Positions 1 through 41,452 of a DNA stretch of 41,452 nucleotides are shown piece after piece. The DNA comes from an uncultured Alphaproteobacteria bacterium. Its GTDB lineage: Bacteria; Pseudomonadota; Alphaproteobacteria; RF32; CAG-239. The position numbers and the translations under genes are program-made. Position 1 is the first letter of the stretch, and the number at the start of each line of letters is the position of its first letter. The stretch is from positions 1 to 41,452 of the forward strand of contig CALXOP010000051.1 in assembly GCA_944390035.1 (NCBI GenBank), written 5' to 3'. A model generated the notes under the pieces. It saw only the letters and a program-made list of their open reading frames with translations, was not told the origin of the DNA and ran no database searches.

Positions 1-1
1 G

Positions 2-1591
2 ATAGGAGTATCGGTGCTTGCGCTCACTGCAATAGGAGGCGTAAGTGAAAATAATTTTATTTCAGATAATCAATCGGGAGTGCATTCACAATACACGCAC
101 TTCGTAAGAACCAGTCTAAACCAAACCTTTGAATCTTTGTCGAGGGCAAGCCTAGCAATAGGCTTGCCTAATCGTGCAAACTATCAGACGGCAGGGGTTC
201 ACTTTATTGTTGGCGACCAAGGAACCGACTTTGGTAATGATGATGCCAAGAATAATGACTTTTCTGATCCATCGGGTGAAAACTGTAAACGCCTTGGCTA
301 TTCAGTAACATCTTGCGCATCGGGTTTATTTAATAGTGCATGTCCTTATAATGATAAAATCTATGACAGATGTTGCGATGTAACATATAAATATACATCT
401 TCAACTTGTTCAAGCCCTAAAAAACTTAGTTCTGATATATGTGGCGGTAAATATCGTTGCTATTGTGATACCACAACTTATCCTTATGCGTCATGTAATT
501 CTCCGCAAATAAAAGGAAATTCTTGCACGGATGATACAGGCACTCGTTATGTGACTTGTACCTGCCCAAGCGGTGTAGCAACTCCATATGGATGTGAAAC
601 GTATTATGCATCTCCTTGCAATAACGTTTGTCAAAAAGCTTATGCCGATAACTGTCGAAATCGCACATCTGTACAAACGCCTTATGGTTGTGAAACTTAT
701 TTTTCTGATTGTAAATCAAAATGTCAAAAAGCTTACGCGGATAACTGTCGAAATCGAACAGCTGTTTCTGCTCCTTATGGCTGTAAGCAAGCGTTTGGTG
801 ACTGCCAATCTAAGTGCGAAATTGCATATTCTGATAACTGCCATAACAGAACAGCGGTAATTTCTTCTTGTCCTTCTAATGCAACGTGTTCATATTTCTC
901 GGATTGTTCATCAAAAATCCAATCTTGGAGCTGTAACTCCGGTTATGAAAAATCTGGTAATTCTTGCGTACAAGCAATTAAATCTCGTGCTTGTCAATAT
1001 GTAGGTGATGTTTTGTATGGAGATGGTACTTGTGCAGATGATGTGAATAAATTAGATCCTAATAAATCGCCAATAGGGGTAGTATTTGATCCCTCTAATC
1101 GCTTGGCTGTAGCGTTAACCGATGTCAAAAAAGATGGTAGCTCGGGAAGTGAGCGCGTACAATGGTCAACTGGTTATTGCGATATCCCAAATTTAGAGAA
1201 TTGTAGCAATAAAGATACTGTAATAACAACATGTGGAGCAAATGGCAGAGCGAATACCGATGCGATATTAGCGAGTACATGTAATGGATCTGCAGCCAAG
1301 GCGGTAAATAGCTATCAAATAAGCGGCTGTAGTAAAGATTTTTGTCGGCAAGGAAAGTGGTTTTTGCCAAGTGCAAAAGAACTATATACAATATATAATG
1401 TTAATAATGTTATAAACGACAGATTGTCATTGCTGAGCTCAATAGGGGCTAGTCAATTGGAGATGTCTTATTGGGCCTCTACCGAGAACGATTTTTACTA
1501 TGTGTGGGGGGTTAGTATGAGTTATGGTGGTAGAGGCATTGGTAGTAAGACCGACTACGGTAATCCCGTTCGTCCGGTGGTTAAATATTAA
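2..1591 (+). CDS. Cys-rich repeat protein with C-terminal DUF1566/Lcl-like domain (5' partial)
   Basis: The frame is open to the left edge and begins with a hydrophobic stretch (IGVSVLALTAIGGVS), which looks like the end of a signal peptide or a pilin-like N-terminal helix, so the true start is probably outside the window. A GTG at 14 with AGGAG five bases upstream is an alternative start. The middle holds three Cys-rich repeats of about 31-34 residues (nt about 580-860) with the core PYGC, then DC/NxxC, then AY(A/S)DNC(R/H)NRT. The last about 190 residues (CQYVGDVLYGDGT to VRPVVKY) fit the DUF1566/Lcl C-terminal type, with WFLPSAKEL and YWASTE. The many cysteines suggest an extracytoplasmic, disulphide-bonded protein. 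The function is unknown; an adhesive or surface role is only a guess. A terminator follows directly. Confidence 0.75.
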   Translation: MGVSVLALTAIGGVSENNFISDNQSGVHSQYTHFVRTSLNQTFESLSRASLAIGLPNRANYQTAGVHFIVGDQGTDFGNDDAKNNDFSDPSGENCKRLGYSVTSCASGLFNSACPYNDKIYDRCCDVTYKYTSSTCSSPKKLSSDICGGKYRCYCDTTTYPYASCNSPQIKGNSCTDDTGTRYVTCTCPSGVATPYGCETYYASPCNNVCQKAYADNCRNRTSVQTPYGCETYFSDCKSKCQKAYADNCRNRTAVSAPYGCKQAFGDCQSKCEIAYSDNCHNRTAVISSCPSNATCSYFSDCSSKIQSWSCNSGYEKSGNSCVQAIKSRACQYVGDVLYGDGTCADDVNKLDPNKSPIGVVFDPSNRLAVALTDVKKDGSSGSERVQWSTGYCDIPNLENCSNKDTVITTCGANGRANTDAILASTCNGSAAKAVNSYQISGCSKDFCRQGKWFLPSAKELYTIYNVNNVINDRLSLLSSIGASQLEMSYWASTENDFYYVWGVSMSYGGRGIGSKTDYGNPVRPVVKY

Positions 1592-1613
1592 TCTTGATTA
1601 CTCCACAAACAAA

Positions 1614-1635
1614 AATCCCCGCATTAGCGGGGATT
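1614..1635. terminator. Bidirectional rho-independent terminator
   Basis: The stem AATCCCCGC/GCGGGGATT has 9 perfect pairs and an ATTA loop. It sits between the convergent Cys-rich gene and flgL. The minus-strand reading continues into TTTTTG, so it best serves the flagellar operon; the plus-strand side has only a short CCTTT. Confidence 0.85.
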
Positions 1636-1653
1636 CCTTTGCCAAGAATATGT

Positions 1654-3891
1654 TTATTTCATATAGTTGAGCAAACTCAAACTCATGGCTTGTTGCAGTA
1701 CTGCGTATGAAGCCTCCAAATTTTGGGAAGCCAACAACAGCTTTGTCGCCGCCTCGGTTTTATCAACATCTTTAAGCGAGCTGATGTTGTTTTCCATATT
1801 AGCGGCCAAATTGGTTTGGTTTTCCATGGTTTGGTTTAAGACCACATAATTGGCATTAATTTTGGCCGAGATTGAATAAATATCCGCATTAGGAACAGTT
1901 GCGTTTTCTCCGGCATTAAACAAAGCCTCACTGATTAAATCGAGAGCCTCATTAACACGATCCAACGGATTTTGCGAATCAATCGTACCGACAAACTCAT
2001 CAGCCGGATTTCTGGTATCAACCAAATTTCCTTGAGCGATTGTACCCAACGCGCGGAAGAGTTTTTCAAAGGCTGGGTCGCCGGCATTAATGTCAAAAGT
2101 AAGAGTTTGATTTTCGGAAATACGTTTTTGAGAATCTAAGTTTCCGCCTTGGTAATAAGATTCGTTGCTCATACTCCAAGAACTTGAAGCCGGAATAGTC
2201 GTGGTCGGAAAACGAGACGGATCAACCGTAACATAGAGCTGTGTTCCGTCATCACTAATTCCGGTAACTTGAACCTGACTGGCAATGTTGTTATTGTTAA
2301 ATCCTTCCATATTAATGACGGAGCCAACCGGAAAAGATTTGCTCATGGTCAAATTGTTGGTTGGATTAATCACGGCATCTTCGGCAATCGGAGTTGATTC
2401 GTCAAAGGTAATGGTTTTGCCGTCGGCTGATACCGACTTGATGATATAAGCCTTAGCATTATTACCCGAGGCATCGCCGCCCAAAACGATTGTATCACCG
2501 GCGCTCAAGGTATCAAAGGCGCCATATTGCGTTGCGTTCAACGTATTTTTGTCACTGTTGAAAGTAAGCGTTCCGGTTGTCTTATCATTAGCCGTTAAGA
2601 CGGGTTTTAAGAACCCTCCGGCATTAGCGGCGGTAATGGTGCCCTGGTTGGTGTTATCGCCGTTGAGCTGTAAGGTGATAGCCCCGGTATCATCGGCATT
2701 AACCGAAAAATCCGATAAGTCGGCACTTGAATTAGACGGATATTGAATATTAATTCCGTCATAATAGCTCTGGAAGGCATCCAACGATGTAAAAGGAATA
2801 CTAACCGGAGGTTCGCTTGAAACACCGCCGCCAAACAAATATTTGCCGTTTGCGAAAGTGTTCAGACTGTCCACCAACATTTTTAATGTGGTGAAGGCTT
2901 GTTGTTGCAGTTGTTGCATTTCGCGATATTGGTCCGCCGACATGGTGTAAGGCTCACCGGTTTCAACACCGCTGACATTGAGCACGCTAGACGAGCCGTT
3001 AATGGTGTAGTTCGGAAACGTAAAAGTAGCCCCGTTAAATGAGAAATCGGGATTAGCCGGAAGTTTTGCCTGCAATGCAGCCATAACGCCTTCGGCATCG
3101 GTTGCTCCGCTAATATCAATATTGTTGCCGTTTGCATTGTCGGCAAAAGTATATTGAATACCGTTTACGGTAATGGTTGTTCCCATATAATCGGCCACGG
3201 TATTATTGGTAAAAGTAATTTCACCGCCGGTATAATCAGGCGTGAGGTTTTTTCCGCCCGAGGTTGATGTTACCGGTTCACCCGTTGTGACACCGTTAGC
3301 CGAGATAATGGTAGAACTATTGGCAACCGTTCCCAAAGGATAGGTAAAAGTGGTACCGTTAAAGTCAAAATTAGCATTAGCCGGAAGCTTATTTTCTAAA
3401 GCATCCATCACATCTTGAGCCGACGTTGCCCCGTTAATATCAATATTATTGCCGGTAGCATCATTGGCAAAAGTATAGGTCACACCGTCCACAACGATTG
3501 TCTTACCCAAATAATCCGCCGGATTATTACTGGTAAAAGTAATTTCGCCGCCGGTTTCATCGGTAGTGGTGGTAGAGGTACTTCCTGTGACCAAGCCGCT
3601 AAAACTGGTTAAGGCACTTTTGAAGTCATTGATGGCATCTTGAATAGATTCCATGGAGGTATTCATGGTTTTTATTTCGACTTCGGTAATTTTATTATTT
3701 TCCATAAAATTATTGGTAACACCGAGCATTGCCTCCAAGGAAACGATAGTCGATGCACTCATTCCATAGCCGGAATAAGTTTGTGCTTTTAACCCGGTAA
3801 TGGATTGATAACTATAGAGATCGACCATTTTTTTGTTGGCAATGGTGTCATTGGTCATACTCATATAAGTTGCATAAGTAGGTACTCTCAT
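1654..3891 (-). CDS. flgL: Flagellar hook-associated protein 3 (hook-filament junction, FlgL)
   Basis: FlgL with FlgK forms the junction between hook and flagellin filament and is exported through the flagellar type III apparatus. The N-terminal about 110 residues (MRVPTYATYMSMTNDTIAN onward) and the C-terminal about 80 residues (NNISSLKDVDKTEAATKLLLASQNLEASYAVLQQAMSLSLLNYMK region) are the conserved flagellin-like helical D0/D1 segments. At 745 aa it is much longer than the 300-400 aa of enteric FlgL. The extra length is a variable central domain that includes two tandem copies of a domain of about 100 residues (residues 114-318). The start has a good Shine-Dalgarno (GGGGAGG, 8 nt upstream). 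It is the last gene of the flgI-flgJ-flgN-flgK-flgL operon, 16 nt after flgK. Confidence 0.93.
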   Translation of the reverse strand: MRVPTYATYMSMTNDTIANKKMVDLYSYQSITGLKAQTYSGYGMSASTIVSLEAMLGVTNNFMENNKITEVEIKTMNTSMESIQDAINDFKSALTSFSGLVTGSTSTTTTDETGGEITFTSNNPADYLGKTIVVDGVTYTFANDATGNNIDINGATSAQDVMDALENKLPANANFDFNGTTFTYPLGTVANSSTIISANGVTTGEPVTSTSGGKNLTPDYTGGEITFTNNTVADYMGTTITVNGIQYTFADNANGNNIDISGATDAEGVMAALQAKLPANPDFSFNGATFTFPNYTINGSSSVLNVSGVETGEPYTMSADQYREMQQLQQQAFTTLKMLVDSLNTFANGKYLFGGGVSSEPPVSIPFTSLDAFQSYYDGINIQYPSNSSADLSDFSVNADDTGAITLQLNGDNTNQGTITAANAGGFLKPVLTANDKTTGTLTFNSDKNTLNATQYGAFDTLSAGDTIVLGGDASGNNAKAYIIKSVSADGKTITFDESTPIAEDAVINPTNNLTMSKSFPVGSVINMEGFNNNNIASQVQVTGISDDGTQLYVTVDPSRFPTTTIPASSSWSMSNESYYQGGNLDSQKRISENQTLTFDINAGDPAFEKLFRALGTIAQGNLVDTRNPADEFVGTIDSQNPLDRVNEALDLISEALFNAGENATVPNADIYSISAKINANYVVLNQTMENQTNLAANMENNISSLKDVDKTEAATKLLLASQNLEASYAVLQQAMSLSLLNYMK
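2938..3552 (-). repeat. Tandem duplication inside flgL (two units, 324-nt period)
   Basis: Unit 1 begins at residue 114 (GGEITFTSNNPADYLGKT) and unit 2 at residue 222 (GGEITFTNNTVADYMGTT). They stay aligned through YTFA(N/D), NGNNIDI-type, LPAN and GEP(V/Y)T positions. The offset is 324 nt (108 codons). The copies are diverged at both DNA and protein level, so the duplication is not recent. It probably encodes two copies of a surface-exposed beta domain. Confidence 0.85.
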
Positions 3892-3907
3892 AGTTCAGTC
3901 CTCCCCA

Positions 3908-6091
3908 TTAAATCATATTCAATAAGATGTCTAACATTTCTTTAGACGCGGTAAAGGTTTGCGCACAAGCGGCATAGCTTTGTTGAAAGATAATTAACTG
4001 CGCCAATTCTTGGTCTTGGTCAACACCGCTAAGCGTTGCCTCTTTCATTGAAATTGAGTCGGTTAATTCTTGTTGATAGCTCAAGTTTGATTGAGCACTG
4101 CTGGTTTCCGTTGCCACCGACCCGACAAAAGTTGCGGCATAGTTAGCAATAGTCGTGCTGGTTTTGGCAATGTTACCGGCTTGAGCAAAGGTTAAAGATT
4201 CGCTGAAAACCGATGCCATATCATTGGCAATGTTGTTTGCGGCCGGATTCAACTGAAATTCACCGGAATTGGTATTAAACTCAGGCGACCCGGCGGCAAT
4301 AGCAGCCGGATTCTCCATCAAATCCGAACGAACGGCGAGCGAGCCGGCGGCATCGGCATTAGACGGGTGCATCCCGATTCTTTCCAAAAATCCCGAGGTT
4401 TGCCCGTTAACGGCCTGTTCACTGATTTCTAATTGTTCACCCGAGGTATTGTTAAGTTGCAACACATAGCCGTTACCGTTCGGAATGAGCGAGGCCTTAA
4501 TTTGCCCATTTAAATTGGTGTCGGAATTAATTTTATTCACTATTGTTTGCAAATTATCACTCGGCGTAATGGTAATTGATCCAAGATTAGTATTGGTTCC
4601 GGTTGCAAAGTTCAAGGTAATTTTTTCGGTAACGCCGAGATTAGCCGTCAAACTTAAAACATTTGAATCATAAACGTTTTCGTTTCTCGTGCTGGTGAAA
4701 AAATCATTTAACCCGAAGAAGTAAGAAAAACCTTGCATGGTACGGTCAGCCACATTATCTCCGTTGACGTCATATTGAATAGTGACATCTTGTTGCGCAC
4801 TTCCGGGCGTAGAAGAGGCCAAATCTTGCACTGCAAAAGAATAGTTGCTGTCCCCCGTATTAATAACGAGCTTCCCGTCATCATTAATTTGCGCATATGC
4901 CTGAGGCAGGTTAGCGCCGTCTGCCGCCGTCAACCAGTCGTTTAACAAGCCGACCATATCCGATACACTGCCGCCGGCATCAGGAAAACCTAAGCCTCCG
5001 AGCAAAGTAGTTGTTGCCACTTGATTGCCCTCGGCATCAAAAATGGTAAAATGCACATCGCCGTTTGAAATTTGAATATTTTGATTATCTGGATCAATAA
5101 AAGTTCTGGTACCGGTTAATTCCGACGGTGCATTCGGATAAGCCGTACCGCGGTTGTGCATTTGGTTAAGGTTGTCTTTTAACACACCGGCCAACTCATT
5201 GAGTTGTGTTTGCAAAGACGGCAACAAATTATCTCTGATATCAATTAAGCCTTTGAGCTCGCCATCTTTAATCGTGTTGGTAATATCCTCGCCGTCCACC
5301 ATAATACCGTTAATACCGCCACCGGCATAAGAGCTGGTCGGACTGGCTTGAGCAACGGCGCTGTGCGACAAATAGTGCGGATATCTGTCCAGCAAAGTAA
5401 CACCACCGTTGGTTTGAATAACAATTTCACCGTTTTCCCGTTTGAAATAAGAAATATCAATCAAACCGCTGAGTTCGCGTAAGGCTTGGTCGCGTTGGTC
5501 TTCCAAATCGGCCACTCCGTCATAGTTCAATACTTTGTATTTAACGATTTGGTCGTTGAGTTCCTGGAGTTTATCCAAATAGTCGTTAATCTTGTCACAA
5601 GATTCCGACACATTAAGGTCGGCATCGCCTCTGAGTTTTTGAATTTCGGTGGTAAGTGAATTTAAGCGGCTGGCCAAAGTGCTGGCATTGGTCAAAAGCG
5701 TATATCTTCCGGAGGCCGAAGTCACATCGGAGGCAAAAGTTTCAATAGATGATTGCAAATCGCTGACATTAGCGGCAATGGAGTTGTTTCCTTGCGGGGT
5801 GCCTAACAGAGTTTCGGCTTTTTCCAAATATTCGCTTTTAGCACTAAAATTATTGGTCGTGCTGTTCGAGGCAAGATAGCTTTTAAGCAATCCTTCATTA
5901 ACCGTACGCGTAATGTCACCAAGCTGTACCCCGATACTTGAACCGCCCAAGACCACGTTGTTTTGTGCGGCAGTTTTACGGGTATAACCCACTGTATCGA
6001 CATTAGCAATATTGCTGCTGACGATATTTAACTGGTTCTGAGCAGCTTTCATGCCGCTGAGAGAAGTTTGTAATCCTGCTAATATAACCAT
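3908..6091 (-). CDS. flgK: Flagellar hook-associated protein 1 (FlgK)
   Basis: FlgK is the first hook-filament junction protein. The N-terminus (LAGLQTSLSGMKAAQNQLNIVSSNIANVDTVGYTRK) carries the rod/hook family signature with the SNIANxxTxGY core. The C-terminus (about 40 residues ending QTFTASKEMLDILLNMI) is the conserved amphipathic helix that packs in the D0 core. At 727 aa it is longer than enteric FlgK (about 550), owing to the middle D2/D3 region. The start is ATG at 6091, with AGGAG 8 nt upstream. It lies 11 nt after the flgN-like gene and 16 nt before flgL, consistent with one transcript. Confidence 0.95.
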   Translation of the reverse strand: MVILAGLQTSLSGMKAAQNQLNIVSSNIANVDTVGYTRKTAAQNNVVLGGSSIGVQLGDITRTVNEGLLKSYLASNSTTNNFSAKSEYLEKAETLLGTPQGNNSIAANVSDLQSSIETFASDVTSASGRYTLLTNASTLASRLNSLTTEIQKLRGDADLNVSESCDKINDYLDKLQELNDQIVKYKVLNYDGVADLEDQRDQALRELSGLIDISYFKRENGEIVIQTNGGVTLLDRYPHYLSHSAVAQASPTSSYAGGGINGIMVDGEDITNTIKDGELKGLIDIRDNLLPSLQTQLNELAGVLKDNLNQMHNRGTAYPNAPSELTGTRTFIDPDNQNIQISNGDVHFTIFDAEGNQVATTTLLGGLGFPDAGGSVSDMVGLLNDWLTAADGANLPQAYAQINDDGKLVINTGDSNYSFAVQDLASSTPGSAQQDVTIQYDVNGDNVADRTMQGFSYFFGLNDFFTSTRNENVYDSNVLSLTANLGVTEKITLNFATGTNTNLGSITITPSDNLQTIVNKINSDTNLNGQIKASLIPNGNGYVLQLNNTSGEQLEISEQAVNGQTSGFLERIGMHPSNADAAGSLAVRSDLMENPAAIAAGSPEFNTNSGEFQLNPAANNIANDMASVFSESLTFAQAGNIAKTSTTIANYAATFVGSVATETSSAQSNLSYQQELTDSISMKEATLSGVDQDQELAQLIIFQQSYAACAQTFTASKEMLDILLNMI

Positions 6092-6102
6092 GGTCTTAAC
6101 TC

Positions 6103-6558
6103 CTAAAATGTACTGTTAATAGCCATAGAACTGTGATGATTATCTACTTTTGCAAATTGTCCGTGTGCCCCATAAGAAGTAGCACTTGTTTTGGTACTGA
6201 CTTTTGCGGCATTGACAATGCTTCCAATCACAGATTCACTGGTTTCCATTCTGGTTTTTAATAATACGTTGTTCTCCTGCAACAAAGCATCCAAGTCGGC
6301 AGAAATCTTTTTCAAATTTTCTTTTTCCTCACTGGGCATTGCATTCAGGAGATGTTGGTTTTTAATAAAGAAAGCGACCATATTGCGGTAAGCTGCGACA
6401 ATCTTTGCCTTTTGCGGATACAAGTCACTGACTTTAATAACGTTATAGGCTCTCAAAGCCTCGTTTTCTTGTTGAATCAAAGCCATAAATTGAGTAATGA
6501 CATCTACATAGTCCTCAATTTTTTTCTTCATATCATTTTGAGAAATGGTTTCAGTCAT
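6103..6558 (-). CDS. FlgN/FlbY-like flagellar export chaperone (probable)
   Basis: This is a small, mostly helical protein of 151 aa (MTETISQNDMKKKIEDYVDVITQFMALIQQENEALRAY...). The N-terminal helix pattern followed by LxxENxALR resembles FlgN-type chaperones, which bind FlgK and FlgL before export. Its position directly before flgK and flgL supports this, and an equivalent small gene (flbY) is known near these genes in Caulobacter-type flagellar clusters. I chose ATG at 6558 because GAGGTG lies 4 nt upstream; a GTG 12 nt further upstream overlaps the preceding stop and has no ribosome site. The assignment rests on length, helix pattern and context, since the family is weakly conserved. Confidence 0.65.
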   Translation of the reverse strand: MTETISQNDMKKKIEDYVDVITQFMALIQQENEALRAYNVIKVSDLYPQKAKIVAAYRNMVAFFIKNQHLLNAMPSEEKENLKKISADLDALLQENNVLLKTRMETSESVIGSIVNAAKVSTKTSATSYGAHGQFAKVDNHHSSMAINSTF

Positions 6559-6566
6559 TTTACACC

Positions 6567-6935
6567 TCACAATTTTACTTCAATTCTGTCATTGGCTGGG
6601 GTTGAGTTTGCTTCCTGCATTTTTAAAATAGCCGACATAATATCATCGGACACCCCGATTGTACCGGTTTTTGCCATGGCTTTGCCATATTCGTTTAAGA
6701 GCAAAGAACGATAAATTTTTTCGGCATGGCCGCCGCCAAACATTCCATCTGTAGAAATCCCCTCAAACATACTTTCCATCATCTTTGTCATAAAGAAGGC
6801 TTCAAAGTCCTGAGCGGCTTCTTGAGCTTCTTCTTTAGAGAGGATTTTGCCGCCGCTCAGCGAAGTATTGGGCTTTGTATTCAGAACCAAAGCCTGAGTA
6901 TCAAAGTTATTTATGTTTGCGGCCCAAGTACTCAT
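6567..6935 (-). CDS. flgJ: Rod-binding protein, FlgJ N-domain only
   Basis: This 122-aa protein matches the rod-binding domain of FlgJ: EAAQDFEAFFMTKMMESMFEGI, then GMFGGGHAEKIYRSLLLNEYGKAMAKTGTIGVSDDI. It scaffolds assembly of the flagellar rod in the periplasm. The peptidoglycan-hydrolase half of enteric FlgJ is absent, as is usual in alphaproteobacteria, where a separate muramidase does that job. Its ribosome site (GAGGTG) lies within the last codons of flgI and only 1 nt separates the two genes, which indicates translational coupling. Its stop overlaps the region just before the FlgN-like start. Confidence 0.88.
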   Translation of the reverse strand: MSTWAANINNFDTQALVLNTKPNTSLSGGKILSKEEAQEAAQDFEAFFMTKMMESMFEGISTDGMFGGGHAEKIYRSLLLNEYGKAMAKTGTIGVSDDIMSAILKMQEANSTPANDRIEVKL

Positions 6936-6936
6936 C

Positions 6937-8058
6937 TTACATCACCTCAATATCTGCTTGCAAAGCCCCGCTGGCTTTAACGGCTTGCAAAATGCTGATT
7001 AAATCTCTAGGCGTTACGCCCAAGGCATTAAGCCCGTCAACGAGTTCTTGCAGGTTTACCCCGGAATCCAACACGCTGAGCTTACTGTTAACGCTTTCAT
7101 TAACGTCAATAGCGGTTAAATCTTGAGTAACGGTTACCCCATCAGAGAAAGGCAAAGGTTGTGATACCAACGGTGTTTCCGAAATTTTGATGGTTAAATT
7201 GCCTTGAGCAATGGCTAATTTATTGATTTTAACATCTTTGCCGATAACAATAATGCCCGAACTTTCATCAATAACGACTTTAGCCAACTGGTCAGGTTGA
7301 ACTTGCAACTGTTCAATTTTGGTCATCAAATCGACGACTTTGCCGCGATACTCGGCAGGAATTTCCAAATCAACGGTCGTCGGGTCGGTAGCTTTTGCCG
7401 CCGGTTGACCGAGCATGGCATTAATGGCATCGGAAACACGTCTTGCGGTGGTAAAATCAGGGTTTCGTAAAGCAATGCGAATATTTTTCAGGCTTTCCAA
7501 CGAAAAATCGACCTCATTTTCAATAATGGCACCATTGGCAATTCGCCCTGAAGTCGGAACACCTTTGGTAACGGAATTTCCGTTGCTTCTGGCAGAAACA
7601 CTGCCGGTAGCGATTTGACCTTGGGCGAGGGCATAGATTTCACCGTTAGCGGCGCTCAAAGGCGTTGCAATCAAAGTTCCGCCTTGCAAATCTTTGGCAT
7701 CTCCCATAGCGCTGACCGTAACGTCAATGCGGCTTCCTTGGCGTGCAAAAGGTGGCAAGCTGGCGGTCACCATAACGGCGGCAATGTTTTTGGACTTGAG
7801 CTGACCGTCACGAGCATTAATGCCGAGTTGATCCAGCATGCTGATCAGGCTTTCTTTGGCAAAGTTGATGGATTTGATGTTGTCACCGGTACCGTTTAAG
7901 CCGACAACAATACCGTATCCGACGAGTTGGTTTTCGCGGACCCCTTCAAAATCTGCAATATCTTTGATTCTTGAACTTGCCCAAGCCGTATCTATATTAA
8001 AGAACAGGGAGCAAACCAATAATCCCAGAACAGATTTATTAAATAAAAAAGTTTTCAT
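6937..8058 (-). CDS. flgI: Flagellar P-ring protein FlgI
   Basis: FlgI forms the periplasmic P-ring around the flagellar rod in Gram-negative bacteria. There is a Sec signal peptide (KTFLFNKSVLGLLVCSLFFNIDTAWA), then the family hallmark SRIKDIADFEGVRENQLVGYG, VVGLNGTGD and QGGTLIATPLSAANGEIYALAQG, and the conserved end VTPRDLISILQAVKASGALQADIEVM. Length (373 aa) is normal. I place the start at ATG 8058, 10 nt after GAGG; a TTG nine bases upstream would sit almost on the ribosome site. It is the first gene of the operon and lies behind a sigma-54-type promoter. Confidence 0.96.
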   Translation of the reverse strand: MKTFLFNKSVLGLLVCSLFFNIDTAWASSRIKDIADFEGVRENQLVGYGIVVGLNGTGDNIKSINFAKESLISMLDQLGINARDGQLKSKNIAAVMVTASLPPFARQGSRIDVTVSAMGDAKDLQGGTLIATPLSAANGEIYALAQGQIATGSVSARSNGNSVTKGVPTSGRIANGAIIENEVDFSLESLKNIRIALRNPDFTTARRVSDAINAMLGQPAAKATDPTTVDLEIPAEYRGKVVDLMTKIEQLQVQPDQLAKVVIDESSGIIVIGKDVKINKLAIAQGNLTIKISETPLVSQPLPFSDGVTVTQDLTAIDVNESVNSKLSVLDSGVNLQELVDGLNALGVTPRDLISILQAVKASGALQADIEVM

Positions 8059-8103
8059 GTTAATCAAACCTCAACAACTTTATAGTAAACTTAAAAACAT
8101 ATA

Positions 8104-8119
8104 TGCAAATATTGTGCCA
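8104..8119 (-). promoter_or_regulatory. Sigma-54 (RpoN) -24/-12 promoter of the flgI operon
   Basis: Read on the minus strand the sequence is TGGCAC-AATAT-TTGCA, with GG and GC separated by exactly 10 nt. This matches the RpoN consensus TGGCACg-N4-TTGCw at all key positions. The predicted start of transcription is near 8093, about 35 nt before the flgI ATG. Sigma-54 control of middle and late flagellar genes is well known in Caulobacter and other bacteria. I did not identify the activator binding site. Confidence 0.85.
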
Positions 8120-8192
8120 AAATATAAAATAAAGGGTGAAAGGGTTTGGTCTAAGATAAGAGTTTTGCAATTCCACAACAAAGGAAGGAACA

Positions 8193-9449
8193 ATGGAAAC
8201 ACAAAAAGTATTGCAAAAAGCGCACCAAACTCTCACAGAACTCAAGTCCGGAATTTTATTTATCAATAAAATCGGTAAAAAAATGGAAATGGCGCTTTCT
8301 TTGGTTGAAAACAAATTAAAGGAAGTTGATTTTGTTTTGTGGATAGCCCCGGCCAGCTTTTTGGCCACCAAACTTTATATGAACGAAATTAAAAAGAACA
8401 ATCGCACTTTTCGCCATCGCATCTATTTTTATTCGGTAGAAAGTATTGCTTTTTCGGATACAAAATATCTGGAGCTCTATAATCTTATTCATAATTTTAA
8501 AATATTTTGCGTGGTGGATGAAAGTATCACGATTAAAAATACGGATTCAGGACGAACCCAACGTCTTTTATCCTTGAGTCGCAAATTTGCCTACCGGCTA
8601 ATATTAAGTAGTATTCCGCTGAGTCAAGGATTGATAGATTTATATTCTCAATTAGAATTTCTTAATCCTAAAATCTTGCGTATGAACGAACAGCAGTTCG
8701 GACATATCTTTATGCCCTATAAATATAGCAATTATTTGGCAATGAGACGGTGGTCGCGTCCCGAAGATGAAGCTAAGGTATTTAATTATATGAAACCTTA
8801 TGTTCTAGGTTATGATTTTGGAGAAAAGTTGGATATTAAGTATCACAACAGCTATTTTGATTTAACCCCGCAAGAAGAAAAAAGCTATTTAGATGAAAAA
8901 TGTAAATTTTTACAAAACAGAGACCAACTTGTTTTTATGGACGTTGTTCAAAATTTTCAAAGAATATATACATTATCTCAAAACAAATTGATAGCGTTAC
9001 ACAAACTGGTGCATGAGATTATAGCCAGGGGAGAAAAGGTGATTATTTATCTGAAGTTTTTGGATGAAATAACTTTTCTGAAAGAGAGTCGCTACTTTGA
9101 AGGGATAAATTGCGTGGAGTTAACCGGGAGAACAAATAAGAAAAAGGCCATAAAGGCATTTGAACGTACGGCAGATATTATGTTTTGTACTTATGGTGTG
9201 GATAAATTTGGGTTAGATATGCAAATTTGCAATAATATTATTTATTTTTCTCAGACTTTTGACTATAAAAGTAAAATAGAAGGTTTGGATAGTGTGAATT
9301 CAAAAGGGATAGGACGTAAAATAAATATTTATGACTTTTGGGTCAAAACTAATTTAGAACAACTGATAAGTGATAATTTAGAAAAGAAAAAAACTGTCCT
9401 ATCAAATCTCCGCCATATGATAACAAAAGAGGAGGCGTTAAAGCTTTGA
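8193..9449 (+). CDS. SNF2-like protein with degenerate helicase/ATPase motifs
   Basis: The 418-aa protein follows the layout of a minimal SNF2 two-lobe motor. Motif Ia is APASFL (about 52-57). Motif II is DES followed by IKN (109-116, compare DEAH...IKN). An LSS(I)P element followed by LIDLYSQLEFL takes the place of TGTP...LWSLLNFL. The C-lobe block FGLDMQICNNIIYFSQTFDYKSKIEGLDS matches SNF2 motifs V-VI. Several catalytic positions are lost: the P-loop reads IGKKM (27-31) without the Thr/Ser, and the arginine-finger motif (QxxDRxxRIGQ) reads LDSVNSKGIGR. It is likely an inactive or highly altered motor that may bind DNA or the partner proteins. Its 3' end overlaps the IbrA-type gene by 4 nt, so the two are translationally coupled. 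The start has AAGGAAGGA upstream. Confidence 0.7.
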   Translation: METQKVLQKAHQTLTELKSGILFINKIGKKMEMALSLVENKLKEVDFVLWIAPASFLATKLYMNEIKKNNRTFRHRIYFYSVESIAFSDTKYLELYNLIHNFKIFCVVDESITIKNTDSGRTQRLLSLSRKFAYRLILSSIPLSQGLIDLYSQLEFLNPKILRMNEQQFGHIFMPYKYSNYLAMRRWSRPEDEAKVFNYMKPYVLGYDFGEKLDIKYHNSYFDLTPQEEKSYLDEKCKFLQNRDQLVFMDVVQNFQRIYTLSQNKLIALHKLVHEIIARGEKVIIYLKFLDEITFLKESRYFEGINCVELTGRTNKKKAIKAFERTADIMFCTYGVDKFGLDMQICNNIIYFSQTFDYKSKIEGLDSVNSKGIGRKINIYDFWVKTNLEQLISDNLEKKKTVLSNLRHMITKEEALKL

Positions 9450-10747
9450 AAAAATATTTGGATATCAATGTGTATGATGCACTGCAAGAAAGGCTGAAAT
9501 ATATATTTGAAAATTTTGATAATATATACGTTGCCTTTTCGGGAGGCAAAGATAGCGGCTTATTACTAAATTTGGTCTTGGATTATAAGCGCCGTCACAA
9601 TATTGACAAGAAAATCGGCGTTTTTCATCAAGATTTTGAGGCGCAATACCAAACCACAACCGATTTTGTAACCCGGATGTTTGAAAACAATATTCAGGAT
9701 ATTGAGCCTTATTGGGTTTGCATTCCACAGGCCTCTCGTTGTGCGGTCAGCAACTATCAAATGTATTGGTACCCTTGGGACCCAGATAAAGAAAGTGCCT
9801 GGGTGCGTCCGATGCCTAAGCAAGATTACATCATCAATTTACAAAACCATCATTTTGATTTTTATAAATATAAGATGGCGCAAGAAGATTTTTATGCCGA
9901 ATTCAGCCATTGGTATGCCAGAAATCACGAAGGAACAACTGTGTGTTTGTTAGGCATTCGCGCAGACGAATCCTTAAATCGTTATCGCGCTTATGCCAAT
10001 GATAAAAAAGTGAGCTTAGGTGACGGTAAATGGACCACGCAAATGGGCGACCATTTATATCACGCCTATCCGCTTTATGATTGGACCACAAAAGATGTTT
10101 GGGTCGCTAACGGCAAATTTGGTTTTGATTATAATCATATCTATGATTTGTTTTACAAAGCCGGCCTATCCATTAACCAAATGCGTGTTGCCAGTCCCTA
10201 TCACGAAAGTGCCAAAGATAGCCTGAATTTGTATCGTGTCTTAGAGCCCGACACATGGATTCGGATTGTCGGACGAGTACAAGGGGCTAATTTTGGAGCA
10301 ATATATGGCAACACCAAGGCCTTGGGTGCACGAAAATTCACCCTTCCGCCCGGACATACCTGGCGTTCTTATGTTAAGTTTTTGTTGGCGACCTTGCCTG
10401 CCAATATGCGGGAGAGTTATATCGCCAAATTTAAAACTTCCATTAAGTTTTGGTGGAAAACAGGAGGCGTCGTCAACGATGCTGCGCTCAAAGAATTGGA
10501 AGAGTGTAATTATCCGATTCGACACAACGGGCCTAGCAATTACAGCAAAGGCAAAGACAAAATCCGTTTTTTGGGCACGCCCGATAACACGGATGACATC
10601 AAATCAACAATTGATATTCCCTCTTGGAAGCGTATGGCCATATGCATTTTAAAAAATGACCACCTATGTAAATATATGGGCTTTACACAAACCAAAAAGC
10701 AAGCCGAGAGAGAAAAAGAACTACTTGAAAAATATAGAAATTTATAA
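9446..10747 (+). CDS. ibrA: IbrA-type PAPS-reductase-like protein (DUF3440 family)
   Basis: This 433-aa protein begins with an N-type ATP pyrophosphatase P-loop, AFSGGKDSG (about 31-39), and carries the ADESLNRYRAY and YPLYDWTTKDVW stretches typical of PAPS-reductase-fold proteins. The long C-terminal extension and the ParB-like partner downstream match IbrA of Escherichia coli, which with IbrB activates expression of prophage eib genes. It is not a sulphate-assimilation CysH: the CysH C-terminal ECG(I/L)H redox motif is absent. The start is TTG at 9446, overlapping the previous stop (TTGA), with AGGAGG about 11 nt upstream. The biochemical activity of this family is not established; the fold would allow adenylation or sulphur chemistry. 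Confidence 0.85.
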   Translation: MKKYLDINVYDALQERLKYIFENFDNIYVAFSGGKDSGLLLNLVLDYKRRHNIDKKIGVFHQDFEAQYQTTTDFVTRMFENNIQDIEPYWVCIPQASRCAVSNYQMYWYPWDPDKESAWVRPMPKQDYIINLQNHHFDFYKYKMAQEDFYAEFSHWYARNHEGTTVCLLGIRADESLNRYRAYANDKKVSLGDGKWTTQMGDHLYHAYPLYDWTTKDVWVANGKFGFDYNHIYDLFYKAGLSINQMRVASPYHESAKDSLNLYRVLEPDTWIRIVGRVQGANFGAIYGNTKALGARKFTLPPGHTWRSYVKFLLATLPANMRESYIAKFKTSIKFWWKTGGVVNDAALKELEECNYPIRHNGPSNYSKGKDKIRFLGTPDNTDDIKSTIDIPSWKRMAICILKNDHLCKYMGFTQTKKQAEREKELLEKYRNL

Positions 10748-10757
10748 AGGAAATAAA

Positions 10758-11270
10758 ATGAGTGAATTTAGAAGTCCGGTTTATGATGTTAAGGCAATCC
10801 CGGTAGAAAAAATCAAAGCCAACGATTATAACCCAAACCGCGTAGCACCTCCGGAGATGAAACTTTTGGAACTTTCAATTTGGGAGGATGGCTACACCCA
10901 ACCAATCGTTTGCTATCACGATAAAGAACATGATCAATACATTGTTGTGGACGGTTTTCACCGCTACACGACCATGTTGACCAGCAAACGAATTTATGAA
11001 AGAGAAAAGGGCTTAATGCCGGTTGTGGTAATAGACAAGCCCTTAGGCGACAGAATGGCCTCAACGATTCGTCATAACCGCGCCAGAGGCTCACACAATG
11101 TTGATTTGATGAGTAACATTGTGGCCGAACTCTTAGAAATGGGAAAAAGTGATGCCTGGATATGTAAAAACATAGGTATGTCTGCCGATGAAGTATTGAG
11201 ACTAAAGCAAATTACAGGTCTGGCATCGCTGTTTAAGGATGAAGAATTTTCAAGAAGTTGGGAAGTATAA
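10758..11270 (+). CDS. ibrB: IbrB-type ParB/Srx-like protein
   Basis: This 170-aa protein contains a ParB/sulfiredoxin-like N-domain. The block IPVEKIKANDYNPNRV comes first, followed by the nucleotide-binding core VVDGFHRYTT (about 58-67) and IRHNRARGSHN (about 100-110). A helical region follows that looks like a helix-turn-helix (KNIGMSADEVLRLKQITGL). ParB-type DGxHR motifs bind CTP or ATP in related families. It is 10 nt downstream of the IbrA-type gene. The ATG at 10758 has AAAGGA upstream; a longer reading from 10656 would overlap ibrA by about 90 nt and is unlikely. In E. coli the IbrA/IbrB pair acts together as an expression regulator. A terminator follows. Confidence 0.85.
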   Translation: MSEFRSPVYDVKAIPVEKIKANDYNPNRVAPPEMKLLELSIWEDGYTQPIVCYHDKEHDQYIVVDGFHRYTTMLTSKRIYEREKGLMPVVVIDKPLGDRMASTIRHNRARGSHNVDLMSNIVAELLEMGKSDAWICKNIGMSADEVLRLKQITGLASLFKDEEFSRSWEV

Positions 11271-11279
11271 ACAAAAAGC

Positions 11280-11303
11280 AAAGCCCGCAGTTTTGCGGGC
11301 TTT
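11280..11303. terminator. Bidirectional rho-independent terminator
   Basis: AAAGCCCGCA/TGCGGGCTTT gives a 10-bp perfect stem with a 4-nt GTTT loop between the convergent ibrB and mnmA genes. The minus-strand reading runs into a U-rich tract (TTTTTG), so it is a strong terminator for mnmA and is also usable by the ibr operon. Confidence 0.88.
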
Positions 11304-11305
11304 AC

Positions 11306-12382
11306 TTAAAATGCAGATTGAATAAAACCGCCACCAAGCACAAGGTCATCATCATATAAAACGACGGATTGTCCGGGGGTTAGGGCTTTTTGTAAATCTT
11401 CAAATTCAATTTGCAAACTATTCCCTTCAAGCGGAATAACATGAACTTGCACCGGCTTTTGCGAAGAGCGAATTTTTGCCGTGCAATCAAAGGGCTTGTC
11501 TAAAGCATTGACGGAAACCCAGTTGATGGCAGAGGCAATAACGCCTTTTTGCAAAGTTTCATCGGAAAAACCGAGCACTACTTCATTTTTTTCAGGTATC
11601 AAATCAAGAACATATAACGGCTTTTCGGCCGAGACACCAAGCCCTCGGCGTTGCCCAATCGTAAATTTCCAAAATCCGTTGTGTTTGCCAAGAATTTTGC
11701 CGTCACGGTTTACAAAATTACCGACTTTGGGCTGAGCTTGAATAATATCATTAATATCACCGGTATAAAAATCCTGACTGTCAGGTTTGTCGCTTACTGC
11801 CAAACCGAGCGATTTTGCTTTTTCTCTAATTTCGGTTTTGGTATAATCTCCGAGCGGCAACAAAATTTGCGCAAGCTGTTCTTGAGTGAGCCGATACAAA
11901 AAATAGGCTTGATCTTTTTGCTTATCTTTGCCGCAAAAAAGCTGATAACGCTGATTTTTCGCATTAAAATCCAGCTTTGCATAATGCCCGGTGGCAAACT
12001 TATCAAATTCCAGCCCTTGAGCTTTAGCGGCCATGGGCAATGCATTAAATTTGATGGTTGCATTGCACAATACGCAAGGGTTAGGCGTCCGCCCGGCAAG
12101 GTATTCTGACTTAAAGTTAGACAAGACGATTTTTTTGTATTGTTCCGTACAATCAATAACATAATAAGGAATATTTAAGGTTTTGCATACGCTTTGCGCC
12201 GCAGCAACATCTTGTTCTTCATGGGGCGAAAAACATCCTTCTTTTCCGGTCATATTGGCAAAATATTGATTTTTATCCCAAATAGACATGGTTGCACCGA
12301 TAACCTCATGTCCCTGAGCTTTTAACAGAGCCGCCGCCACGGAAGAATCAACGCCGCCGCTCATCCCGACAAGTATTTTCAT
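11306..12382 (-). CDS. mnmA: tRNA-specific 2-thiouridylase MnmA
   Basis: MnmA adenylates U34 in the anticodons of Lys, Glu and Gln tRNAs and replaces its 2-oxygen with sulphur. The PP-loop GMSGGVDSSVAA is at residues 7-18. Other family blocks are GRTPNPCVLCNATIKF (with a catalytic Cys), ATGHYAKLD, KDQAYFLYRL and FTIGQRRGLGV. Length (358 aa) is normal. The motif around residue 200 reads DKPDSQDFYTGD, whereas the E. coli enzyme has its second catalytic Cys (Cys199) in this region (often DSQ-x-ICF). The Cys is absent here. The gene is monocistronic and convergent with the ibr operon. A target tRNA, tRNA-Lys(UUU), lies further along this window. Confidence 0.95.
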   Translation of the reverse strand: MKILVGMSGGVDSSVAAALLKAQGHEVIGATMSIWDKNQYFANMTGKEGCFSPHEEQDVAAAQSVCKTLNIPYYVIDCTEQYKKIVLSNFKSEYLAGRTPNPCVLCNATIKFNALPMAAKAQGLEFDKFATGHYAKLDFNAKNQRYQLFCGKDKQKDQAYFLYRLTQEQLAQILLPLGDYTKTEIREKAKSLGLAVSDKPDSQDFYTGDINDIIQAQPKVGNFVNRDGKILGKHNGFWKFTIGQRRGLGVSAEKPLYVLDLIPEKNEVVLGFSDETLQKGVIASAINWVSVNALDKPFDCTAKIRSSQKPVQVHVIPLEGNSLQIEFEDLQKALTPGQSVVLYDDDLVLGGGFIQSAF

Positions 12383-12569
12383 TTTTATCCTCTAAGTGAA
12401 AAGTTATAACCTTCACCAAAGAAATATAAAAATTCAAAGTTTTTACTTTCTTTGACGGAGGCACTATACTTGAAAAAAACGAGAAGATAAAGCATAAAAT
12501 AAACGCCAAAAGACAAATAAAGAGCAATTAATAATTGATATCTTGAGTTTTGTGCTTGCCAACAAGCGT

Positions 12570-12575
12570 TATAAT
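12570..12575 (+). promoter_or_regulatory. Candidate -10 box upstream of the msbA-like gene
   Basis: A perfect TATAAT lies 36 nt before the msbA-like start in the 228-nt intergenic region shared with divergent mnmA. No convincing -35 hexamer stands at 16-18 nt, so this is a weak call. I see nothing else with recognisable structure between 12383 and 12610. Confidence 0.35.
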
Positions 12576-12610
12576 GTTTTATTCTCTCAAAAAATGAATA
12601 CTGAGATAGG

Positions 12611-14392
12611 ATGATAATGTTAAAAAAATTATTGACCCGATTTATCAAAAAGCTCAAAGGGACATATACGGTTAGTAATTATTGCAAAATAATGCCTTAT
12701 GTAAAGCCGTATTGGGTCAGAGGATTGCTCGGGGTCTTAATAACTATTCCGATTGGCGCAATGGATGCCGTTATTGCGTGGGCATTAAAGCCATATATGG
12801 ATGTCGTGATGTTGGATAAGGCAACGGCCTCTACCTCTTATATTCCGATACTTATCATCTTGTTTAGCTGTGTGCAAAGTTTTTTGAATTATACGGCCAC
12901 TTACCTCAATACTTGGGTTGGTCAAAAAATTTCTCAAGGGCTGAAAATCACTTTATTTGAAAAATTAATGCACTACGATGCCACATATTTTGATACCACC
13001 ACATCAGGCGATGTCCTGTTTAGATTTAACTATGATGTTGATGCAGCTTGTGCGGGCTTGTTGAGTAATTTAAAATTATTTACAACCAGAGTATTTTCTT
13101 CCCTGTCGCTGATAGGGGTCTTGATTTATAACTCTTGGGAGTTGGCCATTGTTGCCATTATTGTTTTGTTGGGAGCCTTGTACCCGCTCACCACGGTGCG
13201 TCGTCGCATTAAAGGATTGATGGATAAAACCATTTTTTCCGGCTCTTCGGTTATGACACACTACAATGAAACCTTTAGCGGCAACAGAATAGTCACCTCC
13301 TATAATCTGTATACTTATCAATTACAAAGATTTCGCAAGACCTTAAACAGCGTCTTTAAGCTGGGGATCAAAATGGTGCAAAGAACGGGGATGATGTCGC
13401 CGCTCATGCACTTTGTTGTGTCTTTGGGTATAGCCATTATCATTTGGCTGGGAAGTTATTTAATTGTCACCAAGCAAATAACCCCCGGCAATTTTGTGTC
13501 TTTTATTGCCGCACTGATTATGCTCTATAACCCGATAAAAAGCATTGGCAATAACTTTAACAGTGTTCAAATGTCCTTAATGGCAATGGAGCGTGTTTTT
13601 GGTTTGTTAGAGGCCACCCCAAAAATTCACGATAAAGAAGGAGCCAAACCGTTAGATAAAATTTCCAAGAGCATTGAGTATAAAGATGTTTGTTTTGAAT
13701 ATGTCAAAGGCAAACCGATTTTAAAACACATCAATTTGAAAGTAGATGTCGGACAAACAATAGCCTTTGTTGGAAATTCCGGTGGCGGAAAAACCACAAT
13801 GGTTAATTTGTTGCCAAGATTTTATGACGTAAAATCAGGTAGTATCACGATTGATGGTGTGGACATTCGAGATATTCAGTTAGATAGTCTGAGAGATAAA
13901 ATTGCAATTGTCTTTCAGGATAATTTTTTGTTTGCCGGTACAATTCGTGAAAATGTTTTGCTGGGCAAAGAAGATGCCACGCCTGAAGAAATCAATCGCG
14001 CCATTAAAGCCGCCTGCTTGGAAGAATTTATTTCTTCTTTGGATAAAGGCTTGGATACGGAAATCGGGGAGCGCGGCGTCCTACTTTCCGGTGGGCAAAA
14101 ACAGCGCATAGCCATTGCCAGAGCCTTTTTGAAAAATGCGCCGATAGTCATTTTAGATGAAGCGACTTCGGCCCTGGATAATAAATCAGAAGCCATCGTC
14201 CAACAAGCCATAGACAATTTAATGGCTGACCGAACGGTATTTATCATTGCACACAGACTATCCACCGTCAGAAATGCAGATAAAATTGTTGTTGTAAATT
14301 ACGGAGAAATCGTAGAAACTGGAAGTCATGATGAGTTAATGTCTAAAGAAAACAGTATCTATCGATCTCTCTATCGTACACAAATGAAGTAA
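12611..14392 (+). CDS. msbA: MsbA-like lipid A/LPS-type ABC exporter (fused permease-ATPase)
   Basis: This 593-aa half-transporter has an N-terminal six-helix transmembrane domain (about 30-330) with the family block HYDATYFDTTTSGDVLFRFNYD, followed by an ATPase domain. The ATPase carries Walker A GNSGGGKTT (about 388-396), signature LSGGQKQR (about 492) and Walker B VILDEATSALD (about 512-522). It acts as a homodimer in the inner membrane and probably flips lipid A-core or another lipid-linked substrate. The type IV exporter fold is clear, but the exact substrate is inferred from best resemblance. Start is ATG 12611 or ATG 12617; the AGGA at 12608-12611 suits the latter. The gene leads a tight three-gene run, with the next gene 4 nt downstream. 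Confidence 0.85.
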   Translation: MIMLKKLLTRFIKKLKGTYTVSNYCKIMPYVKPYWVRGLLGVLITIPIGAMDAVIAWALKPYMDVVMLDKATASTSYIPILIILFSCVQSFLNYTATYLNTWVGQKISQGLKITLFEKLMHYDATYFDTTTSGDVLFRFNYDVDAACAGLLSNLKLFTTRVFSSLSLIGVLIYNSWELAIVAIIVLLGALYPLTTVRRRIKGLMDKTIFSGSSVMTHYNETFSGNRIVTSYNLYTYQLQRFRKTLNSVFKLGIKMVQRTGMMSPLMHFVVSLGIAIIIWLGSYLIVTKQITPGNFVSFIAALIMLYNPIKSIGNNFNSVQMSLMAMERVFGLLEATPKIHDKEGAKPLDKISKSIEYKDVCFEYVKGKPILKHINLKVDVGQTIAFVGNSGGGKTTMVNLLPRFYDVKSGSITIDGVDIRDIQLDSLRDKIAIVFQDNFLFAGTIRENVLLGKEDATPEEINRAIKAACLEEFISSLDKGLDTEIGERGVLLSGGQKQRIAIARAFLKNAPIVILDEATSALDNKSEAIVQQAIDNLMADRTVFIIAHRLSTVRNADKIVVVNYGEIVETGSHDELMSKENSIYRSLYRTQMK

Positions 14393-14396
14393 GCCA

Positions 14397-15179
14397 ATGA
14401 AAAAGTTAAGCGTTATTCTTGTATTTTTAATAATAGGTTACAGTATTTTTCATTTTTGTGAAAGATACCTTGGAGTTTCGGTGCGTCGTTATGGGGTACC
14501 GGTTGATTGTAAAATAAAAACCGATATAGGCAAAGTAATTGAGTGTGTGAATCTCAACTATATGAAATTTGATGCCTACACGAGTGATTGGAATGATAAT
14601 TTATCCAGAAATTATATAAGCAGCAGAATCAACCGCTTATATCATGATACCAATATGGAGTTTTCTCCCTTTCATAACATCAAAAGCTGCAGCAGTCATA
14701 ATGATTGTCGATTAGAGGTTAAAGATGAAAATTATCGCATAGATACCTACCAAAATTTAATAGCCTATGTAAGATTACAATCCGACACACAAGGTTATAC
14801 ATATAATCGCAGCAACAGTTTTTGGAATAATTTACCTGTTCATAAATTATGGCGCTTTAGCCGGAGCTATAAATTTCCATATCATGATATTGTAATCGGC
14901 CAAAAAGCCAACCAATATGTCTTTTATGTTTTGAGTATGGAAGCTGTTCCTCTGAGAGGAAACTATGACTTATTGATTGGTAGCTTAACGGCCTTTTGCT
15001 CCGCAGACAAATTTACCTCGTCTAAAAAATATATTTGCGGAGGGTATCGTTTTTATTTTTATGATGAAATAAATGAAGATTTGAAAAACTTTTCGCTGAG
15101 TCTTGATAAAAGAGAGAATCCTAAAGCGGCCTTAATCAAATATGGTAAAGCCTCATATAAGATAGACTTAGATGATTAA
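14397..15179 (+). CDS. Unknown membrane-anchored or secreted protein
   Basis: I do not recognise this 260-aa protein. It starts with a lysine pair and a hydrophobic segment (LSVILVFLIIGYSIFHFC, residues 4-21) that is either an uncleaved anchor or a signal peptide, so the rest probably lies in the periplasm. The body is polar and rich in Tyr, Asn and Ser. It contains several cysteines, including CKI, ECV, SCSSHNDC, FCS and YICGGY, that could form disulphides. It lies 4 nt after the msbA-like gene and its end overlaps the ABC-F gene by 8 nt, so it is surely co-translated with them. A role linked to envelope export is possible but unsupported beyond position. Confidence 0.7.
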   Translation: MKKLSVILVFLIIGYSIFHFCERYLGVSVRRYGVPVDCKIKTDIGKVIECVNLNYMKFDAYTSDWNDNLSRNYISSRINRLYHDTNMEFSPFHNIKSCSSHNDCRLEVKDENYRIDTYQNLIAYVRLQSDTQGYTYNRSNSFWNNLPVHKLWRFSRSYKFPYHDIVIGQKANQYVFYVLSMEAVPLRGNYDLLIGSLTAFCSADKFTSSKKYICGGYRFYFYDEINEDLKNFSLSLDKRENPKAALIKYGKASYKIDLDD

Positions 15180-17031
15180 TATAGACAATATTACTCTGCG
15201 TATTGGCGCAAGGGAACTGTTAAGTAATTCAACGATTCATATTTCGGATGGGTGGAAAGTAGGTTTCGTCGGGCCGAACGGCTGCGGCAAATCAACCCTA
15301 TTTAAGGTCCTTAAACGCGAGCTGGAAACACAAGAAGGAAGTGTTGACTTTCCAAGCGAACAAAAACTGGTCTCGGTTGAGCAAGAATTTAGTGAAGATG
15401 ATTTGGGCAAAGGCTTATTAGATTATGTCCTAAGCAAAGATGAGGAGCGGTGCGCCTTATTAAGCCGCCTAAAAACGGCACCTGGTGAAGACTTAGCCGC
15501 TATCCACGAAAGATTGCAAGTCATAGAAGCCGATACGGCACCGGCACGTGCCTCCGAGATTTTGGCAGGTCTGGGCTTTTCGCAAGATGAATTGTCGCAT
15601 CCGGTGCAAGAATTCTCAGGTGGCTGGCAAATGCGCATAGCCTTGGCCGCAGCATTGTTTCGCCCGTCAGATATCTTATTGTTGGATGAACCGACCAATC
15701 ACTTGGATTTAGAGGCATCCCTGTGGCTGGAACTTCATCTCCAGCACTATAAAGGAACCTTACTTGTCATCAGCCATGATAAAAATTTATTAAACAGCCT
15801 CTGCAATCACATTGTACATTTTGACCATGGCAAACTGGTGCTTTATTCGGGTAATTACGATACCTTTCAGAAGACGCGAAGTTTGCAACAAGAAGTTCTG
15901 ACCAAACAAGCCGCAAAAATTGCCGAAAAAAGACGTCACTTGCAGTCTTATGTTGATCGATTCCGTTACAAAGCCAGCAAAGCCAAACAAGCGCAAAGCC
16001 GCATGAAAATGCTTGAAAAGCTGGAAGATGTGACCTTGCTTGAAAATGAGGCCGACAGTGTCTTTAATTTTCCGCAACCCCAACCTTTGCCATCGCCTTT
16101 TTTGAGTATTGAGGATGGCGCAGCCGGCTATGAGAATAAGATTGTTCTCAAACGTTTGAACCTGCAAATTTCACAAGATGATAAGATAGCTTTACTGGGA
16201 GCTAACGGAAATGGTAAATCCACGCTTGCCAAAGTCATTGCCGGAAGATTATCTCTGCTATCTGGGCAAAGAAAAGCCTCCCAGAAATTAAAGATAGGCT
16301 ATTTTGCCCAACATCAAACGGAAGAATTGCCGTTGGATGTTACCGCCTATGAGTATATGCGCTCTTTTATGCCCAACAAGACCGAAACCGAAATCAGGTC
16401 GCACCTTGCCGGATTCGGATTAAATAACGAAAAGGCACTGACGGTTATTTCGCGCTTGTCGGGAGGAGAAAAGGCACGTTTGCTGTTTGCGGCCATGACT
16501 TATGATGCCCCTCAACTCTTAATTTTGGATGAACCGACCAACCACTTGGATATTCAAGGTCGAGAGGCTTTGGTAAAAGCCTTAAACGAGTATGAGGGCG
16601 CTGTAATACTTATAACGCATGATTTATATTTTTTGGAATTGACTGCCGATGATTTATGGTTGGTGGACAAGCAAACCTGCAAGCCCTATACCGGCGATTT
16701 AGAGGATTATCGCAATCATTTGCTGTCGGCTCATACCAAAGAGAAGCCAACACCCAAAGAAAAGCAAAAGACAGAGAAAGCCTCTGTAAATTCTTGGCAA
16801 GAAAAGAAAAATCTGCAAGCACAACTACGCAAATTGGAAAAAGAATTGGCACTGTTAGCCGCTCAAAAGAAAGAAATAGAGGCCCGCTTTTTGCAAGACT
16901 TGAGCGTCGAAGAACTTATTCAAAATCAAAAGACACTCTCAGAGCTTGAGGCCCAACAAAAAAATATCGAAGAACTTTGGCTTGCTTGCTCCGAACGACT
17001 GGAAAAAATAGCAGAACAAAACAACTGTTAG
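15172..17031 (+). CDS. ABC-F family ATP-binding protein (YheS/Uup type)
   Basis: ABC-F proteins are soluble twin-ATPase factors that act on the ribosome. Two ATPase cassettes are present without membrane segments. The first has Walker A GPNGCGKST (34-42), signature FSGGWQMR (about 149) and DEPTNHLDLE. The second has GANGNGKST (about 343-351), signature RLSGGEKARL and DEPTNHLDIQ. Between them is the basic helical linker (RRHLQSYVDRFRYKASKAKQAQSRMKMLEKL), and at the end a charged coiled coil (about 520-619), as in Uup/YheS. Length 619 fits YheS well. Not enough is visible to separate housekeeping YheS from a resistance type. It overlaps the preceding gene by 8 nt. Confidence 0.9.
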   Translation: MINIDNITLRIGARELLSNSTIHISDGWKVGFVGPNGCGKSTLFKVLKRELETQEGSVDFPSEQKLVSVEQEFSEDDLGKGLLDYVLSKDEERCALLSRLKTAPGEDLAAIHERLQVIEADTAPARASEILAGLGFSQDELSHPVQEFSGGWQMRIALAAALFRPSDILLLDEPTNHLDLEASLWLELHLQHYKGTLLVISHDKNLLNSLCNHIVHFDHGKLVLYSGNYDTFQKTRSLQQEVLTKQAAKIAEKRRHLQSYVDRFRYKASKAKQAQSRMKMLEKLEDVTLLENEADSVFNFPQPQPLPSPFLSIEDGAAGYENKIVLKRLNLQISQDDKIALLGANGNGKSTLAKVIAGRLSLLSGQRKASQKLKIGYFAQHQTEELPLDVTAYEYMRSFMPNKTETEIRSHLAGFGLNNEKALTVISRLSGGEKARLLFAAMTYDAPQLLILDEPTNHLDIQGREALVKALNEYEGAVILITHDLYFLELTADDLWLVDKQTCKPYTGDLEDYRNHLLSAHTKEKPTPKEKQKTEKASVNSWQEKKNLQAQLRKLEKELALLAAQKKEIEARFLQDLSVEELIQNQKTLSELEAQQKNIEELWLACSERLEKIAEQNNC

Positions 17032-17060
17032 ACGACAATAAAAAGCAAATCACAATCTTA

Positions 17061-17091
17061 TTGACAAATAAGAAAATCTGCTTGCAATGAT
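17061..17091 (+). promoter_or_regulatory. Weak candidate promoter for the glycan cluster
   Basis: A perfect TTGACA (17061-17066) is followed after 19 nt by AATGAT (17086-17091) in the 120-nt gap before the first cluster gene. Spacing and -10 box are poor. No terminator hairpin is visible after the ABC-F gene, so read-through from upstream is also possible. Confidence 0.3.
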
Positions 17092-17151
17092 TGAATTGAT
17101 AAATTATTCTGCACGTATCAAAATGTTAGAAGCTTAAAGAAAGATACAAGT

Positions 17152-17589
17152 ATGAGCAAATATTATATCGTCAGCGGTGGCTTTGACCCGATACACGAAG
17201 GCCATATAGAGATGATAAAGGCCTCGGCTGCTAAAAGTGACGGCGTGATACTACTTCTTAATTCTGATGACTGGTTATGCCGCAAAAAAGGCAAAAATTT
17301 TATGAATTATAACACTCGCCGAGTAATCTGTGAAAATCTCAAAGGTGTTATAGATGTTTTGTCCTTTGATGATAAGGACAATTCGGCCTGTGACGGTATC
17401 AAAAGAGCCCGAGCCAAGTATGCTGATTGTGAGTTGGTTTTTGCCAATGGCGGTGACCGTACCAAAGACAATATCCCGGAATCCTCCATTTGCCGTGAGT
17501 TAAACATTGCTCTGGAATTTGGTGTCGGGGGAGAAAACAAAGCCAATTCTTCTTCCTGGATTTTAGCCAACTGGAAAAAAGAAAACTAA
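17152..17589 (+). CDS. Cytidylyltransferase-fold nucleotidyltransferase
   Basis: This 145-aa single-domain protein has the nucleotidyltransferase signature GGFDPIHEGHIEMI (residues 9-22), with the HxGH catalytic motif. Downstream it has LNSDDWLCRKKG and ANGGDRTKDN, as seen in TagD-, RfaE-C- and CTP:phosphoglycerol-type enzymes. It would join NMP from a nucleoside triphosphate to a sugar- or polyol-phosphate, giving an activated precursor in the cytoplasm. The substrate cannot be read from the sequence. It opens the glycan cluster and is followed by the GT10 gene after 14 nt, which suggests a role in making an activated glycan component. The ribosome site is weak (AAAGAT). Confidence 0.75.
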   Translation: MSKYYIVSGGFDPIHEGHIEMIKASAAKSDGVILLLNSDDWLCRKKGKNFMNYNTRRVICENLKGVIDVLSFDDKDNSACDGIKRARAKYADCELVFANGGDRTKDNIPESSICRELNIALEFGVGGENKANSSSWILANWKKEN

Positions 17590-17603
17590 AGAGCCAAGCA
17601 CCT

Positions 17604-18644
17604 ATGACAACACTAAAAGTAAAATTTACCGATTTTCCCGAAGATTCCCACAACTGTATCATATATCAGTTGTTGTCTGAAAAGTATGAATTGGAAGAAT
17701 CTGAGCACCCTGACTTCTTATTTTATTCTAATTACGGGTACAAATTTAAAGAATATGCAGATATAAATTGCGTCAAAGTTTTTTATACCAATGAGAATCT
17801 TGTTCCTGACTTTAATGAATGCGACTATGCCATAGGGTTTGACTACTTAAGTTTTGGCGATAGATATTTACGTTTGCCGTTTTCTTATTTGGAGTTAAAA
17901 GAAGACTGGAAACAACCACGCCAGTTTGATAGAACCCAGGCTTTGCAAAGAAAGTTTTGCAATTTTATCTATAGCAATAACTTTAGTGGGGTTGGAGCCA
18001 AATTAAGGGAAGAATTTGCCAAGCAGCTGATGCAATATAAACCGATAGATTGCCCCGGCAAAGTTCTCAATAATATGAAAGATGCCATTACCCCTCGTTT
18101 TGGGAATTGGTGTGCCGGAAAATTAGAGTTTATGAAGAATTATAAATTTTCAATTGCTTTTGAAAATTCACGTACGGATGGCTATGTCACCGAAAAATTG
18201 GTTCATCCGTTTGCCGCCGGCAGTATTCCGATATATTGGGGCAATCCGAGAATAGCTGAAGATTTTAATTCTAAAGCTTTTATCAATTGCAATGAATATG
18301 AAAATTTAGATGCCGTCATAGCCAAAATAAAAGAGCTGGATAATAATGACGACTTGTATATGGAAATGCTGTCACAACCGCCGTTGGTGAACAAACATAT
18401 CCCCAACGTAGAAGATTTACGAGCATTTTTATATAACATCGTACAAAAGGGGAATAAGCCTTTTGTTAAAAATCCGCATGGCCTTTCCGAAGTCAAGGTT
18501 TTAAGGCAAGAAAATCAAATGTTAAAAGATGAAATATCTGCCTTAAAACAAAGCAAAAATTTTTCGCTGCTCAAAACGGTTGTAAAACATGGCTATATAA
18601 AATACTACTTGCTGGGTATAAATATTTATAAAAAAAAGATATAA
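17604..18644 (+). CDS. Glycosyltransferase family 10 fucosyltransferase
   Basis: The GT10 signature is clear: FSIAFENSRTDGYVTEKL, then AAGSIPIYWGNPRI (about 181-215), the donor-binding region of alpha-1,3/1,4-fucosyltransferases. It would transfer L-fucose from GDP-L-fucose onto a surface glycan at the cytoplasmic face. Gmd and GDP-fucose synthase, which make the donor, are encoded about 1-3 kb downstream. The C-terminus carries a short leucine-zipper-like stretch (LRQENQMLKDEISALKQ) and a basic hydrophobic tail (YYLLGINIYKKKI). In Helicobacter pylori FucT, C-terminal heptads and a basic tail serve dimerisation and membrane association. Length (346 aa) is typical. The exact linkage cannot be predicted. 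Confidence 0.92.
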   Translation: MTTLKVKFTDFPEDSHNCIIYQLLSEKYELEESEHPDFLFYSNYGYKFKEYADINCVKVFYTNENLVPDFNECDYAIGFDYLSFGDRYLRLPFSYLELKEDWKQPRQFDRTQALQRKFCNFIYSNNFSGVGAKLREEFAKQLMQYKPIDCPGKVLNNMKDAITPRFGNWCAGKLEFMKNYKFSIAFENSRTDGYVTEKLVHPFAAGSIPIYWGNPRIAEDFNSKAFINCNEYENLDAVIAKIKELDNNDDLYMEMLSQPPLVNKHIPNVEDLRAFLYNIVQKGNKPFVKNPHGLSEVKVLRQENQMLKDEISALKQSKNFSLLKTVVKHGYIKYYLLGINIYKKKI

Positions 18645-18679
18645 CAAAAACACCTTTACACGGAGTATGGGGATAAATA

Positions 18680-19615
18680 ATGACAAAAAGGGCTGATATA
18701 AGCATCATCACAGCCACCTATAATTTATTAGCAACAGGGCGGAAAGAAAAAATGTTGCGTTGCTTGGAATCAATCCATAATCAAGAAAAAATCCGCCTGG
18801 AGCATATTATAATTGATGGTGCCTCCACCGATGGCACATTGGATTTTTTAAAACCATACGAAGAAAAAGGCTGGATAAAGATATATTCTGAGCCGGATTC
18901 CGGCATTTACGATGCCTTTAACAAAGGAGTTAAAAAAGCCTCAGGGGAGTATGTTTGCTTTATTAATTCAGATGATTATTTGTTCCGCAATGATGGTTTG
19001 TTTGCCGCCATCAGCCTTTTAAGGAAAACAAAAGCAGATTTTTCTTATTCTCCGGTGCTTTATGAAAAAGGTGGAAAAATCATTTCCTCCGATGAAACAA
19101 CGCTAGATTTCAGAGACATATTTTATCACATGACCTGCAACCATCAAGGCATGGTCTTTAAGCAGAGCTTGTTTGAACAAGTTGGTTACCATGACCAAAC
19201 ATACACGATTTGCGCGGACTATGATTTTATTTTAAGAGCTATATTAAGAGGGGCAAAGTTTGTAAAACTGCCGCAACAATATGCGGTCTTTAGTATGGAT
19301 GGCTATACCGGCACGCATATGGAGAACATTGCCGCCGAACAGCTCGGAATTTTGATGAAAAATTATGGTTGCACACAAGACCAAGCCCAAAAGATTCAAG
19401 AAATTAGCTATATCCCGTGGAAAGAATTCATAAAACTTTTGAGCTTAAGCAAAATAAGGGATAAATATAAATATATTTTAAGAAATTGGCGGCACTCACC
19501 GTTTCGCAAAAAGTTACGGAGTATACGCCATTTCTTTATCAAATTGCGCACGCGCAAAGGAAATAGCGTATTACGCATTTTAGGCATTACAATAATACAA
19601 GAGGAAAAGAAATGA
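18680..19615 (+). CDS. Family 2 glycosyltransferase
   Basis: A GT-A fold enzyme of 311 aa: SIITATYN at the N-terminus, [10 protein letters not shown] (about 53-62), [13 protein letters not shown], and the metal-binding INSDD (about 94-98). The HQGMVFK and [10 protein letters not shown] segments resemble GT2 members that act on O-antigen or capsule repeat units. The sugar specificity is unknown. Its catalytic domain is closely similar to both GT2 halves of the fusion gene at 21741, so the three domains are paralogues. The C-terminal about 60 residues are strongly basic and end with [14 protein letters not shown], a tail motif shared with other transferases of this cluster. The stop overlaps the gmd start (ATGA). 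Confidence 0.88.
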
Positions 19616-20679
19616 AAAAAGCACTCATCACCGGCATCACCGGACAAGATGGTTCATATTTGGCGGAATTGCTGCTGGAAAAAGGCTATGAGGTGCATGG
19701 CCTCAAGCGACGTTCATCATTATTCAACACCGGCAGAATAGACCATTTGGCCGGAAAAATAATTTTGCATGACGGCGACTTGACCGACAGCTCAAATTTG
19801 ATACGTCTGATGAAAGAGATAGCCCCGGATGAAGTTTATAATTTGGCGGCCCAATCGCATGTTAAAGTCTCCTGGGATTGTCCGGAATATACGGCAGATA
19901 GTGATGCCTTGGGCACATTGCGCTTGTTAGAAGCAATTCGCATTTGCGGGTTAGAGAAAAAGACCAAGTTTTACCAAGCCTCAACATCAGAATTATTTGG
20001 CTTGATTCAAGAACCTATCCAAAAGGAGACGACGCCGTTTTACCCGCGTTCACCTTATGCGGTAGCAAAGCTTTATGCTTACTGGATTTGCGTCAACTAT
20101 CGTGAGAGCTTTGGCATTTTTGCCGCCAACGGCATATTGTTTAACCACGAGAGCCCCAGACGCGGCGAAACCTTTGTCACTCGCAAAATCACCATGGCAG
20201 CTTGCCGCATAGCCTTAGGTATGCAAGACAAGTTGCAACTTGGCAATTTGAGCGCCAAGCGCGATTGGGGCCATGCCAAAGACTATGTTGAAGGCATGTG
20301 GCGCATTCTGCAACAAGACAAACCGGAAGATTTTGTTTTGGCAACGGGTACCACCACGTCTATTCGTGATTTCTGCACCATGACTTTTAAGGAATTGGGC
20401 ATTGACATTGAATGGCAAGGTGAGGGTGTAAATGAAAAAGGCATTGATAAGAAAACCGGCAAAGTCTTGGTAGAGGTCAATCCTAAATTCTTCCGTCCGG
20501 CCGAAGTTGAGCTATTGTTGGGCGATTCTACCAAAGCCAGAACCAAATTGGGCTGGAAACCACGCTACGACCTCGCTGCCTTGGTCAAAGAAATGGTGGC
20601 AGAGGACTATAAGTTAGCCCAAAAAGAAAAATTACTAAACGATAACGGTTATGAAACCCTGACCCCGCGTGAGGCCTAA
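19612..20679 (+). CDS. gmd: GDP-mannose 4,6-dehydratase
   Basis: Gmd converts GDP-D-mannose to GDP-4-keto-6-deoxy-D-mannose, the branch point for GDP-fucose and GDP-perosamine. It is an extended short-chain dehydrogenase: NADP-binding [18 protein letters not shown] (8-25), catalytic [15 protein letters not shown] (Tyr-x3-Lys, about 148-162), and the family-specific [16 protein letters not shown] and [15 protein letters not shown]. Length 355 aa is normal. Overlap with the preceding GT2 gene (ATGA) and 10-nt spacing to the next gene indicate one transcript. Its base composition is less A/T-rich than that of the genes after 21750. Confidence 0.97.
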
Positions 20680-20689
20680 GGAGGATGCG

Positions 20690-21748
20690 ATGGAAAAAAA
20701 TGCAAAAATATATGTAGCCGGTCACCATGGATTGGTAGGGTCTGCAATTGTCAGAAAACTAAAAGCACAAGGCTATAACAACATAATTACCCGCAGCTCC
20801 AAGGACTTGGATTTAACCAATCAAGCGGCAACGGATAAGTTTTTTGAGCAAGAAAAGCCTGATTATGTCTTTTTAGCAGCAGCCAAAGTCGGCGGTATTA
20901 TGGCTAACCAAACCTATCCGGCGGAGTTTATTTATAAAAACTTGATGATTTCCACCAATGTAATTAACAGTGCTTATCGCCACGGCGTAAAGAAACTGCT
21001 CAATCTTGGGTCATCTTGCATCTATCCGCGCATGGCGCCGCAACCGATGAAGGAGGAGTGCTTGCTCACCTCTGAGTTGGAAAAAACCAACGAGGCTTAT
21101 GCCTTGGCCAAAATTGCGGCCATCAAACTCTGTCGGTATTACAATCAACAATATGGCACCAACTTTATTTCGGTAATGCCGACCAATCAGTATGGCATAG
21201 GAGATAACTTTAATATGGAAACAGCTCACTTATTGCCGATGATTTTGCGCCGTTTCCACTTAGCAAAATTGTTATCTGAAAATAATTTTGCGGCCATACG
21301 CAAAGATTTGCAAAAATATAAATTAGGTTGGGGATTGGATGAAAAAATCAATTATGATGACAATCAATCATTAGAACAAGCCCTCAATCAGGTTGGTGCC
21401 TATAAAGATAAGGTCGTTTTATGGGGTGATGGCTCGGTTTATCGTGAAATGATGTGCTCTGACGACTTGGCTGATGCTTGCGTCTATCTGATGGAAAATA
21501 AGGATTATAAAGACATTGGGGAACATGTAAATATTACGGATGGCACGGATATTCAGTTAAAAGAATTGTTTGCTATTGTAAAAGAGATAGTAGGCTTTGC
21601 GGGCAAGATTGAATATGATCCGAGCAAACCCAACGGAACCCCGCGCAAGCAAATGGATGCCACTCGTATCAAATCCTTAGGCTGGCAACCCAAAATTCCA
21701 TTAAAACAAGGCATCAAACAATTTTATGAATGGTATGTCAATGAATAA
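20690..21748 (+). CDS. fcl: GDP-L-fucose synthase
   Basis: This is the epimerase/reductase that turns the Gmd product into GDP-L-fucose (Fcl/WcaG). Motifs are the NADP-binding VAGHHGLVGSAIVRKL, the family hallmark AAAKVGGIMANQTYPAEFIYKNL, SSCIYPRMAPQPMKEE and catalytic YALAKIAAIKLC (Tyr-x3-Lys), then GDGSVYREMMCSDDLADAC. The start is ATG 20690, five bases after a perfect AGGAGG; a GTG 21 nt upstream would read through the gmd stop region and lacks a ribosome site. An insertion of about 30 residues after LRRFHLAK (ENNFAAIRKDLQKYKLGWGLDEK...) makes it longer than E. coli Fcl. The product feeds the GT10 enzyme. Confidence 0.95.
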   Translation: MEKNAKIYVAGHHGLVGSAIVRKLKAQGYNNIITRSSKDLDLTNQAATDKFFEQEKPDYVFLAAAKVGGIMANQTYPAEFIYKNLMISTNVINSAYRHGVKKLLNLGSSCIYPRMAPQPMKEECLLTSELEKTNEAYALAKIAAIKLCRYYNQQYGTNFISVMPTNQYGIGDNFNMETAHLLPMILRRFHLAKLLSENNFAAIRKDLQKYKLGWGLDEKINYDDNQSLEQALNQVGAYKDKVVLWGDGSVYREMMCSDDLADACVYLMENKDYKDIGEHVNITDGTDIQLKELFAIVKEIVGFAGKIEYDPSKPNGTPRKQMDATRIKSLGWQPKIPLKQGIKQFYEWYVNE

Positions 21749-24227
21749 AAAATTTCCTTTAGTAACCATTGTTACATGTACATACAACATCATTAATTCA
21801 GGTAGGGAAAAAGTGCTACGTCAGTGCTTTGCCTCAATTCATAATCAATCTTATCCCAATGTTGAACATTTGGTAATTGATGGTAATTCAACAGATGGAA
21901 CACAAAAGATTTTAGATGAATATCAGAAAGAAGGAAAATTAACTTATTATTCAGAACCAGATACTGGTATTTACGATGCAATGAATAAGGGCATAAGGAA
22001 AGCCAAAGGAAAATACGTTGCATTTATGAACTCAGATGATTTTTACAATCGTTTGGATGCTGTAGAGCAAGCTGTAAAAGTTTTAGAAAAGACCAGTGCG
22101 GATTTTTGCGGAGGTAATACGTTCTTTTTAGATGAAACCAATCCCCAAAACAATCACTATCGTTATGGAAATTTACATCAAATATTTACATTAATGCCAT
22201 TTTGTCACCAAACAATGTTTTGTAAACGTACAGTACTAAAAGAAAATATGTTTGATACTTCTTTTAGAAGTGCAGGAGATTATGATTTAATTATAAGATT
22301 GTATTTGAAAGGCTATAAAGCAGTTCTTGTCCCATTAACATATGTAACATTTCGTATGGGAGGAGAATCTTATTTGAATTATCAAGTAAGTCATCAAGAA
22401 TGTTTGCAAATAATGGATAAATATTTTGGAAAATATTACCATATGAATGGAGAAGAGCAAAAACAGTGGCTTTATCAACATATTTTGCCATTGGCACTGG
22501 AAGAAAAAATCGAAAAATATTTAAAAGACAAGCAATCAGCAAATATTCCAAGACTTACAGTGATTACAGCCTGTTTTAACATAAAAAAAGCAGGTCGAAT
22601 AGAGAGCTTTAAAAAGTGTTTGGAAAGCGTACACAACCAAACATATCCAAATATTGAGCATCTGATCATAGATGGAGCTTCAACAGATGGAACCATAGAA
22701 ATTTTGCAAAATTATGCCAAAAAAGGCTGGATAAAATATATTTCAGAGCCAGATTCTGGAATTTATGATGCGATGAGAAAAGGGGTAGAAAACGCCTCAG
22801 GCGAATATTGTTATTTTTTAAATACAGATGACCATTTTTACGATAAAAATGTAGTTAAAGATGTAATGAAATATTTTGCCGAGACAAATGTAGATGCCTG
22901 CTTTGGTGATTTATTTCCTTATTTGGTGGATAAAAATGCGCCATATGTAAAGGTTTTTGAATTAAATAAACCGGCATCATTTGCCGATATAGTAACGAAA
23001 GCGGATATACTACGTCGTAACATTCATCACCAAACAATATTTTATAACAAAAAAATATTCTATAATTCTTCATTTTTTGATGAGAAATTATCATCAGGAA
23101 GTGATTGGTTGTTACATTGTCAAGCATTTATAAAAAATAATTACAGCTTTAAGCATATAGATAGAACGATAACCTGTTTTAATATGGGAGGAGTTTCTAC
23201 CAATAGTAAAAATAACCCAATAAAAGAATGTGAGATAGTTCAAAAATATTTGTATAATAATTATGGACAATATGTTGAACATGAAATTAATAATATTTTA
23301 GAAAAAAAGCAAAAAAACAAAAAAGTTAAAATAGGTTTTATTACGTTACTCAGAATTAAAGAGAAAAAGAATAGTAAAAAATTCTTTCTATTTAATTTCT
23401 TGCCTATTTTTAAAATCCAAAAAAAGAACAATAAAAAGAAATATTATCTTTTCGGATGTATCAAGGTTTTTAAGAAGAAAGATTATAAAAAAATTATTTG
23501 TAATTATAGAGAGCAACTTGTAGCTCAAAAACACTCTTATGAAGAACAACTTAACCAACAAGCCATACATCTAAAATCTTATTCTCAAGCTGGTGAAGAT
23601 AAGGTAATTGACTTTATTTTCTTTTACTTTACCAATGTTGACCGCAGTCAAATAAGATATTTAGATATTGGAGCAAATTATCCAATAGACGGAAATAATA
23701 CCTATTTTTACTATTTAAGAAATGGTGAAGGTGTTTTGGTTGAGCCCAATAAGGACTTATGTCTTTTGGCAGAAGAGAAGAGGCCGAGAGATATAGTTCT
23801 AAATGCAGGAGTTAAGTTTAACAGTGACGATTCAGCACAATATTACGCATTTGATGAATGCGGGTTAAATACTTTTGATAGTTCACGAGTCGAAGCTATA
23901 ACATCCAAAGGGCATAAATTAATTGACCAATATAAGGTACAATTAATTTCAGTCAATGAAGTATTAAAACAATATTTTCCCGAAGGTATCGATTATGTTT
24001 CAATAGATGCGGAAGGCGTAGATATAGCAATTCTGAAATCGATTGATTTCAAACAATATCGACCAAAGCTATTTTGTGTTGAAGCCAATAAGAATGTACT
24101 AGATAGAAAAGCAAAATCGGAAGTCATAGAATTTTTAGAAAGCAAAGACTATGTTTTGTTAGCTGATACATCAATCAATTATATATTTTTAGCAAAAGAA
24201 GAATTGATTATAGGAAAGTATTGTTAG
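21741..24227 (+). CDS. Trifunctional fusion: GT2 - GT2 - FkbM methyltransferase
   Basis: Three enzymatic domains lie in one 828-aa chain. Domain 1 (about 5-230) is a GT2 with TIVTCTYN, VIDGNSTDGT and MNSDD. Domain 2 (about 270-490) is a second GT2 with [18 protein letters not shown] and LNTDD. A very basic Lys/Phe-rich linker follows (about 500-610), containing KKFFLFNFLPIF and KKYYLFGCIKVF. Domain 3 (about 615-825) is an FkbM-type SAM methyltransferase: YSQAGEDKVIDF, YLDIGANYP, VLVEPN and SIDAEGVD. It could add two sugars and methylate one of them on the growing glycan. The start may also be ATG 21726 or 21735; none has a good ribosome site. ATG 21741 overlaps the fcl end by 8 nt. From here the DNA is visibly more A/T-rich. 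Confidence 0.88.
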   Translation: MNKKFPLVTIVTCTYNIINSGREKVLRQCFASIHNQSYPNVEHLVIDGNSTDGTQKILDEYQKEGKLTYYSEPDTGIYDAMNKGIRKAKGKYVAFMNSDDFYNRLDAVEQAVKVLEKTSADFCGGNTFFLDETNPQNNHYRYGNLHQIFTLMPFCHQTMFCKRTVLKENMFDTSFRSAGDYDLIIRLYLKGYKAVLVPLTYVTFRMGGESYLNYQVSHQECLQIMDKYFGKYYHMNGEEQKQWLYQHILPLALEEKIEKYLKDKQSANIPRLTVITACFNIKKAGRIESFKKCLESVHNQTYPNIEHLIIDGASTDGTIEILQNYAKKGWIKYISEPDSGIYDAMRKGVENASGEYCYFLNTDDHFYDKNVVKDVMKYFAETNVDACFGDLFPYLVDKNAPYVKVFELNKPASFADIVTKADILRRNIHHQTIFYNKKIFYNSSFFDEKLSSGSDWLLHCQAFIKNNYSFKHIDRTITCFNMGGVSTNSKNNPIKECEIVQKYLYNNYGQYVEHEINNILEKKQKNKKVKIGFITLLRIKEKKNSKKFFLFNFLPIFKIQKKNNKKKYYLFGCIKVFKKKDYKKIICNYREQLVAQKHSYEEQLNQQAIHLKSYSQAGEDKVIDFIFFYFTNVDRSQIRYLDIGANYPIDGNNTYFYYLRNGEGVLVEPNKDLCLLAEEKRPRDIVLNAGVKFNSDDSAQYYAFDECGLNTFDSSRVEAITSKGHKLIDQYKVQLISVNEVLKQYFPEGIDYVSIDAEGVDIAILKSIDFKQYRPKLFCVEANKNVLDRKAKSEVIEFLESKDYVLLADTSINYIFLAKEELIIGKYC

Positions 24228-24239
24228 AAAAGGAAAAAA

Positions 24240-25583
24240 ATGTCAAATATCATAAAAAAATCAGAAATGGAATATTCTTCCAGTAGTTTATGTGATAAAA
24301 TGGGACGAGTATTTCACTGGCAAGGACGTATCTTTAGAGAAATAAACAAAAATTATGAAGATAGAGTAAGAGCGTTTTTAACATCAGAACTTTTTGCTGA
24401 GTTGGTTCGAAACAAATATATTCCAGATACAAAAATCTCAGAATACCATATAGAAAATGAATCATGTTTGCTTTTAGAACACGAAAAAGTTCAAACATCA
24501 GCTCCAAGTGATTGGTCTTTTTCTATGCTGAAAGATGCATCACTATTTTTACTAAAATTAAATAATTTTTTAAAGCAATATGGTTATAACCTATCTGATG
24601 GACATTTATGGAATGTGTGTTTTTATAACAATCATCCCATGTTAGTTGATTTCGGTTCAATGGTTCCATTGGAGTTAGGAAGTTGTTTTGAAAAAGAATT
24701 TATACTTACTTGCGGCTATCCTCTAATACTATTTAATCAACAAGAAAGTTATTTAGCAAAAGCATTGTTAAGTTCTCCGAGTTGCATCTATCAACGCACA
24801 ATTCCATGTGGTAAAATAGAAGAGTCAGCAGTAGTCCATACATGTATTAGAAAATTTTTTAATAAAATTAAATGCACAAACTGCTTTAAAAAATTAGAAA
24901 AATTAGAAAAAAAGTTATTAAAGCCACAATTTATAGAAAAACACATAAAAAGCCCTGTCCTAGAAAAAACAATGTGGGAAGGCTATCAGAATGATTTTTT
25001 TAACGATATTGAAAAAGGTAAATTAAATAACCGATTTAATCGTTTTGATAATATAAAAAAGTATATTCAAACTTATTGTCCTGATGCCGAAAGTGTAACT
25101 GATTTAGCCGGAAATCAAGGAGGAATGTGCTATTATTTAGAAAAAAATATTCCTCAACTAAAAAATTTGATAAGCATAGATTATGATGAGAAAGCGATTG
25201 AAAGTGCATATCAATATTTTAAAACTCATAATACAAAACTAAATATAATTTTAGGGAATTTTATGCTTCCCATCAGAGATAATTTTTCTAAAACTTATCA
25301 ATCAGATGTGGTTTTAGCGTTAGCAGTTACCCACCACTTAGTTTTAAGCCAAGGATTTCATTTAAGTAGTATTTTTGAAACCATAAAATCCTATTCCAAT
25401 AAATATGTATTTATTGAGTTTATGCCATGGGGATTATGGGGCGGTGGAGAAAAACCAGCAATACCAGATTGGTATACTCAAGAATGGTTCCAAAAGACAT
25501 TTAAACAATATTTTACATTATTGCATCAGGAAGATTTTGGAAATAATAGAATTTTATTCATAGGACAGATAAAAGGAGAATAA
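24240..25583 (+). CDS. Kinase-like / SAM methyltransferase fusion (NoeA-like)
   Basis: The N-terminal half (about 1-215) has a protein-kinase-like catalytic core: LSDGHLWNVCF (Asp...Asn, about 118-128) and, after a short spacer, VDFGSMVPL (DFG-like, about 136-144). The C-terminal half (about 235-447) is a Rossmann methyltransferase with VTDLAGNQGGMCYYLEK (SAM site, about 283-299), ISIDYDEKAIESA and VVLALAVTHHLV. The combination resembles NoeA-type proteins associated with glycan modification. Whether the kinase-like half is active is unclear: the N-terminal lobe shows no obvious Gly-rich loop. The gene lies 12 nt after the GT2-GT2-FkbM fusion and 4 nt before per, and is A/T-rich. It probably methylates a sugar in the cluster's product. 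Confidence 0.72.
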   Translation: MSNIIKKSEMEYSSSSLCDKMGRVFHWQGRIFREINKNYEDRVRAFLTSELFAELVRNKYIPDTKISEYHIENESCLLLEHEKVQTSAPSDWSFSMLKDASLFLLKLNNFLKQYGYNLSDGHLWNVCFYNNHPMLVDFGSMVPLELGSCFEKEFILTCGYPLILFNQQESYLAKALLSSPSCIYQRTIPCGKIEESAVVHTCIRKFFNKIKCTNCFKKLEKLEKKLLKPQFIEKHIKSPVLEKTMWEGYQNDFFNDIEKGKLNNRFNRFDNIKKYIQTYCPDAESVTDLAGNQGGMCYYLEKNIPQLKNLISIDYDEKAIESAYQYFKTHNTKLNIILGNFMLPIRDNFSKTYQSDVVLALAVTHHLVLSQGFHLSSIFETIKSYSNKYVFIEFMPWGLWGGGEKPAIPDWYTQEWFQKTFKQYFTLLHQEDFGNNRILFIGQIKGE

Positions 25584-25587
25584 AAAA

Positions 25588-26688
25588 ATGTATAAATATC
25601 CTGTTTATCAACCGAGTTTAACCGGAAACGAGAAAAAATATGTTGATGAATGTTTGGATTCAACATGGATTTCATCAAAAGGGAAATTTGTGAATGAATT
25701 TGAAAAAAACTTTTCGCATTACATAGGCGTAAAAAATGGCACGGGTGTGTGCAATGGAACAGTTGCAATTCATTTAGCATTAGTAGCATTAGGATTGGGA
25801 GAGGGCGATGAAGTAATAGTACCGACCTTTACCTATATAGCCTCAGCTAATCCAATATTGCAAGTTGGAGCAAAACCAGTTTTTGTAGATTCAAAAAGCG
25901 ATAGTTGGCAGGTAGATCCTGAAGACATTAAAGCTAAGATAACACCTAAAACCAAAGCTCTAATGGTGGTACACTTATATGGTCATCCCTGCGATATGGA
26001 TGAAATTATGAAAATAGCCAAAGAACATAATCTGTTTGTAATTGAGGATTGTGCTGAAGCGATAGGTTCTGAATATAAAGGAAAAAAAGTGGGCTCGTTT
26101 GGTGATGTTGCATGCTTTTCCTTTTTTGGAAATAAAACCATAACATGCGGGGAAGGCGGAATGGTTTTGACCAATAGTGACTATCTTTATGGTCGCTTGG
26201 TCCATTTCAAAGGACAAGGTTTAGCTAAATATCGTGAATATTGGCATGATACAATGGGCTACAACTATCGTATGACCAATATTCAGGCAGCAATCGGCTT
26301 AGCCCAATTTGAGCAAATAGATAAGTTTATAGAAAAGAAACAAAAATTAGCAGATTGGTATAAAGAAAAATTAAAAAATTTGCCGATAAAATTTCATGAT
26401 GCCATTGGCAATGTAAAGCATACTTATTGGATGTGCTCAATTCTGGTTGCAAGTGAAGAAGAAAGAGAAGCACTGCGTAATTATTTGAAAGAGCAGGGCA
26501 TTGAAACGCGTCCGACATTCTACCCAATACACACAATGCCAATATATGCCCAAAAATATGAGCGTCACGAAGTGGCTGAAGACATAGCACTAAGAGGAAT
26601 CAATCTCCCGTCATATCCGGCACTGGAAGAAAAAGATATTGACTATATTTGTGATAAAATAGAAGAGTTTTATGGAGCTAAAAAATGA
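25588..26688 (+). CDS. per: GDP-perosamine synthase (DegT/DnrJ/EryC1/StrS aminotransferase)
   Basis: A PLP-dependent aminotransferase that makes GDP-perosamine from GDP-4-keto-6-deoxymannose and glutamate. It tracks Vibrio cholerae RfbE along its whole length: PVYxPSLxGNEKKY, DSxWxSSxGK, VPTFTYxASxN, IEDCAEAIGSEYKGKKVGSFGD, the PLP lysine in FFGNKTITCGEGGM (Lys about 183), YWHDTMGYNYRMTN and RGINLPSYPAL. At 366 aa the length is standard. The Gmd product is its substrate, so gmd and per form one pathway, and the following N-formyltransferase overlaps it by 4 nt. Specificity between GDP-perosamine and related 4-amino sugars rests on this resemblance plus gmd. Confidence 0.92.
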   Translation: MYKYPVYQPSLTGNEKKYVDECLDSTWISSKGKFVNEFEKNFSHYIGVKNGTGVCNGTVAIHLALVALGLGEGDEVIVPTFTYIASANPILQVGAKPVFVDSKSDSWQVDPEDIKAKITPKTKALMVVHLYGHPCDMDEIMKIAKEHNLFVIEDCAEAIGSEYKGKKVGSFGDVACFSFFGNKTITCGEGGMVLTNSDYLYGRLVHFKGQGLAKYREYWHDTMGYNYRMTNIQAAIGLAQFEQIDKFIEKKQKLADWYKEKLKNLPIKFHDAIGNVKHTYWMCSILVASEEEREALRNYLKEQGIETRPTFYPIHTMPIYAQKYERHEVAEDIALRGINLPSYPALEEKDIDYICDKIEEFYGAKK

Positions 26689-27404
26689 AAATAATTCTGT
26701 GTGGCTATAATTGGATTGGCTGTAATGTTTTAGAGCAACTTCTAGTCAATAAACATGAGGTGTTTGTTTTTACACATGAAAATCCTTATTATATCCCATC
26801 ATTGATAGATGAATGCAAAAGAAAAGGGATAAGCTATTCATGTGAAGATATTTCTAAGTCAAAATTACCATTTAAACCAGATATTATTTGCAGTATTTAT
26901 TATCGTTACCTCATAAAGCCTCATATTATTCAAGGTTGTAATGGAAAAATATTCAATCTTCACCCGGCATTATTGCCTAAATACAGAGGTTGCAGTAGCA
27001 TAACATGGGCTTTAATTAATGGTGAGAAGGAAACGGGGTATAGCTACCACTATATTGATGAACAGTGCGATACTGGAAATATAATTTTACAAAAATCAAT
27101 TCCAATAGAATCCTATGATACACAACAAAGTTTATATAATAGGGTGATGTTTGAAGCTTCAAAAGACTTTTTAAAAGTATTAACGATGGTACGAGATGGT
27201 AAGGTAGGCCATGCTCAGCAAGGAATAAGTAGTTATTATAAAAGAGGATGTCCTTACCAAGGAGAGATTAACCCACAATGGTCAGATGCACAGGTTGAAC
27301 GTTTTATTCGAGCCATGTATAATCCACCTTATCCATATGCCTCCTATAAAGGGCAAGAAGTTAAATCAATGCAAGAATATTTGAAATTTAAAACACGGGA
27401 CTAA
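26685..27404 (+). CDS. Sugar N-formyltransferase (probable GDP-perosamine N-formyltransferase, WbkC-like)
   Basis: The protein has a formyltransferase fold with the catalytic triad elements visible: FNLHPALLPKYRG (Asn and His, about 90-102) and the Asp in EQCDTGNIILQ (about 127-137). It would transfer a formyl group from N10-formyltetrahydrofolate to a 4-amino sugar nucleotide. Length 239 aa is close to WbkC of Brucella, which formylates GDP-perosamine for the N-formylperosamine O-antigen. The 4-nt ATGA overlap with per strongly ties it to that substrate. Compared with tRNA formyltransferase (Fmt, about 310 aa) it lacks the C-terminal tRNA-binding domain. The LKSMQEYLKF-type end gives no further clue. 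Confidence 0.88.
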   Translation: MKIILCGYNWIGCNVLEQLLVNKHEVFVFTHENPYYIPSLIDECKRKGISYSCEDISKSKLPFKPDIICSIYYRYLIKPHIIQGCNGKIFNLHPALLPKYRGCSSITWALINGEKETGYSYHYIDEQCDTGNIILQKSIPIESYDTQQSLYNRVMFEASKDFLKVLTMVRDGKVGHAQQGISSYYKRGCPYQGEINPQWSDAQVERFIRAMYNPPYPYASYKGQEVKSMQEYLKFKTRD

Positions 27405-27405
27405 A

Positions 27406-28560
27406 ATGAGAATAGGGATTTTAACAGAAAATTTTGTAGGTTTGTCAGGTGCTAACGATTTTTTAAAACAGCTAATAGTTTCATTGGAAACGATTTCTGA
27501 TGCAAAAAATATAGAACTTTACATCCTATTAAAAGCTATAAATTATAAAAGATATAAGGGAATAAGACGTGTTATAAAAAAAATTCAAGAAAAGATGCAA
27601 TTAAAGCAAGCTTTTAGCGAGTTTAAAAAGTGCAAAAAAATTATATATACTCAAGAAACACCTGAAAAAGCAATACAAAAATATAATTTGGATATAGTCT
27701 TTCCTTATATGCGTTTTGACAAATTAAGTATTCCGACGGTTGGTTATTTATATGATTGCCAACACCGCCATTTGCCAGAATTTTTTAACGAAGAAATAAT
27801 AAAAGCCAGAGATTCATATTTTCAAGATATGATAAATCACTATAAAAAAATTATAGTGAATGCTCAAACAGTAAAAGATGATTTAATCAAATTTTTTAAT
27901 GCCCGACCGGAGCAAATTTTTGTTTTACCATATACCCCTAAAATTGATTTGCGCTTTTATAAAGATTATTCATCACAAATAAAAAAATATAATTTGCCGG
28001 CAAGATACTTTATAATGTCCAATCAATTTTGGGTACATAAAGACCATCCAACGGCCCTAAGAGCTTTTGCTGAATATCTGAAGACTGATTCAGATATGGA
28101 ATTTATATTTACCGGAGCAATGGAAGATTCACGCCGCCCAAATTATATCAATGAATTAAAACAACTGGTGACAGATTTGGGATTAGAGAACAAAATCAGA
28201 TTTTTAGGTCTTATTCCAAAAGAAGAACAGTTACAAATTATGAAAGGAGCAGTTGCTGTCATTCAAACTACTTTATTTGAGGGAGGACCTGGCGGTGGCT
28301 CTGTTTATGATGCCGCAGCACTGGGAATTCCGGCAATTGTTTCGGATATAGAAACCAATAAGGGAATAAAATATGAGCGCGCTCACTTTTTTAAGGCAGG
28401 AGATGAGTATGATTTATATAAAAAAATGAAGGATGTTGTTAGTAAGCATTATTCTAAGATACCAACGCCCGAATTAATTCAACAAAGTAAAAAAAATATG
28501 CAAATATTAGGAAGTAGTTTGGTAGATTTGCTACAAAAGCACAAGGAAAACAATGATTAA
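27406..28560 (+). CDS. Family 4 (group 1) glycosyltransferase
   Basis: A GT-B fold retaining glycosyltransferase of 384 aa. The C-terminal Rossmann half is typical: YFIMSNQFWVHKDHPTALRAF (about 200-220), KIRFLGLIPKEEQLQIMKGA, then LFEGGPGGGSVYDAAALGIPAIVSD (about 285-309) with the donor-binding EGG...D motif. The N-terminus MRIGILTENFVGLSGANDFLKQL is the acceptor side. The sequence resembles transferases in perosamine or mannose-type O-antigen loci, so perosamine or mannose are plausible donors, but this cannot be decided from motifs. It starts 1 nt after the formyltransferase stop and overlaps gtrA by 8 nt. Confidence 0.88.
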   Translation: MRIGILTENFVGLSGANDFLKQLIVSLETISDAKNIELYILLKAINYKRYKGIRRVIKKIQEKMQLKQAFSEFKKCKKIIYTQETPEKAIQKYNLDIVFPYMRFDKLSIPTVGYLYDCQHRHLPEFFNEEIIKARDSYFQDMINHYKKIIVNAQTVKDDLIKFFNARPEQIFVLPYTPKIDLRFYKDYSSQIKKYNLPARYFIMSNQFWVHKDHPTALRAFAEYLKTDSDMEFIFTGAMEDSRRPNYINELKQLVTDLGLENKIRFLGLIPKEEQLQIMKGAVAVIQTTLFEGGPGGGSVYDAAALGIPAIVSDIETNKGIKYERAHFFKAGDEYDLYKKMKDVVSKHYSKIPTPELIQQSKKNMQILGSSLVDLLQKHKENND

Positions 28561-28972
28561 GTTAATAAATTATATATTTACGACTTGGTTTAAATTACCA
28601 GAAAAGCTCCGCTTTTTGCTGGTCGGTGGGTTTAATACAGTCGTTTCGTATATGATGTTTGCCTGTTTTATCTTTTTGATAGGTGCGGAAAAATACCAAC
28701 AAAGTTTAATTTTATCATGGATATTATCTTCGTGTATTTCTTTTACTACGCAGAAAATATTTGTATTTCAAACTAAAGGAAATTGGCTGAAGGAATATAT
28801 TAAATGCATTTTAACCTGGAGTATAGGTTACTTTATAAATGCCGGAACTCTGGAAGCAGTGATTGTTTTATTGAAAATGAATGTTTACATAGGCCAAGCG
28901 CTATCTATATTATTAACAACAGTAATAACTTACATCTTGTTTAAACACTTTGCTTTCAAAGGAGAGAAATAA
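28553..28972 (+). CDS. gtrA: GtrA family membrane protein (putative lipid-linked sugar flippase)
   Basis: A small four-helix inner-membrane protein of 139 aa. The family start is clear: KLPEKLRFLLVGGFNTVVSYMMFACFIFLI, followed by SWILSSCISFTTQKIFVFQTKGNWLKEY and the C-terminal TTVITYILFKHFAFK. GtrA-type proteins are thought to flip undecaprenyl-phosphate sugars made by GtrB to the periplasmic face. The next two genes encode the GtrB and membrane transferase partners, in the same order as serotype-conversion cassettes of Shigella and Salmonella phages. Confidence 0.88.
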   Translation: MIKLINYIFTTWFKLPEKLRFLLVGGFNTVVSYMMFACFIFLIGAEKYQQSLILSWILSSCISFTTQKIFVFQTKGNWLKEYIKCILTWSIGYFINAGTLEAVIVLLKMNVYIGQALSILLTTVITYILFKHFAFKGEK

Positions 28973-28973
28973 A

Positions 28974-29945
28974 ATGGTTGAAAAGTGTCCCAAGTTGCTC
29001 ATTGTAATTCCTTGTTACAATGAGGAGGAAGTTTTAGATATCACAATAAAAAAAATGCAAAGTCTATTAAAAGAAATGGTAAAACAGATGCTGGTTAGTC
29101 CGCAAAGTAAAGTGTGTTTTGTCAATAATGGAAGTAGAGATAATACTTGGAATAAGATAAAAAGTAATATAAAAACAAATTCTTTGATTGGTGGAATTAA
29201 TTTATCTCGCAATTTTGGTCATCAAAGTGCAGTTCTTGCAGGGCTTTTAGAAGAGAAAGCAGATATTTATATTTCTATTGATGCGGATTTACAGGATGAT
29301 CCTCAAGTAATATTTGAAATGGTACAAAAATACAAAGAAGGCAATGATATTGTTTACGGAGTAAGAGCTAAAAGAAACATAGATAGCTTATTTAAAAAAT
29401 ATACAGCACTTGGCTTTTATAAACTGATGGCTTTTTTAGGGGTAAATATTGTATACAATCACGCAGATTTTAGATTAATGAGTAACAGAGCTGTTCAAAC
29501 ATTAAAAAAATTTCCGGAAAGAAATGTTTTTTTACGAGCCATGGTTCCTTTACTCGGGTTTAAATCTTGTACAGTTTCGTACGATCGTAAACAAAGATTA
29601 GCAGGAGAATCAAAATATCCTTTAAAAAAAATGGTAAGCTTTGCTTGGAATGGAATTACGAGCTTTTCTGAAGTTCCTCTACATCTTGTTACTTTTTTAG
29701 GTTTTGCAACCTGTATGATAAGCTTTTTCCTTTTTCTATATTCGCTTTATAGTTGGATGTCTGGAAATGCTCTAATTGGGTGGACATCATTGATTACAGC
29801 GCTAACTTTCTTTAGTGGAGTAATTTTACTGTCGATAGGAATAATCGGAGAATATATTGGAAAGATATTTATAGAAGTAAAAAATCGCCCTTTATATATT
29901 GTAGATGAAAAGGTAAATTTAGATGAACAAAGCAATAATAAATAA
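28974..29945 (+). CDS. gtrB: GtrB-like polyprenyl-phosphate glycosyltransferase
   Basis: A DPM1/GtrB-type GT2 of 323 aa that charges undecaprenyl phosphate with one sugar. Visible motifs are IVIPCYNEEEVLD (about 10-22), VNNGSRDNTW, GINLSRNFGHQSAVLAGL, IDADLQDDPQVI (DxD, about 101-112) and RLAGESKYPLKKM. Two transmembrane helices close the protein (about 234-300). I chose ATG 28974, with GGAGAG about 9 nt upstream and clear of the gtrA stop. A reading from 28950 would overlap gtrA. It overlaps the following membrane transferase by 23 nt. Confidence 0.92.
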   Translation: MVEKCPKLLIVIPCYNEEEVLDITIKKMQSLLKEMVKQMLVSPQSKVCFVNNGSRDNTWNKIKSNIKTNSLIGGINLSRNFGHQSAVLAGLLEEKADIYISIDADLQDDPQVIFEMVQKYKEGNDIVYGVRAKRNIDSLFKKYTALGFYKLMAFLGVNIVYNHADFRLMSNRAVQTLKKFPERNVFLRAMVPLLGFKSCTVSYDRKQRLAGESKYPLKKMVSFAWNGITSFSEVPLHLVTFLGFATCMISFFLFLYSLYSWMSGNALIGWTSLITALTFFSGVILLSIGIIGEYIGKIFIEVKNRPLYIVDEKVNLDEQSNNK

Positions 29946-31371
29946 TATTGGATATTATATTTTAGGAATAATAACGGTTATATGTTCATATTGGATTATA
30001 AAAAACGCCAATTGGATAATTGGTGATGATATTATGTTTATAACTGGAAGCGGAATAGGAAAAAATAATGTAATGATGTATGGTTCAGGAAGATTTTTTC
30101 CCCTTGCGTTTCAAGAATTTAATATTTTAAATTTAATACCGAATGGACATACTCCTATAGCCCATTATATAATTTCATTAATCAGTTTTTATGCTTTTAT
30201 ATTCATCTTAGCGGAATTTTATAAAAAAATTATTTCTGAAAAACTAAACAATAAAATATTGATATCACTTTTTGTTTGTGCGTTTGTTTTAATATATTTT
30301 ATGCATATATCTTTTATGTCTATGTACATGGAAATTATTTTTCCAGAACGAATGGTAATGCTATGGCTGTCTTTATTTATGCTATCATATTATCAAGGAT
30401 TAAAAACACAAAAAACAAAATGGTATATTTTAGCAGCACTTATTTCTGTATTAAATATGTACTATAAAGAGCCAATCTTTGGGAGTTATCTTGTTTTTGT
30501 TGTTTTTAGTTTTTGTTTTTATGGAAAACATTTAAGTAAAGGTCAAAAAATATATAATTATATTACCTTGTTGGGGTGTGTTTCCTTTTTGATGAGCTAC
30601 TATTTTATCGTTTACCAAAATTCTACAAGTTTTTACAATCAAGGGCGCTATTACGGAAACTTCTTAAATTTCTTACAAGAAATTTTTAGGTGGAACAAAC
30701 CATTTTATATAATAATTTTATTGGGTTTTTATAGAGGCTGGCAAATAATTTTCAAGCAAGACCGAAGTCAACTTTATACAGATGGATTATTATTTAGCGG
30801 GTTAGCGTATTTATGCGCATATATTTTCTTAAATTTAAATGCTGCATATTATTTTTTGCCGGTTTATGTCTTTTGTATGCCGTCATTAATAGTATTTTCG
30901 GTATCACTTTTTAAGTACAAAAAAATATTAGGAATACTGGCAATGATAATATTCTATGCTACTTTTTCTGGTTGTTTTATCCATGTGAGAGGAAGTATTT
31001 ATTTCCATCAATATAAACGTCAAAATGATATGGCTTTTCTTCAGCAAATAGCTGATAAATATCGTCAAGGTTATACCATAATATGGTATAAAAAATTTCA
31101 GCAACAAGAAAAAAACGCATTTTTTAATGTAAGTATAGCCGATAAATTTAATAAGTTAGATAAGTTCTTAACTTTTGCACTTAACGGAGAAAAAATACAA
31201 ATCAAGCAAATTTCGGAGTTAAAAACTCCATTACAAACAAAGGAAATACTTATATATCCACCTGAAAATGAAATTGAAAGCACTTCAGATTTTGCAATCT
31301 TGGGTAAAAATGTAATATGTAATAAAACAGGCGAATATTTTTACTATTGCCTTAACAAGGAAAAGAAATAA
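29923..31371 (+). CDS. Multi-pass membrane glycosyltransferase (GT-C type, Gtr cassette)
   Basis: A hydrophobic protein of 482 aa with about 9-11 transmembrane segments and a soluble C-terminal tail of about 100 residues. The first external loop has the acidic pair IGDDIMF (Asp35-Asp36), the place where GT-C enzymes keep their catalytic acidic residues. After gtrA and gtrB, this is the position of the serotype-specific transferase that moves a sugar from the undecaprenyl carrier onto the O-antigen in the periplasm. It has no close recognisable homologue by eye, as is usual for this variable third gene. The start overlaps gtrB and has AAGGT upstream. The DNA is strongly A/T-rich. Confidence 0.7.
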   Translation: MNKAIINNIGYYILGIITVICSYWIIKNANWIIGDDIMFITGSGIGKNNVMMYGSGRFFPLAFQEFNILNLIPNGHTPIAHYIISLISFYAFIFILAEFYKKIISEKLNNKILISLFVCAFVLIYFMHISFMSMYMEIIFPERMVMLWLSLFMLSYYQGLKTQKTKWYILAALISVLNMYYKEPIFGSYLVFVVFSFCFYGKHLSKGQKIYNYITLLGCVSFLMSYYFIVYQNSTSFYNQGRYYGNFLNFLQEIFRWNKPFYIIILLGFYRGWQIIFKQDRSQLYTDGLLFSGLAYLCAYIFLNLNAAYYFLPVYVFCMPSLIVFSVSLFKYKKILGILAMIIFYATFSGCFIHVRGSIYFHQYKRQNDMAFLQQIADKYRQGYTIIWYKKFQQQEKNAFFNVSIADKFNKLDKFLTFALNGEKIQIKQISELKTPLQTKEILIYPPENEIESTSDFAILGKNVICNKTGEYFYYCLNKEKK

Positions 31372-31373
31372 CT

Positions 31374-32744
31374 ATGCTTTTTAATACATTTGATTTTATA
31401 TTACTTTTTCTCCCCATAACCTGGCTGGTATATTTTTCTCTAAATAAGATGCATTTAGTCGAAGCCTCACGAGTCTGGTTGGTTCTATGTAGCTTATTCT
31501 TCTACGGATATTGGAATATCAATTATGTTATTTTGATATTAATCAGCATCTTTTTTAACTTTATGGTCGGAAATATGCTGAGCCTATATAATTTCAAACA
31601 ACGTCGTTTAATGCTCACATTGGGTGTTAGTGTAAATCTTGCATTTTTAGGATACTACAAATATACAAATTTTTTTGTAGAAAATATCAATACTTTGTTA
31701 AACACTAATATTCAAGTAGGTAAAATAATATTACCACTAGCCATATCTTTTTTCACTTTTCAACAAATTGCTTATTTAGTGGATAGTTATAAAAGAGAGA
31801 CTAAAGAATATGATTTTGTAAATTATGCCTTATTTGTGACATTTTTCCCGCAATTAATAGCAGGACCTATAGTTCATCATAAAGAAATAATTCCGCAGTT
31901 TATTTCAAAGCGGGCAAAATTGGTCAATTATAAAAATCTGTATTTTGGCTTAAGTGCATTTATCATCGGTTTGGCAAAGAAAGTCATCATAGCGGATAAT
32001 TTGGCACCGATTGTTAATGATGGATTTAATAATTTTCAAAATTTGACTACTGGAGCAGCTTGGATAACGAGTATAAGCTATACATTTCAACTTTATTTTG
32101 ATTTTAGTGGGTATTGTGATATGGCTTACGGAGCCGCATTAATGTTTAACATTGTGTTACCGATGAATTTTAACAGTCCTTATCAATCCCTAAATATTCA
32201 AGATTTTTGGAGACGTTGGCATATAACTTTATCAAAATGGTTGCAGATGTATGTCTATATTCCGTTGGGAGGTAACAGAAAGGGCAATATAAGAACTTAC
32301 CTTAATTTATTTATAGTATTTGTTATATGTGGAATATGGCATGGCGCAGGATGGACTTTTATTTTGTGGGGCATAGTGCATGGTCTGGGTATGTTGCTAT
32401 ATCGCTTTTATAAAAACAACTTCCAAAAGAAGTTCCCTATATCTCCTTTACTTTCGTGGGTGTTAACGTTTAATTTTGTAAATGCAGCTTGGGTATTGTT
32501 CAGGGCTGATAATATCAAACAAGCAGAAAAAATTCTCTCTAAAATGTACGATTGGCAAACTTATAAACAAGAGGTTGCTCTTTTGTTGTTATTGATAATA
32601 ATTTTGAGTGGAAAGAATATATACAATGAAGGAATTAAAAGCAGTTATGGAACAAGTATATGGATAGCAATAGTCGCCTTTATTAGTCTTGTATGTATGC
32701 TGACAATTTATCAAGCCAGCCCATTTCTATATTTTAATTTTTAG
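31374..32744 (+). CDS. MBOAT family O-acyltransferase (AlgI/DltB type)
   Basis: A polytopic membrane acyltransferase of 456 aa. The family blocks are FNTFDFILLFLPITWLVYF, LPLAISFFTFQQIAYLVDSY, LFVTFFPQLIAGPIVHH, FDFSGYCDMAYG, NSPYQSLNIQDFWRRWHITLSKWL and the catalytic-histidine motif CGIWHGAGWTFILWG (His about 322). It passes acyl (usually acetyl) groups across the membrane to an extracytoplasmic partner that esterifies polysaccharide. The partner is probably the SGNH-like protein encoded 9 nt downstream, an AlgI/AlgJ-like or DltB/DltD-like pairing. Confidence 0.93.
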   Translation: MLFNTFDFILLFLPITWLVYFSLNKMHLVEASRVWLVLCSLFFYGYWNINYVILILISIFFNFMVGNMLSLYNFKQRRLMLTLGVSVNLAFLGYYKYTNFFVENINTLLNTNIQVGKIILPLAISFFTFQQIAYLVDSYKRETKEYDFVNYALFVTFFPQLIAGPIVHHKEIIPQFISKRAKLVNYKNLYFGLSAFIIGLAKKVIIADNLAPIVNDGFNNFQNLTTGAAWITSISYTFQLYFDFSGYCDMAYGAALMFNIVLPMNFNSPYQSLNIQDFWRRWHITLSKWLQMYVYIPLGGNRKGNIRTYLNLFIVFVICGIWHGAGWTFILWGIVHGLGMLLYRFYKNNFQKKFPISPLLSWVLTFNFVNAAWVLFRADNIKQAEKILSKMYDWQTYKQEVALLLLLIIILSGKNIYNEGIKSSYGTSIWIAIVAFISLVCMLTIYQASPFLYFNF

Positions 32745-32753
32745 GATGTCGAT

Positions 32754-34178
32754 ATGAAATTATATAAAAGATTATTTTTCTTAATAATCATAACATGTTT
32801 GGGGCTTTTTGTCCTTCGCTATATAGCAACTTTGGCTATTGTATATAAGGGCAAGAATATTGCTGAAAATGGTTCTTTGATGTTACAAATCTATGCTTGT
32901 AAAGATGTTTTAGCGCAGAGATTATCGGATAAGAAGAATCGATTGATTGTAATTTCGGGGTCTAATGGTCTATATGGAATTAACAATACAATATTAGAGC
33001 AAGAAACCGGGTTACCTGTGATAAATATGGCAACGCATGCCGGGCTTCCTCTAGATTATTTAATGGCAAGAAGCTTAAAATATGTAAAATCAGGAGATAT
33101 AGTCGTTTTACCGCTGGAATTTGCCTATTATGGTCGTCCGAAATTTGAAGAATGGGAAATGCAAAGCTTATTTTACTGGGGGAAATCATTTTTAAGAGAT
33201 TTACCTCTATGGCAAAGTTTTGAGTATCTGATAAGAGTTCCAACAGAAGTTTTTAGAAAACAGATGAAATCCAAAACATTACCAACAGAAGATGAATGGA
33301 TAAAAGCAGGCCAATGTGACTTTTCAAAACAAATAAAATTTACACAAATAGGGCAAGAATATCTTCAAAAAGATGGAACATACTTATCGGGAGATAAGAA
33401 TATTTATAATAAGTTAAATGGATACGGATTATCAACTACCGAATTTCGGCTTAAACAAATTGCTGAATATAAAAGACTTATTGAAAGTAAGGGAGCAAAA
33501 TTTTTTCTAACATACCCGGCTTTACTAGAAAATGAAGCTTTTAATTTAAAAGATGAAAACATCCAAAGGAGCATCAAATTTTTTGAAGAAAAGTTATCGA
33601 AATTTGGCTTGATATTAAATTGTTCTCCTGAAAATTCTTATTTTGAAAGAAAATATTTTTATGATACAGAATATCATTTGACTAACGAAGGTGCAGTTAA
33701 ACGGAGCAAAAATTTAGGAAAATGCCTTCGTAAGACATTTTCTCTTACTCCACAGAGGCTTTTGGAAGAGGAAACAATATTTTTAAATGTAATCTCTGGC
33801 TTTTATGCTAATGAAGGTTTTGGTCGTTGGTCTGAAGGAACGACAAGTATCATAAGGTTATATTTTAATTCGGAAAATAAAGTAAAATTAAAATTTGATG
33901 TGTTTCCCTTTCTTTCCAGACAGCAACCTAAATTGCAAACTAAAATATTTATAGGAAAAGAGTTGATTGCTACATGGAATTTTGAACAAGGAAAACAATT
34001 TCCCAATACAGTAATTGATATTCCCAAAAAATTTATCAAAAAAGATAAGTTTATTGATTTAGAATTTCATTATTCAAATAATAAATCACCTCAAGAATTA
34101 GAGCTCAGTAATGATAATAGAATATTAAATTTAGGATTTAAAAGTGTAACAATTATAGGTTCGTCAGAAAGTGAATAA
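32754..34178 (+). CDS. SGNH/AlgJ-like extracytoplasmic partner of the MBOAT
   Basis: A 474-aa protein with one N-terminal membrane anchor (LFFLIIITCLGLFVLRYIATLAIVY, about 6-30), so the rest lies outside the cytoplasmic membrane. The SGNH-like core shows ISGSNGLYGIN (nucleophile Ser block, about 65-75), PLEFAYYG and, near residue 303, YDTEYHLTNEG with the Asp-x3-His catalytic pair. The C-terminal about 110 residues (after SLTPQRLLEEE) form a separate, probably beta-rich domain containing GFGRWSEG, which may bind carbohydrate. Directly behind the MBOAT gene, it probably transfers the acyl group onto the glycan. It is the last gene of the cluster, followed by a strong terminator. Confidence 0.78.
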   Translation: MKLYKRLFFLIIITCLGLFVLRYIATLAIVYKGKNIAENGSLMLQIYACKDVLAQRLSDKKNRLIVISGSNGLYGINNTILEQETGLPVINMATHAGLPLDYLMARSLKYVKSGDIVVLPLEFAYYGRPKFEEWEMQSLFYWGKSFLRDLPLWQSFEYLIRVPTEVFRKQMKSKTLPTEDEWIKAGQCDFSKQIKFTQIGQEYLQKDGTYLSGDKNIYNKLNGYGLSTTEFRLKQIAEYKRLIESKGAKFFLTYPALLENEAFNLKDENIQRSIKFFEEKLSKFGLILNCSPENSYFERKYFYDTEYHLTNEGAVKRSKNLGKCLRKTFSLTPQRLLEEETIFLNVISGFYANEGFGRWSEGTTSIIRLYFNSENKVKLKFDVFPFLSRQQPKLQTKIFIGKELIATWNFEQGKQFPNTVIDIPKKFIKKDKFIDLEFHYSNNKSPQELELSNDNRILNLGFKSVTIIGSSESE

Positions 34179-34180
34179 GA

Positions 34181-34216
34181 AAAAAACTCCCGATTCGGAA
34201 GAATTGGGAGTTTTTT
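34181..34216. terminator. Strong bidirectional terminator at the end of the glycan cluster
   Basis: A continuous stem pairs AAAAAACTCCC (34181-34191) with GGGAGTTTTTT (34206-34216), extended inward by a G.U pair and ATTC/GAAT around a GGAA tetraloop. U-runs are present on both strands, serving both the glycan operon and the convergent small gene. Confidence 0.92.
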
Positions 34217-34235
34217 TAAGCTAAAATCAAATAGA

Positions 34236-34550
34236 TTATAAGAATTTATCAAGGTTTTGAATATGTCTGACCGGAACTTTGTATTCTCTGGCGACATCGT
34301 CATCTTCAATTTCAACAATCAGCAACTCATCAACCGATTTGAGCGGAGATCTGGCTTTTTCATTAATATTGTCCAGCATAATTGCGCTTTCTCTGCTACG
34401 ATACAAAAGGGCACTTGAACCGCCGTCATAAACAAAACGTGGGTTTTCAGGGCCTCCTTGATGATATTTGATAATAATCAAAATTTCACCGGCAGCATTC
34501 TGCAAGATATCATATCTGCCTTCTTGTTCAGAGTTGTTCTTGTTTGCCAT
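34236..34550 (-). CDS. Small conserved-looking protein of unknown function
   Basis: A 104-aa soluble, acidic protein that I do not recognise. The sequence has a coherent small-domain look: YDILQNAAGEILIIIKYHQGGPENPRFVYDGGSSALLYRSRESAIMLDNI, then KSVDELLIVEIEDDDVAREYKVPVRHI. I chose ATG 34550, which has AAGGA 8 nt upstream; a longer reading to 34580 has no ribosome site. It shares a terminator with the glycan cluster and is divergent from tRNA-Lys. Codon use is less A/T-rich than in the neighbouring cluster, which suggests a native housekeeping gene. Confidence 0.72.
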   Translation of the reverse strand: MANKNNSEQEGRYDILQNAAGEILIIIKYHQGGPENPRFVYDGGSSALLYRSRESAIMLDNINEKARSPLKSVDELLIVEIEDDDVAREYKVPVRHIQNLDKFL

Positions 34551-34659
34551 AATAAGTTTCCTTATAAAATGAACCATCAAAATTTAAGAGCACGATAGCA
34601 TATAATTATTAACAAATATACTACAAAATAAATTTTTTGCAAAAAAATGATTTTTTGTG

Positions 34660-34688
34660 TTGACTAAGTATCATTTATCTTTTATATA
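34660..34688 (+). promoter_or_regulatory. Sigma-70-type promoter of tRNA-Lys
   Basis: TTGACT (34660-34665) and TATATA (34683-34688) are separated by exactly 17 nt. The predicted transcription start near 34695 is about 20 nt before the tRNA. Confidence 0.75.
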
Positions 34689-34715
34689 TCACCTCGTTGT
34701 TGATAACAAATTATT

Positions 34716-34791
34716 GGGTGCGTAGCTCAGTCGGTAGAGCATTTGACTTTTAATCAAAGGGTCTCGGGTTCGAATCCCGACGCGCTCACCA
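34716..34791 (+). tRNA. tRNA-Lys (anticodon UUU)
   Basis: A 76-nt cloverleaf can be drawn: acceptor GGGTGCG/CGCGCTC (two G.U pairs), D-arm GCTC/GAGC, anticodon stem TTTGA/TCAAA with loop CTTTTAA (anticodon TTT at 34749-34751), and T-arm TCGGG/CCCGA with TTCGAAT. The 3' ACCA is encoded. It decodes AAA/AAG and is a substrate of MnmA, whose gene is also in the window. Confidence 0.98.
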
Positions 34792-34795
34792 ATAG

Positions 34796-34821
34796 AAACC
34801 CTAGCCAGTTGGCTAGGGTTT
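34796..34821 (+). terminator. Rho-independent terminator of tRNA-Lys
   Basis: AAACCCTAGCC/GGCTAGGGTTT forms an 11-bp stem with an AGTT loop, followed by a T-run, 4 nt after the tRNA CCA end. Confidence 0.9.
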
Positions 34822-34990
34822 TTTGTGTATGGAGCCAAGATTCGCCGACGAGAAAAAAGGGGGGATATCTCCATATTTTGCTCCGAGTCGCAATCAAAGC
34901 AAAATCGCAAACAAAATTCCGATTCGCATTGCTCAAATGATATGTTGTTAAAATCACCATAATTCTTGCAATTCTCATTAAGAAAATTTA

Positions 34991-35005
34991 CTTATGTCAC
35001 ATAAG
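34991..35005. promoter_or_regulatory. Perfect inverted repeat upstream of a small gene
   Basis: CTTATGTCACATAAG has 6-bp arms around TCA, 23 nt before the ATG of the 68-aa gene. It could be an operator for a dimeric regulator. A second, A/T-only inverted repeat (AATTATT...AATAATT) lies between it and the start codon. The rest of 34822-35028 shows no structure I can name. Confidence 0.35.
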
Positions 35006-35028
35006 CCTAATTATTAAAAAATAATTGT

Positions 35029-35235
35029 ATGAAAGATGTGATTCTAACACAAACGGCAATAAAATATATTGTCGAACACAGACAAGGCACGCGAGATGAA
35101 CTGATAGAACAAATCGGAGACGAACTATATAGTGAATTTTGTGAAGCAGGAATAATTTCTCGTGACGCCTATTGGAAATTGTTACGGCTTTCTAAAGCAA
35201 ATTATGAGACGTACTTTGGAATGCCTGAAAGCTAA
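35029..35235 (+). CDS. Small unknown protein (68 aa)
   Basis: A short charged protein (MKDVILTQTAIKYIVEHRQGTRDELIEQIGDELYSEFCEAGIISRDAYWKLL...) that looks all-helical. The TRDELIEQIGDELYSEFCEAGII stretch could be part of a winged-helix or helix-turn-helix fold, but it is too short to name. There is no good Shine-Dalgarno before the ATG; the upstream sequence is A/T-rich with two inverted repeats. A clean terminator follows, which supports a real transcription unit. It lies alone between tRNA-Lys and the PreT-like gene. Confidence 0.6.
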   Translation: MKDVILTQTAIKYIVEHRQGTRDELIEQIGDELYSEFCEAGIISRDAYWKLLRLSKANYETYFGMPES

Positions 35236-35258
35236 TCAATAAGATTAGTTCCTAAAGA

Positions 35259-35289
35259 AAAATCCCCGACACCAAAACTCGGGGATTTT
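35259..35289 (+). terminator. Rho-independent terminator
   Basis: AAAATCCCCGA/TCGGGGATTTT forms an 11-bp stem with a 9-nt loop (CACCAAAAC), 24 nt after the 68-aa gene. Confidence 0.85.
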
Positions 35290-35371
35290 CCGTCAGATAA
35301 GCCAAGAAAGCGCTTGACTCAAAAGAAAGTATAAGTCTAAATAAAACTAAGTTTAAATTTTGAGAAAAGTA

Positions 35372-36556
35372 ATGACTACCGCTAAAAACTTGTATTTAAC
35401 CAAAATCCAGCTCAAGGCCGAGTTGGATAGGTGTTTGAATTGCCCAACCAAACCATGTATGAACGCTTGTCCGGTCAACTGTAGCCCGCAGGAATTTATT
35501 TCCCATGCCCAAAAAGGCGAATATGACGAAGCTGTCAAGACCATTACGCGGAATAACCCCATGGGGCAGACATGCGGACTGATTTGTCCCGATAAATTTT
35601 GCATGAAGGCTTGCACGCGGAGCCATATTGACTTTTCGGTGAATATTCCCAAGGTCCAAGCCACCATATTGGAAAACTTTAGAAAAACCACAGAAGACTA
35701 CCAAAACACGCATGCCAACGGGCACAAAATTGCCGTTATCGGCGCCGGACCGGCCGGCATGGCTGCAGCCTCTACCTTGGGCAAACAAGGTTATCAGGTA
35801 ACCGTCTATGAGGCTTCGGCAGAAATCGGCGGGGCGCTAAACTTAATTCCCGATGAGCGCTTACCCCATGCCGTGATTGAGAAAGATTGGTCTTTTATCT
35901 ATAATCCCGACTATATCAAACTCGAGCTCAATGCGAAAGTGGCAAATCCTGAGGAGCTATTGACCCAGGGCTTTGACGGCGTGATTGTCTCGACCGGCGA
36001 GCCGAATTGCACGGCCTTAAATATAATCGGTGAAGACAACAGTATTTCTTACATGAAATATTTGCACAATCCCGAAATTTATAAAACAACGGGTAAAGTT
36101 GCAATTATCGGCGGCGGTAATGTTGCGGCCGACTGTGCGCTAACGGCTGCGGCCAATGGCTCTGAACATGTGGAAATGTTTGTCCGTCGTCGGTTGTCGG
36201 ATATGCGTATTTCCAAACACGAATATCTGGAGCTGATTAATCGTCAGGTAAACATTACGGCACTGACCAGCCCTGAGAGATTCGAAAAGAAAAACGGCAA
36301 AATCTCGCTCTTTGTACATAAAAATCAATTTGAGAACGGAAAACTCCAAGCCTTGCCGAATTCCACCATCGAGCTTCCGGGGTTTGATTTGGTGATTAAA
36401 GCTGTCGGCAGTAAGGCTGACCCAAAAATTGATAATCCGCGCATTATCTATGCCGGAGACTGCAAAACCGGAGGTTCCACGATTGTGGAGGCTTTGTCTT
36501 CAGGCAAAACGGCGGCAGAATTGATGATGCACGAATTGGCCTGCGCCGCAGAATAA
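35372..36556 (+). CDS. PreT/GltD-like NAD(P)-binding Fe-S flavoprotein oxidoreductase
   Basis: The N-terminal about 110 residues form the four-cysteine-rich Fer4_20 domain: RCLNCPTKPCMNACPVNC and GLICPDKFCMKACTR, which would hold two [4Fe-4S] clusters. Next is an FAD-binding motif AVIGAGPAGMAAASTLGKQG (about 122-141). A second dinucleotide site, AIIGGGNVAADCALTAAANG, is at about 243. The closing FAD block is IYAGDCKTGGSTIVEALSSGKTAAE. Size and layout match PreT (the NADH-side subunit of dihydropyrimidine dehydrogenase) and the GltD small subunit of glutamate synthase. No PreA or GltB gene is beside it, so its electron acceptor is unknown. I use ATG 35372; a TTG 12 nt upstream is possible. Confidence 0.85.
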   Translation: MTTAKNLYLTKIQLKAELDRCLNCPTKPCMNACPVNCSPQEFISHAQKGEYDEAVKTITRNNPMGQTCGLICPDKFCMKACTRSHIDFSVNIPKVQATILENFRKTTEDYQNTHANGHKIAVIGAGPAGMAAASTLGKQGYQVTVYEASAEIGGALNLIPDERLPHAVIEKDWSFIYNPDYIKLELNAKVANPEELLTQGFDGVIVSTGEPNCTALNIIGEDNSISYMKYLHNPEIYKTTGKVAIIGGGNVAADCALTAAANGSEHVEMFVRRRLSDMRISKHEYLELINRQVNITALTSPERFEKKNGKISLFVHKNQFENGKLQALPNSTIELPGFDLVIKAVGSKADPKIDNPRIIYAGDCKTGGSTIVEALSSGKTAAELMMHELACAAE

Positions 36557-36565
36557 AAGCAATAA

Positions 36566-36601
36566 AAAATCCCCTCTAAAAAATAGACCAGAAGGGATTT
36601 T
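36566..36601. terminator. Bidirectional terminator
   Basis: AAAATCCC...TCT pairs with AGA...GGGATTTT with a single C/A mismatch and a 12-nt loop. It lies between the convergent PreT-like and flavodoxin-family genes, with T-runs on both strands. Confidence 0.75.
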
Positions 36602-36620
36602 GTTTGAGGTTTATGGCAGT

Positions 36621-37160
36621 TTAGGCGTGCAGACCGGCCTGATAGGCTTCATCCATTGCCGGAGAGGACTGAATATCGCCGATATTCCAAGCTCCCGTAC
36701 CGTAAATAATGCCTTTTTCTTTTGCATTATCCAAACAATCTTCGGTAAAACCGCGAAAAGCCTCTAAAACACGTTGCATATTTTGTTTGCTGGTATCCGC
36801 CGCGGCAATAATGAAATAAATGTCTTTGTTGCTGATTTCGGTATATCTCGGCACACAGCGGTCAATAAAAGTTTTCATCTGCCCGTTCATAGAGTAGAAA
36901 TAAACCGGCGTTGCCAACACAATCACATCGGCTTCAACCATTTTGTTTAAGATTTCTTCCATATCATCTTTTTGCACGCATTTGTGCGTATTGTTGCAAA
37001 CACCGCACCCATGGCAAAAATTAATATGTTTGTCGTTGAGATTGATTTTTTCAACTCTGTTTCCGGCCTCAAGTGCCCCTTTAATAAATTGGTTGCACAA
37101 AGTTTCGGAGTTGCCGTTTTTGCGAAAACTAGACGAGATAACTAAAATTTGTTTAGACAT
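36621..37160 (-). CDS. Flavodoxin-family NAD(P)H-dependent FMN reductase
   Basis: A 179-aa flavodoxin-like protein with the FMN phosphate loop SSSFRKNGNSETL (about 9-21) and ATPVYFYSMNGQMKTFIDR (about 82-100). A Cys-rich element (CHGCGVCNNTHKC, about 49-61) resembles the cluster-binding region of iron-sulphur flavoproteins. It probably reduces quinones or other electrophiles, or supplies electrons to a partner. It has a good ribosome site (AAAGGA, 7 nt before ATG) and lies 29 nt after the CMD-family gene on the same strand, making it the last gene of the MerR-linked operon. Confidence 0.85.
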   Translation of the reverse strand: MSKQILVISSSFRKNGNSETLCNQFIKGALEAGNRVEKINLNDKHINFCHGCGVCNNTHKCVQKDDMEEILNKMVEADVIVLATPVYFYSMNGQMKTFIDRCVPRYTEISNKDIYFIIAAADTSKQNMQRVLEAFRGFTEDCLDNAKEKGIIYGTGAWNIGDIQSSPAMDEAYQAGLHA

Positions 37161-37189
37161 GTATCATCCTTTCAAATAAAAAAAAGTAA

Positions 37190-37975
37190 TTAGTTGTTGG
37201 CAAGAGCAGATACCGCGGCAATACCGTTAAGCGTTCTGGGATAACCGATATAAGGCAACATCTGGGTCAAAGCTGCAAATAAAACCTCTTTGTCATTGCC
37301 GATATTGATATTTCCTTGTGCATGAGCTTTTACTTGAGCATCAGCACCGCCTAAGGCCACCAAGGTCGCAAAAGTCAACAATTCACGTGTCTTAAGCTCC
37401 AAACCGGTTCGGGTATAATAATCGCCGAAACAATTTGCCGACAAAAAGTCTTGAATATGTTTGAGGTTTGCGGGAGCACTATCGCGCATGGCTAAAATAT
37501 TTTGCTCACCAAAAATTTGGCATTGTGCCTGCAATCCTTTCTCAAAACGTGTCTCAGGCGTAACGGTTGTTTGAGGCGCTAAGGGAAGATTAATTCCCTT
37601 TTGTGCCATAACCTGATTGGAAAGCGCTAAAAAGTCAGCAGCCTTTGCCATCCCGACATAAGGAATTGTCTGTACAACCGCCTCATGGAGCTTAATTGGT
37701 GAAATTTGAGCATCTAAGGCCGCATCTAAAACTTGGCGAAAACTCTCTTGTCCTTGCGCGGCCACATTGGCAACGATTAACACCAAATATCTCTCCTCAT
37801 TTGAGAGTTTGTTTTGCGCTAAAACCTCATTTTTAACAAAGTCTTGCCAAACTTGCATAATGTCGGTTTGGTTAAGTTTTGATGTCTGAGCCATTTTATT
37901 TCTCCCGATAACAATTCCTAAACTAAGCCCTACCGCCAGTAAGACGAGGGAAAGAATAAGTCCTTTAGCCTTCAT
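37190..37975 (-). CDS. Exported carboxymuconolactone decarboxylase (CMD)-family protein, two CMD repeats
   Basis: After an N-terminal hydrophobic segment (GLILSLVLLAVGLSLGIVIG, signal or anchor), two CMD-like helical repeats follow. Repeat 1 includes SNEERYLVLIVANVAAQGQESF and VVQTIPYVGMAKA; repeat 2 includes KTRELLTFATLVALGGADAQVKAH, QGNINIGNDKEVL and LPYIGYPRTLN. The AhpD-type CxxC pair is not seen, so alkylhydroperoxidase activity is not supported. In Bacillus subtilis the MerR-type regulator AdhR controls a CMD-family gene (yraC), which matches this neighbourhood. The start overlaps the stop of the upstream fusion gene (TAATG), so the two are translationally coupled. Confidence 0.85.
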   Translation of the reverse strand: MKAKGLILSLVLLAVGLSLGIVIGRNKMAQTSKLNQTDIMQVWQDFVKNEVLAQNKLSNEERYLVLIVANVAAQGQESFRQVLDAALDAQISPIKLHEAVVQTIPYVGMAKAADFLALSNQVMAQKGINLPLAPQTTVTPETRFEKGLQAQCQIFGEQNILAMRDSAPANLKHIQDFLSANCFGDYYTRTGLELKTRELLTFATLVALGGADAQVKAHAQGNINIGNDKEVLFAALTQMLPYIGYPRTLNGIAAVSALANN

Positions 37976-39492
37976 TATTTATATTCCTCATCTGTGACCG
38001 GCTCCAGCCAAGTTGCCACATTGTTTGGCACATTGGTCTCAACCGAAATATGTGTAAACCAGCTGTTTGGTGCGGCACCGTGCCAGTGCTCAACATCAGG
38101 TGCAATCCGAACGACATCACCTTTGTGCAAAATTTGAATTTCTTTGCCCCGCTCTTGGTAACGACCTTCGCCGTTGAGAACGAGTAAAATTTGGCCGCCG
38201 CTGTGCTTGTGCCAGTTGGTGCGTGCTTTGGGTTCAAAGGTGACATTGCCGATAGGGGCGTTAAAGGTTTTGTCATTAGGACTAAGCATGGTGAGATAAG
38301 TTTGTCCGGTAAAAAATTTGCCGTAAGGATTGGGCTCACCTTGTTCAAAAACAGTATCAATCGGTGCTTTTTGCATATTCTCCTCCTTTTTGGGGTTAAG
38401 GTTAATGAGCGTAATTTCAGATTCTGCGCCAAAACGCATTTGCGGTCCCCATTGTCCGGCACCGTTAGAAACATAAATCAGAGCGCCGTTTTCCAAATGA
38501 TATAAACCGGACAAGTAAGGATTATAAGCTTTGGTCAGAATATGAAAAGGAAAGATTTGCCCGCCGTGTGTATGACCTGAAATTTCCAAGTCAAATATTT
38601 GTTCATTTTTAAAATCACTTGGCGTGTGTGACATTAAGATTTTGTATTGATTATTATGTGCAAGTTTGAAAGCTCTTTTGGCATCAGCTTCTTTTTTGTA
38701 TGCCTGACCCGAGAATAAATCGGGGATTCCCGCCACATAAACTTCCCCAAGCGAAATGCCGTCATTTTCCAACAACTTGAAACCTTGAGCCTTAAGAGCG
38801 GCAATGCTTGCCTGATAACCGTTATAAAATTCGTGATTTCCGGTTACAAAATAAATGCCGCGCGGCGCCTTTAAATCTTTGAGCAAGGATAAGGTTTTGG
38901 CGCTGATTTGCGTGTCATCATCAATAATATCACCACCCAATAAAACCACATCCGGGTTAAGCTCATTAGTTTTTTGCACAATTGCTTTGACTTTGTCATC
39001 AGCAATCACGCGGTGGATATGAATATCACTTAAATAAGCGATTCTCAGAGGCTTTGAGATTTTATCCGAGACAACATTGACTTCTCGCACGTCGGGAACT
39101 TTTGTGCCGGCATATAACGCATAAGCAGAGCATAAAAAGGCCGCCAATATCAAACCCAAATTAATTTTTCCGCTATTTAGCCAAGAGGCAGCGGAAGAAT
39201 TGATAAACTTGCATCCCAAGAGTGCTAAATCGCGCAATACAACACCGCTGAATAAGATAATGCCCATAATAAAAATAAAATAGAGTAGGTAGCGGTAAAA
39301 GGGATAAACTTTCCCTAAAATATGTTCCGCTTGGTAGGACACAAACAAAGGAATACACCCTAAGGTCAACATAACCAGCAACAAAATAGCTTTGCCGCCC
39401 CAAGCAATGTCCAGTCCGTAAACCAGCCTAAAAAACAAATATAAAAAGACCAAACTCCCTAAGACAGAGGTGGTAATAGCGCAAGAAATCAT
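37975..39492 (-). CDS. Membrane metallophosphoesterase fused to a C-terminal cupin
   Basis: Residues 1-135 contain about four transmembrane helices. Residues about 145-370 form a YkuE-like calcineurin-type phosphoesterase with all metal motifs: LSDIHIH, LLGGDIIDDD, TGNHEFY, MSHTP and SGHTHGGQ. Residues 373-505 form a cupin with TNWHKHSGGQILLVLNGEGRY and RIAPDVEHWHGAAP (the His/Glu metal site). The two parts read as one frame with no stop. However, a perfect AGGAGG five bases before an in-frame ATG (38376) marks the cupin start, as if two genes had merged. Such cupins often accompany CMD proteins, and the CMD gene follows here. The start has AGGAG 7 nt upstream, behind the MerR-type promoter. 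Confidence 0.88.
   Translation of the reverse strand: MISCAITTSVLGSLVFLYLFFRLVYGLDIAWGGKAILLLVMLTLGCIPLFVSYQAEHILGKVYPFYRYLLYFIFIMGIILFSGVVLRDLALLGCKFINSSAASWLNSGKINLGLILAAFLCSAYALYAGTKVPDVREVNVVSDKISKPLRIAYLSDIHIHRVIADDKVKAIVQKTNELNPDVVLLGGDIIDDDTQISAKTLSLLKDLKAPRGIYFVTGNHEFYNGYQASIAALKAQGFKLLENDGISLGEVYVAGIPDLFSGQAYKKEADAKRAFKLAHNNQYKILMSHTPSDFKNEQIFDLEISGHTHGGQIFPFHILTKAYNPYLSGLYHLENGALIYVSNGAGQWGPQMRFGAESEITLINLNPKKEENMQKAPIDTVFEQGEPNPYGKFFTGQTYLTMLSPNDKTFNAPIGNVTFEPKARTNWHKHSGGQILLVLNGEGRYQERGKEIQILHKGDVVRIAPDVEHWHGAAPNSWFTHISVETNVPNNVATWLEPVTDEEYK
38374..38387 (-). promoter_or_regulatory. Internal ribosome binding site and ATG for the cupin part
   Basis: Minus-strand AGGAGG (38387-38382), 5 nt, then ATG (38376-38374), in frame with the cupin half (133 aa if started here, 38376 to 37975). 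It is as strong as any Shine-Dalgarno in the window and would allow a separate cupin protein alongside the fusion. Confidence 0.7.
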
Positions 39493-39530
39493 CTTTATCT
39501 CCTCTCAAATAAGTTTTCGATTCTGTTCTT

Positions 39531-39561
39531 ATCATAATTTTTAGAGTTAACTCTAAGTCAA
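39531..39561 (-). promoter_or_regulatory. MerR-type promoter with 19-bp spacer and palindromic operator
   Basis: On the minus strand, -35 TTGACT (39561-39556) and -10 TATGAT (39536-39531) are separated by 19 nt. The spacer region contains the perfect 16-bp palindrome TTAGAGTTAACTCTAA (39541-39556). Over-long spacers with a central dyad are the hallmark of promoters activated by MerR-family DNA distortion. It drives the phosphoesterase-cupin/CMD/flavodoxin operon, about 32 nt before its ATG. Confidence 0.85.
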
Positions 39562-39570
39562 GAGTTTTTG

Positions 39571-39599
39571 TTGACGTGGGATAAAAAATTTATTACAGT
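39571..39599 (+). promoter_or_regulatory. Candidate promoter of the merR-like gene
   Basis: TTGACG (39571-39576) and TACAGT (39594-39599) are 17 nt apart on the plus strand, just before the regulator's AAGGAGG and ATG. The -10 box is weak. The MerR operator lies immediately upstream, so autoregulation is possible. Confidence 0.45.
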
Positions 39600-39621
39600 C
39601 AAGAAAACGAAGGAGGAAATT

Positions 39622-40050
39622 ATGGGATATTCAATCGGGCAAGTTGCCAAAAAAACCGGTTTGACGGCACACACTCTTAGGTATTATGAAAAAGAGGGCT
39701 TGTTACCCTTTGTCAAAAAGAGTGGCTCCGGCTTAAGAGTCTTTTCAGATTCGGATTTGGATTGGTTGGTACTCATTGAATGCCTCAAGGGCACCGGCAT
39801 GAGCCTCAAAGACATAAAGCAATATATTGATTGGTATATGGAAGGCGATTCGACCCTCAACCAAAGACTGGAAATGTTTAAGCGCCAAAAGCTAAAATTA
39901 GAAGAGCAAATGAGCCAGCTCCAAAAACACATGGAAAAAATCAATTATAAAATTGCTTACTATACGGAAATCGTAGCCCACGGCAGTGAAGGCGTTTTTG
40001 AGCGCAATCCTGAGTTGGCGGCCGAAAGAAAACGGGTCTATGGCAAATAA
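39622..40050 (+). CDS. MerR-family regulator, NmlR/AdhR-like
   Basis: A 142-aa MerR protein: the winged-helix DNA-binding domain YSIGQVAKKTGLTAHTLRYYEKEGLLPF (3-30), wing region RVFSDSDLDWL, the segment IECLKGTGMSLKDIKQYIDW, then a long dimerisation coiled coil (about 80-118). Its only Cys is Cys54, the position used for thiol or electrophile sensing in NmlR and corresponding to Cys52 in AdhR. No metal-binding Cys cluster is present at the C-terminus, which argues against a metal sensor. ATG 39622 follows a perfect AAGGAGG; an upstream ATG at 39568 would overlap the operator region and is unlikely. It probably activates the divergent redox operon from the 19-bp-spacer promoter. Confidence 0.92.
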   Translation: MGYSIGQVAKKTGLTAHTLRYYEKEGLLPFVKKSGSGLRVFSDSDLDWLVLIECLKGTGMSLKDIKQYIDWYMEGDSTLNQRLEMFKRQKLKLEEQMSQLQKHMEKINYKIAYYTEIVAHGSEGVFERNPELAAERKRVYGK

Positions 40051-40401
40051 ATGTTAGAAAACGACATATTTTCAAGGCTTTCCAAGTCGCCGTTTCGTTC
40101 ACGCTTTAAGCTTTCCGCTAAAGATAAAGCCTATGTCTCGACCAAGGGAGTGGCAACAATCAAAAAGCACGCTGAGGATTTTATCTCTCAAAGATTAGCT
40201 CCGGCCGAAATTCCCAATGACGGCAAACAAACGCCCATGCGCAATCATCCGGTTTTTGTGGCGCAACACGCAACGGCTTGCTGTTGTCGCGGTTGTCTGG
40301 AAAAATGGCACCATATTCCCAAAGGACGTGCCCTAACTCCAGACGAACAAAGCTATGTTGTAGAAGTTATTATGCGCTGGATTTCCCGCCAAATGAGCTA
40401 G
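40051..40401 (+). CDS. DUF4186 family protein
   Basis: A 116-aa protein matching DUF4186: SRFKLSAKDKAYV near the start, then HPVFVAQHATACCCRGCLEKWHHIPKGRALTPDEQSYVV (about 66-104). The conserved Cys-Cys-x-x-C and His residues suggest a metal-binding or redox site. Its function is unknown. The ATG directly follows the merR-like stop codon (TAA ATG), so it is co-transcribed with the regulator. Its stop codon shares a CTAG with the convergent ybaK gene. Confidence 0.88.
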   Translation: MLENDIFSRLSKSPFRSRFKLSAKDKAYVSTKGVATIKKHAEDFISQRLAPAEIPNDGKQTPMRNHPVFVAQHATACCCRGCLEKWHHIPKGRALTPDEQSYVVEVIMRWISRQMS

Positions 40402-40865
40402 ATGAGGGAAGCCACCTTAACACCGACAACTTTTTGCAAGTCACGTAAAGCCAGCTCCACCTGACAACCGATTTTTCCGCCGCTAAAGATAATGCTCTCA
40501 AAATTTTGAGCGCTTTCATCAATAAACGTCGGAAAAACTTTTTTCATCCCAATCGGCGAGCACCCGCCGTGAATATATCCGGTCAAAGGCAGAAGTTCCT
40601 TGCTTTTTACCATTTCCACCGACTTTTCTCCGGCGCATTCGGCGGCTTTTTTCAAATCAAGCTCTTGGGCCACCGGAATCATATATACATAATGTTGCTT
40701 GGACTTGCCGACGGTAACCAAGGTCTTAAAGACTTGTGCCGGATTTTGGTGAAGCCTGTCGGCCACTTCCACGCCGCTAAGTGCGGTGGCAGCGTCATAA
40801 ACATAGTGTTTATAAACAATTTTGTTCTTGTCTAAGATTCGCATGGCATTTGTTTTCGCTTCCAT
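40398..40865 (-). CDS. ybaK: Cys-tRNA(Pro)/Cys-tRNA(Cys) deacylase YbaK
   Basis: YbaK/EbsC hydrolyses mischarged Cys-tRNA(Pro) in trans with prolyl-tRNA synthetase. Family motifs are AMRILDKNKIVYKHYVY, NPAQVFKTLVTVG (with the conserved Lys), YMIPVAQELDLKKAAE, the GYIHGGCSPIGMKK glycine-rich block and FSGGKIGCQVELALRDL. Length 155 aa is normal. I use ATG 40865 with GAGGAA upstream; a longer reading to 40895 has no ribosome site. It is divergent from the partial membrane gene to the right. Confidence 0.92.
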   Translation of the reverse strand: MEAKTNAMRILDKNKIVYKHYVYDAATALSGVEVADRLHQNPAQVFKTLVTVGKSKQHYVYMIPVAQELDLKKAAECAGEKSVEMVKSKELLPLTGYIHGGCSPIGMKKVFPTFIDESAQNFESIIFSGGKIGCQVELALRDLQKVVGVKVASLI

Positions 40866-40962
40866 TTTTTTATTCCTCTGGTGATTAGTCGGCAATATGG
40901 CTTTAAAATCTGTGTTTTTTTGTTATATTACCGAAAGATTAGATAATAAAGAGGTTTTTTAT

Positions 40963-41452
40963 ATGCTGATAGAGGTTTTTTTATTTCTGGTAGTTGCCGG
41001 CATTTTGCCCATTGCCATAAAAGGGAAAAGACTTTCATTTGTGTATTTGTTGTTGCTGACCGTAAGTATTGCGTTAATGCTTGGCTATTTTTATCAGAAT
41101 TGGCAACAAGGCACCAAAGATAATTTTACTTATGATTGGGTTTCATCACCTTACTATCCGGTCAAAATCCATTTGTTTTCCGATTTCACGCACTATGCAC
41201 AAATATTTCCGTTTTTCCTCATCAGCGTGATTATGATAATTTTTAATTGCTTCAGCAAGATTGAAAAACGCAAATTAGAGCAAAACGGTCTGATTTGTTT
41301 GAATCTGGCGGCTTTGATAATGCTCATCTGCAGCGAAAACACCATCCAACTATTGGTAAGCGCCTGTGTGATAGATGTGTTGGGTTTTTATATTATCAAT
41401 GAGAGTGCCGCGCGCCGCAAATATATCTTTTATAATCTGATGGCCGATATGG
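40963..41452 (+). CDS. Proton-translocating NuoL/MrpA-like membrane subunit (3' partial)
   Basis: The frame is open from ATG 40963 (GAGG about 9 nt upstream) to the window edge, giving 163 residues. It starts with hydrophobic helices (LIEVFLFLVVAGILPIAI, FVYLLLLTVSIALMLGYFY) and has a polar loop with IHLFSDFTHYAQIFPFFLISVIMIIFN. Next comes ENTIQLLVSACVIDVLGFYIINESAARRKYIFYNLMADM. This spacing resembles the antiporter-like subunits of complex I and related complexes, where a membrane helix with conserved acidic residues precedes a basic cytoplasmic stretch. The typical Glu of the WExxxxxS motif is not obvious, so the assignment is tentative. Confidence 0.5.
   Translation, partial: MLIEVFLFLVVAGILPIAIKGKRLSFVYLLLLTVSIALMLGYFYQNWQQGTKDNFTYDWVSSPYYPVKIHLFSDFTHYAQIFPFFLISVIMIIFNCFSKIEKRKLEQNGLICLNLAALIMLICSENTIQLLVSACVIDVLGFYIINESAARRKYIFYNLMADM

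What the first reader, a model, noticed from the sequence alone, without database searches (positions are those of the whole stretch)
8193..11270. Three-gene operon: SNF2-like protein + IbrA-type PAPS-reductase-like protein + IbrB-type ParB-like protein
The genes are translationally coupled (4-nt overlap, then 10-nt gap), end at their own terminator and are inserted between two housekeeping loci. IbrA/IbrB is known from E. coli as a pair that activates prophage genes, but the chemistry is unsolved. Adding an SNF2-like protein to a PP-loop ATPase and a ParB/Srx-fold protein suggests a nucleic-acid-directed machine (DNA/RNA modification, phage-encoded control or defence). It combines activities reminiscent of phosphorothioate (Dnd) systems without being one. 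The function is inference.
Basis: partly seen in the sequence, partly recalled or inferred. Interest (0 to 1): 0.78.

Follow-up and report, generated by a model that had tools for sequence, protein, structure and literature searches.

The report
Phage-derived operon with a dead motor
Gut alphaproteobacteria keep a three-gene set that many phages also carry; two of its proteins look like working enzymes, but the third, a DNA-motor protein, has lost its ATP-burning parts and is still kept by selection, which suggests it now serves as a scaffold or guide.

Summary
The operon at 8193-11270 is real and intact: an SNF2-fold protein (418 aa), IbrA (PP-loop + DUF3440, 433 aa) and IbrB (ParB/sulfiredoxin fold + HTH, 170 aa). 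The SNF2 gene is physically linked to ibrAB: 67 of 80 IbrA-bearing viral contigs carry it, and 60 of 67 newly found contigs with this SNF2 carry both ibrA and ibrB (most others are cut by the contig end). It is a widespread phage cassette for which I found no name. In the window, however, it is neither prophage nor defence island. It is a chromosomal operon, one clade in a family of gut alphaproteobacteria (SNF2 beside ibrA in 43 of 43 loci). Unreported as far as I found: in this clade the SNF2 motor is dead. None of 41 proteins keeps Walker A or the motif VI arginine pair (phages: 69/69 and 68/69), while the tested IbrA and IbrB residues are unchanged in 43/43. The dead protein stays full length under purifying selection (median dN/dS 0.07). 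Best reading: IbrA-IbrB is the catalytic, DNA-directed core and the SNF2 protein is a pseudo-ATPase targeting or scaffold subunit. The chemistry remains inferred. Dnd-type phosphorothioation is not supported.

The parts
8193..9449 (+). SNF2-fold pseudo-ATPase (H). Walker A region 27-31 reads IGKKM (phage GTGKT), motif II DES kept at 109-111, motif III GT to SI (140-141), motif VI arginines to serines (367, 370).
   Evidence: PF00176, phrog_62; comparison with 69 phage and 41 clade proteins
9446..10747 (+). IbrA: PP-loop (SGGKDS 32-37) domain of the PAPS-reductase type plus DUF3440 domain; TTG start; C92, C400 and C408 conserved.
   Evidence: PF01507, PF11922; alignment A1; residues 43/43 in the clade; model and fold search
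10758..11270 (+). IbrB: ParB/sulfiredoxin-type nucleotide fold (DGFHRY 65-70, RHNRARG 105-111) followed by a KorB-like helix-turn-helix region (about 99-158).
   Evidence: PF02195, phrog_2159; alignment A2; residues 43/43; fold search
9446..9449 (+). 4-nt overlap TTGA: start of ibrA and stop of the SNF2 gene (translational coupling likely).
   Evidence: sequence
11276..11307 (.). Terminator-like hairpin between convergent ibrB and mnmA, probably shared.
   Evidence: 14-pair stem; hairpin conserved in L147 and L123
6937..8067 (-). flgI (flagellar P-ring protein), divergent upstream neighbour; context, not part of the system.
   Evidence: ORF; same neighbour in L122, L123, L147, L127 and G006
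11306..12382 (-). mnmA (tRNA 2-thiouridylase), convergent downstream neighbour; context, not part of the system.
   Evidence: ORF; same neighbour in L123 and L147

Best explanation
The operon is a chromosomally fixed, phage-related SNF2-IbrA-IbrB cassette. SHOWN by sequence: IbrA keeps an intact PP-loop ATP-pyrophosphatase site and IbrB keeps an intact ParB/sulfiredoxin-type nucleotide site plus a helix-turn-helix. The SNF2 partner has lost the residues needed for ATP hydrolysis in the whole bacterial clade, yet it is retained, full length and under purifying selection. INFERRED: IbrB binds DNA and a nucleotide and brings IbrA to its target. IbrA adenylylates or otherwise activates a group on a nucleic acid (probably DNA) or on a DNA-bound partner, changing expression or modification of target genes, as IbrAB activates prophage eib genes in E. 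coli. In phages an ATP-driven SNF2 motor assists targeting on DNA; in this clade the SNF2 fold has become a pseudo-ATPase that acts only as a scaffold, target-recognition or regulatory subunit.
For: Linkage in both directions. H beside A in 43/43 clade loci and in all 15 IbrA-bearing sampled relatives, split over contigs in one. Motor residues lost 41/41 against kept in phages. IbrA and IbrB core residues 43/43. Median dN/dS: H 0.069, A 0.027, B 0.035. H and A protein distances correlate, Mantel r 0.79, 0 of 2000 permutations as high. One clade in the IbrA tree. PP-loop fold for IbrA; KorB/ParB-like fold with HTH for IbrB. In 11 of 13 H-less viral loci a small protein pair takes H's place, which fits a targeting subunit better than an essential motor. 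IbrAB without H in Clostridia and other Pseudomonadota.
Against: No reaction, substrate, complex or DNA binding was shown here. The dead H could still bind ATP: position 30 is K in 27 and R in 14 of 41, and D109 is kept. H evolves faster relative to A than in phages (2.4 against 1.6 times), so partial relaxation is real. Only 7 H pairs had unsaturated dS. PP-loop enzymes act on tRNA and small molecules as often as on DNA, so the DNA target rests mainly on IbrB's HTH and the phage context.
Confidence: 0.6

Rival explanations
1. The SNF2 gene is a decaying passenger kept only because its reading frame is translationally coupled to ibrA; the working system is IbrAB alone, as in Clostridia and E. 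coli.
For: Motor residues gone; 4-nt overlap with ibrA; H evolves fastest of the three; IbrAB works without H elsewhere; one locus has a split H frame (L150).
Against: dN/dS of H about 0.05-0.10 in every usable pair, median 0.069; full-length frame in 41 of the 42 loci whose H is complete, the exception being L150; 58 positions at least 95% conserved, some clade-specific. Coupling alone would not conserve amino acids.
Confidence: 0.13
2. IbrA-IbrB is an RNA (tRNA) modification system: IbrA adenylates a base as TilS or the thiolases do, and IbrB and H guide it to RNA.
For: PP-loop relatives include TilS and NcsA (Z 10-12); conserved cysteines C92, C400, C408 could hold sulfur or a metal cluster.
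Against: Closest folds are FAD synthase and APS/PAPS reductases (Z 13-15); IbrB's HTH resembles the DNA-binding domain of KorB (Z 8.8); linkage to SNF2, a double-stranded-DNA-type motor family.
Confidence: 0.17
3. The operon is an anti-phage defence or Dnd/Dpd-like DNA-modification defence system.
For: Weak PADLOC matches: H to DpdE (2.5e-10), IbrA to DndC (4.2e-6).
Against: DndC NCBIfam score 18 against a cut-off of 290. DndD over cut-off in only 1 of 56 genomes, on a different contig from ibrA. No defence-island neighbours recognised. The cassette is common in phages themselves.
Confidence: 0.1

Closest known systems
IbrA/IbrB of E. coli (co-activators of prophage eib genes) and K-12 YbdN/YbdM
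   Same: Adjacent DUF3440 PP-loop protein and ParB-like protein; chromosomal; other Pseudomonadota copies found here are also ibrA-ibrB pairs (PMC9068703, PMC6008420).
   Different: No SNF2 gene beside the 7 other Pseudomonadota pairs examined; their IbrA is distant (DUF3440 in two separated stretches). Gene activation was not tested here.
Phage SNF2-IbrA-IbrB cassettes (for example Lactobacillus phages CR28 and phiAQ113, Streptococcus phage CHPC877)
   Same: Same three families, usually the same order and overlaps; IbrA about 45-49% identical to the window's.
   Different: Phage SNF2 keeps all ATPase motifs and is often preceded by a fourth small gene (phrog_5809 or a substitute) that the bacterial operon lacks.
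Inactive Swi2/Snf2 domains of PglZ (BREX) and DndH
   Same: An SNF2-type P-loop fold kept without ATP-binding motifs in a nucleic-acid system, as described in PMC12839542.
   Different: There it is a shortened single domain at the N-terminus of a larger protein; here both lobes are kept as a separate protein beside IbrAB.
Dnd phosphorothioation (DndC)
   Same: PP-loop and a short GxRxxES..R motif region shared with DndC.
   Different: Far below the DndC cut-off; DndD over cut-off in 1 of 56 genomes, unlinked to ibrA.
KorB/Noc/ParB CTP-dependent DNA clamps
   Same: ParB nucleotide fold followed by HTH; Z 14.2 over most of IbrB to KorB.
   Different: IbrB is 170 aa and ends after the HTH, without the C-terminal dimerisation domain of ParB; its motif is DGxHR rather than GERR (from the sequence; ParB motifs from general knowledge).

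Membership tests
IbrA/IbrB pair | IbrA with PP-loop and DUF3440 domains over curated cut-off | tested here: met
   PF11922 259 bits (cut-off 25), PF01507 39.5 (cut-off 22.5)
IbrA/IbrB pair | adjacent ParB-like IbrB | tested here: met
   10758-11270; PF02195 at its cut-off, phrog_2159 2.5e-80
IbrA/IbrB pair | activates prophage (eib) genes | not testable with these tools
   needs expression work
phage SNF2-IbrA-IbrB cassette | three adjacent genes of these families | tested here: met
phage SNF2-IbrA-IbrB cassette | phage genes around the operon | tested here: not met
   flagellar genes and mnmA in the window and L123/L147; mutL, Zip-like, lpxK-like and other non-phage neighbours elsewhere, read from sequence
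active SNF2 ATPase | SNF2 two-lobe fold | tested here: met
   PF00176 34.9 bits (cut-off 24.9); Helicase_C 22.6, just under its cut-off 23.5; phmmer to 1z63
active SNF2 ATPase | Walker A GxGK[TS] | tested here: not met
   IGKKM in the window; 0/41 in the clade, 69/69 in phages
active SNF2 ATPase | motif VI arginine pair | tested here: not met
   S367 and S370; 0/41 in the clade, 68/69 in phages
Dnd phosphorothioation | DndC model over cut-off | tested here: not met
   TIGR03183 18 bits, cut-off 290
Dnd phosphorothioation | DndD in the genome | tested here: inconclusive
   none in G000, which is only 75% complete; absent over cut-off from 14 of 15 IbrA-bearing relatives
ParB-type CTPase clamp | ParB fold plus HTH | tested here: met
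   KorB Z 14.2, rmsd 6.2, 153 aligned; KorB DNA-binding domain Z 8.8
ParB-type CTPase clamp | CTP binding and clamp closure | not testable with these tools
   sequence does not predict nucleotide choice (PMC12704722)

The most novel reading that the evidence does not exclude
A complete two-lobe SNF2 pseudo-ATPase has been retained as an obligate, non-motor subunit of an IbrAB nucleic-acid-modifying or gene-activating complex. More broadly, IbrAB is a targeting-dependent enzyme core whose third subunit is exchangeable: active SNF2 motor, dead SNF2 scaffold, or a small protein pair containing a copy of IbrA's own DUF3440 tail.
Probability: 0.45. Interest if true: 0.75.

Novelty: new variant of a known kind. 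Interest (0 to 1): 0.6.

Why it matters
IbrAB has been known since about 2002 as a prophage-gene activator with unsolved chemistry. Showing that it is the core of a widespread phage cassette, and that natural variants exist with an active motor, a dead motor, a swapped third subunit or none, gives a ready comparison for working out what the third subunit does and whether IbrAB acts without ATP-driven remodelling. A conserved SNF2 pseudo-ATPase is also a useful test case for what the SNF2 fold does apart from hydrolysis.

Tried and rejected
Direct viral-contig search with the window SNF2 protein found nothing because it is too diverged; a search with the phage H alignment worked. Prophage or defence-island reading rejected from flanks. 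Dnd rejected. The suspicion that congener G006 had a decayed copy was wrong: its contig ends inside the SNF2 gene just after flgI. A possible link to 7-deazaguanine modification, from phage phiFN37 with a TGT-like gene and a second ParB nearby, did not generalise: no other fetched locus in the three ORF sets searched has that TGT. A shared partner gene in the Clostridia loci was sought and not found. No active copy of the cassette SNF2 lies elsewhere in the relatives: one match per IbrA-bearing genome, or two pieces split over contigs in G022. Three Clostridia genomes gave only weaker SNF2 matches on other contigs than ibrAB or unlinked to it. Literature searches for the three-gene set, DUF3440, DpdA2+ParB, COG3969 and SNF2 pseudo-ATPase gave no description; the library holds only open-licence papers, so a description elsewhere is possible. 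Structure prediction of the complex was not available, and the two prediction jobs went to IbrA and IbrB.

Full report
What is there. Window 8193-11270 holds three co-oriented genes: an SNF2-fold protein (H, 418 aa), IbrA (A, 433 aa, TTG start overlapping H's stop by 4 nt) and IbrB (B, 170 aa, 10 nt downstream). The flanks are flgI and mnmA on the other strand. The hairpin at 11276-11307 lies between convergent ibrB and mnmA and is probably shared.

Linkage. Starting from IbrA, 80 viral contigs were fetched; 67 carry H and all carry B, mostly in the order H-A-B with overlapping or touching frames. Named examples are Lactobacillus phage CR28 and, in the order H-B-A, Flavobacterium phage FCV-1. 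In the reverse direction, an alignment of phage H proteins fetched 67 further viral loci (some from contigs already seen); 60 have A and B, 3 have A with the contig ending before or inside B, and of the remaining four two end right after H, one holds the start of A, and only L274 has about 1.3 kb after H without an A. The SNF2 gene is therefore a genuine partner, though not a universal one.

Setting of the window. The genome is a gut alphaproteobacterium (nearest named relative in the collection: Azospirillum sp. CAG:239). The top 43 genome loci are from this group and every one has H beside A; B is present in all but one, which is cut by the contig end. In the whole-genome sample, IbrA is present in every sampled member of some genera and absent from others; the one congener lacking an IbrA match has its contig broken inside H. 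The flgI/mnmA context is shared by near congeners; other clades have other contexts (for example mutL and lpxK-type neighbours), conserved within clades and without recognisable phage genes. IbrA of the group is one clade (SH-aLRT 99), next to a viral sequence (L002) that has no H in its 124-kb contig, and then to Clostridia IbrA. In 37 Clostridia loci and 7 other Pseudomonadota genomes IbrAB stands without H.

The dead motor. Aligned with 69 phage H proteins, the window H departs at the catalytic positions: GTGKT to IGKKM, GT of motif III to SI, and the two arginines of motif VI to serines. The same loss holds across the clade: 0 of 41 full-length proteins have GxGK[TS] and 0 of 41 have both arginines, against 69/69 and 68/69 in phages. 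D109 and K399 are kept in 41/41. By contrast the PP-loop, other core residues and C92, C400 and C408 of IbrA, and DGxHR and RHNRxRG of IbrB, are identical in 43/43. The dead H is still a full-length frame and evolves under purifying selection: median dN/dS 0.069 for H, 0.027 for A and 0.035 for B over pairs with dS 0.1-1.0. Many pairs are saturated and only 7 are usable for H, so the exact values are rough. Protein distance of H is 2.4 times that of A in the clade and 1.6 times in phages, so constraint is looser but present. Fifty-eight positions of H are at least 95% conserved in the clade, several of them clade-specific.

Structure. AlphaFold2 models (pLDDT 83 and 82) place IbrA residues 3-267 with PP-loop enzymes: FAD synthase Z 15.3 (rmsd 3.8, 181 aligned), APS/PAPS reductases Z 13-14.7, CysD Z 13.8; tRNA enzymes TilS and NcsA score 10-12. 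The DUF3440 tail was barely tested. IbrB matches KorB over almost its whole length (Z 14.2, rmsd 6.2, 153 aligned), ParB-CDP complexes (Z about 12) and Srx/SerK (Z 8-10); its C-terminal part matches the KorB DNA-binding domain (Z 8.8, rmsd 1.4, 57 aligned). This supports nucleotide binding and DNA binding but shows neither.

Third-subunit swap. Eleven of the 13 viral IbrAB loci without H have, directly upstream of ibrA, a small protein resembling IbrA's own DUF3440 tail (79-128 aa; PF11922 4e-8 in L053) preceded by another small protein (c6). No H-bearing locus has the small DUF3440 protein. Of the two remaining, L031 is cut upstream and L002 has neither. So phage IbrAB seems to carry either an SNF2 or this pair. 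In many phages a fourth small gene (phrog_5809, about 107 aa, or a substitute) precedes H, and many of these proteins share a C-terminal tail ending [DE]L[KR][KR] or DL[IVF]R; part of this could reflect the overlapping Shine-Dalgarno sequence. The gut bacteria lack this gene.

Interpretation. The parsimonious reading is that IbrA-IbrB is the catalytic, DNA-directed core; third subunits target it; and in this bacterial clade the motor was lost once and the SNF2 fold kept as a scaffold or recognition subunit. The substrate and the reaction are not known. The E. coli precedent is gene activation (Sandt 2002, cited in PMC6008420), and ybdNM is repressed by CitR (PMC9068703). Precedents for inactive SNF2 folds in nucleic-acid systems are PglZ and DndH (PMC12839542).

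Limits. Viral loci are IMG/VR predictions sampled by similarity to the window's IbrA or to phage H; nearly all bacterial loci are metagenome assemblies; the literature library is open-licence only.

Noticed in passing
L053:964-1245, L054:992-1273, L046:1320-1601, L030:3184-3438, L048:2627-2893, L041:4708-5001, L033:4747-5004, L056:4765-5001, L043:4661-5044, L019:2886-3137, L038:4778-5044: Small proteins resembling the C-terminal tail of IbrA's DUF3440 domain (PSYR.ICKAILKND..L.SLGF), each preceded by a second small protein (c6), occur only in viral IbrAB loci that lack the SNF2 gene, as if they replaced it.
   Followed up: partly
L024:3464-3784 and about 90 other viral loci, just upstream of the SNF2 gene: A fourth small gene of the phage cassette (phrog_5809, about 107 aa, unknown function, or unrelated-looking substitutes) with a shared C-terminal tail ending in [DE]L[KR][KR] or DL[IVF]R; possibly a docking peptide, possibly partly an effect of the overlapping ribosome-binding site.
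   Followed up: partly
L083:7298-12483 (Fusobacterium phage phiFN37): IbrA-IbrB-SNF2 lies next to a second ParB-like gene, a queuine tRNA-ribosyltransferase-like gene and a queuosine precursor transporter.
   Followed up: partly
L150:6711-8001: The SNF2 frame is split in two (275 + 169 aa, overlapping), a frameshift or an assembly error, with ibrA and ibrB intact.
   Followed up: no
L165-L201 (Clostridia genomes): Chromosomal ibrA-ibrB pairs, IbrA 54-59% identical to the window's and so closer than most phage IbrA, in gut Clostridia, without the SNF2 gene and in varied surroundings.
   Followed up: partly
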